From contig JAJPHQ010000033.1 of the NCBI GenBank assembly GCA_021325195.1, positions 1 to 50,297 of the forward strand: a DNA stretch of 50,297 nucleotides. The letters run 5' to 3'. The notes below the pieces were generated by a model. It did not search any database, had not been told where the DNA came from, and saw nothing but the letters and a program-made list of their open reading frames with translations. Below, one piece after another: positions 1 to 50,297 of this stretch. Both the position numbers and the translations under genes were made by a program. Every line of letters starts with the position of its first letter. Position 1 is the stretch's first letter. This DNA is from Gammaproteobacteria bacterium (GTDB taxonomy: Bacteria > Pseudomonadota > Gammaproteobacteria > Xanthomonadales > Rhodanobacteraceae).

Positions 1-2
1 CG

Positions 3-935
3 GCCGTGCATCAGGCCGCGATCGGTTGCCGTTTCCGCTGCACCTTCTGCGGCGTGGCCGCGATGTTCGGGGGTGCCACGGCGTTGCCGCCCGCTGCGCG
101 GCTCGAACGCGACCTCGGCTACCTCAAGCACGAGCTGGGCGCCGATTCGATCCAGTTCTTCGACCACAATTTCTTCGATCGCGAACAGGACATGATTCCC
201 CTGCTGGAGATCATGGCCCGGTTCGAGATGCCGTGGTGGTGCTACGCGCGCGCCGACGCGCTGCTGAACCTGTCGGAGAGCACCTGGAAACTGGTGCGCA
301 AGAGCCGGCTGTGCATGGCGTACATCGGCGCGGAATCGCCCAGCGCCCGGATGCTCAAGCAGATCCGCAAGGGCACACGGCCGGACCAGACGCTGGAGGT
401 GGCCGAACTGTGCCGGCGGCACGGGGTGATCCCCGAGCTGTCGTTCATGGTTGCGCCGCCCGAGAACACCGAAGAGGAAACCGAGCGCACCTTCGAGTTC
501 ATCCGCGAACTGAAACGGGTCAATCCAGAGTCCGAGATCATCGTCTACGTCTATACGCCGTTGCCGGAGAGCAGCCGCCACGAGAAGGACCGGGGCAGAA
601 GGCCCGTGCAGCCCTTGCTCGACGTGCACGGCGAGCCCGTCGTGTTTCCGGAAACACCCGAAGAATGGACGCTGCCGCGCTGGGTCGACTACGCCTGTCA
701 TGCCGATGCGCCATGGTTGACCGACAGGCTGCGCCTGCGCATCCGCGATTTCGTGACGGTATTGCGCTGCCGTTTTCCCACGGTGCAGGATCTGCGCTCG
801 CCCGGATGGACCAAGCGGAGCCTCAGCGCGATGGCCGCATGGCGCTATCGGCACCGCAAATACGACCGGCCGTGGGAGCTGAACCTCGCCGATCGGCTGG
901 TGCGCCTGCGCATGCCGCAAGTGTCGGGGATATAG
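3..935 (+). CDS. Radical SAM protein, 5'-truncated by window edge
   Basis: The reading frame enters from the left edge and ends at a TAG. The radical-SAM cluster motif CRFRCTFC (CxxxCxxC, the three Cys that hold the 4Fe-4S cluster) lies within the first ~15 visible residues, followed by typical barrel features (FFDHNFF, YIGAESPS). In B12-binding radical SAM enzymes a cobalamin domain of 150-200 residues precedes this motif, so most of the N-terminus is probably outside the window. The internal GTG at 6 is unlikely to be the real start because it leaves only seven residues before the cluster Cys. Substrate unknown. It is 3 bp from the next glycosyltransferase, so co-transcription in a glycan or natural-product operon is likely. 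A methyltransferase or ring-forming role is possible but not shown. Confidence 0.85.
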   Translation, partial: AVHQAAIGCRFRCTFCGVAAMFGGATALPPAARLERDLGYLKHELGADSIQFFDHNFFDREQDMIPLLEIMARFEMPWWCYARADALLNLSESTWKLVRKSRLCMAYIGAESPSARMLKQIRKGTRPDQTLEVAELCRRHGVIPELSFMVAPPENTEEETERTFEFIRELKRVNPESEIIVYVYTPLPESSRHEKDRGRRPVQPLLDVHGEPVVFPETPEEWTLPRWVDYACHADAPWLTDRLRLRIRDFVTVLRCRFPTVQDLRSPGWTKRSLSAMAAWRYRHRKYDRPWELNLADRLVRLRMPQVSGI

Positions 936-938
936 ACC

Positions 939-2081
939 GTGCCCGCCCTGCACGTCGCGCAGATCAATTTCCTGCCCGCGCCGGAGGCCTTTCCGGCCGC
1001 CGAGATTCTCGAACGGTGGCGGTGCCTCGTGGACATCGCCGAGATGGCGGAGGGCGCGGGAATCCGCGTTTCGGTGCTGCAGGCGGCGTCGCACTCGGAA
1101 CGCGTCGTGCGCAATGGCGTCGATTACCGCTTCGTCGATGTGGGCGATGCGCAGACACCGGCCGCCGTGGGCAAGCGTTGTGCCGACGTGCTCGAAGGCA
1201 TCGGCGCCGACATCCTCCACGCGCACAGTCTGGCGTTCGCCGAAGAAGCGCACGCGGTTTCCCGATGCCTGTCGAAACCGCTGCCGATCCTGCTGCAGGA
1301 CCACGCCGACCGTTTGCTACCCTGGTGGCGGCGGTGGGGAAGCTGGCGGCGCCCGTATGCGGCGGTCGCGGGCGTGGCTTTCACGTCGCTCGAGATGGCG
1401 CGGCCGTTCGTTGCGGCCGGCGCGTTCGGTCCGGCCACGCATTTTTTCGAGATACCCGAAACCAGCAGCCGTTTCTGCCCCGGCAGCCGCGCGGACGCAC
1501 GCACGGAAACGGGCATTTACGGCGACCCCTGCGTGCTGTGGGTGGGACACCTGAGTCCGGGCAAGGACCCGCTGACCGTGCTCGAAGGCGTCGCGCGCGC
1601 CGCGCGGCAACTGCCGGGGCTGCGCCTGTGGTGCGCGTTCGGCACGGCGCCGTTGCTCGCCGAGGTGCGGGCGCGCATCGATCGCGATCCGCGGCTCGCG
1701 GGGCGGGTACATCTGCTCGGCAAGGTGCCGCACGCGCGGGTCGAGTCGTTGCTGCGCGCCGCCGACTTGTACGTGTCGGGCAGTCTCGCCGAGGGTTCCG
1801 GCTGTGCCGTGCTGGAAGCCCTGGCCTGCGGCGTCTATCCCGTGCTCACGGATATCCCGGCGTTTCGCGCGCTCACCGGCAATGGCCGCGCCGGCAGGCT
1901 GTGGCCGTGCCGCGACCCCGGACGGCTTGCCGAAGCCTTGATTTCAGCGGCGCGATCCCCGCTGTCGCGGCAGCAGGTACGCGCCCACTTCGATCGGACC
2001 TTGTCGTTCGCCGCGGTGGGCCACCGCTGGGCCGAAGCGTACGCGCAGGTGTTCGAAAGCTGGTGGCGGAGGGCGGCGTGA
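939..2081 (+). CDS. GT-B glycosyltransferase (GT4-like)
   Basis: A 380-residue protein starting at GTG, 3 bp after the radical-SAM stop. The C-terminal half carries the GT4 donor-binding pattern: LWVGHLSPGKDP opening the second Rossmann domain, and an EX7E motif (E285 and E293 in LAEGSGCAVLEAL) that contacts the nucleotide sugar. The N-terminal acceptor domain includes DILHAHSL. No signal peptide or membrane span is seen, so it probably acts at the cytoplasmic face on a lipid- or peptide-linked acceptor. The stop overlaps the next glycosyltransferase start (GTGA), indicating translational coupling. The sugar and the acceptor cannot be read from sequence. Confidence 0.88.
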   Translation: MPALHVAQINFLPAPEAFPAAEILERWRCLVDIAEMAEGAGIRVSVLQAASHSERVVRNGVDYRFVDVGDAQTPAAVGKRCADVLEGIGADILHAHSLAFAEEAHAVSRCLSKPLPILLQDHADRLLPWWRRWGSWRRPYAAVAGVAFTSLEMARPFVAAGAFGPATHFFEIPETSSRFCPGSRADARTETGIYGDPCVLWVGHLSPGKDPLTVLEGVARAARQLPGLRLWCAFGTAPLLAEVRARIDRDPRLAGRVHLLGKVPHARVESLLRAADLYVSGSLAEGSGCAVLEALACGVYPVLTDIPAFRALTGNGRAGRLWPCRDPGRLAEALISAARSPLSRQQVRAHFDRTLSFAAVGHRWAEAYAQVFESWWRRAA

Positions 2082-3184
2082 AAATCGCGCTGGTGGTCCC
2101 GGGCGGCGTGGACCGCAGCGGGGAATACCGGGTGATCCCCGCGCTGCTCGGCCTGATCCGGCGCTTGTCGCGTGCGCACGAAGTCCACGTTTTCGCGCTG
2201 CGACAGGAGCAGGCGGCGGGCTGCTGGAAGCTGGCCGGCGCCGCCATCCACAACATCGGTGAAGGCCGCACGCATCTGCGCGGCATCGCGATGATCCGCG
2301 CCGAGCACCGGCGTGCGCCGTTCGATCTGGTCCATGCGATTTTTTCTGGCTCCTGCGGCGTGATCGCCGTGGCGGCCGCGAAATCGCTGCGGCTGCCGAG
2401 CCTGGTGCACGTGGCCGGAGGCGAACTGGTCGCGCTGCGCGACATCGGCTTCGGAGGCCGGCAGACCTGGAGAGGGCGGTTGCGCGAAGCGTGGGTGCTG
2501 CGCAGCGCCGACGCCGTCACCGCGGCGAGCGCGTCGATCGGCGATTCGCTGCGGACGCTCGGCATCAGGGCGTGGCGCGTGCCGCTCGGCGTCGACCTGC
2601 GGGCGTGGCCGGCGCGCGCTCCCGGCGAACGCCGCGGCGAGCCGGCGCGGCTGCTCCATGTCGCCAGCCTCAATCGCGTCAAGGATCAATCGACGCTGCT
2701 GAAAGCGTTGGCGGCGCTGGTGGAGCGAGGCGTCGACTTCCGGATGGACATCGTGGGCGTCGATACGCTGCAGGACGAAACGGCGCGGCTGGCCAACAAG
2801 CTCGGATTGGAACAGCGTGTGCGGTTTCTCGGCTTCAAGACGCAGCGCGAGTTGCGCCCGATCATGGAAGCCGCCGACCTGCTGGTGATGTCGTCACGGC
2901 ACGAAGCTGGGCCGCTGGTGCTGCTGGAAGCGGCAGTGGCGGGCGTGCCCACGGTCGGCACGGCGGTGGGACACATCGCGGAATGGGCGCCCGTGGCGGC
3001 GCTGGCCGTGCCCGTCGCCGACCCCGCGGCGCTGGCGGATGCCATCGGCATGGTGCTAGGCGATGAAGCACTCAGACTCCGTCTGGCGCGCGCCGCCCAG
3101 TGCAGGGCGCTGTCGGAAGACGCCGATTACACCGCGCGCCGGTTCGAGGCGCTGTATCTGCATTTGACCACCACATGCGGTTGA
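2078..3184 (+). CDS. GT-B glycosyltransferase (GT4-like), second of a pair
   Basis: A 368-residue protein; GTG at 2078 overlaps the upstream TGA by four bases (GTGA). The N-terminus KIALVVPGGVDRSGEYRV is a typical GT4 opening, with a glycine loop and an acceptor-domain Rossmann fold. The second domain begins at LLHVASLNRVKDQ and includes the EX7E motif (E276 and E284 in HEAGPLVLLEAA). It is shorter and diverged from its neighbour, so the two probably add different sugars in sequence. An open frame runs upstream of 2078 across the previous genes, but it is out of register with their codons and is a high-GC artefact. Confidence 0.88.
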   Translation: MKIALVVPGGVDRSGEYRVIPALLGLIRRLSRAHEVHVFALRQEQAAGCWKLAGAAIHNIGEGRTHLRGIAMIRAEHRRAPFDLVHAIFSGSCGVIAVAAAKSLRLPSLVHVAGGELVALRDIGFGGRQTWRGRLREAWVLRSADAVTAASASIGDSLRTLGIRAWRVPLGVDLRAWPARAPGERRGEPARLLHVASLNRVKDQSTLLKALAALVERGVDFRMDIVGVDTLQDETARLANKLGLEQRVRFLGFKTQRELRPIMEAADLLVMSSRHEAGPLVLLEAAVAGVPTVGTAVGHIAEWAPVAALAVPVADPAALADAIGMVLGDEALRLRLARAAQCRALSEDADYTARRFEALYLHLTTTCG

Positions 3185-3568
3185 AATGCGCCGGAAGATC
3201 ACGCGCACACGACGCCGGAGTGCTTGGTGATCAGCAGCACCACAACCCGGCCGGTTTACGTGTAACTCCTTTCCCCGGCAAAGCCGTGCCGGTGCCGCTG
3301 CGAGGACATGCAGTTGATTTCGCCATGAAAATTTTCAAGAGAGTGGTTGCAACCAGATCCAGTGTGCCAGGGACACACGGAAACAAAGGTCGAAACGATA
3401 CAGCCGGCCGTTGGCTGCGTTTGCCCGGTATGGGCGACAAAACCCGGCTGGCCGGATCGTTTCCGTCGAGTATGAGTTCTCATGGGGTAGTCGAACGAGA
3501 TTTGGAACCGTTCATTGGTGGTCAGTGCCAACGGCAACCGCATCTGTCAGGTCATCAACGGCACCGCG
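3185..3568. other. 384-bp intergenic stretch, lower GC, no confident gene
   Basis: Visibly AT-richer than its flanks. It holds a short perfect inverted repeat, ATGAG-TT-CTCAT (3472-3483), which could be a protein-binding site. A 95-codon Cys-containing minus-strand frame (3256-3543) is open here but has no good ribosome site; it is discussed as a finding. On the plus strand an open frame starting at 3325 (MKIFKRVV...) runs on into the acetyltransferase gene in another phase and is not a credible gene. The gap may contain the promoter for the downstream genes. Confidence 0.5.
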
Positions 3569-4054
3569 ATGAGCATGAACGCGCCATTCATCCATCCGCT
3601 CGCCGATGTCAAAACAAGAAATATCGGAAGCCACAGCAGGATCTGGCAATTCGTGGTCATCCTTCCGGGCGCCGTGATCGGCGCCGATTGCAATATCTGC
3701 TCGCATTGCTTCATCGAGGACGACGTGATCGTGGGCGATCGCGTGACCGTCAAGAATGGCGTTCAACTCTGGAACGGGCTGCGGGTTGGAGACGACGTGT
3801 TCATCGGGCCCAACGTTACCTTCTGCAACGATGCGTTTCCGCGCAGCGGAGACCGTAGTAAAGAACCCTTGCAGACCATCGTGGAGGCGGGTGCGTCGAT
3901 CGGCGCGGGCGCGACGATACTGCCGGGCATCACGATCGGCCGGAGGGCGATGGTGGGCGCGGGCGCCGTGGTAACCAAATCGGTTGCAGCGGGCACCGTC
4001 GTTCTGGGCAATCCGGCAACCGTGAAAATGCCGGCCCATCACGTATCGCGGTGA
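3569..4054 (+). CDS. Hexapeptide-repeat sugar N-acetyltransferase (FdtC/QdtC/WbbJ-like)
   Basis: About 161 residues from ATG 3569 (a second ATG lies two codons on; no clear ribosome site decides). The protein is a left-handed beta-helix: repeated [LIV]GxxxxI/V hexads from HPLADV onward, with the landmarks [42 protein letters not shown] and [10 protein letters not shown]. This pattern is characteristic of enzymes that acetylate the 3-amino group of dTDP-3-amino-3,6-dideoxyhexoses or the equivalent UDP-amino sugars. It supports a modified amino sugar in the product made by this locus. The partner ketoisomerase and aminotransferase genes are not in the window. Confidence 0.82.
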
Positions 4055-4173
4055 ATCGCGGGCCGTCATTCTGCCGGCGCGGGCAGGGCGGAACGACGCG
4101 GCATCAGACAAGGCGGCCGGTTTGAACCGTTCCGCGGTTTCATCACACTCACAGGTTGTCGAGGAAATGCAGG

Positions 4174-4932
4174 ATGGCACCTCCTCGGCAACCTGCCAGT
4201 CATCGGACCGCGGCGCCCATGCAACCCCGGCGACTTTCTATTCCAGGCAGGTTTTTGCGCTCGTTGCTGTCGCGCCACGGGAAAGCCGTGGTCAACATGG
4301 CCGGCTCCGACGCCGCAGCGGATCTTGAATTGGTCAATCGTGTCCGGGGGCGCACCCCGCTGCTCCTCGGCGCCGTGCCGGCCCTGCAGTTGCTCGCATG
4401 CGTCCGGGCCACCGGGAACGTTCCCGGGGTGCTGGCCGAGGCCGGTGTCTTTGCCGGAGGCTCGGCTCGGTTGATCTGCGAAGCGAAGGGTGACCGTGCG
4501 CTGCACCTCTTCGATGTCTTCGAAACGCTCCAGGATGAGTCGACGGCAGGCGGTCCCGAGGCTGCCGCCGTCCGCTCCCATTTCCAGCGCCTGCATGCCA
4601 GGGAAGCAGACGTACGAAGCACGCTGGCGGGTTATCCGAACGTGCATTTCCACACCGGCGTTTTCCCGCAAACCGCCGCGGCAGTTGCAGATTCGCGTTT
4701 CAGCTTCGTCCATCTCGACCTCGACCTCGAAGGCAGCACGCTGGCGGCGCTGGAGTTCTTCTACCCGCGGCTCGCCCCCGGTGCGTTGCTGGTCGCAGAC
4801 GATTTCAGTTCGGCGCCGGTGCAAGCGGCCTTCCACGCGTATTTCCGCTCGCGGACGGCAACGATCATAAGGCTGCCGTGGTCGCAGGGGATCGTGGTTG
4901 CCGCAAGCACCGGGCCTGCCTTTGTCGCCTGA
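4174..4932 (+). CDS. TylF/MycF-like SAM-dependent O-methyltransferase
   Basis: ATG 4174 is chosen because GAGGAA (4161-4166) sits 7 bases upstream; a TTG at 4156 would add six residues. The family pattern is clear: GVLAEAGVFAGGSARL (SAM-binding loop), LFDVFETL, VHFHTGVFPQT, FVHLDLDLEGSTLAALEFFYPRL and GALLVADDF. In this macrocin O-methyltransferase family the Asp residues around HLDLD and DDF bind Mg2+ and the sugar hydroxyls. It probably O-methylates a sugar of the glycan made by the neighbouring glycosyltransferases. The extra basic N-terminal ~40 residues (PRRLSIPGRFLRSLLSRHG) could be an amphipathic membrane-association helix. Confidence 0.8.
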   Translation: MAPPRQPASHRTAAPMQPRRLSIPGRFLRSLLSRHGKAVVNMAGSDAAADLELVNRVRGRTPLLLGAVPALQLLACVRATGNVPGVLAEAGVFAGGSARLICEAKGDRALHLFDVFETLQDESTAGGPEAAAVRSHFQRLHAREADVRSTLAGYPNVHFHTGVFPQTAAAVADSRFSFVHLDLDLEGSTLAALEFFYPRLAPGALLVADDFSSAPVQAAFHAYFRSRTATIIRLPWSQGIVVAASTGPAFVA

Positions 4933-4980
4933 GGAAGCCCGTGCAGCGCGCGAGCAGCCGCGGACGGCGGCCTTCATTTC

Positions 4981-5148
4981 ATGATGAACACCTTGATGTC
5001 CGATGCCCTGCACGATACGCCGCCGCAGCAATGGCCATCGGCGTTTCGTGGTCTCCGCCAGGGTCCGCTCACGGACCCTTTCGCGTATCTCGCCGGGCAG
5101 CGGGAGCGGCGCAGGTTGCGTGCGTCCGTCGCGGCGCCATCACCATGA
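4981..5148 (+). CDS. Possible 55-residue small protein, unrecognised
   Basis: ATG-to-TGA frame inside the 260-bp gap between the TylF-type gene and the acyltransferase. The peptide begins MMNTLMSDALHDTPPQQW and ends in an Arg-rich stretch followed by ASVAAPSP. Roughly three quarters of its codons end in G or C, a little short of what is seen in neighbouring genes. There is no convincing ribosome site directly upstream and no motif that I recognise. It could be a short regulator, a precursor peptide, or chance. Longer open frames in other phases cover the same bases (for example up to 5186) and look less protein-like. Confidence 0.25.
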   Translation: MMNTLMSDALHDTPPQQWPSAFRGLRQGPLTDPFAYLAGQRERRRLRASVAAPSP

Positions 5149-5192
5149 TGGCCTCGCATGGCATCCTGCTTTCGTGGCGCGGTTGAGCGGGG

Positions 5193-6287
5193 ATGTCGAA
5201 CCCGACCGGCCGGCGCATTCCGTCACTGGACGGGATCAGGGCGATCTCGATCCTGATGGTGTGCTACGGACACCTCTGCGGCACGCGGCATTTCCCCGTT
5301 GCGATCGCGGACTACGGCCGCTGGTGCGGCGATGTCACCCATCTCGGCGTGCTGGTGTTCTTCGTGATCTCGGGGTTCCTGATCACCTCGCTGCTGGTGG
5401 GCGAGCGCGAGACGACGGGGACGATCTCGTTGAAGCGGTTCTACTTGCGCCGGGTGTTGCGGATCTTTCCCGCGTTCTACGCGTTCATTCTGGTCATGGC
5501 GATCGCGGCGCTGCTGGGGGCGGTCCACGTGACGGGGCGGGATTTCGCTTTCGCCCTCACCTACACGGTCAATTTCGAGCCGAACCGCGCCTTGCAGATG
5601 GGACATCTCTGGTCGTTGTCGGTCGAGGAGCAGTTTTACCTGCTGTGGCCGCTGGCGCTGCTGGTCCTGCGTGAACGCCGCGCCTTGATCGTCGCGGTCG
5701 CGGCGATCTTCACGGGTCCGTTGGTGCGCGTGGGCATCCTCGAGTGGCTGTTCCGTGTCGATCCCCATTCGCTCGACGGCATGATGACCAGCTTCCCGGC
5801 GATGCTCGATTACCTGGCCGCGGGTTGTGCCCTGGCTCTGCTGCGGCCATGGTTGCTGACCCGGACGTGGTACCTGCGCCTGACCGCCAGCCGCTGGCTG
5901 GCGCTGGCGGTGCCGCTGGTGTTGCTGATCAACCGCATGGGCGGCCATACCCTGACGATACTGCTGGGCTCGCCGGTGTTGAACCTGTGCATCGCGTTGC
6001 TGATCGAGTCGAGCACCCGTCATGCGGATTCGCTGGCCGGACGCTTCCTGAACTGGAAGCCCGTCGTAGCCCTCGGCGTGCTGAGCTACTCGCTGTATCT
6101 GTGGCAAATGCCTTTCCTCGATCACCGGTCCGGCGCGTGGACGAATGCATTTCCGCAGAACCTGGCGCTCGTTTTCCTCGCGGCGCTGTCATCCTGGTTC
6201 CTGATCGAGCGCCCGTTCCTTCGTCTGCGCAGTGGGTTGCGGCGAGGCACCGGGCTGCCTGCACGCGCGCAAGGCATTGCGGGTTGA
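5193..6287 (+). CDS. Acyltransferase 3 family membrane protein (OafA/YrhL type)
   Basis: A 364-residue polytopic protein. The N-terminus RRIPSLDGIRAISILMVCYGH contains the conserved catalytic-loop His of the acyltransferase 3 fold, followed by LGVLVFFVISGFLITSLL, FYLRRVLRIFPAFYAF and LWSLSVEEQFYLLWPL, all hallmarks of the family. About ten hydrophobic segments follow. There is no C-terminal SGNH domain, so this is the short form. The family moves acetyl or other acyl groups across the inner membrane onto sugars of O-antigen, capsule, peptidoglycan or secondary metabolites. With the upstream transferases it fits decoration of a surface or secreted glycan. Confidence 0.92.
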   Translation: MSNPTGRRIPSLDGIRAISILMVCYGHLCGTRHFPVAIADYGRWCGDVTHLGVLVFFVISGFLITSLLVGERETTGTISLKRFYLRRVLRIFPAFYAFILVMAIAALLGAVHVTGRDFAFALTYTVNFEPNRALQMGHLWSLSVEEQFYLLWPLALLVLRERRALIVAVAAIFTGPLVRVGILEWLFRVDPHSLDGMMTSFPAMLDYLAAGCALALLRPWLLTRTWYLRLTASRWLALAVPLVLLINRMGGHTLTILLGSPVLNLCIALLIESSTRHADSLAGRFLNWKPVVALGVLSYSLYLWQMPFLDHRSGAWTNAFPQNLALVFLAALSSWFLIERPFLRLRSGLRRGTGLPARAQGIAG

Positions 6288-6343
6288 GAGTGGACGGCAT
6301 TGGATCATGCGATTTGATCACGCAATGCCGGCCGCAACCCGCA
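6278..6343. repeat. Large nested palindrome (REP-like or terminator)
   Basis: Nested perfect arms: TGCGGGTTG (6278-6286) with CAACCCGCA (6335-6343); CGGCATTG (6295-6302) with CAATGCCG (6323-6330); GATCA (6303-6307) with TGATC (6315-6319). The loop is 7 bases and there is a 3-base bulge. The outer left arm includes the acyltransferase stop codon. There is no T-run, so it is not a classical intrinsic terminator. It may stabilise the 3' end, terminate transcription weakly, or be a member of a dispersed extragenic palindrome family. Confidence 0.6.
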
Positions 6344-6372
6344 GGCACGGGTGAATCGCGGACGGATCATCG

Positions 6373-7215
6373 ATGCAAAGGACACAGGCCATGACCGGAA
6401 TGCTCGGCGACACCCCGCAACGCGATTACGCGGAGAAGCTCCGGCTGTTCAACGCCTTCGCGCGGCCCGAGCTGTGCGAAGCGATCGAAGCATTGTCGGT
6501 GCAGGCAGGTTCGCGCGTGCTCGATGCCGGCTGCGGTACCGGCGAGGCGCTCGGCTGGTTCCACCAGTCGATGCAGGGCCGCGGAACGGTGGCCGGCATG
6601 GATCTGGCCGCCGCGCACGTCCGCGCCGCCCGCAGCGGCGCGCCGGCGCAGGCGCTGATCGTGCAGGGCGACATGCTGCGGCCGCCCTTCGCGGACGGCG
6701 CTTTCGATCTCGTGTGGGCGGTCAATGCCCTCAATCATCTGCCCAACCCCGTCGCCGGCGTACGGATTCTTGCGAAGCTGTTGCGTCCGGGCGGACGCAT
6801 CGCGGTCGGGCAGAGCTCGCTGGTGCCGGACATGTATTTCGCGTGGGATGCGCGCCTCGAAAAGAAGGTCAACGAGGCGGTCCGGGCGTATTACCGCGAG
6901 CGTTATGGCCGCAGCGAGCGGGAATTCACCGCGGTCCGTTCACTTGTCGGCTGGCTGCAGCAGGCGGGATTGCGGCGAGTGAGCGTGCGGACGCGGATGA
7001 TCGAACGAACATCGCCGCTCTCGGACGCCGATGAGCGTTACCTGCTGCACGCGATCTTCCGCGGCACGTGGGGAGAACGCCTGCGCGGTTATCTGGGCCA
7101 TGACGATTTCGAAACGCTGACGCGGTTATGCGATCCGGAAGACGAGGCTTATGCACTGCGTCGGCGGGACTTCCACTTTCTGCAAAGCCTCACGATCGCG
7201 GTGGCGACGAAATAG
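6373..7215 (+). CDS. Class I SAM-dependent methyltransferase
   Basis: A 280-residue cytosolic protein with SAM motif I VLDAGCGTGEALG (DAGCGTG at residues 51-57), an acidic ribose-binding position in GTVAGMDLAAAHVRAA, motif II FADGAFDLVWAVNALNHL, and motif III LLRPGGRIAVG. This is the UbiE/Methyltransf_11 pattern. The long C-terminal part (residues ~150-280) is not typical of UbiE and probably shapes the substrate pocket. The substrate is unknown. It is the last plus-strand gene of the left block and converges on the nucleotidyltransferase gene. Confidence 0.85.
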   Translation: MQRTQAMTGMLGDTPQRDYAEKLRLFNAFARPELCEAIEALSVQAGSRVLDAGCGTGEALGWFHQSMQGRGTVAGMDLAAAHVRAARSGAPAQALIVQGDMLRPPFADGAFDLVWAVNALNHLPNPVAGVRILAKLLRPGGRIAVGQSSLVPDMYFAWDARLEKKVNEAVRAYYRERYGRSEREFTAVRSLVGWLQQAGLRRVSVRTRMIERTSPLSDADERYLLHAIFRGTWGERLRGYLGHDDFETLTRLCDPEDEAYALRRRDFHFLQSLTIAVATK

Positions 7216-7244
7216 GGCACTCCGCTCGCGCCACCGCGGCGTTG

Positions 7245-8570
7245 TTACATCAGCGCCATGCCCGGGTCGCGTCCGTTGCCCGCGTCTTCCGGGCATGGCA
7301 GGGATTGCGGCACGTCGTGGCCGGCGGCGCGAAGGTCTCCGGGCATGCAAGTCGCCGGCTGCAATGCCATGTGCACGACGTACATCATGTCGATCCGCGG
7401 CAGGCGCCGGGTGAGCCGGGTCAGAAGCCGGCGCGTGCGCGAGGAAGTGGACCAGCTCTGCCCCTGCAGCCAGAAGTGTGCCCGCACCAGATCGATGCGC
7501 TCCTTGATCGTCTCCGGCGGGGGCGCGATGCGGTTCCGGAGGCAGCGGACGATTTCGCCGGGTGTCCGGCACCATTCCAGGCCGGGCAGCGTTTGCAGCC
7601 AGAGCGCGGAACAGGAAACCTGCGTCAGGGTCTGGCGCCGTGACACCGTCCCGAGCACGGGCGGGCAAAGGGAAGCGAGCCGTGCCGGCACGGCGTCCGG
7701 GATCGCATTCGGGTAATAGCGGGCGACCATGCGCAGCGGCGGCAGCGCCCACCAGCAAGCGCCCGGCGGGGAGGCATTCCAGAGGACATCCGTATCCCAA
7801 TCGTCCGGATCGATGCGGCGCGCCAGCAGCGCGATGTCGTGCAGATGGATCAACCGGAGGTTGCGCGCGCAGTGGTTGCCTGCCGCGTGCAGCAGCAGGT
7901 GGCTGAGCAGGGCGCCGTGCGATGGATACGGATTCAGGCCGGGGCGGGGATCTCGGGGAAGGATCCGGCTGGTGATGTCGATGGTGGCGACTGGCAACCG
8001 TTCGCGGATCCGGGTGTGCAGTTCGATGTTGACTGGGGTGTCGCGATGTTCGCCCAGCACCGCGAGGGGCGCACCTTCTCCGGCCGGTTTGAACGAGAGA
8101 TGCCGCCAGTGCTCGAACGACTGCACGTAACCGATCCCCCGCAGCAGTTCGATCGCGGCAGCGGCATCGCTCTCGCGCACCAGCAGGTCGATGTCGGCCA
8201 TCGGCCGCTCGCCGGGCGCGTAGATCCCCAGCGCGTGCAGCGCAGCGCCCTTGAGCGGGATGAGCGGCAGATCGACGGCGCGGGCAGCGGCGTCGATGCG
8301 TTCCAGCAGCGCCTCGATCCGGCGGTGGCGATGCTCGACATGCTCGCGCTGATGTTCGAGAAACTGCCGCCATGCCGGATGGTTCCAGGGGGAATGTCTG
8401 CACAGCAGCGGCGACACGCCGTGAACCGCGGCCGCTGCCTGCGCAAGCCGCCATTCGAGATCGTTCCATTCCGGCGTCGCCTCGCCGCGTCCGGTGCGCG
8501 CCAGATCCCCGGCGATCGCCTCGGTGGTGCGACGCAGGCCGCCTTCAATGGTTCGAAGCGGCGGCAGCAT
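7245..8570 (-). CDS. PF14907-type nucleotidyltransferase family protein
   Basis: A 441-residue protein. The recognisable core is LPLIPLKGAALHALGIY (K107) followed by GERPMADIDLLV with the paired aspartates D126 and D128 of the Pol-beta nucleotidyltransferase fold. The rest is mostly helical. Relatives are found beside HprK-like kinases in lasso-peptide and exosortase-type loci, where they are thought to modify a phosphorylated substrate; that role is from family knowledge, not shown here. The start lies 26 bp inside the end of the upstream radical-SAM gene, so the two are translationally coupled. The C-terminal ~40 residues are Pro/Gly-rich and may be disordered. Confidence 0.8.
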   Translation of the reverse strand: MLPPLRTIEGGLRRTTEAIAGDLARTGRGEATPEWNDLEWRLAQAAAAVHGVSPLLCRHSPWNHPAWRQFLEHQREHVEHRHRRIEALLERIDAAARAVDLPLIPLKGAALHALGIYAPGERPMADIDLLVRESDAAAAIELLRGIGYVQSFEHWRHLSFKPAGEGAPLAVLGEHRDTPVNIELHTRIRERLPVATIDITSRILPRDPRPGLNPYPSHGALLSHLLLHAAGNHCARNLRLIHLHDIALLARRIDPDDWDTDVLWNASPPGACWWALPPLRMVARYYPNAIPDAVPARLASLCPPVLGTVSRRQTLTQVSCSALWLQTLPGLEWCRTPGEIVRCLRNRIAPPPETIKERIDLVRAHFWLQGQSWSTSSRTRRLLTRLTRRLPRIDMMYVVHMALQPATCMPGDLRAAGHDVPQSLPCPEDAGNGRDPGMALM

Positions 8571-10059
8571 GCTGGAACGGCCCGGCGCGGTCTTCGCTTC
8601 CGACGGGAGGCGTCGGTGTCGCGTCGTGGTTGCGGTGCGCGTGCTCGTCGGCGATCAGCGCATCCCAGCGTGCGTCGAGCTCGGCCGCGGCGCGGGCGTA
8701 ACGTTCCGGTGGCGTGCCGGCCTTCGATTGGTGCAGGGTGACCTGCTGGTGCAGCAGGTCGCGCACGCTACGGTAGAACCAGGAATCGTAGGCGCCGCGG
8801 AACATCATGGCCAGGTCGCCGCTGTCCTGCCAATGGGTTTTCCTGCCGAGCTGCGTCTTGACCTGTTCGTAGAACCGGGTGCCCGGCAGCGGATACGAGA
8901 CGCTCACGCCGATGTCGTCGGGAACCGCCCGCGTGATCAGTTCGCGGGTCGCCAGCAGATCGGACAACTGCTCGCCGAGATAGCCGAGCTGGATGAAGAA
9001 CCCGACCCGGATGCCATGCCTGCCCAGCCGTTCGCGTGCCGCGATCAGCTCCTCGACCGTGGTGCCCTTGTTCATCCTGTCCAGCACCTGCTGACTGCCG
9101 CTCTCCGCGCCCAGCCACGCTTCCGCGCAGCCGGCACGGGCGAGTGCGGCGGCCATGCGTTCGGTCGAAATGTCGGCGCGGGTCTGGATGGTGAACGGCA
9201 CCGGGCCGTCGCTGGCGTGCAGATGGTCGGCGAACGCCTCCACCCATTCGGCGCGAAAGCCGAAGATGTCGTCCGCGAACCAGACGTGGTCGGGCCGGAA
9301 TGCCTGTTTCAGATGGCTCATTTCCGCCGCGACTTCGGCGGCGCCGCGCTGCTTGTAGTAATTGCCCCAGATCGGCTTGGCGCACCAGTTGCAGCGGAAC
9401 GGGCAGCCCCGCGATGCCGCCATGTTGAGGCTGAAGTAACCGTGCCGCTCGCGCCACATCGCCCGGTAACGTTCGATGTCGATCAGGTCCCAGGCCGGAT
9501 GGCCGGTCAGGCGCGCATCAGGAGGCTGCGCGCCGATGCGAGCCGTCTGCAACTGGTCGCCGACGAGTGTGCCGACGCCGACGAGGCCGGCCATCCAGCG
9601 CTGGGTTTCGATGTGCGGCTGCCGCTGCAGCCGCTCTATCAATTGCACGAGGACGGCGACGCCTTCGCCGATCAGCACGACGTCCGCCCCGGCCGCGAGG
9701 AACGCGTCGGGGTGATCGGACGCGTCGGAGCCGGCGACGATCACCCGGGCTCCCTCCGCGCGCGCGGTCGCGATCATCCGGCAGGCCGCCTCGCGCATCC
9801 GGCCGAGGCACATCTTGGTCAGGAAGTTGAAGTTGTCTTCGTACAGAACCACCACGTCCGGACGGCCCGATCGCACGGCGGCTTCATATTCCTCCACGCC
9901 TTCGGAGAGCATGGCGTCGAACAGCGAAATCTGGTGCCCCATTTGCCGTAACAATGCCGCCACCTGGAGGGTGGCGAGCGGAGGGTAGGGTTTGCCGCGT
10001 TCCCACTGCTTCTGGTCGTAGGCCAGGAAGTAGGAGTGGGTGACCTGGATATGCAGCAT
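8545..10059 (-). CDS. B12-binding-domain radical SAM protein
   Basis: A 504-residue protein starting at ATG (MLHIQVTHSYFLAYD). Residues ~25-150 form a cobalamin-binding-type Rossmann domain (PPLATLQVAALLRQMGHQ; GSDASDHPDAFLAAGADVVLIGEG). The radical-SAM cluster is C219-x3-C223-x2-C226 (RGCPFRCNWC), followed by VWFADDIFGF and GCAEAWLGAESGSQ. The family often methylates unreactive carbon, or carries out B12-assisted rearrangements or ring formation. The open frame extends far upstream of this start, but that part has no family resemblance and overlaps the kinase gene. It diverges from the HprK-like gene, with a 177-bp shared upstream region. Confidence 0.85.
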   Translation of the reverse strand: MLHIQVTHSYFLAYDQKQWERGKPYPPLATLQVAALLRQMGHQISLFDAMLSEGVEEYEAAVRSGRPDVVVLYEDNFNFLTKMCLGRMREAACRMIATARAEGARVIVAGSDASDHPDAFLAAGADVVLIGEGVAVLVQLIERLQRQPHIETQRWMAGLVGVGTLVGDQLQTARIGAQPPDARLTGHPAWDLIDIERYRAMWRERHGYFSLNMAASRGCPFRCNWCAKPIWGNYYKQRGAAEVAAEMSHLKQAFRPDHVWFADDIFGFRAEWVEAFADHLHASDGPVPFTIQTRADISTERMAAALARAGCAEAWLGAESGSQQVLDRMNKGTTVEELIAARERLGRHGIRVGFFIQLGYLGEQLSDLLATRELITRAVPDDIGVSVSYPLPGTRFYEQVKTQLGRKTHWQDSGDLAMMFRGAYDSWFYRSVRDLLHQQVTLHQSKAGTPPERYARAAAELDARWDALIADEHAHRNHDATPTPPVGSEDRAGPFQHAAAASNH

Positions 10060-10236
10060 TCGATGGGCGCCGGGCGATGCGGGATGGCGCACGGCGCGAT
10101 GCCGGCACCCTGTGTCGCGTGGACATGAGTGCTCCCGCACAGGGTTTCGGTTGTCGCGGGGCCCATTTCTCCGGCGAGCACGGAATCGGAAGCCGTCCGG
10201 ATACAACCTTTGGTGCCCGGCCGCGCACCCATCGCC

Positions 10237-11313
10237 ATGACGCCGGCGAGCGCCATTCCCGCCTCCGCGACATGGAACCCTCCCCTCGACACCGCGGCCC
10301 CGTTGCCGCGCGAGGATGCCTGCGGCGTGGACGCCCATGCTTTCGATGCACGGTCCGGTGCCCCGCTGCTGGTGAGCGAGCAGATCCTGGGCGGGCGCTT
10401 CCGTTTCGAAAGCGCCAGTGAAGCGCTGTTGCGTCTGGTCGAAGCCGCCTACGGCGGATTGCCGCGGCACGGCCTGCCCAATGCCGCACCCGAATTCCGC
10501 GTGGGACTGCGGTTGCTGACGCGGCAGCGTGCTGCGGCCGGCATCGAACCGCCGCCGGTGCAGGCGCAGACGGAATCCGACCTGCCCTGCGCCGTCATCG
10601 ACGCCTCGAATTACGCGGTGGTGGCGCCCGAACAGCGTCTGGCGACGGTGGTGGCGTCGGAAGACATGCTCGCCCATCCCTACCATTTGCGCTACGGGCT
10701 GATCGAATTCGCCGTCTGCATCCTTGCCGCGCGCTGCATCGGCCTGGTTCCGCTGCACGCTGCCTGTGTCGGCCGGGCAGGCCGCGGCGTTTTGCTGCTG
10801 GGCGCGAGCGGTTCGGGCAAATCGACGCTGGCCTTGCACGGCATGCTGCAAGGTCTGGAGCTTCTGGCCGAGGACGCGGTGTTCGTGCAACCGGAAAGCA
10901 TGCTTGCAACGGGAGTGGCCAACTACCTGCACGTCACGCGCGACGCGCTGCGCTTTCTGGATGCCGAAACCCGGCGCTGGATCACCGGAGCGCCGGTCAT
11001 ACGCCGCCGCAGCGGTGTAGAAAAATTCGAGGCCGACCTGCGGCTGGGGCCGGGCCGGCCCGCGGCGGGTCCGCTGGAACTGGTCGGCGCCGTGTTCGTG
11101 TCCGGCGAGCCGGCCGACGATCCCGAGGTGCTGTTGAATCCGATCGATGCCGACAGCGCCGTCGAACAGCTGTCGGCCGACCAGTCCTATGCCGTGACCC
11201 AGCCCGGCTGGCGCCATTTCAGGCACCGGCTGACGCAACTGGGTGTCCACGAACTCCGCCGCGGACGCCATCCGCGCGCTGCCGTCGATGCGCTGCGACG
11301 GTTGCTCGGCTGA
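10237..11313 (+). CDS. HprK-related serine kinase-like protein
   Basis: A 358-residue protein from ATG 10237; a GTG at 10129 in frame would add 36 residues and cannot be excluded. The P-loop GASGSGKST (residues 189-197) follows LVPLHAACV, where the HPr kinase fold has its conserved His, and is followed by LLAEDAVFV (E212, D213). There is no sign of the N-terminal domain of true HPr kinase. Relatives (HprK-related kinase A, and lasso-peptide tail kinases) act on small peptides rather than HPr of the sugar phosphotransferase system. Here it lies between a radical-SAM/nucleotidyltransferase pair and an exporter, suggesting a peptide or glycolipid substrate. The target residue is unknown. Confidence 0.8.
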   Translation: MTPASAIPASATWNPPLDTAAPLPREDACGVDAHAFDARSGAPLLVSEQILGGRFRFESASEALLRLVEAAYGGLPRHGLPNAAPEFRVGLRLLTRQRAAAGIEPPPVQAQTESDLPCAVIDASNYAVVAPEQRLATVVASEDMLAHPYHLRYGLIEFAVCILAARCIGLVPLHAACVGRAGRGVLLLGASGSGKSTLALHGMLQGLELLAEDAVFVQPESMLATGVANYLHVTRDALRFLDAETRRWITGAPVIRRRSGVEKFEADLRLGPGRPAAGPLELVGAVFVSGEPADDPEVLLNPIDADSAVEQLSADQSYAVTQPGWRHFRHRLTQLGVHELRRGRHPRAAVDALRRLLG

Positions 11314-11420
11314 TGCCGCGGGGCGGTGCGGACCGCGCCTTTGCAACCTTCCCGGCGTGCGGTTGCACTCATTTCTGCCGGCATTCCGGGCTTTGGGAGG
11401 GGCCGCAGCCTTGAAACCCC

Positions 11421-13214
11421 GTGGAACGTCACGAAGCCGTGGCTGACGCCGGCGACACCCGACACCAGTCCGCGACGAAGCCCGGTTCGCCGCCGGCACG
11501 GCACGGGCGGCGCGATCTCCTGCACGCGCTGGCACGCACGCTCACGCGCGCCGATGCGGTGCGCGTCGTGGCGTACGTCCTGCTGTCGCTGGGGGGTGCG
11601 CTCGCCGGGAGCGTCGCGGCCATCGTTCTCGCGGCGCTGGTTCAACCCGGCCACGTGCTGGCTTTCGGGCGCGGCCTGCCCGTTCCGCACGGAAGCGCCG
11701 AAATGCTGGCGCTGGATTTCGTGGCCGCGATGGCCGCGTTCGCCGTGCTGCGCTGGTTCGCGGCGAGGCTGGGCGCGAGCCTCGCCAGCCGCTACGCGGC
11801 GAGGTTGCGGCGCGAGGTTCACGCGCGCCTGATCGACGCGCCGCTGGCATCGCTGGCCGATTCGTCGTCCGCCGAAATCGCCAACGTCCTCACCTACAAC
11901 GTCGAGATCGTCACCCAGGGCTTCAACGCCCTGCTGCAGTTGCTTGCGGTGGGCGTCACGACCGCGGTGAGTCTGGGATTCGCGCTGTGGGTGTCGCCCG
12001 TGCTGACGCTGAGCCTGCCGGTGCTCGCCGGATTCGCGCTGATCGCATCGCATTTCGGCAACGACGAACACGCAAGGATCAGCCGCCGCCACATCGAGGA
12101 CATGACGCGGCTGTTCTGGCTGAGCGAGGATTTTCCGCGCCGCCTGCGGCACGTGCGTTCGTTCGAGCGCGAGGATGCCGAGAGGGCCGGCTACGCCACG
12201 CTCGCCGCGCGGATCGGCGAGAGCAGCCGGCGTCATGTCGAACTCGTGGCTACCGGACGGCTTATCCTCGAGCTGCTGGCCGCAGCGGGGGTGGCGGCGA
12301 TTTTCGTGATCGGCGAGCGATGGCACGGGCTGGATCGCTCCTCGCTGATCGCGGTCGGGCTGTTGCTGGGCCGCCTCGTGCCTTACCTGACCTCGACCCG
12401 GCAGAACCTCCAGCAACTGCGTCTGGCCGTTCCGGCCATCGAACTCTGGCAGCGTTACGCCAATCTGGATTCCGTGCGTCATGAAGCCGCACCGCCGGAT
12501 CCGGCCGTTGCCGTCCGTGAATTGCGGATCGAGCGCGTGGAATTGAGGTTGCCATCGGTCCGTCTCGACATCGATGACCTGATCCTGGCGCCGGGCGAAC
12601 TGACCCTGATTTCCGGTGACTCCGGCATCGGCAAAAGCAGCCTGGTCGATGTGCTGGCCGGCATGGCAACGCCCCATGCGTTCACGGCGCGCATCGACGG
12701 CCGGCGCATCGCGTTCGACGCCTATCGCCGGCTGGTGAGAAAAGGCGCCTACGTCAGCCAGAGCGTGCGGCCCTGGCAAAGAACGGTCCGGGAATGCCTG
12801 TTGTGGGCCGAGCCCGGCGCCAGCGACGAGGCATTGCGACGTGCCTTGGCGGACGTCGGCCTCGGCCAGAGACTGTTTGCGGCACGTGATGGTCTCGACT
12901 CGGCCTTACAGGGCTCCTCGAGCCGGCTTTCGGGCGGCGAACTGCAACGCCTGCTGCTGGCGCAGGTGCTCCTTCGGCAGCCGTCCCTGGCGCTGCTGGA
13001 CGAGGCAACCAGCGCGCTCGACGCCGCCTCCGAACTGCGGGTCCTTGCAACGCTGAGGCGACGTCTGCCGCACACGATCCTGATCGTGGTCTCGCACCGG
13101 GCGAGCGTCGCAGCGATCGCGGATCGATATCTGAACATCGGCAACGACGGCGTTGTCACGATCGCAGTCAAGAGAACGCCACCGGAATCGAAGGCGAGTC
13201 CTCCGGCGATGTAA
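11421..13214 (+). CDS. ABC exporter, fused membrane and ATPase domains
   Basis: A 597-residue half-transporter starting at GTG. The N-terminal ~330 residues form an ABC type 1 transmembrane domain with about six hydrophobic segments. The ATPase domain has Walker A GDSGIGKSS (399-407), the signature LSGGE (503-507), Walker B LALLDEAT (D527, E528) and the H-loop VVSHRAS. There is no N-terminal C39 peptidase, so any leader peptide would have to be cut elsewhere. It probably dimerises and exports the product of the kinase/radical-SAM block, or a lipid-linked intermediate. A 107-bp gap follows the kinase gene on the same strand. Confidence 0.88.
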   Translation: MERHEAVADAGDTRHQSATKPGSPPARHGRRDLLHALARTLTRADAVRVVAYVLLSLGGALAGSVAAIVLAALVQPGHVLAFGRGLPVPHGSAEMLALDFVAAMAAFAVLRWFAARLGASLASRYAARLRREVHARLIDAPLASLADSSSAEIANVLTYNVEIVTQGFNALLQLLAVGVTTAVSLGFALWVSPVLTLSLPVLAGFALIASHFGNDEHARISRRHIEDMTRLFWLSEDFPRRLRHVRSFEREDAERAGYATLAARIGESSRRHVELVATGRLILELLAAAGVAAIFVIGERWHGLDRSSLIAVGLLLGRLVPYLTSTRQNLQQLRLAVPAIELWQRYANLDSVRHEAAPPDPAVAVRELRIERVELRLPSVRLDIDDLILAPGELTLISGDSGIGKSSLVDVLAGMATPHAFTARIDGRRIAFDAYRRLVRKGAYVSQSVRPWQRTVRECLLWAEPGASDEALRRALADVGLGQRLFAARDGLDSALQGSSSRLSGGELQRLLLAQVLLRQPSLALLDEATSALDAASELRVLATLRRRLPHTILIVVSHRASVAAIADRYLNIGNDGVVTIAVKRTPPESKASPPAM

Positions 13215-13509
13215 AGCACGCTCAAACCGTTGCTCACACGCTCCCGTCATGCAGGCTGAGACCGACTTCCGGTACTCGCCTGGTTTTTGCGGCCCCGCAC
13301 CTGTACGCGTTGCCGGCAAGCGCGTTGCACACGTGGTGTCCAGCAACAACGGCGACTGCACCACCCAGCGAAGCTGGGACTGGGCTACCGGACTCGGCAG
13401 CTTCGAGTGCGCAATGGCTAACCCCTTCGGTATGCCGTGCTTGAAATGTATTGCCAGCGAGATTACGGTTGTGGACGGGACAATCCCGGCAATCCTGGGG
13501 AGGAATGCC
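13215..13509 (+). promoter_or_regulatory. uvrY upstream region with strong ribosome site
   Basis: A 295-bp region of lower GC than its surroundings. GGGGAGGA at 13497-13504 is 5 bases from ATG 13510 and fixes the start of the response regulator. The uvrY frame stays open through the whole gap, so an extended protein beginning at ATG 13249 is formally possible, but the strong ribosome site and family length argue against it. No clear -10/-35 pair was identified. Confidence 0.55.
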
Positions 13510-14169
13510 ATGATTCGTACGGTGCTGGTGGACGACCACGAGCTCGTCCGCGCGGGGTTTCGTCTCATTCTTTCCGGTCAGCCCGACATCGAGGTGGTCG
13601 GCGAGGCCGGCGATGCCGAGGACGGACTGCGGCTGATCCGCGCGCAGAAACCCGACGTCGCGCTGGTCGATGTGCACATGCCGGGGATGAGCGGCATCGA
13701 GTTGACCGAACGCGTGCATCGCGCCGATCTGCCGACGCGCATCGTGATCCTGACGGTGGTCAGAGACGCACAATTTCCGCGCCGGTTGTTGCAGTCCGGC
13801 GCGTTGGGTTATCTCACCAAGGGCTGTGCCGCAGGCGAACTGCTGGATGCGGTGCGCAGGGTCGCGCGCGGCGAGCGTTATCTCGATGTCGCGGTGGCGC
13901 GGCAGATGGCGCTGGCCACGGTGGACGGCGACGGTTCGCCGCTGGAAAAGCTGTCGGCGCGCGAACTGGAGGTTTCATTGATGCTGGCCCGTGGGCTCGC
14001 GGTCAACGAGATCGCGGGCCGGCTGCACCTGAGCGCCAAGACCGTGTCCACCTACAAGCAGCGCGTGTTCGAGAAGTTGGGCGTGTCGCACACCATCGCA
14101 CTGGCGCACGTGCTTGCCGCGCACGGCATGCTGGCCGAAACGCCGCCGGCGATGGCCGGCGGCGGTTGA
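13510..14169 (+). CDS. uvrY: GacA/UvrY-type LuxR-family response regulator
   Basis: A 219-residue two-domain protein. Receiver: D8/D9 acidic pair, phosphoacceptor D54 in ALVDVHMPGMSG, and K104 in GYLTKGC. C-terminal LuxR helix-turn-helix: LSARELEVSLMLARGLAVNEIAGRLHLSAKTVSTYKQRVFEKL, closest in style to UvrY/GacA, the partner of BarA/GacS that turns on CsrB-type small RNAs. The usual neighbours uvrC and pgsA are not downstream here; instead rne converges on it after 8 bp. The last codons form a perfect 10-bp hairpin. Confidence 0.88.
   Translation: MIRTVLVDDHELVRAGFRLILSGQPDIEVVGEAGDAEDGLRLIRAQKPDVALVDVHMPGMSGIELTERVHRADLPTRIVILTVVRDAQFPRRLLQSGALGYLTKGCAAGELLDAVRRVARGERYLDVAVARQMALATVDGDGSPLEKLSARELEVSLMLARGLAVNEIAGRLHLSAKTVSTYKQRVFEKLGVSHTIALAHVLAAHGMLAETPPAMAGGG
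14141..14164. terminator. GC-rich hairpin at the uvrY/rne convergent junction
   Basis: CGCCGCCGGC (14141-14150), loop GATG, GCCGGCGGCG (14155-14164): a perfect 10-bp stem lying inside the last codons of uvrY, just before its stop and 14 bp from the end of rne. There is no T-run on either side, so it may act as a bidirectional mRNA 3'-end stabiliser rather than a strict intrinsic terminator. Confidence 0.45.
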
Positions 14170-14177
14170 AGGACCAC

Positions 14178-17066
14178 TCAATCGCCGCCGGGCTTGGTTT
14201 CGGCCTGCTCCGGTTCGGCGTGCGTGGTGCCCGCCGCGGGCGTGGATGTGGCCGGTGCGTTGGCTTGCGCCGGTGCGGCGGAAGCCTGCGGCTTGGGCGT
14301 CGCGTTCACACTCGTGAATCCATGCGGCGCCGCAAGGATGGGTGCGATCGCGCCGGCCAGCGGACGGGGCGCCGGAATGGAAGGATGGCGCGGACGCGGC
14401 TCGGGGCGATGCGGATGCGGCGCGGCTGCCCCGAACAAGGACTGCGTCACGGGTTCGGGCCTGGGCGCGGGCGCCGCGCTGGCGGGCGGTGCCGGCGGCG
14501 TTGTCGAAACAGGCGCCACGGCCGTCGCGGCTTCCGCCGCGGGAATCGTGCGGGCGGCGTCTTGCGAGGTTGCCGCCGCGGACCGCGGTTCGTTCGCCGC
14601 GGGATGCGCGGCAGGCATCAAGGCGAGGTTCGCGGCGGATGCTGCGGCTTCCCGTGCGGGCGCGTGGGCGGGGAGCGCCGGTGTTCGAACGTGGTGCGGC
14701 TCGTCGGACGCGGAAGCCGGCACTTCGCTGCGCGCAACGGGCGCCGTGTCCGGCGTCGCCTGGGATGCATCACCCGCGGATGCCTCGGCCTCCTCGTCGT
14801 CGATGTCGCGCCCCGGTGCGGCGGGCAGCAAACCGGCCTGGACGGCGGCATGCTTGCGGCGGCGGCCGCCGCGGCGTCCGCGTCTGCGGCGCGCGGGGGC
14901 CGTGGCTTCGGTACTGAACGCGGGCTCGCCGCTGGCGGTTGGCGATGGTGCCGTGGGAGTCATGGAAGCCGCGGGCTGCGTTTCGACCGCTGCGGGTTTG
15001 TCGGCGGCAGCCGGCGACGGAACGGCTTTCGGCTTGGGAGCCGGCCGCTCGGTTTTCGGCGCGGACGCGCGCGTTTCCGCGCCGGCGGGTTTGGGCGTTT
15101 CGGATTGCGGCGAAGTCTGACGCTGGGACCGCGCGGGCTTTTGCGCCTCGGATTCCTGGCGCGGCTTGTTCGCACTGGTCGCGGCGGGACGTGACGGCTG
15201 CGGGCGGCCGCGGTTGTCGCGACCGTCGCGGTCGCGGCCGTTGTGACGCGGTTGCGCACGCGCGGACGATTCCTGACGGCGCCCGGCCGGGCGTTCGCTG
15301 CTGCGCGCCGGTTGCGCTGGCTGGACGACGGCGATCGGTTCGGCTGCCGGTGGGCTGCGGAACCAGCCGAACAGGCGGCTCAGCAATCCCGCGGGCTGTG
15401 AAACCGCCGGCGCGGGCGCGGCCACCACGGTCTCGGACACCGGTTCCGGTTCGGGACGTTGCGGCATGGGCGTCGCGGGCTTGATGCCGCTGACGGCCGG
15501 CTGTTCGCCCTGCGGTGCGATCTGGCCGACCTTGGGCAGCGGCGTTTCGGGCGCCGCGGTCAGGCGTTCGTAGCTGGGCTTGGCGTGCTCGCCCATCTCG
15601 CTTTCGCGTATGCGTGTGATTTCGATGTGCGGCGTTTCCAGGTTTTCGTCGGCCACGATCACCACATGCACCTTGTGGCGCATCTCGATCTCGACCACGC
15701 TGCTGCGCTTCTCGTTGAGCAGGAAGTTGGCCACCCGCGTGGGCGCCTGCACCAGCACCTGGCCGGTGTTGTCCTTCATCGCCTGTTCTTCCAGCAGCCG
15801 CAGTGCGGAAAGCGACAGCGACTCCACGCCGCGGATCCGGCCGTGGCCGTCGCAGCGCGGACAGACGATCTGCGTCGATTCGCCCAGCGACGGACGCAGC
15901 CGTTGGCGCGACAGTTCCAGCAGGCCGAAGCGCGAGATCCGTCCGACCTGCACGCGCGCGCGGTCCAGCTTCAGCGCGTTCTTCAGCTTCTCCTCGACCT
16001 CGCGCTGGTGGCGCTGGCTTTCCATGTCGATGAAGTCGATCACGATCAGACCGCCGGCGTCGCGGATGCGCAACTGCCGCGCGATTTCCACCGCGGCCTC
16101 GCAATTGGTGTTGAACGCGGTCTCCTCGATGTCGCCGCCCTTGGTGGCGCGCGAGGAATTGATGTCGATCGCGGTCAGCGCCTCGGTCTGGTCGATCACG
16201 ATCGAACCGCCCGACGGCAGTCGCACGGTACGCTCGTAGGCGTTCTCGATCTGGGTCTCGATCTGGAAGCGCGTGAACAGCGGCACGGTTTCGTCGTACA
16301 GCTTCAGCTTGCGCAGGTTGCCGGGCATCACCTGCTGCATGAAGTCGCGCGCGTCCTCGTACAGCGCCGGCTCGTCGATCAGGATCTCGCCGATGTCGGC
16401 GCGCAGGTAGTCGCGCAGCGCGCGGATGATCAGTTTGGATTCCTGGTAGATCAGGAACGGCGCCGGGCGCGATTCGGCGGCCTCGGAGATCGCCTTCCAG
16501 AGTTGCAGCAGGTAGTCCAGGTCCCACTGCAGTTCCTCGGCGTCGCGGCCGACGCCGGCGGTGCGCACGATCAGGCCCATGTCGTCGGGCACCTGCACGT
16601 GTTCCAGCGCTTCCTTGAGCGCCTGGCGGTCCTCGCCCTCGATCCGGCGCGACACGCCGCCGGCCTTCGGGCTGTTGGGCATCAGCACCATGTAACGGCC
16701 GGCCAGCGAGAGGAAGGTGGTCAGCGCGGCACCCTTGTTGCCGCGTTCCTCCTTTTCGACCTGCACGACCAGTTGCTGGCCTTCCTTCAGCAGCTCGCGG
16801 ATGCCCGCCTTGGCGGGATCGAGGCCGGGCGTGAAGTACTGACGTGAGATTTCCTTCAGCGGCAGGAAGCCGTGGCGGTCGGCGCCGTAATCGACGAAGC
16901 AGGCTTCGAGCGAAGGTTCGACCCGGGTGATCCGGGCCTTGTAGATGTTGGACTTCTTCTGTTCCTTGGAAGGGATCTCGATGTCGAGATCGTAGAGCGA
17001 CTGGCCATCGACGATGGCCACACGCAACTCTTCGCGCTGAGTCGCGTTGATCAACATGCGTTTCAT
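14178..17066 (-). CDS. rne: Ribonuclease E
   Basis: A 962-residue endonuclease that starts mRNA decay and matures rRNA and tRNA. ATG 17066 follows GAGGAAT by 7 bases and gives the canonical [17 protein letters not shown]. Visible parts: S1 domain (~38-120, [21 protein letters not shown]); 5'-monophosphate pocket GLIVRTAG; DNase I-like site with catalytic Asp in [13 protein letters not shown] and in [10 protein letters not shown]; Zn-link CPRCDGHG. The C-terminal ~450 residues are low-complexity, rich in Pro, Ala and Arg, as in the degradosome scaffold of other gammaproteobacteria. Membrane-targeting and RNA-binding segments there could not be resolved by eye. Expression may be autoregulated through its long leader. 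Confidence 0.97.
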
Positions 17067-17416
17067 TGTGTTATTCCTCGGCCACCCGGGCGGCTGCGCG
17101 TGGTGGCGGCGCCTGGTGTCAGGCGGCCGGCCGGATACGCGCCGCGTCGGGTGGCTTGTCACCGGGACTGGTCGGTCCCGGATCGTTGTCGGTGGATTCG
17201 ATTTGCCGCGCCCCGGCGCCCCCCGATCGTCTCCGTGGAAGATGGGCAGACGCCGATCCCGGCCGCTACGATGGCGAGGTGCCGGCTGCTCCCGGTCAGG
17301 AATGGCAGGCGGAAAGCCTTGTCCGCGCAGCGAACAGGTGCGAACCCGCCCGGTGCTTGCAAGGATGGGGTTCGCGCAACGCCCGGCCATCCTATCATCG
17401 CAAGGAATTTTTTCCA
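17067..17416. promoter_or_regulatory. Divergent rne/rluC regulatory region
   Basis: 350 bp without a gene. Toward rluC a TATCAT (17393-17398) could be a -10 element, but no good -35 is seen. On the rne side, a perfect stem-loop CCGGGAC-N6-GTCCCGG (17162-17181) lies ~96-115 bases before the rne start. In Enterobacteriaceae the rne leader is long and folds into hairpins that RNase E cuts to control its own mRNA; a similar leader is plausible here but only inferred. Confidence 0.45.
17162..17181 (-). other. Stem-loop in rne leader
   Basis: Perfect 7-bp stem CCGGGAC/GTCCCGG with a 6-base loop in the region expected to be rne 5'-UTR. Candidate autoregulatory hairpin; no sequence identity to the E. 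coli hp2 element is claimed. Confidence 0.35.
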
Positions 17417-18367
17417 ATGGGAACGGCAACTTCGGGCACGGACTTCAAAGCGGTGCAAACCCTGGAGATCGGCCCCGAACGGGACGGCCAGCGCCTCGAC
17501 AACGCGTTGACCGCCCTGCTGAAGGGCGTGCCGAAGGGGCATATCTACCGGCTTCTGCGCACCGGGCAGGTGCGGGTCAACGGCAGGCGCGCCAAGCCCG
17601 ATACCCGGCTGGCCGAGGGCGACCGGCTGCGCCTTCCGCCGGTCCGGACCGGCCTGCCGGAACGGACCGGGGCGCCGCCGGAAGGACTGGTCGAACGTCT
17701 GCACCGGGCGGTGATCGCCGAGGACCGCGATTTCCTGGTGATCGACAAGCCGGCCGGGATCGCCAGCCACGGCGGCAGCGGGGTCGCATTCGGTGCGATC
17801 GAGCTGCTGCGTGCGGCGCGGCCGAAGGAACATCTGGAACTGGTGCACCGGCTGGACCGCGACACATCGGGCGTGCTGGTGCTGGCGCGTTCACGGCGCG
17901 GGTTGACCGGCCTGCAGGCGCTGATCCGCGAGGGCGCCGTCCGGAAGCAGTACCTGTGCCTGATGACCGGCAGGCTGGAGCGCGCGAAATTCGACGTCAA
18001 CGCGCCGCTGCGCAAGTCGGTGCTCGCGGGTGGCGAGCGGATGGTGCGGATCGACGACGACGGCAAGCCCGCGCTGACCTTCTTCCGGGAGCTCGAACGC
18101 TACCGCGGGGCGAGCCTGGTCGAGGCCACGCTGGGCAGCGGCCGCACCCACCAGATCCGGGTGCACGCTGCGTACGCCGGTCATCCGGTCGCCGGCGATC
18201 CGAAATATGGTGACCGTGAGGCGAACAGGCGGTTTCGCGAACTCGGCTTGAAGCGGCTGTTCCTGCACGCCACGCGTTTCGAGTTCGAACTGGGCGGACG
18301 CGCCTGCAGTTTCTCCGCGCCGCTGCCGGATGATCTGCGCACGGTGCTGGACAGGTTGCAGCCATGA
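17417..18367 (+). CDS. rluC: 23S rRNA pseudouridine synthase RluC
   Basis: A 316-residue RluA-family enzyme; ATG 17417 is preceded by AAGGAA. An N-terminal S4-like RNA-binding domain ([31 protein letters not shown]) precedes the catalytic domain. The active-site motif is HRLDRDTSG (144-152, nucleophile D147), followed by [24 protein letters not shown]. RluC modifies U955, U2504 and U2580 of 23S rRNA in E. coli. Divergent pairing with rne is the common gammaproteobacterial arrangement and supports RluC over RluD. Confidence 0.93.
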
Positions 18368-18662
18368 TCCGGCGCAACCGGCACCGATCGGGTTTGCGGC
18401 GCGACCGCGGCGCCGGACCGCGTCGGCCACCACATCCGTCGCGCCGATCGGGATGCCCGGCCGTGCAGCCTCGCGGCAGCTGCCGTTGCGGAAGCCGGTT
18501 GCGGGGACGGGCAGCGGGAATGCTCCGCCGTTCACGGGGAACCACGGCCGCCGCGCTTCGCGGGGACGGCGGGTTTCCCGGCCACGGTGTGGTGACGCGA
18601 GCTTCGAGGGACGCCGGGGGGATTCCGCGGATGCGCCGGCTTGCATCGGCCGGTTCCCGGCG

Positions 18663-19004
18663 TCAGCCCGACGCGATCGTCTCGACCTTGGCCGCGCAGA
18701 TGAAGTCGTTCATCGACAGTCTGCCGACATCGTGGGTGGACCAGCGCACCACGCAACGGTTGTAGCCGACCTCGAGGTCGGGGTGGTGGTCCTGCCGGTT
18801 CGCCATCCAGCCGATGGCATTGACGAAACCCAGGGTTTCGTAAAAGTTCGCGAAGCGGAACGTCTTCACGATCGACTTGCCGTCCGCTGCGGTCTCCCAG
18901 CCCGGCAGCGCCGCCAGCAGCTCGCGCACGCGCGGCGCATCGAGCGCGTGTTCCCTGCCCTTGCGCGGCCGGCAGTGCTGCGAGGCGAGCGATGCGATGT
19001 CCAT
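18663..19004 (-). CDS. phhB: Pterin-4a-carbinolamine dehydratase
   Basis: A 113-residue protein starting at ATG 19004 after CAGGAATC. The DCoH/PhhB signature is present: GWMANRQDHHPDLEVGYNRCVVRWSTHDVGRLSMND, holding the His pair and the third His that dehydrate 4a-hydroxytetrahydropterin made by phenylalanine hydroxylase. phhA is not in the window. The 295-bp stretch between rluC and this gene (18368-18662) shows no gene or clear signal. Confidence 0.93.
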   Translation of the reverse strand: MDIASLASQHCRPRKGREHALDAPRVRELLAALPGWETAADGKSIVKTFRFANFYETLGFVNAIGWMANRQDHHPDLEVGYNRCVVRWSTHDVGRLSMNDFICAAKVETIASG

Positions 19005-19137
19005 GGCCGATTCCTGGAACGTTGTCGGGTGCGCAATGGTCGCACGGCTTTGCAGTATGAGGCGAGGCCGCACGACAGTCGCTTGGATGCGCGTGCAATC
19101 AAGACTAGAATGGTGCTGATTCGGCACGGCGAAGCGG

Positions 19138-19752
19138 ATGGCAGGCATGATCGACATCGGCGAGGGCGCACGACGGTACCTCCAACGCCTGATCCAACAG
19201 CAGGGCGGTGGCCTGGACATCCGCGTGCTGGTCCACAACGGCGGCACGCCTTCCGGCGAATGCGAACTGGCGTTCTGCGGCGACGACGAACGCCACGGCG
19301 ACGACATCGTGCTTGCCTGCACGGACTTTGCGATCCGCATCGATCCTGCCAGCGCGCGCTGGCTGGAAGGCGCGCGGATCGACTTTCTCGAAAACGCCAC
19401 CGGCGGCGAACTGGCGGTGCGTGCGCCCGATCTGCGCGCCCCCATGCCTGCGGACGATGCACCGCTGGCGCAGCGCGTCCGTTATCTGCTGGATGCCGAA
19501 ATCAACCCGCAACTGGCCGCGCACGGCGGCCGCGTGCGGCTGGAGTCGATCGGCGCGGACAACGAAGTGGTGCTGCGCTTCGGCGGCGGCTGCCAGGGTT
19601 GCGGCATGGCCGACGTGACGCTGAAACAGGGCGTGGAAAAAACCCTGCGCGAGCGGTTTCCGGAAATCACCGCGGTGCGCGATGCCACCGATCATGCTGC
19701 CGGTCACTCGCCCTACTACAGCGGACGCGATGGCCGCAGCGCAGTGCGATAA
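19138..19752 (+). CDS. nfuA: Fe-S biogenesis scaffold/carrier NfuA
   Basis: A 204-residue protein with an N-terminal degenerate A-type domain (~1-100) and a C-terminal Nfu domain carrying the cluster-binding CxxC in GGGCQGCGMADVTLKQGVE. It delivers 4Fe-4S clusters to apo-enzymes under stress. ATG 19138 is used; ATG 19147 (MIDIGEGA) is a close alternative, neither with a strong ribosome site. The gene faces the cytochrome genes across 121 bp. Confidence 0.93.
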   Translation: MAGMIDIGEGARRYLQRLIQQQGGGLDIRVLVHNGGTPSGECELAFCGDDERHGDDIVLACTDFAIRIDPASARWLEGARIDFLENATGGELAVRAPDLRAPMPADDAPLAQRVRYLLDAEINPQLAAHGGRVRLESIGADNEVVLRFGGGCQGCGMADVTLKQGVEKTLRERFPEITAVRDATDHAAGHSPYYSGRDGRSAVR

Positions 19753-19873
19753 GCGGGCGCTTTCAGTAAATGCGGGGATGGATGACCGCTTCTGACGCCG
19801 ACCGAAGCGGCGCGGCCCGATTCATCCCGGGCCATCCATGGCGGCGATCCCGGATGATCGCGCCGGCAAGCCT

Positions 19874-20230
19874 TCAATTCCCGCCCTGGACCTTGCCGTG
19901 CAGGTCGCTCAGCTTGCCGGGCAGGCTGGAGAAGTACGCCGCCAGGTCGTCGATGTCCTGGTCGGACAGGTTGGCCGCGAAACCCGCCATGATCGGATTC
20001 TTGCGCTGGCCGTCCTTGTATTCGTGCAGGGCCTGCCGGAGGTAGTCCTGGTACTGGCCCGCGAGGCGCGGGTACTGCGGATCGACCGCGTTGCCGTCGG
20101 CGCCGTGGCAGGCGGCGCAGACCTGCGCCTTCTTCCTGCCGGCGGCGACGTCGCCCTTGGCCGACGCGCTGCCGGACGCGAGAACCAGACCGGCGGCGAG
20201 CAGGGCGCTGATGATCGGGGCTGGCTGCAT
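19874..20230 (-). CDS. Secreted monohaem cytochrome c (class I)
   Basis: 118 residues from ATG 20230 (GAGGAA upstream). Cleavable signal peptide with core ISALLAAGLVLASGSASA, then the haem site CAACH (C38, C41, H42) and a distal Met in NPIMAGF. GFAANLSDQDIDDLAAYFSSL is the usual C-terminal helix of c5/c4-half cytochromes. Periplasmic electron carrier, probably to a terminal oxidase. Only 10 bp from the next cytochrome gene upstream, so the two are co-transcribed. Confidence 0.9.
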   Translation of the reverse strand: MQPAPIISALLAAGLVLASGSASAKGDVAAGRKKAQVCAACHGADGNAVDPQYPRLAGQYQDYLRQALHEYKDGQRKNPIMAGFAANLSDQDIDDLAAYFSSLPGKLSDLHGKVQGGN

Positions 20231-20240
20231 GATCGATTCC

Positions 20241-20579
20241 TCAGTTCGTCTTGTCCTGCGGTGCAAGGCTGGAAAGGTACGCGGCGATATCCTCGATCTG
20301 CTGATCGGTCAGGCTGCCGGCCTGCGCGTCCATGGTCGGGTGCTTGCGTTCGCCGCTCCTGTATTCGTGCAGCGCGTTGATGAGGTACTGCTCGTTCTGT
20401 CCGGCGATGCGCGGCACGTGATACTCGGGGTAGGTGTTTTCGTAACCCGGAATGCCATGGCAGCCGTGACACGTATAGACATCGAGCCGGCCCCTGGCCG
20501 GGTCGCCCTTGGCGAATGCGGACGACGCGAAGCAGGCCAAGCCTGCCAGCAATGCGGCGGTCAGCAGCGGTCGGATCAT
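20241..20579 (-). CDS. Secreted monohaem cytochrome c (class I), paralogue
   Basis: 112 residues; signal peptide MIRPLLTAALLAGLACFASSAFA, haem site CHGCH (C37, C40, H41), distal Met in KHPTMDAQ, and C-terminal helix SLTDQQIEDIAAYLSSL. Same architecture as the downstream cytochrome but clearly diverged. Together the pair resembles the two halves of dihaem cytochrome c4 encoded as separate proteins. GGAAT precedes the ATG by ~9 bases. Confidence 0.9.
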   Translation of the reverse strand: MIRPLLTAALLAGLACFASSAFAKGDPARGRLDVYTCHGCHGIPGYENTYPEYHVPRIAGQNEQYLINALHEYRSGERKHPTMDAQAGSLTDQQIEDIAAYLSSLAPQDKTN

Positions 20580-20626
20580 CGTCGTGGGATTCCTGTGTGC
20601 GGCGCGGCCGCGGTCACAAAGCCCGA

Positions 20627-20657
20627 AGTATAACGGGACGTGCCGGGGCCCGGGCAA
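20627..20657 (-). promoter_or_regulatory. Putative promoter of the cytochrome c pair
   Basis: On the minus strand: TTGCCC (20652-20657) and TATACT (20627-20632), spacing 19 bases, about 48 bp before the first cytochrome start. The -10 is good; the -35 and spacing are only fair. Confidence 0.35.
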
Positions 20658-20760
20658 GGCGGAAAGCACTGGCTGCGTCGCACGAATGCGATCGACACGA
20701 CCCCGGCGGTGTTTGCCGCGATCCATCGCGACGTTGCCAAGCACGTCCGGCAGTGATGTG

Positions 20761-22137
20761 ATGGCGGCCATGATCGCGTGGTGCACCAGGGCCTGGCGCC
20801 TGCTCGCATTGCTTGCGGCGATGCCCGCGCTGGCATCCGCGGCGGCATCGCCGATGACGCATCCGCTGGTGGTGTTGCTGCGCGTGGACGGCGCGATCAG
20901 TCCGGCCAGCGCGGATTACGTGGAGCGCGGCATGCAGCGCGCGGATTCCATGCACGCCGATGCGATCGTGCTGGAGCTGGACACGCCCGGCGGTCTCGAA
21001 ACTTCCATGCGCGGGATCATCAAGACGATCCTCGCTTCGCCGGTGCCGGTGATCGGCTACGTGGCGCCGTCCGGTTCGCGCGCGGCCAGCGCGGGCACGT
21101 ACATTCTGTACGCGTGTCACGTCGCGGCGATGGCGCCGGCCACCAATCTGGGCGCGGCGACGCCGGTGGCCCTGCCGGGCTTCGGCGGCCCCACGCCGGC
21201 CTCCAGCGGCGGCAAGGCGCCGTCCGCGGCGGAAAGCACCGAGATGCGCAAGGTCACCAATGATGCGATCGCGTTCATCCGCTCGCTGGCCGAGCGCCGC
21301 GGCCGCAATGCCGACTGGGCGGAACAGGCGGTCCGCAACGCGGCCAGCATCTCCGACCAGCAGGCGCTGAAACTGCACGTGATCGACCTGACCGCGCCCG
21401 ACCTGCCGCAACTGCTGAGCGAGGTGGACGGGCGCAAGGTGGATACCGTGAACGGCACGTACGTGCTGCACACCCGCGCGGCGGCGATCGAGACCATCGA
21501 ACCGGGCTGGCGCAGCCGGTTCCTGGGCGTGATCGCCGATCCGTCGATCGCCTACATCCTTCTCCTGATCGGACTGGGTGGCCTGGTGATGGAAGGCCTG
21601 CATCCCGGCGTGGTGCTGCCGGGCGTGGCCGGTGCGATCTGCCTGCTGCTGGCGCTGTACGCGTTCCAGATGCTGCCGGTGAATTTCGCGGGGCTGGGCC
21701 TGATCCTGCTTGGCGTGATCCTGATCGTGTCCGAAACCTTCGTGCCCGCCTACGGCACGCTGGGCACCGGCGGCGTGATTTCGTTCGTGATCGGCTCGGT
21801 GATCCTGATGCGCACCGGCGTGCCGGGCTACGGCATTGCCCTGCCGGTAGTGATCGGCATGGCGATCGCGGCCGCGCTGATCATCACCGGCATCGCATGG
21901 ATGGCGCTGCGTGCGCGGCGCCGTCCGGTGGTCAGCGGACGCGAACAGATCGTGGGAAGCATCGGCGAAGCCGTCGCCGATTTCGCGGGCCGCGGCGTGG
22001 TGCACGTGCACGGCGAGCGCTGGCAGGCGCAGTCGCCGCTGCCGCTGAAGCGCGGCCAGCGTGTCGTGGTCACCGGCATCCACGGACTGATCCTCGACGT
22101 TCGACCCGCACCCGATTCCCTGGAGGTCCAGCCATGA
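20761..22137 (+). CDS. NfeD-type membrane serine protease (ClpP-class)
   Basis: A 458-residue protein: signal/anchor ([14 protein letters not shown]), a ClpP-like serine protease domain with [13 protein letters not shown] and the nucleophile Ser in [10 protein letters not shown] (a Lys in EMRKVTND is the likely general base), then four or five membrane helices (~270-380) and a soluble OB-fold NfeD domain at the C-terminus ([18 protein letters not shown]). The family cuts the C-terminus of stomatin-like proteins. ATGA overlap with the SPFH gene makes the protease-substrate pairing very likely. Confidence 0.9.
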
Positions 22138-22913
22138 TCTATCCCGCCATCGTGGTCATCGTCGTCGTTGCGCTGATCATCCTGTTTTCCTCGATCAAGG
22201 TGCTGCGTGAATACCAGCGCGGCGTGGTGTTCCTGTTCGGACGTTTCCAGGCCGTGAAAGGGCCGGGCATCATCATTCTGGTGCCGGCGTTGCAGCAGAT
22301 GGTGCGGATCGACCTGCGCACCATCGTGATGGACGTGCCGCCGCAGGACGTGATCTCGCGCGACAACGTGCCGGTCAAGGTCAACGCGGTGATCCTGTTC
22401 CGGGTGATCGATCCGGAAAAGGCGGTGATCCAGGTGGAGGACGCGCGCGAGGCGACCAGCCAGCTCGCGCAGACCACGCTGCGTTCGGTGCTGGGCCAGC
22501 ACGAGCTGGACGAGATGCTGAGCGAGCGCGAGAAGCTCAACCACGACATCCAGATGATCCTGGACCAGCACACCGACGCCTGGGGCATCAAGGTGTCGAA
22601 CGTCGAGATCAAGCAGGTGGATCTGGACGAGGGCATGATCCGCGCGATCGCGCGCCAGGCCGAAGCCGAACGCCAGCGCCGCGCCAAGATCATCAACGCC
22701 GAGGGCGAGCAGCAGGCCTCGGAAAAGCTTATGCAGGCCGCGCAGACCCTGATGCAGCAGCCGCAGTCGATCCAGTTGCGCTACCTGCAGACGCTGGTGG
22801 AGGTCGCCGGCGACCGCACCACCACGATCGCGTTCCCGTTGCCGCTGGACCTGCTCGAACCCCTGGTCGGTGCCCTGCGCAAGTCCGCCGCGGGCGACAA
22901 GTCGGCGTCGTGA
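22134..22913 (+). CDS. Stomatin-like SPFH/Band 7 membrane protein
   Basis: 259 residues: one N-terminal membrane helix ([13 protein letters not shown]), then the SPFH domain starting at [16 protein letters not shown], with the family signature [19 protein letters not shown], and an Ala/Gln-rich coiled coil. TGGAGG precedes the ATG, which overlaps the stop of the nfeD gene. Forms oligomeric membrane microdomains (slipin/YqfA-QmcA-like group) with its NfeD partner. Confidence 0.93.
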
Positions 22914-22931
22914 TTCCGCGTACGGCGTTGC

Positions 22932-23855
22932 TCAAATCCGCGCGGACTTGACCAGCAGGTGCTTGGCGATCATGCCGTGCATCCTGCCGATCGCGCGCAC
23001 CAGGTGCAGCAGGCCGAACAACAGGAAGAACCCGATCACGAACATCGCTGCCGCGTCGCCCCAGCCCGGCACATGCGGACCGAAACCCCAGTCGATGGTC
23101 ACCCGGCCGCCCGTGAAATCGCGCGCGAAACCGAAATAATCGGACGCCATCGCGACCGGCACGAGCATCAACGCCAGCGAGACGCACATGCCGGCCACCA
23201 CGACGACGAAGTAGAAGACGCCCAGCGGCAGCATCAGCAGCATGTACAGCAACGTGAACCACGTGCGCGGATCGGTCAGCATGGTCGCGATCCGTTGCAG
23301 CAGCGGCCGCTCGCGCTCGGCGTAGGGCGGCCGGCGCGGCATCCGGACACCCAGCATGCCCTCGACGATCCGGCTTTCCAGCAGCGACAGCCCGCGCACC
23401 GAAGCCATGAACAACAGGAAGAACGGCGCGCCGATGATCGTGATCGCGAAACCCGCCGACATCGACAAGCCGGCGACCGCCCAGGTGAAGTAGAAGATGC
23501 CGGTGGCGAGCGCTAGCAGCATGTAGAACAGCGCGCCGTAAGTGTGCGGGTCGGCGATCACGCCGAAGAAGCGGCCCCACGCGGAACGGCGCGGACGCGG
23601 CGGCGGCGGCCGCAGCGCGCGTGCCACGGTCTGTTCGGTGGTGCGATAGATCTCCGCGACTTCTCCCGGCGCGCCGTAGCTGGCGGCGACCTTCGCCAGC
23701 AGCTCGGCTTCGCTCATGCCGGGGTTCTCGGCGAGTTCGGAGCGCAGGTGTTCCTCGGCATCGTACAGCGCGTCCTGGATCATCGCGGGATCGGCGCCGG
23801 CCAGCGCCGCGCGCAACTGCGCCAGGTATTCCTTGATGGTTTGCGGCGTGGTCAT
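22932..23855 (-). CDS. HAAS-domain membrane protein (DUF1700/sensor-like)
   Basis: 307 residues. An N-terminal helical HAAS-type domain (~1-75, IKEYLAQLRAALAGADPAM ... GAPGEVAEIYRTTE) is followed by a Pro/Arg linker and two repeated pairs of membrane helices. The motif 'DPxTxxxLxYMLLxLxxGxFYF' occurs twice (residues ~101 and ~194), indicating an internal duplication of a four-helix sensor unit. Such proteins are typically encoded next to PadR regulators, as here (17 bp). GAAGGA precedes the start. Probably senses or responds to envelope conditions; mechanism unknown. Confidence 0.8.
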   Translation of the reverse strand: MTTPQTIKEYLAQLRAALAGADPAMIQDALYDAEEHLRSELAENPGMSEAELLAKVAASYGAPGEVAEIYRTTEQTVARALRPPPPRPRRSAWGRFFGVIADPHTYGALFYMLLALATGIFYFTWAVAGLSMSAGFAITIIGAPFFLLFMASVRGLSLLESRIVEGMLGVRMPRRPPYAERERPLLQRIATMLTDPRTWFTLLYMLLMLPLGVFYFVVVVAGMCVSLALMLVPVAMASDYFGFARDFTGGRVTIDWGFGPHVPGWGDAAAMFVIGFFLLFGLLHLVRAIGRMHGMIAKHLLVKSARI

Positions 23856-23872
23856 GGCTTCAATCCTTCAGG

Positions 23873-24229
23873 TCAATCCTTCAATACCGAATCGACGAAA
23901 CGGCGGGTGGAATTCCAGGCGTCGATCCATTCGCGCAGCACCTTTCTGCCCAGCGGCGTGATCCGGTAATAGCGGCGCGGCGGGCCGGTTTCCGAGGGTT
24001 CCACGAACGTGTCCAGCAATTCCGCGGCGCTCAGGTTGCGCAGCACCGGATACAGCGCGCTCTGCTTGCCGACCAATACGCCGCCCGCGTCGCGTTCCAG
24101 CCGCTTGGCGATCTGGTAGCCGTACAGCGGTTCGCGCGCGGCCGCCAGCACCGCCAGCAGCACCAGCGATACCGTGCCCGCGGCGAGTTCCTTCTCGAAT
24201 TTCTTGAGGTGCGTTTCGGTATCCGGCAT
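23873..24229 (-). CDS. PadR-family transcriptional regulator
   Basis: 118 residues, small PadR subfamily 2. Winged helix visible in GTVSLVLLAVLAAAREPLYGYQIAKRLER, GGVLVGKQSALYPVLRNLSAAELL and GPPRRYYRITPLGRKVL, with a C-terminal dimerisation helix. Starts at ATG 24229, 34 bp from a perfect inverted repeat that is probably its own operator. First gene of a two-gene operon with the HAAS-domain membrane protein, which it probably controls together with itself. Confidence 0.93.
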   Translation of the reverse strand: MPDTETHLKKFEKELAAGTVSLVLLAVLAAAREPLYGYQIAKRLERDAGGVLVGKQSALYPVLRNLSAAELLDTFVEPSETGPPRRYYRITPLGRKVLREWIDAWNSTRRFVDSVLKD

Positions 24230-24262
24230 GGCGGGGGCAGACTGTCGTCGTATCCACGACTG

Positions 24263-24287
24263 CACTATACTTTACTTCACAATAGTG
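24263..24287. promoter_or_regulatory. Inverted repeat, probable PadR operator
   Basis: CACTAT (24263-24268), 13-base AT-rich spacer, ATAGTG (24282-24287): a perfect dyad in an AT-rich island inside GC-rich DNA. On the minus strand the left arm reads as TATAGT, a likely -10 for padR. Placement between padR and the divergent small membrane-protein gene would allow control of both. Confidence 0.6.
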
Positions 24288-24421
24288 GCATGCGCCGGAA
24301 GTCATGCAGTGCGGCGGCATTGGTAGGGAGTCATGCTTCCGGCCACGCCGGAAAGGCGCATACTGATCGCGGATCAGGTCACGAGCCCTGCCCGACGATG
24401 ACCGCGGGCGAGGAGAACGAA

Positions 24422-24718
24422 ATGGTCGAACTCGGATTGCTGTTGCTGATTGCCTTCGGCGCGTTCTGGCTGTTCGCCGCGCTGATCGGCGGCCTGTTCA
24501 AGCTGGCGTTCGGCTTGTTCGGCGTGCTGTTCGGCGCGCTCGGCGCCATTCTCGGCGGTGTGCTCGGAGTGTTCGGACTGGGCATTGCCGCGTTGGTGCT
24601 GCTGCCGCTGGCGCTGCCCGCACTGGGCATCGCCGGACTGGTGTGGCTGATCGCGTATGCCTCGCGCCCGCACCCCGCGCCGGTCGCGGCCACGCGGACG
24701 GACCCCGCACCGCGCTGA
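24422..24718 (+). CDS. Small Gly-rich membrane protein, function unknown
   Basis: 98 residues. GAGGAGA ends 5 bases before ATG 24422, so this start is preferred over the in-frame ATG 24398. Almost the whole protein is hydrophobic with GxxxG-like packing (FGVLFGALGAILGGVLGVFGLGIAALVLL), giving two or three membrane helices, then a short Pro/Ala tail. Divergent from padR across ~190 bp containing the dyad. Not a recognised family; it may be part of the same envelope response. Confidence 0.65.
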   Translation: MVELGLLLLIAFGAFWLFAALIGGLFKLAFGLFGVLFGALGAILGGVLGVFGLGIAALVLLPLALPALGIAGLVWLIAYASRPHPAPVAATRTDPAPR

Positions 24719-24738
24719 GCAGCGCGGAGAGTGACGAG

Positions 24739-24757
24739 GCGGGCGGATTGCGCCCGC
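24739..24757. terminator. Hairpin between convergent genes
   Basis: GCGGGCG (24739-24745), 5-base loop, CGCCCGC (24751-24757): a perfect 7-bp stem in the 54-bp gap between the small membrane protein and the tonB-like gene, which converge. No T-run; probably a shared weak terminator. Confidence 0.45.
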
Positions 24758-24772
24758 GGCATCTCGAAGCCT

Positions 24773-25435
24773 TCAGGAATTCTGCAGGCTGAACTTCACC
24801 GGCACCATCGCCCACGCCCGCACGGGTTTGCCGTCGCGGGTCGCGGGATGGAACCGCCACGCCGCCAGCACGTGCTCCAGTGCCGCCCGGTCGAGCAGGT
24901 GCGAACCGCTGCTGTGCGCGACCAGCACCTGCACAGGCTTGCCGTTTTCATCGACCAGCACCCGCAGCACAACCGTGCCCTGCACGCCCGCGCGCAGCGC
25001 CGCGATCGGGTACGCCGGGGGCGTGGCGGTTTCGTAGGCGATGGTCGCATTGCTCGTTGCAGGCGGGAAAGCGGATGCGACGGTCGAAATCGCGGGTACC
25101 GCCACGGCTTGTGTCGCCGAAGTGGGGGCGCTCACGGGAGCAACGGGCGCCGTGGCCGGCACGGGCTCCGGAGCCGGTCTGGACGAAGGGCTGCGTATCG
25201 CGCGCGGCACGGGCTTCAACACGGGCGGCGGCGGCACGGGCCGTGGCGGAACGGTCGGCAATACCAGCGCGTCCAGCGCCTGCGACACGGGGTGCGGGGA
25301 CCACGGGGTGAGGGGCATCGGCCGCGAGGCCATCAGCAGGATGAACAGGTTCAGCGCGATCGCCAGCGCCATCGCCATGCTGCGGATGGCATGCAGGGTG
25401 CAATCGGACGAGGGATGAAGCGCGACGTGCGTCAT
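24773..25435 (-). CDS. Energy transducer TonB
   Basis: 220 residues with the TonB layout: short cytoplasmic N-terminus, one membrane helix (MAMALAIALNLFILLMA), a Pro-rich periplasmic spacer (VPPRPVPPPPVLKPVP), and a C-terminal TonB domain (~135-218: YPIAALRAGVQGTVVLRVLVDENGKPVQVLV ... AALEHVLAAWRFHPATRDGKP). GGAGGTGG precedes the ATG. exbB/exbD are not adjacent, so this is an orphan tonB working with remote partners or one of several paralogues. Confidence 0.9.
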   Translation of the reverse strand: MTHVALHPSSDCTLHAIRSMAMALAIALNLFILLMASRPMPLTPWSPHPVSQALDALVLPTVPPRPVPPPPVLKPVPRAIRSPSSRPAPEPVPATAPVAPVSAPTSATQAVAVPAISTVASAFPPATSNATIAYETATPPAYPIAALRAGVQGTVVLRVLVDENGKPVQVLVAHSSGSHLLDRAALEHVLAAWRFHPATRDGKPVRAWAMVPVKFSLQNS

Positions 25436-25556
25436 GAGCCACCTCCTCGCAGGAAGAAAGCAGCCCGGGAACGGCGCCCCGGTCGATGATCACGCTACGC
25501 CCGGCCGGAAGAGTCGACAAGTGCCGGCGCGTGAGGCCGGCGTGAAGGCGGTTCGG

Positions 25557-26126
25557 TCAGAATCCGCGTTGGGGCGACGAGTAATCCAGCCTGCCATCGG
25601 CGACATGCGCTGCCGGGGTGTACGGGTGTTCGGCGAGGTTGCCGCCGTCCATGATGTGCAGCACGCGCGTGCCGTGCAGTTTGAAGACATCCGCGATCAG
25701 GCCGCGATGGCAGCGCCACCACACCGCCTCCGCGCACATGATCGCCGTGCGCTTCTCAGCGGCGAGCGCCTTCAGTCGTTCGATGCCTTCCCGGAACGCA
25801 TCGGTTTGCATGTAGTCGGCGTAGCCGCGGAACGCCTGGTTGCGCCATGCGGTGTTTTTCGAGTCGGGTAGTGATCGACGTCTTCCGCCCAGTTCGGTGA
25901 AGGCACGATATTCGATGTCCGCCGCGCTCAGCGAGCGCTGCAACGGTTCGGCATTGAAGTGCGGATGACGGCGCGAGCCCGGGAAGTGCCGGACGTCGGC
26001 CAGCGCCTCGATGCCGTTCTCCTTGAGCAGCGCGATGAAGGCGTCGAGGCCGCGGGTCGAGTGGCCGATGGTCCACAGGGTCTCGGGCCAGGGCGTGTCC
26101 CGTGGCGTTTTTGTTCCGCTCGCCAT
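25557..26126 (-). CDS. DUF488 family protein
   Basis: 189 residues. Opens with WTIGHSTRGLDAFIALLKENGIEALADVRHFPGS and includes AIMCAEAVWWRCHRGLIAD, both typical of DUF488, which has a conserved Cys in the MCAE...CHR segment. The biochemical role of the family is unproven. ATG 26126 gives the normal length; the frame stays open upstream but runs antisense into the next gene. Divergent from the Sel1-like gene. Confidence 0.88.
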   Translation of the reverse strand: MASGTKTPRDTPWPETLWTIGHSTRGLDAFIALLKENGIEALADVRHFPGSRRHPHFNAEPLQRSLSAADIEYRAFTELGGRRRSLPDSKNTAWRNQAFRGYADYMQTDAFREGIERLKALAAEKRTAIMCAEAVWWRCHRGLIADVFKLHGTRVLHIMDGGNLAEHPYTPAAHVADGRLDYSSPQRGF

Positions 26127-26265
26127 GTCCGATTGTGTCCGGAAAGGGCGATCAGCATACGCGCCCGGACGAGAGGCGGGCGGCCGGTTTCCGAAGATCC
26201 GTGGCCGCGGGCGTCGCCGCCGTCGGAGTAAGATCGTGCGCGGTGCGGACAGACCGAGATGCGCG

Positions 26266-27042
26266 ATGGTTGCGTCGATCCATCGGCCGAGAAACCGGAT
26301 CGTGCTCGTGGCATGCCTGCTGGCGTGCGGCGGCGTGTGGACCCTCGCCGTGGCCGGCCGTTTCGACACGCCGCACCGCGAGACGGTCACGGATCCCACC
26401 CGCAGCTACCTGCCCGGCAAGTATTACGAACGTGCCGCGCTGGAAGCCATGCGCCGTCAGGACTACCGGAGCGCGCTCGACGATTACACGCGGGCGGCGT
26501 ACTGGGGCAACAAGGTCGCGCAATACAATCTCGGGGAAATCTATTTCCAGGGCATGGGAAACATCCCCGCCGATCCGGCCCGCGGCGTCGCGTGGCTGGG
26601 CATCGCCGCCGAGGCACACCAGCCCGATTACGGCAAGGCGCTGGTCGGCGCGTACAAGTCCCTGAGTCCTGAGGAACGCCGACGCGCGGACGGAATCTGG
26701 AAGGCGCTGCAGGCGAAATACGGCGACAGGCTCACCCTTGCCCGCGCGACCTTGGCTTTCGAGCATGCATATCATTCCGATCGCGTGGAATCGGCGACCA
26801 CCGAGGACGATCCCGACACCTACACCTTCAGGATCGGCGGCTACGATCCCGCCGGAAACATCCGTGACGAAGCCGATTTGATCTCGGACTTGAACGAGCT
26901 GGACATGCAGAACGGTGTCACGTCCCGGAAGGGCTTCTGGGCCGCCCGCAAGCAGGAATTCGCCAGCTTCGTCACCAGCCAGTTCGGGCGTGTCGAGATC
27001 GGGCCCATCCAGCCGATCGGCTCCGCAAAGCCGGCGCGGTGA
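26266..27042 (+). CDS. Sel1-repeat-like secreted or anchored protein
   Basis: 258 residues with an N-terminal hydrophobic segment (IVLVACLLACGGVWTLAVA) suited to a signal anchor. Residues ~50-125 form two or three Sel1/TPR-like helical pairs (YRSALDDYTRAAYWGNKVAQYNLGEIYFQG; DPARGVAWLGIAAEAHQPDYGKAL). The second half is unrecognised. Such repeats usually mediate protein contacts in the periplasm. The gene stands alone, converging on the TraB-family gene. Confidence 0.75.
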   Translation: MVASIHRPRNRIVLVACLLACGGVWTLAVAGRFDTPHRETVTDPTRSYLPGKYYERAALEAMRRQDYRSALDDYTRAAYWGNKVAQYNLGEIYFQGMGNIPADPARGVAWLGIAAEAHQPDYGKALVGAYKSLSPEERRRADGIWKALQAKYGDRLTLARATLAFEHAYHSDRVESATTEDDPDTYTFRIGGYDPAGNIRDEADLISDLNELDMQNGVTSRKGFWAARKQEFASFVTSQFGRVEIGPIQPIGSAKPAR

Positions 27043-27083
27043 AGGCGTGCCGCGCGCCGCATCGGCACGTTGCCGGCACGGGA

Positions 27084-28325
27084 TCACAACAACCGGCTGA
27101 AGATCCGGATGCCGGCGAGGTACTCGCCGAGGATGGTGCCGAGGTTGGTGAGCATGAACACCAGCAGCGTGCGCGCGACGCGGTTGCGCCACCAGCCGGA
27201 GACATGCAGCAGATCCTTGCGCAACGACTGGAAATCGGCCACCCGCGGCTTGCGCAGCCACGCCTCCACCATGCCGGCGAACACGCCCGACGACAGCCCG
27301 GGCGGCCGCAGCGGTTTCAGCGGACCCATGATCGCGGCGGTGAGGATCGACAGCGGATGGCCACCCGCGATCGCGGCGCCCAGCGCGCTCAGCACGCCGG
27401 TGTAGATCGCCCAGTCGCGCAGCGCGGCCCAGCCCATCGTGGTGCTGTGGTGGAACAGGAACGCGATCGCGACGAAGATCGCCAGCATCACGCCGACCGC
27501 GACGTATTTGGGCCATTTCGGTGCCGGGAGTTTCGCCGCCAGCGGCGCGAGGATCGCGTCCGGCGGCGCGGATTGTGTCCGAAGTTCCCGTCCGACGCCG
27601 GCCAGGTGCCCCGCGCCGATCACCACCAGCAAGCGCTTGATCAGGGGATTGCGCGCGGCTTCCTCGCGCAGGCGCGCGGCCATGAAGGCGTCGCGTTCGC
27701 CGATCAGCGCGTCGTACAGCGGTTTCGATCCGCGCGCGAATTCGCCGAACGCGCCTTCGAGGATGTCGCCCTGTTTCAGTTTCTCGATCTCGGCCTCGTC
27801 GATCTGCTCGCGCGAGAACACGCTCGCGAAAAGGCTGCCCAGTATCCCGATCCGGTCCCGGAAACGCACGCCGCGATAGGCGTGATTCAACGTGGCGCCG
27901 ATCTCGCGATCGACCAGCCACAGCGGCACGCCGCGCACCTCGGCGGCCCGCATCGCCGCCTTCATTTCCGCACCGGGTTCGATGCCGTACTGCTCGGCGA
28001 TCCGCTGCTGGAACGAGGACAGCGCCAGCGAGGCGAACACCATGCCGGCGTTGCCGCTGCGGATCACCTGGAACAGGTCCATCTTCGCGATCGCGTCGGG
28101 GTCGCGGATGCCGCGTGCGCGGATTTCGCACAGTTCCACCGCGATGGCGTCGAACGACTCGCGTTCGATCAGCGCATCGACGGCCTCCACCGAGGCGCGC
28201 GACACGTGCGCGGTACCCAGCAGCACGTATTCGACGCCGTCGCGTTCGATGCGCGCCGTCGGCTGGTCGTGCAGCGGATCGTGACTTGCGCCGGGGCCCG
28301 GCGGCGCCGTGGTCGAATCGTTCAA
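27084..28325 (-). CDS. TraB/PrgY family membrane protein
   Basis: 413 residues. N-terminal TraB domain with the family signatures VLLGTAHVSRASVEAVDALI (GTAH) and VVIGAGHLAGVG (GxxH), plus catalytic-like ELCE. The C-terminal ~150 residues contain about four membrane helices. PrgY of enterococci reduces pheromone activity; the bacterial chromosomal members are predicted metalloproteases of unknown substrate. Start is 9 bp after the aguB stop: last gene of the BamE-like/aguA/aguB operon. Confidence 0.88.
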   Translation of the reverse strand: MNDSTTAPPGPGASHDPLHDQPTARIERDGVEYVLLGTAHVSRASVEAVDALIERESFDAIAVELCEIRARGIRDPDAIAKMDLFQVIRSGNAGMVFASLALSSFQQRIAEQYGIEPGAEMKAAMRAAEVRGVPLWLVDREIGATLNHAYRGVRFRDRIGILGSLFASVFSREQIDEAEIEKLKQGDILEGAFGEFARGSKPLYDALIGERDAFMAARLREEAARNPLIKRLLVVIGAGHLAGVGRELRTQSAPPDAILAPLAAKLPAPKWPKYVAVGVMLAIFVAIAFLFHHSTTMGWAALRDWAIYTGVLSALGAAIAGGHPLSILTAAIMGPLKPLRPPGLSSGVFAGMVEAWLRKPRVADFQSLRKDLLHVSGWWRNRVARTLLVFMLTNLGTILGEYLAGIRIFSRLL

Positions 28326-28334
28326 GGCGCAGTC

Positions 28335-29222
<888 letters not shown>

Positions 29223-29333
29223 GTCCCGAAAGCCGTCACGCCGCGAACGAATGCCGATCGAGGGCAGGATACCAGTGGCGCCGGGCGTCATCGGCACCCG
29301 TTCACGTCGATTTGCGGACCGCCTTGCGCCTGT

Positions 29334-30374
29334 TCAAGCCAGGACGCCAGCCGGAAGCTGCATGGTCACGCAATGCAGGCTGCCGTTCTGCCAGATCAGC
29401 GGCCGGCAGGGAATCTGCACGACCTCGCGGTGCGGGTGGGCGATCGCGACCGTCTGCGCGGCGGCATCGTCGGCCTTGTCGCCGTAGGCCGGCAGCAGCA
29501 CCGCGCCGTTGACGATCAGGTAATTGGCGTACGACGCTGCGAGGCGGCGTCCCTCATCGAGGATGGGCCGGGGCCACGGCAGCGGGAACAGGCGGTAAGG
29601 CTTTCCGTCCGCCGTGCGCAGGGCTTCCAGCTCCGAACGCATGGCGGCGAGTTCTTCGTAGTGCGCGTCGTCGGGATCGCTGCACGCCTGATACACGATC
29701 GCATCGTCCGGTGCGAAACGGGCGAGGGTGTCGATGTGCGCGTCGGTGTCGTCGCCCTGCAGACAGCCATGGTCCAGCCACAGCACGCGCGAGGCGGAAA
29801 GCACGGCGCACAGCATGTGCTCGATCTGCTCGCGCGATTGGTCGGGATGGCGCTGGTGCAGGCAGCGCCAGCTGGTCAGGATCGTGCCGCGGCCGTCCGA
29901 TTCGATCGCGCCGCCTTCCAGCGCCCAGTCCACGCGCCGGTGCTGCGCGTCGGGGCGGAACAGCCCGCGCTCGATCAGCCCGGCAACCAGCGCGTCGTCC
30001 CGCGAAGCCTCGAACTTGCCGCCCCAGCCGGTGAAGCGGAAATCGGCCAGCACGAAACGGCCGCGATCGTCGCGCAGCGTGATCGGGCCGCTGTCACGCA
30101 GCCAGGTATCGTCGTAGGGAATCTCGACAAAACGTACCCGTGCGGGATCGGCGCGCGAGGCCTGCAATTTCGATTGCGCGCGTTCACGCACCGCGGCATC
30201 CGGCACGCAGACGATCGCGTTTTCGAAACGCGCAATCGCCGCCGTCAGAACGGCATAGGTGTCTTCGACCGTATCCAGCCGCGCTGCCCAGTCGGTGTCC
30301 CGATGCGGCCACGCGAGCAGCACCGCCGCCTGCGGTTCCCATTCCGCAGGCAGCCGCAAATTTGCGTTCGTCAT
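29334..30374 (-). CDS. aguA: Agmatine deiminase
   Basis: 346 residues, guanidino-group-modifying superfamily. Landmarks: LPAEWEPQAAVLLAWPHRDTDW at the N-terminus, PYDDTWLRDSGPI, WGGKFEASRDD, LEGGAIESDGRGTILTS, and the nucleophilic Cys in NGSLHCVTMQLP. It hydrolyses agmatine to N-carbamoylputrescine. Starts 4 bp after the BamE-like gene; aguB follows after 111 bp. Confidence 0.96.
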   Translation of the reverse strand: MTNANLRLPAEWEPQAAVLLAWPHRDTDWAARLDTVEDTYAVLTAAIARFENAIVCVPDAAVRERAQSKLQASRADPARVRFVEIPYDDTWLRDSGPITLRDDRGRFVLADFRFTGWGGKFEASRDDALVAGLIERGLFRPDAQHRRVDWALEGGAIESDGRGTILTSWRCLHQRHPDQSREQIEHMLCAVLSASRVLWLDHGCLQGDDTDAHIDTLARFAPDDAIVYQACSDPDDAHYEELAAMRSELEALRTADGKPYRLFPLPWPRPILDEGRRLAASYANYLIVNGAVLLPAYGDKADDAAAQTVAIAHPHREVVQIPCRPLIWQNGSLHCVTMQLPAGVLA

Positions 30375-30378
30375 GCGG

Positions 30379-30717
30379 TCAGAGCGCGTCGGGGCCCGGG
30401 GTACGCAACACGCTGTGGATCACGTGGTTGCGTTCGAAGTACACGATGTACTTCGCGTACTCCCAGCGGTTGATCGGCGGATGCCGGGGCGTGTCGCCGC
30501 CGCGGGTCTGCAGTTTCCTGAGCGGCGCGCCGTACTCGCGCTCGACCTGTGCCATGGTCATCCCGCGGCGGGGCAGGTTCATGTGCTGCTCCTGCCGGAC
30601 CTTGGCCTGCAACGATTCCTTGACATGCAGCGTATCGGCATGCACGGCGGGCGCGATCAGCGGCGTGACGGCGAGCGCGAAGGTGGCGGAAATCAGGGTG
30701 GTGACGATGCGTTTCAT
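30379..30717 (-). CDS. Small secreted BamE/SmpA-like protein
   Basis: 112 residues with a Sec signal peptide (IVTTLISATFALAVTPLIAPAVHA). The mature part has MNLPRRGMTMAQVEREYGAP and RWEYAKYIVYFERNHVIHSVL, the spacing seen in BamE/OmlA-like folds (a 'rGMs..eV...G.P' helix and a beta-hairpin). No lipobox Cys is present, so it is not BamE itself. Four bases before aguA, hence co-transcribed with agmatine catabolism; a link between the two functions is not obvious. Confidence 0.7.
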   Translation of the reverse strand: MKRIVTTLISATFALAVTPLIAPAVHADTLHVKESLQAKVRQEQHMNLPRRGMTMAQVEREYGAPLRKLQTRGGDTPRHPPINRWEYAKYIVYFERNHVIHSVLRTPGPDAL

Positions 30718-30838
30718 GGCACGAGTTCCCCCGGGCGCAGGGCGCCGTTGCGCGTGTTGTAGCAGAAGCCGTGTGGGCATTCCATGAATCTCCCCGCAAT
30801 CGGGACGGCCGTCACGCCGGCAACCAGGAGCAGGCAAG

Positions 30839-30859
30839 AAAAAGGCCGCTCGCGCGGCC
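30839..30859 (-). terminator. Intrinsic terminator, minus strand
   Basis: On the minus strand GGCCGC-GCGA-GCGGCC is followed directly by five T. A perfect 6-bp GC stem with a GNRA-type loop. It ends a transcript that comes from the rpmJ side but lies beyond rpmJ's own terminator, and it is ~120 bp in front of the BamE-like gene, so it may belong to a small RNA or an attenuated leader. Confidence 0.75.
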
Positions 30860-30975
30860 CTTTCGTCAATCGGGAGGGAAACCTTTGAGAATCGTCGCGA
30901 GCGAAGGCAGATTGACCGCCGCCGGAGCGCAGGAACCGGAGTGTACACGTCAGCACATGAAGATTCCTTGGCCCC
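30839..30975 (-). ncRNA. Candidate structured RNA ending in a terminator
   Basis: Between the two minus-strand terminators no credible protein is encoded. A 7-bp inverted repeat (GTCAATC at 30865-30871 with GATTGAC at 30910-30916) encloses a second partial stem (CCTT/AAGG with TCG/CGA), and the terminator hairpin follows immediately. TACACT on the minus strand near 30950 could be a -10, but no matching -35 is seen. It could be a small RNA or a leader of the BamE-like/agu operon; no known riboswitch class was recognised. The 5' end given is only the limit of the gap. Confidence 0.3.
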
Positions 30976-30997
30976 AAAACGGTACATCCATGTACCG
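30976..30997 (-). terminator. rpmJ intrinsic terminator
   Basis: Minus strand: CGGTACA-TGGA-TGTACCG, a perfect 7-bp stem with a 4-base loop, followed by TTTT (after one G shared with the stem end). Lies ~60 bases after the rpmJ stop. Confidence 0.7.
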
Positions 30998-31058
30998 GGC
31001 CTGATCCGAGCACCGCCGGCGGCCGATATGCCGAGCGCAGCAGGTTATCGAAGGTTTC

Positions 31059-31184
31059 CTAGCGCTGGCGCGCCTTGAACCGGGGATTGCTCTTGCAGAT
31101 CACGAACACCTTGCCGCGCCGGCGCACGACCTTGCAGTCGCGATGCCGCTGTTTCGCGGACTTCAGGGACGAAAGCACCTTCAC
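31059..31184 (-). CDS. rpmJ: 50S ribosomal protein L36 (YkgO/RpmJ2 type)
   Basis: 41 residues from GTG 31184, with AAGGAG 9 bases upstream: begins [20 protein letters not shown] and ends [12 protein letters not shown]. Only two Cys remain (DC and IC), so the C-C-C-H zinc ribbon of standard L36 is incomplete; this is the zinc-independent paralogue, which is the usual L36 in Xanthomonadales. Standing apart from the spc operon is normal for this form. Confidence 0.95.
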
Positions 31185-31374
31185 GGCTGGACTCCTTCAA
31201 AGAAAGGTGCAGCCACGAATGGCTGCTGGCTGATCTTCGCGTTCGCGGACGAACGCGCGGACGAAGCAGGAAAGTCTAGCTTGGGCAGTCACTTGCCGCA
31301 AGCGGCGGGAATCGGCTTCCCGGGCCCGTTATGCTTGGCGGATTCGCTTCGCAACCTTCAGGAGACAAGCCACC

Positions 31375-33420
31375 GTGGCCGCCGATCTGGATCAGACCTG
31401 CGTCAATACCATCCGTTTCCTGTCCGTGGACATGGTGCAGAAGGCCAACAGCGGCCACCCCGGCCTGCCGCTGGGCGCGGCGCCGATGGCCTACGTGCTG
31501 TGGACGAAGTTCCTGAAGCACAATCCGGCCAATCCGCGCTGGGTCGATCGCGATCGTTTCGTGCTGTCGGCGGGACACGGCTCGGCGCTGCTCTACAGCC
31601 TGCTGTACCTGACCGGCTACGACCTCTCGCTGGACGACATCAAGCAGTTCCGCCAATGGGGCAGCAGGACGCCGGGCCACCCCGAGCGCGGCCACACGCC
31701 GGGCGTGGAAACCACCACCGGGCCGCTGGGGCAGGGCATGGCCAACGCGGTCGGGATGGCGATGGCCGAGGCGCAACTCGCCGCGCGCTACAACCGCGAA
31801 GGCCACAAGGTCGTCGATCATTACACGTGGGCGCTCGTCAGCGACGGCGACCTGATGGAAGGCGTCGCGTCGGAAGCGGCGTCGCTGGCCGGGCATCTGA
31901 AACTCGGCAAGCTGATTTGTCTCTACGACGACAATTACGTGACGCTGGCGGCCGGCACCGACATCACCTTCACCGAGGACCGCGCCGCACGCTTCAAGGC
32001 CTACGGCTGGCACGTGCAGACGGTCGAGGACGGCAACGATCTCGATGCCATCGAAAAGGCCATCAAGCGTGCCAAGGGCAAGAAGGATCGGCCGTCGCTG
32101 ATCCTGGTGCGTACCCACATCGGCTACGGCTCGCCGCTGCAGGACAGCTACAAGGCGCACGGTTCGCCGCTGGGCGCTGACAACGTCGCGAAGACCAAAC
32201 AGAAACTCGGCTGGCCGGTCGAGCCGGCGTTCCTGGTTCCGGACGGAGCGCTCGCGCATTTCCGCGAAGCGCTGAAAAAAGGCAAGGGCGCCGAGGCCGG
32301 CTGGAAGCGCCGCTGGAACAAATATGCCAAGGCATTTCCGGAGCTTGCGGCGGAATTGCAAGGTTCCCTCGAAGGCAAGCTGCCGCCCGGATGGGATGCT
32401 GACGTGCCGGTATTCCCGGCCGACGCCAAGGGCATCGCCACCCGTGCCGCCGGCGGCAAGGTGCTGTCGGCGATCGCGCCGAAGCTGCCGGCCATCACGG
32501 GCGGTTCGGCCGATCTCGATCCCTCGACGTATACGGCGGTCAAGGGTCTCGGCGTGTTTTCGCCCGGCAAGGAACCCGACGAGCAGGGCGCCGACGACGA
32601 GGTGTGGAGTTACGCCGGCCGGAATCTCCATTTCGGCGTGCGCGAGCACGCGATGGGTTCGATCGCCAACGGCATGGCCGCGCACGGCGGGTTCATTCCG
32701 TACACCGCGACCTTCATGGTGTTCTCCGATTACATGCGCCCGCCCATGCGCCTTGCCGCGATCATGGGACTGCACGTGATCAACGTGTTCACCCATGACT
32801 CCATCGCGGTGGGCGAGGACGGCCCCACCCACGAGCCGGTCGAACAGCTCGCCGGTCTGCGGTCCGTGCCGAATTTGACCGTGATCCGTCCGGGCGATGC
32901 CAATGAAACCGCCGTCGCGTGGAAGGTCGCGATCGAGAGCGCCAAAAATCCGACCGCGATCATCCTGTCACGCCAGAACGTGCCGACGCTGGACCGCAAC
33001 AAGTTCGCCAGCGCCGAGGGTTTGCGCAAGGGCGCGTACGTGTTGCTGGATGCGCCGGGCGGTTCGCCTGACCTCATCCTGATCGGCACCGGCGCCGAAA
33101 CCGCGCTGGTCGCGCAGGCCGTCGAAAAGCTGCAGGCCGAAGGCATCAAGGCCCGCGCGGTGTCGATGCCGAGCTGGAAACTGTTCGAGCAGCAGGATCA
33201 GGCCTACTGCGATTCCGTGCTGCCGCCGAACGTGCACGCGCGCCTCGCGGTGGAAGCCGGCTGTCGCCAGGGCTGGGAACGCTGGGTCGGCGACGCCGGT
33301 GCAACCTTGACCGTCGACCGCTATGGCGCGTCCGCGCCCGGCGAGGTCGTGCTCGAAAAATACGGCTTCACCGTCGACAACGTGATCGCGAAAGCGAAAG
33401 CGCTGTTGAGCGCGGGATGA
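31375..33420 (+). CDS. tkt: Transketolase
   Basis: 681 residues starting at GTG (CAGGAGA upstream). Thiamine-diphosphate enzyme of the pentose phosphate pathway. Visible: substrate-site AMANSGHPG-like [31 protein letters not shown]; ThDP/Mg2+ motif [22 protein letters not shown]; pyrimidine-domain [41 protein letters not shown]. Full family length (~665). Only 7 bp from the end of the convergent ypjD-like gene. Confidence 0.97.
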
Positions 33421-33427
33421 CGCCCGC

Positions 33428-34240
33428 TTACATCCCGCGGTGCAGGATCAATTCCAGCACGAACTTCGAGCCGAAGAACGCCAGCAGCAGCACCGCCATC
33501 CCGATCAGGGTCAGGTTCACCGCGCTGCGGCCGCGCCAGCCCCAGCGCCAGCGGCCGATCAGCAGCACGCCGAACACGATCCACGCGATCACCGACAGCA
33601 CCGCGACCTGGGCCTGATGCTGCGAACGCAGGTCGTGCACGAACAGCGCGCCGGACAGCAGCGTGAGGGTCAACAGCGCAAAGCCCGCTCCGATCAGCCG
33701 GAACATCAGCGATTCGGTGCGCGTCAGCGGCGGCAGCGCGCGCGCCAGCGCGACCGGCTGGCGGCTGCGCAGGGCGCGTTCCTGCGCCGCCAGCAGGATG
33801 GCCAGCACGGCCGCGATCGCGAGCAGGCCGTAGGCCAGCAGCGCGATGGTGACGTGCAGCTTGATCTGCCAATCGAGCGCGAACGGCGCGGTCGGCGGCG
33901 CCAGGAATTCGTCGATCGCGAGAAACAGCGCGGCCAGGGGAAACAGTATGATGCCCAGCGCGGCGACCGGCCGCGCGAGGTTCACGATCAGCGTGAGAGC
34001 AGCGATCACCGCCGCGACCAGCGACAGCGCGGCGAAGAAATGCAGGTCCACCGCGCCGCGGTGGATGCCGAACAGCACGGCGAAGTGCAGCAGCACGGCC
34101 AGCGCGCCGGTGACCAGCGCCGCGCGCCGCGGCACCGAGCCCGCGTCCAGCAGCGGCCGCGCCAGCGCCGCGGCGGATGCCAGATAAAGCGCGATCGAGA
34201 GCACCGCCAGCAGTTCGGGTATCTGGGAATGCGCCTGCAT
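33428..34240 (-). CDS. ypjD: YpjD/CcsA-family inner-membrane protein
   Basis: 270 residues with about eight membrane helices. Conserved His in LHFAVLFGIHRG, WQIKLHVTIALLAYGLLAI and HDLRSQHQAQVAVLSVIAW match the CcsA/HemX-like cytochrome c assembly superfamily. In E. coli the homologue (ypjD, also called corE) is the divergent neighbour of ffh, as here apart from an inserted MarR-GNAT gene. Role in haem handling or magnesium/cobalt homeostasis is from related proteins. Confidence 0.82.
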   Translation of the reverse strand: MQAHSQIPELLAVLSIALYLASAAALARPLLDAGSVPRRAALVTGALAVLLHFAVLFGIHRGAVDLHFFAALSLVAAVIAALTLIVNLARPVAALGIILFPLAALFLAIDEFLAPPTAPFALDWQIKLHVTIALLAYGLLAIAAVLAILLAAQERALRSRQPVALARALPPLTRTESLMFRLIGAGFALLTLTLLSGALFVHDLRSQHQAQVAVLSVIAWIVFGVLLIGRWRWGWRGRSAVNLTLIGMAVLLLAFFGSKFVLELILHRGM

Positions 34241-34339
34241 CGCGCGAGTGTCGCACAAGCCGTGGGGCGACGGGAGGTGCGATCGCGGATGTCCGGCCGG
34301 CACGCCTCCGCGTGCGGGCATTTGCGAAACCGGAATTGT

Positions 34340-34353
34340 CTGACTAAAGTCAG
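34340..34353. promoter_or_regulatory. Palindrome next to the MarR-GNAT start codon
   Basis: CTGACT-AA-AGTCAG, perfect 6-bp arms, ending 3 bases before ATG 34357. A protein bound here would block initiation, so it is the best candidate for an autoregulatory MarR-type operator. No ribosome site fits between it and the ATG; the mRNA may be leaderless. Confidence 0.5.
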
Positions 34354-34356
34354 CAA

Positions 34357-35235
34357 ATGACCGTGGCCGTGCAGCGTATCCGCGCGTTCAACCGCACCGT
34401 GACACGACGGCTGGGCGTGCTGAGCGAGAAATACCTGGGACGGGAGCGGCCCTACGCCGAATCACGCCTGCTGTTCGAGATCGGCACCAAGGGCGCGGAT
34501 GCGCGGGCATTGCGCCTGAGGCTGGGGATGGATTCCGGATTCCTGAGCCGGCTGCTGCGCTCGCTCGAACGGAAGCGGCTGGTCACCGTGCGGCCTTCCC
34601 CCGGGGACGGGCGCGTCAGGGTAGTTCGACTGTCGCGCGCGGGGCTTGCCGAGTTGCGCCGGATCGACGCGCTTTCCGACAGGCTGGCGCGCTCCATGCT
34701 GGCGCCGCTGAGCCGGGCGCAGACGCAACGTCTGGTGGCGGCGATGACGGAAGTCGAAAGCCTGTTGCGCGCATCGGGCGTCGAGATCGCACCGGCGGAG
34801 CCCGCCAGCCGGGAGGCGCGGTATTGCCTCGATCAATACTTCGGCGAAATCGACGCACGCTTTCCCGGCGGTTTCGACCGCGGCCGCAGCCTGTCCGGAC
34901 ACGCGGATTTCGTCCCGCCGCGCGGCTGCATGCTGATCGCGCGCCTGTTCGGGGAACCGGTCGGCTGCGGCGCGCTGCGGACGCTGGGTGCCGACGTCGG
35001 CGAGATCAAGCACATGTGGGTCTCGCCGGATGCCCGCGGACTCGGAATCGGCCATCGGCTGCTGGACGGGCTGGAGCGGGCCGCGAAAAGGCGCAGGATG
35101 CACGCGATCCGGCTCGATACCAACGCGTCCCTCACCGAGGCATTGCACTTCTATCGATCGGCCGGATACCGGAAGATCGACCGCTATAACGACAATCCCT
35201 ACGCGCACCACTGGTTCGAGAAGACCTTGAAGTAA
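34357..35235 (+). CDS. MarR regulator-GNAT acetyltransferase fusion
   Basis: 292 residues. Residues ~1-140: MarR winged helix (RPYAESRLLFEIGTKGADARALRLRL, DSGFLSRLLRSLERKRLVTVRPSPGDGRVRVVRLSRAG). Residues ~150-292: GNAT fold with acetyl-CoA loop HMWVSPDARGLGIGHRLLDGLE, then LDTNASLTEALHFYRSAGY and NPYAHHWFEKTL. Such fusions may sense or modify a small molecule or protein and regulate accordingly; the substrate is unknown. Inserted between ypjD and ffh, where many relatives have nothing. Confidence 0.9.
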   Translation: MTVAVQRIRAFNRTVTRRLGVLSEKYLGRERPYAESRLLFEIGTKGADARALRLRLGMDSGFLSRLLRSLERKRLVTVRPSPGDGRVRVVRLSRAGLAELRRIDALSDRLARSMLAPLSRAQTQRLVAAMTEVESLLRASGVEIAPAEPASREARYCLDQYFGEIDARFPGGFDRGRSLSGHADFVPPRGCMLIARLFGEPVGCGALRTLGADVGEIKHMWVSPDARGLGIGHRLLDGLERAAKRRRMHAIRLDTNASLTEALHFYRSAGYRKIDRYNDNPYAHHWFEKTLK

Positions 35236-35252
35236 CGGGTGCCCGCTATAAT
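35227..35252 (+). promoter_or_regulatory. Putative ffh promoter
   Basis: Perfect -10 TATAAT at 35247-35252, 28 bp before the ffh start. A -35-like TTGAAG (35227-35232) overlaps the end of the MarR-GNAT gene at 14-base spacing, which is short; the real -35 may differ or be weak. Confidence 0.5.
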
Positions 35253-35280
35253 TCGGCGTTTCGCACCTTCACCGCATCCC

Positions 35281-36645
35281 ATGTTCGACAACCTGACCCA
35301 ACGCCTGTCCGCCACCGTCCAGCGCCTGACCGGGCGCGGACGGCTGACCGAGGAAAACATCCGCGAGTCGCTGCGCGAGGTGAGCGTGGCGCTGCTGGAG
35401 GCCGACGTGGCGCTGCCGGTGGTGCAGGCGCTGATCCAGCGGATCAAGGTGCGCGCGGTCGGGCAGGAGGTGCTGAAGTCGCTGACGCCGGGGCAGGCGC
35501 TGGTCAGGGTGGTGCGCGACGAGCTGACCGCCGTGATGGGCACCCGCAACGATGCCTTGCACCTTGCCGCGACGCCGCCCGCGGTGGTGCTGATGGTGGG
35601 CCTGCAGGGCTCGGGCAAGACCACCACGGTCGCGAAGCTCGCGCGGCACCTGATCGAGCGCAGGAAGAAGGTGCTGGTGGTCAGCGCCGACGTGTACCGT
35701 CCGGCCGCGATCGAGCAGTTGCAGACGCTGGCGGAGCAGGTCGGCGCGGGCTTCGTGCCCTCGCGGGCGGGCGAGGATCCCGTCGCGATCGCCCGGGGCG
35801 CGGTCGAAACCGCCAGACGCGAGGTCGCCGACGTGCTGATCGTCGATACCGCGGGCCGCACCACGATCGACCAAGCGATGATGGCCGAGATCAAGGCGCT
35901 GCACGATGCGCTGAATCCGGTCGAGACGCTGTTCGTGGTCGATGCGATGACCGGTCAGGACGCGGCCAACACCGCCAAGGCTTTTGCGGACGCGCTGCCG
36001 CTGACCGGCGTGATCCTGACGAAAGTGGATGGCGACGCGCGCGGCGGTGCGGCGCTGTCGGTGCGCTACGTCACCGGCCGGCCGATCAAGTTCCTCGGCG
36101 CCGGTGAAAAAACCGATGCGCTGGAGCCGTTCCATCCCGACCGCATGGCGACCCGCATCCTCGGCATGGGCGACGTGCTGTCGCTGATCGAGGACGTGCA
36201 GCAGAAAACCGACGCCGAGAAGGCGGCCAAGCTCGCGGCGAAAGTGGCCAAGGGCAAGCGCTTCGACTTGAACGACATGAAGGACCAGCTCGACCAGATG
36301 CTCAACATGGGCGGACTGGCCGGCCTGATGGAGAAGCTGCCGGGCGTGTCGTCGCTGCCCGACAAGGTGAAATCGCAGGTCAACGACAGGGAAGTGAAGA
36401 AGATGATCGCGATCATCGGCTCGATGACCAAGAAGGAACGCCGCCACCCCGACCTGTTGAACGGCTCGCGGCGTGCGCGCGTGGCGCGCGGTTCCGGCAC
36501 CCAGCCGGCCGACGTCAATCGCCTCTTGAAGCAGTACACCCAGATGGAAAAGATGATGGGCAAGTTCGCCCGCGGCGGCATGAAGGGGCTGATGCGCCAG
36601 ATGTCGGGGGCCATGAAAGGCATGGGCGGCCGGCCGGGCTTCTGA
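35281..36645 (+). CDS. ffh: Signal recognition particle protein Ffh
   Basis: 454 residues. N domain helices (FDNLTQRLSATVQRLTGRGRLTEENI), GTPase G domain with P-loop GLQGSGKTT (107-115), DTAGR, TKVDGDARGGAAL, and a Met-rich M domain ending GMKGLMRQMSGAMKGMGGRPGF that binds signal peptides and 4.5S RNA. ATG 35281 gives the normal N-terminus. Starts the series ffh-rpsP-rimM-trmD-rplS, but rpsP has its own promoter-like sequence. Confidence 0.98.
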   Translation: MFDNLTQRLSATVQRLTGRGRLTEENIRESLREVSVALLEADVALPVVQALIQRIKVRAVGQEVLKSLTPGQALVRVVRDELTAVMGTRNDALHLAATPPAVVLMVGLQGSGKTTTVAKLARHLIERRKKVLVVSADVYRPAAIEQLQTLAEQVGAGFVPSRAGEDPVAIARGAVETARREVADVLIVDTAGRTTIDQAMMAEIKALHDALNPVETLFVVDAMTGQDAANTAKAFADALPLTGVILTKVDGDARGGAALSVRYVTGRPIKFLGAGEKTDALEPFHPDRMATRILGMGDVLSLIEDVQQKTDAEKAAKLAAKVAKGKRFDLNDMKDQLDQMLNMGGLAGLMEKLPGVSSLPDKVKSQVNDREVKKMIAIIGSMTKKERRHPDLLNGSRRARVARGSGTQPADVNRLLKQYTQMEKMMGKFARGGMKGLMRQMSGAMKGMGGRPGF

Positions 36646-36659
36646 ACGGGCCGTCCGGA

Positions 36660-36690
36660 TTGTCGCTTTTTGCCGGTTTTCCGCTACAAT
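36660..36690 (+). promoter_or_regulatory. Putative rpsP promoter
   Basis: TTGTCG (36660-36665) and TACAAT (36685-36690), 19-base spacing, in the 112-bp ffh-rpsP gap, 67 bp before the rpsP start. It would allow ribosomal protein genes to be expressed above ffh. Confidence 0.45.
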
Positions 36691-36757
36691 CGCCCGTTTC
36701 CGCGCCCGGCGGTCGTCTCCGACCGGCCCGTGGCCGATCCTGTGGAGTCGATAGATC

Positions 36758-37018
36758 ATGGTACGTATCCGTCTTTCGCGCGCCGGCGCCAAGGGCAGGC
36801 CGTTCTACCACGTGGTGGTGACCGACCAGCGCAGTGCCCGCGACGGCCGCAACATCGAACGCCTGGGTTATTTCAATCCCGGCGCCGCGGGCGCGCATGA
36901 CAAGCGCCTGGTGCTGGACGTCGAGAAGCTGAACGCGTGGGTGGCCAAGGGCGCGCAGTGTTCGGACAAGGTCGCGGCGCTGGCGAAGGAAGCGGCGAAG
37001 CAGACGGCCGCTGCCTGA
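36758..37018 (+). CDS. rpsP: 30S ribosomal protein S16
   Basis: 86 residues, full length: [36 protein letters not shown] and an Ala/Lys C-terminal tail. GTGGAG precedes the ATG. 4 bp before rimM. Confidence 0.98.
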
Positions 37019-37022
37019 CGCG

Positions 37023-37535
37023 ATGAACGGGCGGCGCGTGCTGCTCGGACGCATCGTGGGTGTGCACGGCGTGCGCGGCGCGTTGAAGATCGAATCGTTC
37101 ACCGAGCCGCGCGAGGCGATCTTCGGTTACAGGCCGTGGCTGCTGGAACGCGATCCGGAGCGTTTCGAGCAAATCGCGGGCGCGCAGGGACACACGCAGA
37201 GCAAGGGCATCGTTGCGACGCTGCCCGGCGTGGCGGATCGCGATGCGGCAGCGGGTTTGATCGGCGCACGCATCTGGATTCCCCGCGCGGCGCTCCCGGA
37301 GCTGGAAGCCGGCGAGTTTTACCAGACGGATCTGGAAGGGCTGCAAGTGGTGAATGGGGCGGGCGAGGATCTGGGCCGCGTCAGTCATCTGTTCGACAAC
37401 GGCGCGCACGATGTGCTGGTGACCCGCGACGAAGCCGGACGCGAACGCCTGATTCCGTACGTGGTGGATGTTTACGTGAAAGCGGTCGATCTGGGTGCGG
37501 GACGCATCACGGTCGACTGGGACAAAAACGATTGA
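37023..37535 (+). CDS. rimM: Ribosome maturation factor RimM
   Basis: 170 residues: N-terminal beta-barrel ([23 protein letters not shown]), then PRC-barrel domain ([15 protein letters not shown] ... [28 protein letters not shown]). Helps 16S rRNA 3'-domain maturation with S19. 4 bp after rpsP, 20 bp before trmD. Confidence 0.97.
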
Positions 37536-37555
37536 AGCAGGGACGATTGAGTGCG

Positions 37556-38299
37556 ATGCGCATCGACATCGTCACCCTGTTCCCTGAATTCGTGCGGCAA
37601 TGCGCCGGATTCGGCGTGATCGGACGCGCGGTGGAGCGCGGCCTGCTGCAGGTGGAGGCGTGGAATCCGCGCGACCACGCCGAGGGCGGTTACCGCCGGG
37701 TCGATGACACCGCCTGCGGCGGCGGCCCCGGGATGGTGATGATGCTCGAGCCGCTGCGGAAGACGCTGGCGGCGGTGCGCAAGGCGGCGGCGCAACCGGC
37801 GCCGGTGATTTACCTGAGTCCGCAGGGACAGCGGCTCGTGCAGGACAAGGTGCGGGAACTGGCAAGGCTGCCGCGGATGATCCTGCTGTGCGGGCGCTAC
37901 GAAGGAATCGACGAGCGCCTGATCGAACACGAGGTCGACGAGGAACTGTCGATCGGCGATTACGTGCTGTCGGGCGGGGAACTGGCCGCGGCGGTCGTGA
38001 TCGATGCGGTCGGCAGGTTGCAGGAAGGCGCGCTGGGTGACGCGCAATCCGCCGAGCAGGATTCGTTTTCGGACGGCCTGCTGGATTGCCCGCACTACAC
38101 GCGGCCGGTCAGCCATGAATTGGGCGACGTGCCGGCGGTGCTGCTTTCGGGAGACCACGCGGCGATCGGCCGCTGGCGCCGCAAGCAGGCACTGGGCCGG
38201 ACGTGGCTGAGAAGGCCCGATTTGCTGCAGAATCTGGCGCTGGACGACGAGTCGCGCAGGCTGCTGGAAGAATTCAAACGCGAGCACGGCTCGCGATGA
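37556..38299 (+). CDS. trmD: tRNA (guanine-N1)-methyltransferase TrmD
   Basis: 247 residues from ATG 37556, SPOUT family: [54 protein letters not shown], and the trefoil-knot SAM site [23 protein letters not shown]. Makes m1G37 next to the anticodon and prevents +1 frameshifting. The frame is open upstream of the start but overlaps rimM out of phase. Confidence 0.98.
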
Positions 38300-38324
38300 C
38301 GGATCACGAAGCCAATTGAAAGGC

Positions 38325-38347
38325 GCGGTCACGGATGACCGCTTTTT
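38325..38347 (+). terminator. Intrinsic terminator/attenuator between trmD and rplS
   Basis: GCGGTCA (38325-38331), loop CGGA, TGACCGC (38336-38342), then five T: a textbook rho-independent terminator inside the rpsP-rimM-trmD-rplS series. A second hairpin CCTCGC-N6-GCGAGG (38351-38368) follows and then rplS. rplS must have its own promoter, or read-through here must be regulated. Confidence 0.8.
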
Positions 38348-38394
38348 GATCCTCGCGATCGGGCGAGGGTCGCAAAAACCGAGAGATAGCCGCC

Positions 38395-38769
38395 ATGAAC
38401 AAGATCATCCAACAATTCGAAGCCGCGCAGATGCAGCGCAAGCTGCCGGAGTTCGCGCCCGGCGACACCGTGGTCGTCAACGTCAAGGTGAAGGAAGGCA
38501 ACCGCGAGCGGGTACAGGCGTTCGAGGGCGTGGTGATCGCGCGCCGCAACCGCGGCCTGCATTCGGCCTTCACGGTCCGCAAGATGTCGCACGGCACCGG
38601 CGTCGAGCGCGTGTTCCAGGCGTTCAGTCCGGCGATCGACTCGATCGAGGTCAAGCGCAAGGGCAAGGTGCGCGGCGCCAAGCTGTACTACCTGCGCGGC
38701 CTGGAAGGCAAGGCGGCCCGCATCCGCGAAGACGTCGCCGCGCGCGGCAACGACGCAGAATCCGGCTGA
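38395..38769 (+). CDS. rplS: 50S ribosomal protein L19
   Basis: 124 residues: [72 protein letters not shown] and [16 protein letters not shown]. Sits at the 30S-50S interface. Separated from trmD by 95 bp holding a terminator. Confidence 0.98.
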
Positions 38770-38862
38770 TTCCGGCACGCCGGATCGGACCGCGTGGGGC
38801 GTCCGCGCGGGCTGTGCGGGCGCGCGGCGGCCCCGCACCGGCGCGCGATCGCACGCACTCGA

Positions 38863-41800
38863 TCAGTCGGGCCTGACCGGCATGCGATCGCCTGCCTGCA
38901 CGGTCTCCGTGCCGTCGCTCCTGTCGCCCAGCAGTCTGCGCATCACCACGTAGAACACCGGCACCAGCAGCACGCCCAGCGCGGTGGCGCCCAGCATGCC
39001 GCCGATCACGCCGGTGCCGATCGCGTGCCGGCTGTTGGCGCCCGCACCGGTCGAGACGGCCAGGGGCAGCACGCCCAGGATGAAGGCGATCGAGGTCATC
39101 AGGATCGGCCGCAAACGGATCCTGCAGGCTTCCAGCGTGGCCTTGATCAGGCCCATGCCCTGCTTCTGCATGTCCACCGCGAACGCCACGATCAGGATCG
39201 CGTTCTTGGCCGACAGGCCGATGATCGCGATCAGGCCGATCTTGAAATACACGTCGTCCTGCAACCCGCGCACGAAGGTGAGCAGGGACGCACCCAGCAC
39301 GCCCAGCGGCACCACCAGCAGCACCGCCACCGGAATCGACCAGCTTTCGTACAGCGCGGCCAGGCACAGGAACACCACCACGATGGAAAGGCCGAACAAC
39401 ATCGGGGCCTGCGCGCCGGAAAGGATTTCCTGGTACGACTGGCCCGACCATTCGTAGCCGATGCCGCCGGGCAGGTACTTGGCAACCAGTTCTTCCATCG
39501 CCTTGATGGCGTCGCCGGAGCTGTAGCCCGGACCCGGCGTGCCGGTGAGCGCGATCGAACCGAAGCCGTTGTAGCGGTCCAGTTCGGGCGGGGCCAGCGT
39601 CCAGCGGGTGGATACCACGGTGGACAACGGCACCATCGCGCCGGCGGACGAGAGCGTGTAGAAGTCGCCGATGTCGGACGGGTCCATCCGGAACGGTGCA
39701 TCGGCCTGCAACATCACGCGCAGCACGCGGCCCTGGTAGTAGAAGTCGTTGACGTAATCGGGCGACAGCATCAACTGGATCGCGTTGTACACGTCGTTGA
39801 CGGACAGCCCCATCGACTGCGCCTGCACGCGATCGACCTTCATTTCCAGCGTGGGTGCGTCTTCCAGCCCGTTGGTGCGCACGTCCCGCAGGCGCTTGTC
39901 CTTCGCCGCTTCGGCGATCAGCCTGTCGCGCGCGGCCACCAGCGCCTCGTGGCCGAGGCCGGCACGGTCCTCCAGCCGGAAGTCGAAACCGGCGAACTGG
40001 CCGAGACCGCGGATCACCGGACGGTTGAGCGCGACGACCTGCGCATCGCGGATGTTCGCGAACTGCCGGTTGAGGCTGTCGATGATCTCGTCGGCGGTGT
40101 GCGGGCGTTCGCTCCAGTCCTTCAGGTGCACGAACGCCATGCCCTCGTTGTCGCCGCTGCCGAGGAAACTGAAGCCGCCCACGGTGAACGCATTGCCCGT
40201 GTCGGGATCCGCCAGCACGATCTTCTCGACCTGGCGTATCACGGCGCTGGTGCGATCCAGCGTGGCGCCGGGCGGCAGCTCGACGGTGACGAAGACCTCG
40301 CCCTGGTCCTCTTCCGGCACGAAGCTGGAGGGCAGCTGCCACAGGAGAACCAGCGCCACCAGCACCGCGGCGGCGTAGCCGGCCATCCAGCGCGGCGTAT
40401 GGCGCAGGGACTTGTTGAGGCGCGCCAGGTAATGCCGCGTCATGCTCTCGTAGCCGTTGTTGAAGGCGCGCAGGAAGCGGTTGGTGTGCTCGTGCTCGGG
40501 GCGCAGGATGCTGGCGCACAGCGCCGGCGTGAACGACAGCGCCATCAGCGCCGACAGCACCATCGACACCGCGATGGTGACCGCGAACTGGCGGTAGATC
40601 GCGCCCACGCTGCCCGGCATCAGCGCGGCGGGCACGAACACCGAGGCCAGCACCGTGGTCACCGCGATCACCGCGCCGGTGATCTGGGTCATGCCCTTGC
40701 GCGTGGCTTCCTTGGGCGGCAGGCCTTCCTCGCGCATGATGCGCTCGACGTTCTCCACCACCACGATCGCGTCATCGACCACGATGCCGATCGCCAGCAC
40801 CAGCCCGAACAGGCTGAGCACGTTGATCGAGAAACCGAAGGCGTACATGCCGATGAAGGCCCCGGTCAGCGCCACCGGCACCACCAGCGTCGGGATCAGC
40901 GTGGCGCGCAGGTTCTGCAGGAACAGCAGCATCACGATGAACACCAGCACGATCGCCTCGCCCAGCGTCTTCACCACCTCGCTGATGGAAACCTTGACGA
41001 AGCCGGTGGTGTCCACCGGGATCGACCAGACCACGCCCGGCGGGAAGTTCTTCGCGAGCTGCTCCATCTTCGTCTTGACGGCGTCGGCAACGGTCAGCGC
41101 GTTCGCGCCCGGCAGCAATGAAATGCCAAACGCGGCCACCGGCTTGCCGTCCAGGCGCGAGAAATTGCCGTAGCTGTAGGAGCCCATCTCGACGCGCGCC
41201 ACGTCGCCCAGCCGCACGGTGGTGCCGTCGGGATTGGCGCGCAAGATGATGCTGCGGAACTGCTCGGGCGTGCTGAAACTGGATTCCGCCGAGACCGTGG
41301 CGGTGAGGCCCTGGCCCGGCACGCTCGGTTGCGCGCCGACCGTGCCCGCCGCGAACATCACGTTCTGCGCGCGCACCGCGTTCACCACGTCGCTGGCGGT
41401 GAGCCCGTAGCCTTCCAGCTTGAGCGGGTTCAGCCAGATCCGCATCGCGAACTCGGAACCGAACTGGTTGACCGAACCGACACCATCGAGTCGCGAAATC
41501 GGGTCGATCAGTTGCGAGGCGATCAGGTTGTTGAGCGCCGCGGTATCCATGCCGCCGGATTTCGACTGCAGCGCGATGATCTCGAGGAAGCCGGTGTTGG
41601 ACTTGCGCACGGTGACGCCGAGGCTGTTCACCTCGGCCGGCAGGCGCGGTTCGGCAGCGGCCACCGCGTTCTGGGTCTGCACCGCGGCGGTGTCGAGGTT
41701 GGTGCCGTTGGTGAAGTACAGCGTGATGTTGGCCGAACCAGTGGAGCTGGATGACGAGGTGAAATACAGCAGGTTGTCGATGCCGGACAGGTTCTGCTCG

Positions 41801-41994
41801 ATCACCTGCGTGACCGTGCTCTGGATCACCTGCGCGTTGGCGCCGGGATAGTTCGCGCGGATCTGCACGCTGGGCGGCGCGATCGGCGGATAGGCCTCGA
41901 TCGGCAGGTTGAGGATCGCGATGGTGCCGCCCAGGGTGATCAGGATCGCGATCACCCACGCGAATACCGGACGGTCGATGAAGAATTGCGGCAT
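38863..41994 (-). CDS. RND multidrug efflux inner-membrane pump (AcrB/MexB type)
   Basis: 1043 residues, hydrophobe/amphiphile efflux-1 family. N-terminus PQFFIDRPVFAWVIAILITLGGTIAILNLPIEAYP. Proton-relay Asp pair in GIVVDDAIVVVENVERIM, Lys in IGLSAKNAILIVAFAVDMQ, and two large periplasmic loops. Drug/proton antiporter that works as a trimer with a periplasmic adaptor and TolC-like channel. The adaptor is encoded upstream on the same strand (132-bp gap); no channel gene follows, since rplS converges on it. Confidence 0.96.
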   Translation of the reverse strand: MPQFFIDRPVFAWVIAILITLGGTIAILNLPIEAYPPIAPPSVQIRANYPGANAQVIQSTVTQVIEQNLSGIDNLLYFTSSSSSTGSANITLYFTNGTNLDTAAVQTQNAVAAAEPRLPAEVNSLGVTVRKSNTGFLEIIALQSKSGGMDTAALNNLIASQLIDPISRLDGVGSVNQFGSEFAMRIWLNPLKLEGYGLTASDVVNAVRAQNVMFAAGTVGAQPSVPGQGLTATVSAESSFSTPEQFRSIILRANPDGTTVRLGDVARVEMGSYSYGNFSRLDGKPVAAFGISLLPGANALTVADAVKTKMEQLAKNFPPGVVWSIPVDTTGFVKVSISEVVKTLGEAIVLVFIVMLLFLQNLRATLIPTLVVPVALTGAFIGMYAFGFSINVLSLFGLVLAIGIVVDDAIVVVENVERIMREEGLPPKEATRKGMTQITGAVIAVTTVLASVFVPAALMPGSVGAIYRQFAVTIAVSMVLSALMALSFTPALCASILRPEHEHTNRFLRAFNNGYESMTRHYLARLNKSLRHTPRWMAGYAAAVLVALVLLWQLPSSFVPEEDQGEVFVTVELPPGATLDRTSAVIRQVEKIVLADPDTGNAFTVGGFSFLGSGDNEGMAFVHLKDWSERPHTADEIIDSLNRQFANIRDAQVVALNRPVIRGLGQFAGFDFRLEDRAGLGHEALVAARDRLIAEAAKDKRLRDVRTNGLEDAPTLEMKVDRVQAQSMGLSVNDVYNAIQLMLSPDYVNDFYYQGRVLRVMLQADAPFRMDPSDIGDFYTLSSAGAMVPLSTVVSTRWTLAPPELDRYNGFGSIALTGTPGPGYSSGDAIKAMEELVAKYLPGGIGYEWSGQSYQEILSGAQAPMLFGLSIVVVFLCLAALYESWSIPVAVLLVVPLGVLGASLLTFVRGLQDDVYFKIGLIAIIGLSAKNAILIVAFAVDMQKQGMGLIKATLEACRIRLRPILMTSIAFILGVLPLAVSTGAGANSRHAIGTGVIGGMLGATALGVLLVPVFYVVMRRLLGDRSDGTETVQAGDRMPVRPD

Positions 41995-42126
41995 GGGCTT
42001 GGGTCGCTGCCTGGGGTCACTCCCGTTCGTCCCGGGCGCGAAGCGCCGAAGCCGAAGGGCAGGTTGTCAGTGTCTCGATTTCGCGTGCCGCGCAAGCCGC
42101 GCCCGGCACGAACGGATCATTGTCGG

Positions 42127-43293
42127 TTACCGTGCCGGACTCGCCGCCGCCGGCGCATCCGCGTCCGGCGTGTATGCCAGGGCCTTGACCTTCGTGCCGG
42201 CCTGGACCTTCTGCACGCCGGACACGATCACCCGGTCGCCGTCGGCGAGACCGCCTTCGATCACCCAGTCGGAACCGCGCTGGCCGTCCAGCGCGACCCG
42301 CTTCACCACCACCTTGTCGTCACCGGGATCGACCACGTACACGTAGGCGCCTTGTGAGTCGCGCAGCACCGCGGCTTGCGGCACGAGGAAGGCATGGTGG
42401 CGCATGCCCAGCGTCAGCCTGATCGTCACGAACATGCCGGGCAGGAGGCTGCGATCGGGATTGGGCACGATCGCGCGCAGCGACACCGCGCCGGTCTGCG
42501 GATCGACCGCCATGTCGCGGAAGTCGAGCGTGCCGGTGTGCGGATACACGCTGCCGTCGGGCAGCACGATCTGCACCTGCGCCTTGTTGGGCGCGGTCAG
42601 CTTGAGGTCGCCCGATTCTTCCGCCTTGCGCAGCATCTCCACTTCCGCCATCGGTTCGCTGAAGTTGGCGTAGATCGGGTCGATGACCTGCACGGTGGTG
42701 AGCGGATTGGTGTCGGTGGGCGTCACCAGCGCGCCCTGCGTGACGTTGGCCATCCCGGCGCGTCCGCTGATCGGCGCGGTGACGGTGGCGTAGCCGAGGT
42801 TGATCCTCGCGTTCTGGACGTCTCCCTGCGCGGCCCTGACCGCAGCCTCCGCCTGTTTCGCGGCGGCCACCGCGTCGTCCACGTCCTGTCTTGCGACCAC
42901 GCCGCGCCTGCCCAGTTCCTGCATCCTGCGCGCCTTCAGTTCGGCGTCTTCGGCGTTGGCCTCGGCCTGCGCGAGCTGGCCTTCCGCCGTGCGCAGGCTG
43001 GCCTCCAGCGGCGCCGGGTCGATCCGGAACAGCACGTCGCCGGCCTTGACGTCGGTGCCCTCGGTATAGACGCGCCGCAACACGATGCCGGTCACCCGCG
43101 CGCGCACCTGCGCGGTCAGCGTGGCCGCGAGGCGGCCGGGATAGTCGCGCGTGAGCGGCACGCTGGTCGCGTGCACCGTCAGCACGCCGACTTCCGGCGG
43201 AGCGGGCGGCGCAGGCGGCCGGCCGCGACCGCAGCCCGCGAGCAGCGCCAGCAGGCTGCAGACGGCGGCGGCACGAAAGAGGGTTCGCAGCAT
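42127..43293 (-). CDS. RND periplasmic adaptor (AcrA/MexA type) lipoprotein
   Basis: 388 residues from ATG 43293. Lipoprotein signal with lipobox LLAGC (C21). Barrel-sandwich and alpha-hairpin domains: VLTVHATSVPLTRDYPGRLAATLTAQVRARVTGIV, EGTDVKAGDVLFRIDPAPLEASL, helical hairpin rich in Ala/Glu, then GYATVTAPISGRAGMANVTQGALVTP. Links the pump to the outer-membrane channel. No TetR regulator is adjacent; the divergent neighbour is the glutamate dehydrogenase gene. Confidence 0.95.
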   Translation of the reverse strand: MLRTLFRAAAVCSLLALLAGCGRGRPPAPPAPPEVGVLTVHATSVPLTRDYPGRLAATLTAQVRARVTGIVLRRVYTEGTDVKAGDVLFRIDPAPLEASLRTAEGQLAQAEANAEDAELKARRMQELGRRGVVARQDVDDAVAAAKQAEAAVRAAQGDVQNARINLGYATVTAPISGRAGMANVTQGALVTPTDTNPLTTVQVIDPIYANFSEPMAEVEMLRKAEESGDLKLTAPNKAQVQIVLPDGSVYPHTGTLDFRDMAVDPQTGAVSLRAIVPNPDRSLLPGMFVTIRLTLGMRHHAFLVPQAAVLRDSQGAYVYVVDPGDDKVVVKRVALDGQRGSDWVIEGGLADGDRVIVSGVQKVQAGTKVKALAYTPDADAPAAASPAR

Positions 43294-43482
43294 GGATGGA
43301 CCGGGCGTTCTGCCTGAACGCGCCATTCTCGCCGAAATGGCGCCGGCGTTTGTGTCCCGCAAGTCATGCTCTGCGTGAATACGTCCCTACCGTCGGCGTC
43401 CGGCGGCACCGTTCAAGCTGGAACGCCCGCGTGGCCCGGCGCTATCATGCGCGGTCTATCTCCCCCCTCGATCCATTCCGCC

Positions 43483-46400
43483 ATGAATGCTCTGCGTGCC
43501 CCCGCCGGGGGTGTCGATGCCGCCGCCATCGCGGCGCTGGTCCGCAGCAAGGTTCCTTCCGATCAAACGAAGCTCGCCGAAGCCTTCACCGTCCTCGAGT
43601 GCAACGAACTGGGCGCCGAGGAACTGGCGAAGCGCAGCCCGGAAACCTGGGCCGGCCTGATCGCCGACCTGTTCGGCTGGTTCCGGCAGCGCGAAGCGGG
43701 ACGCGCGAATGTCCGCGCCTTCAATCCGGACCGGGAGCGCAACGGCTGGACCTGCGCGCATTCGGTGATCGAGGTCGTCAGCGACGATATGCCGTTCCTG
43801 GTCGATACGCTGGAAATGGCGATTGCCGACGCGGGCTTGCGCCTGCACCGGCTGGTCCATCCGATCCTGGACGTGGCGCGTGACGCGCGCGGCAATGTGC
43901 TGACGATCGGCAACGCCGATGACGGCATCGCGATGGAATCGGTGATGCACGCCGAGATCGACCGCGTGGACGAGGCCACGCTGCACAAGCTGCAGGCCGC
44001 GATCGAGACCGGTTTCGGCGACGTGCGCGCCGCGGTCGGCGACTGGAGGGCGATGCACGACAGGATGCTGGCGATCGCCGACGAACTGCCGTCGCGCAGG
44101 ACGCCGTTCACCGCCGAGGAGATCGCGGAAGGCCAGGCGTTCCTGCGCTGGGCCGCCGACAACCATTTCACCTTCCTTGGCTACCGCGAATACGACGTGG
44201 TGGCCGAGGGCGGCGACGAAGTGCTGAAGGCCCGGCCCGATTCCGGGCTGGGCGTGCTGCGCAGCGTGGATCTCGCGGTCGCGCCGCGTTCGACCAAGAG
44301 CCTGGTCGCCAGCCGGCTGCCGCAGTCCGGCTCGATGGACGCGATCATCCTGACCAAGACCAATGCGCGTTCGCGCGTGCACCGTCCCGGTTACATGGAC
44401 TACATCGGCGTGCTCAGCTTCGACGACAAGGGCAAGCCGGTCGGCGAGCAGCGCTTCATCGGCCTGTACACCTCGACCGCGTACATGCGCCGCCCGCAGG
44501 ACGTGCCGCTGGTGCGCAGGAAGTTCGAGTCGGCGCTGGCGCGTTCGGGCCTGCGCCGCGATTCCCACTCCGGCAAGGCGTTCCGGGCGATCCTGGAAAC
44601 GCTGCCGCGCGAGGAACTGCTGCAATGCACCTCGGACGAGCTGTTCGCGCTGGCGTCCGGGATCTTCGGACTGAAGGAGCGCAATAGAGCCCGGCTGTTC
44701 GTGCGCCGCGACGCCTACGGCCGTTTCTTCTCGTGTCTGGTGTTCATCCCGCGCGACCACTACAACGCCACGGTGGGCGAGCGCGTGCAGGCGATGCTGT
44801 GCGAGGAACTGCGCGGCGTGCACGTGGACACCAACGTCACCATCGGCGATTCGCCGATGGCGCGCCTGCACGTGGTGGTGCGTCCGCGCGCGGGCGATCA
44901 TCCGGAACTGGATGTCGCCAGGCTCGAGGCAAGGCTCGCGCCGATCGTGCGCAGCTGGCACGACGACCTGCGCGACGCGCTGGTCAAGCGCCTGGGCGAG
45001 GAGCGCGGCGCGCAACTGGCCACGCGCTGGGGCCGCGCGTTCTCGCCGACGTACATCGAGAGCGCCACGCCGGCACGCGCCGCCGAGGACGTCGAGATCC
45101 TGGCCGCCATGACGGCCGCGGGCGAGGACATGCGGCTGGCGCTGCATTACTCGCTGCGCCATCCCTCCGAACTGCACTTCAAGATCTTCCGCAACGGCGA
45201 GGACATTCCGCTGTCCGACGCGCTGCCGCTGCTGGAGAACGCCGGCCTCAAGGTCGATACCGAGCAGGTGCACACGCTGGACCTGCGCGGCGCCAGGGCC
45301 TGCATCCAGGATTTCATCGTGCAGCCTGCCGCGCCGCTCAAGTTCAGGCTGGAAGACCTGCACGCGCGCTTCGAGGAAGCATTCGACGCGATCTGGCACG
45401 GCCGCGCCGAGAACGACCGCTTCAACGCGCTGGTGCTGCACGCGGGCCTTGCCTGGCGGCAGATCGCCATCCTGCGCGGCTACTGCAAGTACCAGCAGCA
45501 GATCGGCACCACGTTTTCGCAGGCGTACATGGAGGAGACGCTCAACCGCTACCCGCTGATCGCGGGCCTGCTGGTGGAGCTGTTCGAGGCCAAGTTCGAT
45601 CCCCGGCGCGAATCCGCGGACGTCACCGCGCGCAAGAAATTCGAAACGGAACTGCGTGCGCTGACGCCCGGAGACGTCGCCGATGCCCACCCGGATTTCG
45701 CCGGGAACATCGCGGCGCTGCTGGCCCGGCCGCGCGAGGAGCAGGTCGAGGGGCTGATCGGCGCGATCAAGACCCTGCTCGGGAATGTCTCCAGCCTCGA
45801 CGACGACCGCATCCTGCGCGGCTTCATGGGCCTGATCCGCGCCACGCTGCGCACCAACTATTTCCAGACGCACGACGGCCAGCCCGCCGAATACATCAGC
45901 TACAAGCTGGACTCGCACCTGGTGCCCGACGTGCCCAAGCCGGTGCCGTACCGCGAGATCTGGGTGTACTCGCCGCGCGTGGAAGGCGTGCACCTGCGTT
46001 TCGGTCCGGTCGCGCGCGGCGGCATCCGCTGGTCGGATCGCCGCGAGGATTTCCGCACCGAGGTGCTGGGCCTGGTCAAGGCGCAGATGGTGAAGTACAC
46101 CGTGATCGTGCCGGTGGGCTCCAAGGGCGGATTCTTCGTCAAGCGTCCGCCCGCGGGCGGCGACCGCGACGCGATCCAGGCCGAGGGCATCGCCTGCTAC
46201 AAGCTGTTCATCAACGGCCTGCTGGACATCACCGACAACCTCGACACCGCCGCCAACAAGGTGCTGCATCCGGCCGACGTGGTGCGTCACGACGGCGACG
46301 ATCCGTATCTGGTGGTCGCGGCCGACAAGGGCACCGCGACGTTCTCGGACATCGCCAACGGCATCTCGGTTGCGCACCGCTACTGGCTGGGCGATGCGTT

Positions 46401-48426
46401 TGCTTCCGGCGGTTCCGCCGGTTACGACCACAAGGCGATGGGCATCACCGCCAAGGGCGCGTGGGAATCGGTCAAGCAGCATTTCCGGGCGCTGGGCCGC
46501 GACTGCCAGAACGAGGACTTCACCTGCGTGGGCATCGGTGACATGTCCGGTGACGTGTTCGGCAACGGCATGCTGTTGTCCAGGCACACGCGGCTGATCG
46601 CCGCCTTCGACCATCGCCACATCTTCATCGACCCGGATCCCGATGCGGAAAGCTCGTTCGTCGAACGCGAACGGATGTTCAGGCTGCCGCGTTCGTCCTG
46701 GGACGACTACGACAAGTCGAAGATCTCCAGGGGCGGCGGGGTGTGGCCGCGCACGGCCAAGGCGATTCCGGTGTCGCCCGAGGCGCGCGCGGCGTTGGGC
46801 ATCGCCGAGGGCGTCGAATCGCTGTCGCCGATCGAGCTGATCAGCGCGATCCTGAGGGCGCCGGTGGACCTGTTGTGGAACGGCGGCATCGGCACCTACG
46901 TCAAGGCCACCGGCGAGACCAACGCCGACGTGGGCGACCGCGCCAACAACGCGCTGCGCATCAACGGCGGCGAATTGCGCTGCAAGGTGGTGGGCGAGGG
47001 CGGCAATCTCGGTTTCACCCAGAAGGGCCGGATCGAGGCCGCGCTGAAGGGCGTCCGGCTCAACACCGATTTCATCGACAACTCGGCCGGCGTGGACACC
47101 TCCGACCACGAGGTCAACATCAAGATCCTGCTGAACGACGCCGTGCAGCGCGGCGAGATCGACGAGGCTGCGCGCAACAGGCTGCTGCATTCGATGACCG
47201 ACGAGGTCGAGCGGCTGGTGTTGCGCGACAACTACCGGCAGAACGTCGCAATCAGCCTGATGGAGCACATGTCGGTGGAGCGGCTCGGTTCCAAGGCGCA
47301 TTTCATCCGCACGCTGGAGGCGCGCGGGCAGCTCGACCGCCAGATCGAATCGCTGCCCTCGGATGCGGAACTGGCCGAGCGCCGCACGCACCATCTGGGC
47401 CTTACCCGGCCCGAGCTCGCGGTGCTGCTGTCTTATTCGAAGATCGTGCTGTACCAGCAGCTGCTGGATTCCGACGTGCCGGAGGATCCGTTCCTGTCGC
47501 ACGAACTGGTGCGCTACTTCCCGCGCGCGCTGCACGAGAAGTACGCCGCGCACATGCAGCGCCACCGGCTGAAGCGCGAGATCATCGCCACCGCGGTGAC
47601 CAACTCGATGGTCAACCGGATGGGTGCGACCTTCGTGCTGCGGATGCAGGAAGACACCGGCCAGACGCCGGCGGCAGTGGCCAAGGCGTACAACGCCGCG
47701 CGCGAAATCCTGCGCGCGCGCGAACTGTGGGCCGGCATCGACGCGCTGGACAGCAAGGTCGGCGCCGACTCGCAGATCGACGCGCAACTCAAGATCTGGG
47801 CGCTGCTGCGTCACATGACGCGCTGGCTGCTGAACCGTCCCGGTGCCACGCTGGACATCGCCGAGCTGGTGGATCGCTACCGCCCGGGCGTGGACAGGTT
47901 GCGTGCGGCGCTGCCCGGCGCGCTGACCGCGACCAGCCGCGCGTCGTTTGACGTGGATCTCGAAAAGTGGCTGGGGCTGGGCTTCCCGGAGGAACTGGCG
48001 CGCAAGCTGGCCGCGGTGCCGGTGCTGGCGGTGGCGCTGGACGTGGTCGAGATCGCGCTGGAGTCGGGCCAATCCATCGAGCGCGTCGCGCGCGTGTTCT
48101 TCGACCTCGGCGAGGCGCTGGACATGGAATGGCTGCGCAACCAGATCGAGCGGCTGCCGGTCGAGAGCCGCTGGCACGCGCAGGCGCGCGGCGCGCTGCG
48201 TGACGAACTGGCCGTGCAGCAGCGCGCGCTGGTGACACAGATCCTGGCGGCGTCCAGATCCGGCGATGCCTCGGGGGAAGGCGCGGTGAAGGCGTGGCTG
48301 GAACGGGACGATCCGCAGCTGCAGTTCACCCGCGGAATGCTGGACGAGATCCGCAGCGTGGACGTCGATTACCCGATTGCCTCGGTCGCGCTGCGGCGGC
48401 TGGCGCAGTTGGTGCAGACGGCCTGA
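43483..48426 (+). CDS. gdhB: NAD-specific glutamate dehydrogenase, large 180-kDa type
   Basis: 1647 residues, matching the giant (L_180) family. It oxidatively deaminates glutamate to 2-oxoglutarate with NAD+. Roughly the first 700 residues are ACT-like regulatory segments; the catalytic core begins near residue 780. Substrate-binding GSKGGFFVK has K881; the dinucleotide-binding glycine loop is GIGDMSGDVFGNG (from 1017). ATG 43483 (NALRAPAGG) is preferred over upstream in-frame starts because of protein style. A TATCAT (43443-43448) may be its -10. The stop TGA is the first bases of a tandem heptamer array. Confidence 0.96.
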   Translation: MNALRAPAGGVDAAAIAALVRSKVPSDQTKLAEAFTVLECNELGAEELAKRSPETWAGLIADLFGWFRQREAGRANVRAFNPDRERNGWTCAHSVIEVVSDDMPFLVDTLEMAIADAGLRLHRLVHPILDVARDARGNVLTIGNADDGIAMESVMHAEIDRVDEATLHKLQAAIETGFGDVRAAVGDWRAMHDRMLAIADELPSRRTPFTAEEIAEGQAFLRWAADNHFTFLGYREYDVVAEGGDEVLKARPDSGLGVLRSVDLAVAPRSTKSLVASRLPQSGSMDAIILTKTNARSRVHRPGYMDYIGVLSFDDKGKPVGEQRFIGLYTSTAYMRRPQDVPLVRRKFESALARSGLRRDSHSGKAFRAILETLPREELLQCTSDELFALASGIFGLKERNRARLFVRRDAYGRFFSCLVFIPRDHYNATVGERVQAMLCEELRGVHVDTNVTIGDSPMARLHVVVRPRAGDHPELDVARLEARLAPIVRSWHDDLRDALVKRLGEERGAQLATRWGRAFSPTYIESATPARAAEDVEILAAMTAAGEDMRLALHYSLRHPSELHFKIFRNGEDIPLSDALPLLENAGLKVDTEQVHTLDLRGARACIQDFIVQPAAPLKFRLEDLHARFEEAFDAIWHGRAENDRFNALVLHAGLAWRQIAILRGYCKYQQQIGTTFSQAYMEETLNRYPLIAGLLVELFEAKFDPRRESADVTARKKFETELRALTPGDVADAHPDFAGNIAALLARPREEQVEGLIGAIKTLLGNVSSLDDDRILRGFMGLIRATLRTNYFQTHDGQPAEYISYKLDSHLVPDVPKPVPYREIWVYSPRVEGVHLRFGPVARGGIRWSDRREDFRTEVLGLVKAQMVKYTVIVPVGSKGGFFVKRPPAGGDRDAIQAEGIACYKLFINGLLDITDNLDTAANKVLHPADVVRHDGDDPYLVVAADKGTATFSDIANGISVAHRYWLGDAFASGGSAGYDHKAMGITAKGAWESVKQHFRALGRDCQNEDFTCVGIGDMSGDVFGNGMLLSRHTRLIAAFDHRHIFIDPDPDAESSFVERERMFRLPRSSWDDYDKSKISRGGGVWPRTAKAIPVSPEARAALGIAEGVESLSPIELISAILRAPVDLLWNGGIGTYVKATGETNADVGDRANNALRINGGELRCKVVGEGGNLGFTQKGRIEAALKGVRLNTDFIDNSAGVDTSDHEVNIKILLNDAVQRGEIDEAARNRLLHSMTDEVERLVLRDNYRQNVAISLMEHMSVERLGSKAHFIRTLEARGQLDRQIESLPSDAELAERRTHHLGLTRPELAVLLSYSKIVLYQQLLDSDVPEDPFLSHELVRYFPRALHEKYAAHMQRHRLKREIIATAVTNSMVNRMGATFVLRMQEDTGQTPAAVAKAYNAAREILRARELWAGIDALDSKVGADSQIDAQLKIWALLRHMTRWLLNRPGATLDIAELVDRYRPGVDRLRAALPGALTATSRASFDVDLEKWLGLGFPEELARKLAAVPVLAVALDVVEIALESGQSIERVARVFFDLGEALDMEWLRNQIERLPVESRWHAQARGALRDELAVQQRALVTQILAASRSGDASGEGAVKAWLERDDPQLQFTRGMLDEIRSVDVDYPIASVALRRLAQLVQTA

Positions 48427-48487
48427 AGAGGGAAGAGGGAAGAGGGAAGAGGGAAGAGGGAAGAGGGAAGAGGGAAGAGGGAAGAGG
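48425..48487. repeat. Tandem heptamer GAAGAGG x9
   Basis: Nine exact head-to-tail copies of GAAGAGG, beginning at the second base of the gdhB stop codon. All purine on the plus strand. Exact copies imply recent slippage or active maintenance. Confidence 0.98.
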
Positions 48488-48507
48488 GAGAAGACGAGGC
48501 ACGCTGC

Positions 48508-48549
48508 GTCTCCCGTCTCCCTTCTCCCGTCTCCCTTCTCCCGTCTCCC
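48508..48549. repeat. Tandem heptamer [G/T]TCTCCC x6
   Basis: Six head-to-tail units (GTCTCCC or TTCTCCC, partly alternating), almost all pyrimidine on the plus strand. The reverse complement of TTCTCCC is GGGAGAA, which is found once at the end of the purine array (48486-48492), so the two arrays can pair partly in a hairpin; H-DNA is also possible. The array ends 24 bp before the nadK start. Confidence 0.95.
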
Positions 48550-48573
48550 CCGCTTTTCCGGCACACTGCGCGC

Positions 48574-49356
48574 ATGCCGCGCCGCGCCGCCGCCAAGCCT
48601 CGCATCGCCTTCGTCGCCGCGCCCTCCGCGAAAGCCGCGCGGGCGGCGGCCGAGCTGGCTGCGCGTTACGGCGACGTGCCGGTCGAACGGGCCGAGGCGA
48701 TCGTCGCATTGGGCGGCGACGGCTTCATGCTGCGCACGCTGCATGCCCAACTGGGGCGCGGTCTGCCGGTGTACGGCATGAAACTGGGCCGGGTCGGCTT
48801 CCTGATGAACCGTTACGCGCCCGATGACCTGCCGGCGCGGATCGCCGCCGCGCATCCCGCGACGCTGCATCCGCTGGAGATGAACGTGCGGGTGAACGGC
48901 GGCGCTGAAATCCGCGCGCTGGCCTTCAACGAGATCTCGCTGCTGCGCCAGACCAATCAGGCCGCGCACATCGAGGTGTCGCTGAACGGCGAGGTGAAGC
49001 TGGACAACCTGGTCTGCGACGGCGTGCTGGTGTCCACGCCTGCCGGTTCCACCGCCTACAACCTGTCGGCGCACGGTCCGATCCTGCCGCTGGACGCCAA
49101 CGTGCTGGCGCTGACGCCGATCAGCCCGTTCCGTCCGCGCCGCTGGCGCGGCGCACTGCTGCCATCGGGCACGCAGGTGGACCTGCGCACCCTCGAACCG
49201 GGACACCGCCCGGTCAGCGCCACCGCGGACTTCCACGAGGTGCGCGACGCCGTGCGGGTGCGTGTGCGCGAGGCGCGCGAACACGCGATCACGCTGCTGT
49301 TCGATCCCGAGTTCAGCCTGGCGCAGCGGATCCTGGACGAGCAGTTCGAGCCGTGA
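48574..49356 (+). CDS. nadK: NAD kinase
   Basis: 260 residues: GGDG (47-50, catalytic D49) in EAIVALGGDGFMLRTLHA, then GMKLGRVGFLMN, FNEISLLRQT (NE motif), VCDGVLVSTPAGSTAYNLSAHGPI and TPISPFRPRRWRGALLP. Phosphorylates NAD+ to NADP+. The repeat arrays fill its upstream leader; no clear ribosome site is seen. Confidence 0.95.
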   Translation: MPRRAAAKPRIAFVAAPSAKAARAAAELAARYGDVPVERAEAIVALGGDGFMLRTLHAQLGRGLPVYGMKLGRVGFLMNRYAPDDLPARIAAAHPATLHPLEMNVRVNGGAEIRALAFNEISLLRQTNQAAHIEVSLNGEVKLDNLVCDGVLVSTPAGSTAYNLSAHGPILPLDANVLALTPISPFRPRRWRGALLPSGTQVDLRTLEPGHRPVSATADFHEVRDAVRVRVREAREHAITLLFDPEFSLAQRILDEQFEP

Positions 49357-49723
49357 ATGTCAGGACTCGGGATTTGAAATTCGAAAACGTTTGTCAGGAG
49401 GGGGATGTTGCGATCAGTTCCCCGGGAGCGGTGACATTTCCTCCGCGCATACGCGGGTTCGATCCGATTCAGACAGCTTCAACGGAGAGGGTCTGACTTT
49501 GCCAGCGCGGAAGAAGTCAGCGGAACGAATTGATCTTTCGCGCTCATGCAAGGAGTGTATCGCCGAAAGAATCCAGAAAGATTCCAGGCGTACGTTGGCG
49601 CATGAAGTTGTCCAAGTGGCGGTGCTTCTGGCTGTCTGAGCCTGCAATGGGTTCGGGAGCAGCGGCGCCGGGCATGCTTCGGAGTAGTCGGAAGAAGTTC
49701 CGTTTGCTCGAAGGGGGTGGGAT
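49357..49723. other. 367-bp intergenic region before the RHS gene
   Basis: No gene supported. Base composition falls toward that of the RHS gene. It holds a short tRNA-T-loop-like string (49456-49465) without the rest of a tRNA. Likely carries the RHS promoter, but no convincing -10/-35 was identified. Confidence 0.5.
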
Positions 49724-50297
49724 ATGGCGATTGTTCGCTGTCGGAGCGGCGTCGCGTTCAGCGTGCTGCTGACCTCGCTTGTTCTTCTCCCGAACCTGGC
49801 TCGCGCACAGGCATCAGGTGACGGAACGCAAACCATCAAATTCGTCGATGGGCCGCCGTCAATAGAAGTGCAAGACTTGGTTCCGCCGCAAATCCAGACA
49901 CTCCAGACCATCACGGTAACGGCTCAAGCCATTCCTCCAGCCACGCCGCCGCCTCCGGTCAACATCCCTTTGGGCAATGGCAGGGTGCAAGGCGTCTCCA
50001 GCGGACCAGGCGAGCGTTTCAGCCCCAACAACCACACTGCATCGACCGTCAAGCCGAAAAACAAGGGCAACTGTCTGAACACCGCCGCTGATCCTGTCGT
50101 GATCAGCAACGGCGCCAAGGTCCTGAGCCTTCCGTTGTTCAAGTTGCCGGGCGAGATGGGACTGGAATACACGTTGTATTACCACTCGGTCAACAGTGGC
50201 TCCGTATGGGCCTACAATCCATGGACTTCGAGCATCAATTACATTCTTGACCTGTACTGCGGCTTCACGAACCCCAACATTCAGTGCAGCCAAGTCA
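49724..50297 (+). CDS. RHS/YD-repeat family protein, N-terminal part
   Basis: 191 codons open to the right edge. ATG 49724 follows GGGGGTGG. A Sec signal peptide (GVAFSVLLTSLVLLPNLARA-Q) is followed by a Pro-rich spacer (ITVTAQAIPPATPPPPVNIP) and the segment CLNTAADPVVISNGAKVLSLPLFKLPGEMGLEYTLYYHS, which matches the N-terminal plug region seen before the YD-repeat shell in secreted RHS proteins. Many such proteins carry a variable C-terminal toxin and are followed by an immunity gene; both would be outside the window. GC is lower and synonymous codons more mixed than in nadK, suggesting transfer. Confidence 0.8.
   Translation, partial: MAIVRCRSGVAFSVLLTSLVLLPNLARAQASGDGTQTIKFVDGPPSIEVQDLVPPQIQTLQTITVTAQAIPPATPPPPVNIPLGNGRVQGVSSGPGERFSPNNHTASTVKPKNKGNCLNTAADPVVISNGAKVLSLPLFKLPGEMGLEYTLYYHSVNSGSVWAYNPWTSSINYILDLYCGFTNPNIQCSQV

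Follow-up and report, generated by a model that had tools for sequence, protein, structure and literature searches.

A kinase, nucleotidyltransferase, B12 radical SAM and ABC exporter module at the end of a putative ECF-sigma-controlled surface-polysaccharide locus

The genes of the module

The window analysed here is the whole 50,297-nucleotide stretch of contig JAJPHQ010000033.1, from a member of the Rhodanobacteraceae. The initial annotation placed four genes between positions 7245 and 13214, and profile matches bear out all four where it put them. A PF14907 nucleotidyltransferase (NTF, 7245..8570) and a B12-binding radical SAM enzyme (RS, 8545..10059), both identified by profile search, are on the minus strand, and an HprK/PEPCK-type kinase (HPRK, 10237..11313) and an ABC exporter half-transporter (ABC, 11421..13214) are on the plus strand. 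RS and NTF had also been described as translationally coupled; their reading frames do share 26 bases, which makes coupling itself plausible.

NTF scores 102 bits against PF14907 (cut-off 31.2), and K107, G108, D126, D128 and E183 are kept in 30/30 sequences; we take D126, D128 and E183 to be the catalytic three. ANT(2'')-Ia and LnuA top the list in a fold search, weakly, with no match reaching E 0.001. RS scores 61 bits against Radical_SAM (cut-off 29.5) and 37.6 against the B12-binding model (cut-off 32.1), and its CxxxCxxC is kept in all 30 sequences. With both the B12-binding domain and this motif present, RS is, by sequence, a B12-binding radical SAM enzyme. Its top scores are to lipid-type B12 radical SAM models (TIGR04072, 107 bits; HpnJ, 83 bits), far below cut-off, and models with unrelated substrates score nearly the same (BchE, 88 bits; TIGR04295, 86 bits). 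The ABC protein has 597 residues, of which about 49-573 align to CydD (159 bits) and MsbA (148 bits), both under cut-off.

HPRK scores 26.9 bits against Hpr_kinase_C (cut-off 33.3) and 40.1 bits against HprK_rel_A (TIGR04352), under the curated cut-off of 200. Its predicted model matches PDB structures of PEPCK (Foldseek E 1e-8, TM about 0.5) and HprK (E 7e-5, TM 0.2-0.3), the TM-scores being query-normalised and low for both. The P-loop lies at residues 189-197, as previously proposed, counting from ATG 10237. H174, K195, E212 and D213 are kept in 34/34 sequences, so that the motif reads H-K-E-D instead of H-K-D-D in every one. By these matches HPRK is HprK-like, yet outside the named families. 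The true start may be GTG 10327 rather than ATG 10237, given that the promoter-like element runs to 10230 and that pLDDT is below 50 over residues 1-31 of the model. Weak HPRK matches were also seen at L111, L112, L114, L115 and L118, where the motif residues were read.

Linkage and the surrounding locus

HPRK, NTF and RS are each matched in 91 of 233 genomes of the same family. The order and strand of NTF, RS and HPRK are constant in 51/51 loci, and ABC is linked in 50/51, with HPRK directly upstream of it on the same strand in all 50. The remaining locus, L037, has no ABC at E 1e-20 by tblastn and a 33% partial match. All 51 loci, 10 of them from another family, were selected for HPRK; their linkage is uninformative on genomes lacking HPRK, which the family counts cover. 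Genes in the fetched loci came from a home-made codon-usage caller that misread or missed some (the window's own HPRK among them), and gene order was also verified by tblastn. From the family and locus counts together, the linkage of the four genes is, at the level of sequence, beyond chance. Scattering of the four genes, which the initial annotation had named as the outcome that would speak against it, was thus looked for in these HPRK-chosen loci and linkage was found.

In a class-wide draw, with five candidates scored per genome, HPRK was found in 1/369 genomes, its own; the genomes listed include four other members of the order, with a further 348 beyond those. Plasmids searched for HPRK gave no match. 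A scan of genome contigs with two short degenerate patterns gave, among the matches listed, three short P-loop matches.

To the left of the module, the window opens within a second B12-type radical SAM protein, rS1 (1..935, plus strand; Radical_SAM 59 bits), whose 5' part is absent. Its first 191 amino acids are on another contig of the same genome (C80:2-574), so the assembly break falls within rS1. The protein is present in 40/51 loci and also in L137 and L138, extensions of two further loci. It is followed on the plus strand by two group 1 glycosyltransferases identified by Pfam scan, GT1 (939..2081) and GT2 (2078..3184). GT2 is present in 47/51 loci and in the extensions of three others; the contig of L052 stops short of it. 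Between GT2 and NTF is a slot whose gene content varies among genomes. In the window it holds, all on the plus strand, a hexapeptide-repeat acyltransferase (3515..4054), a TylF-type methyltransferase (4156..4932), an OafA-type membrane acyltransferase (5193..6287; Acyl_transf_3 102 bits) and a SAM methyltransferase (6373..7215).

The leftward extension proposed as a check in the initial annotation leads to C80, which stops within rS1 exactly where the window starts. C80 carries a sigma and an anti-sigma gene and then FdtA-DegT-Wzx-GT-Wzy-Wzz-MT8-AmidoH-MT1-rS1, and no lasso locus. FdtA/FdtB-type genes are associated with 3-amino-3,6-dideoxyhexose. The Wzx scores 262 bits against a WzxE cut-off of 325, so missing the named model, and the Wzy-like protein 31.8 bits against a cut-off of 40, with seven predicted transmembrane segments; in the related locus L080, Wzz (29.5 bits, cut-off 25.5) and Polysacc_synt (63.5 bits, cut-off 28.2) are both over. 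No initiating glycosyltransferase was identified. The best reading of these matches is a Wzx/Wzy-type surface-polysaccharide locus, with putative Wzx and Wzy in this genome. The glycan-operon gene AmidoH is found in 93 genomes, namely the 91 with the module plus G011 and G013, whose contigs stop short of the module. In the parts read of L050, L051 and L137, three relatives from the same genus, the FdtA-to-Wzz set was unseen, which suggests that the module is independent of that exact glycan machinery; L136 showed a Wzz alone of the set in the stretch read.

A shared promoter-like motif and an ECF sigma factor

A promoter-like motif with the consensus GCAACC-N16-GCACTY lies upstream of RS-NTF, HPRK and ABC in the window. 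The element directed to RS-NTF (10127..10154, minus strand) reads ACAACC-N16-GCACTC, that for HPRK (10203..10230, plus strand) ACAACC-N16-GCACCC and that for ABC (11343..11370, plus strand) GCAACC-N16-GCACTC. Sites were credited to genes in the matching direction only. The motif is directed to RS in 51/51 loci and, as the exact pattern, to HPRK in 27/51. The reversed motif gave no matches and mononucleotide shuffles 0.03 per set; a spacing of 16 gave 103 matches and the other spacings from 10 to 24 gave at most 5. An earlier motif proved to be the HPRK N-terminal coding stretch alone and was superseded by a run on the upstream part of the gaps (information 947; shuffled gaps gave 389).

Because the motif was derived from the 51 gaps that also supplied its count, this count is in part circular; independent evidence comes from the sites on C80 and those upstream of other genes. 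Across the loci the motif is also found upstream of FdtA, ABC, cytochrome b561 and an ECF sigma gene; in the extended loci, 19 ABC genes were called and five sites point towards ABC. This genome has six matches, four of them upstream of FdtA, RS, HPRK and ABC and two elsewhere, against four genome-wide for the reversed motif; its own sigma gene has no site. The ECF sigma factor, at 68% identity or more, is in the same 93 genomes as AmidoH, and 20 more hold weaker paralogues. The genome lists for HPRK, NTF, RS, AmidoH and sigma were compared with one another by eye. Given this co-occurrence of motif and sigma factor, the locus looks like a putative ECF-sigma regulon.

A glycan-tailoring role and its alternatives

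Gene linkage, the common motif, co-occurrence and the conserved active-site residues suggest, on balance, that RS-NTF and HPRK-ABC are the fixed right end of a glycan locus of about 23-25 kb that forms an ECF-sigma regulon, with phosphate tailoring as their likely role. The dedicated sigma factor, encoded at the left end, would switch on the whole locus. HPRK, going by its enzyme family, would phosphorylate a hydroxyl on a glycan precursor; NTF would extend or exchange that phosphate, by analogy with the lasso kinase/nucleotidyltransferase pair; the change made by RS might be carbon-centred, methylation for example; and the ABC half-transporter, alongside the Wzx flippase, would carry a product over the inner membrane. 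The module seems to be part of a polysaccharide cluster and not a stray peptide-antibiotic cassette, and it probably installs a phosphate-linked group on the surface glycan. We regard a more specific proposal as tentative: a two-family surface glycan with a phosphate-linked decoration (lasso-type kinase and nucleotidyltransferase, B12 radical SAM enzyme and ABC), driven by the ECF sigma factor together with cytochrome genes.

The initial annotation had called the four genes a tailoring and export module for a new RiPP or a phospho-modified glycan. Its glycan half gains from the tie to a polysaccharide locus; its RiPP half is not supported. The lasso leader protease PF13471 has no match at E 0.001 in the whole genome (99.85% complete). 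Asparagine synthase-like PF00733 has five matches in the genome (on C34, C47, C57, C94 and C98), and none, as a macrolactam cyclase, on C93 or C80; the initial annotation had described both cyclase and protease as absent from the window. PqqD had no match among 20 Pfam-scanned proteins (10 in the window and 10 from L059 and L080), and inspection by eye of the RS-HPRK gaps in the 51 loci, with at most four ORFs listed for each, showed no conserved small ORF. Recurring short words in that gap, considered as a hidden precursor, are the DNA motif read in several frames. We rejected a lasso or other RiPP on the protease absent from the genome, the off-locus PF00733 matches and the lack of a conserved small ORF among those listed in the gaps.

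The alternatives overlap, and their probabilities need not sum to one. One alternative, which we consider unlikely, is that the product of the module is a small molecule or RiPP of its own, secreted by ABC and having just its regulation in common with the glycan. This would account for a half-transporter beside the Wzx flippase and for RS-NTF, HPRK and ABC each having its own promoter-like site in the window, and kinase/nucleotidyltransferase pairs are known from lasso peptides (PMC9266682), but it has against it the lack of a conserved small ORF among those listed in the RS-HPRK gaps, of PF13471 in the genome and of PqqD among the 20 proteins scanned, and the presence of the glycan-operon AmidoH in all 91 module-bearing genomes of the family. 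We hold it equally improbable that HPRK is a regulatory serine kinase, HPr-like in its action, which tunes polysaccharide assembly or export through phosphorylation of Wzz, ABC, NTF or another protein and leaves the product untouched. The HprK/PEPCK-type model and motifs and the place of HPRK immediately before ABC in 50/51 loci agree with such a role; however, no HPr-like protein was found among the locus proteins scanned, and the kinase core also matches product-modifying kinases of lasso-type loci, where NTF occurs too. Less probable still is a lipid role, with ABC and HPRK working for a lipid carrier or a lipid of the outer membrane and RS acting on a polyprenoid or hopanoid-like lipid: the lipid-type scores of RS and the CydD/MsbA scores of ABC that point this way are all sub-threshold and RS matches models with unrelated substrates nearly as well.

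If the more specific, tentative proposal above is true, the locus would be a redox-linked glycan regulon with glycan tailoring of a new kind. PF14907 nucleotidyltransferases, and HprK-like kinases beyond sugar-transport control, both of them little-understood families, would gain a non-peptide context and a testable substrate class, and the sharp DNA motif outlines a sigma-controlled regulon through which glycan-inducing conditions could be tested. A search of the published literature, with most subscription journals outside it, found nothing on this locus.

Among known systems, the HPr-rel-A kinase families (TIGR04352 and TIGR04355) were linked to exosortase by the initial annotation; a literature search on that link found nothing. 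HPRK has the P-loop region in common with them but scores 40 and 37 bits, respectively, where each cut-off is 200. No exosortase was seen among the locus proteins scanned. The phospho-lasso systems offer a further comparison. In the HPRK profile, 177 columns match kinases from lasso-type loci (probability 97.9), and 98 columns of the NTF profile match the nucleotidyltransferases of such loci (probability 94.4). As in our module, these systems (the PadeK/ThcoK kinases, and PsmK with PsmN of pseudomycoidin) have an HprK-like kinase and an annotated nucleotidyltransferase; there the two enzymes act one after the other, PsmK phosphorylating a serine and PsmN being required for a hexose on that phosphate, by a mechanism left open (PMC9266682). 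In contrast with these systems, no leader protease (genome), cyclase (C93 and C80), PqqD-like protein (proteins scanned) or precursor was seen here, the kinase has E-D rather than D-D, and the module has a linked B12 radical SAM enzyme and a polysaccharide-locus setting. In three genomes (G743, G795 and G846) the two types of kinase are both present, at different sites. With Wzx/Wzy O-antigen/ECA-like loci, the locus shares FdtA, a DegT aminotransferase, a WzxE-like flippase, a Wzy-like protein, Wzz and glycosyltransferases, and related loci add a NeuD-type acetyltransferase absent from this genome. It differs from them in having two B12 radical SAM enzymes, an amidohydrolase, an HprK-like kinase, a PF14907 nucleotidyltransferase and an ABC half-transporter, with one common promoter-like motif.

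Gene order and conservation of the module

The window is the beginning of contig C93 of the source genome. From left to right it carries the 3' part of rS1 (a second B12-type radical SAM gene), two group 1 glycosyltransferases (GT1 and GT2), a hexapeptide acyltransferase, a TylF methyltransferase, an OafA-type acyltransferase and a methyltransferase. These are followed by a PF14907 nucleotidyltransferase (NTF, 7245-8570) and a B12-binding radical SAM enzyme (RS, 8545-10059) on the minus strand, and an HprK/PEPCK-type kinase (HPRK, 10237-11313) and an ABC exporter half-transporter (ABC, 11421-13214) on the plus strand. The last four genes are present as the initial annotation described them, their active-site residues are conserved and their occurrence is beyond chance. 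The slot between GT2 and NTF (3515-7215), where the window has its acyl- and methyltransferases, is a variable cargo slot, its gene content not being constant among relatives; across 47 loci the GT2-NTF gap is below 400 bases in 27, 400-3000 in 7 and at least 3000 in 13.

The predicted model of HPRK (mean pLDDT 87) matches solved structures of PEPCK (E 1e-8, TM about 0.5) and HprK (E 7e-5, TM 0.2-0.3), and HprK proteins are its best solved relatives by sequence profile (E 8e-5). The motif H-K-E-D is found in 34/34 HPRK sequences. H-K-D-D is found instead in eight HprK-like proteins of L111, L112 and L114-L119; lasso kinases require this motif according to PMC9266682. The NTF model weakly resembles the nucleotidyltransferases ANT(2'')-Ia and LnuA (best E 0.0075).

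HPRK, NTF and RS are each matched in 91 of the 233 same-family genomes searched, spanning 11 of 26 genera; by eye, the three genome lists agree. We read 51 loci (the window, 40 same-family loci and 10 from another family within the order), each picked for having HPRK. The order and strand of NTF-RS-HPRK are retained in every one and ABC comes next in 50; in L037 the search for ABC gave nothing above threshold. The neighbourhood comparison suggested by the initial annotation shows conserved linkage of the four genes. Drawing 398 genomes evenly from the order gave 91 with an HPRK match at E 1e-8, splitting by score into 64 full-length same-family, 21 full-length second-family (genera g326 and g335) and 6 with weak partial matches alone. 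A class-wide draw gave a match in 1/369, the own genome only, among the matches listed and with five candidates per genome scored.

The locus to the left of the window

The 5' 191 codons of rS1 sit at the edge of C80, another contig of the own genome, reading outward. The assembly break therefore falls inside rS1, and C80 is the continuation to the left. On leftward extension, also proposed earlier, C80 carries towards the window FdtA, a DegT aminotransferase, a WzxE-like flippase, a glycosyltransferase, a Wzy-like polymerase and Wzz (Wzx and Wzy scoring under their named-family cut-offs), then the methyltransferase MT8, the amidohydrolase AmidoH, the methyltransferase MT1 and rS1.

Twenty relatives were read over 40 kb, and in all of them AmidoH, MT1, rS1, GT1, GT2, NTF, RS and HPRK follow this order. 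Genes for a NeuD-type acetyltransferase, a GH130-like protein and a GNAT are also here in 14-15 of these 20; the own genome is without them. GT2 was detected in 47/51 loci and in the leftward extensions of L136, L137 and L138; in the remaining locus, L052, the contig stops before the GT2 position. AmidoH is found in 93/233 same-family genomes, namely the 91 with the module plus G011 and G013. The contigs of these two terminate in GT2 and in MT1, respectively, short of the module position, so no same-family genome is shown with AmidoH or the module alone.

Between MT1 and GT1, rS1 is absent in the five g326 loci read (L101, L106, L107, L108 and L109) and in L136 (g335), so that rS1, unlike RS, is dispensable. 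All six keep the four-gene module and GT1-GT2. The DegT-Wzx-GT-Wzy-Wzz set is present in 18/20 relatives and was not seen in L050 and L051, both same-genus relatives. The FdtA-to-Wzz set is absent from the 10 kb left of MT8 in L137, another relative in the genus, and Wzz alone of this set was seen in the leftward stretch read for L136. In these four loci the module stands with glycan machinery that differs or was not seen, which fits a tailoring role and weakens its tie to one exact sugar.

A promoter-like motif and an ECF sigma pair

The RS-HPRK gap carries the DNA motif RRGTGC-N16-GGTTGY (GCAACC-N16-GCACTY reading toward the gene). Spacing 16 gave 103 matches in the 51 loci, and no other spacing between 10 and 24 gave more than 5. 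An RS-directed site is present in 51/51 gaps, a count that is partly circular because the pattern was written from those same gaps, and an exact HPRK-directed site in 27/51. The reversed pattern gave 0 for both genes and mononucleotide shuffles gave 0.03 matches per set. Sites were assigned to genes by matching direction, from 60 bases inside to 500 bases before the gene. Of the 83 sites found in the 20 extended loci, 79 were assigned (sites/genes: RS, 20/20; HPRK, 15/20; FdtA, 12/16; cytochrome b561, 11/11; ECF sigma, 9/17; ABC, 5/19; MT8, 2/19; others, 5 sites) and 4 fit none. The FdtA, b561, sigma, ABC and MT8 sites played no part in deriving the pattern.

The exact pattern occurs six times in the own genome (2.9 Mb). 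Three sites precede RS, HPRK and ABC in the window, one precedes FdtA on C80 and two are at other places; the reversed control matches four times. No exact site was seen for the own sigma gene. The two further sites (L132:7477-7504 and L133:7469-7496, on C23 and C54) may be due to chance. The C54 site is 255 bases before a correctly oriented gene resembling, by eye, an NHL-repeat protein.

ECF promoters typically carry AACC. Given the AACC-type -35-like half, the spacing and the adjacent ECF sigma/anti-sigma pair, the motif is most simply read as an ECF promoter. Two points count against it: exact HPRK-directed sites occur in about half of the loci, and two sites of the own genome are outside the locus. 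A sigma orthologue (at least 68% identity) is found in 93 genomes; judged by eye, these coincide with the AmidoH-bearing genomes. Paralogues (42-53% identity) are found in 20 additional genomes. Taken together, the data show a single conserved locus with a single promoter-like signal and a single sigma pair.

Beside that pair on C80 (L131, 12158-18004) are a subtilase, a multihaem cytochrome, an MtrB/PioB porin and a cytochrome c, possibly an extracellular electron conduit. This four-gene set is present in 5/20 extended loci and a cytochrome b561/cytochrome c set in 11/20.

Proposed function and comparison with lasso-type loci

The four genes had been read as a tailoring/export module for a new RiPP or a phospho-modified glycan. 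The glycan half of this proposal is supported by the tie to a polysaccharide locus. The RiPP half is not, as no conserved small ORF was seen by eye in the RS-HPRK gaps of the 51 loci (up to four ORFs examined per gap). We infer that the locus makes a surface polysaccharide; the scores of Wzx and Wzy below their named-family cut-offs count against this. The FdtA and DegT families point to 3-amino-3,6-dideoxyhexose, and where both are present the polysaccharide probably contains this sugar. HPRK would phosphorylate a polysaccharide precursor, which NTF would then modify further; RS may carry out a B12-dependent carbon modification and ABC the translocation step.

The model for the putative HPRK/NTF step is pseudomycoidin, in which PsmK phosphorylates a serine and hexoses on that phosphate depend on PsmN, by a mechanism that the paper does not settle (PMC9266682). 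Within the order, G743, G795 and G846 carry a further HprK-like kinase, located in lasso-type loci (L116:5029-14095, L117:5941-14893 and L119:5947-14972) and separate from the glycan module. Cyclase-like proteins there score 223 (L116) and 217 bits (L119) with lass_lactam_cya, below the cut-off of 525, and a PqqD-type protein in L116 scores 44 bits, below the cut-off of 80. An NTF was identified by profile in L116 and L119 and by eye in L117. These loci also hold, by eye, a sulfotransferase-like protein and three phage-tail-collar-like proteins, and a 51-aa precursor-like ORF was called weakly in L119 (7892-8047). In profile comparison the glycan-module and lasso-type sets match over their cores with 97.9% probability for the kinases and 94.4% for the NTFs. 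The kinase/NTF pair thus seems to have two homes, a peptide one with PqqD and a glycan one, where PqqD was not found among the 20 locus proteins scanned (10 of the window and 10 of L059 and L080).
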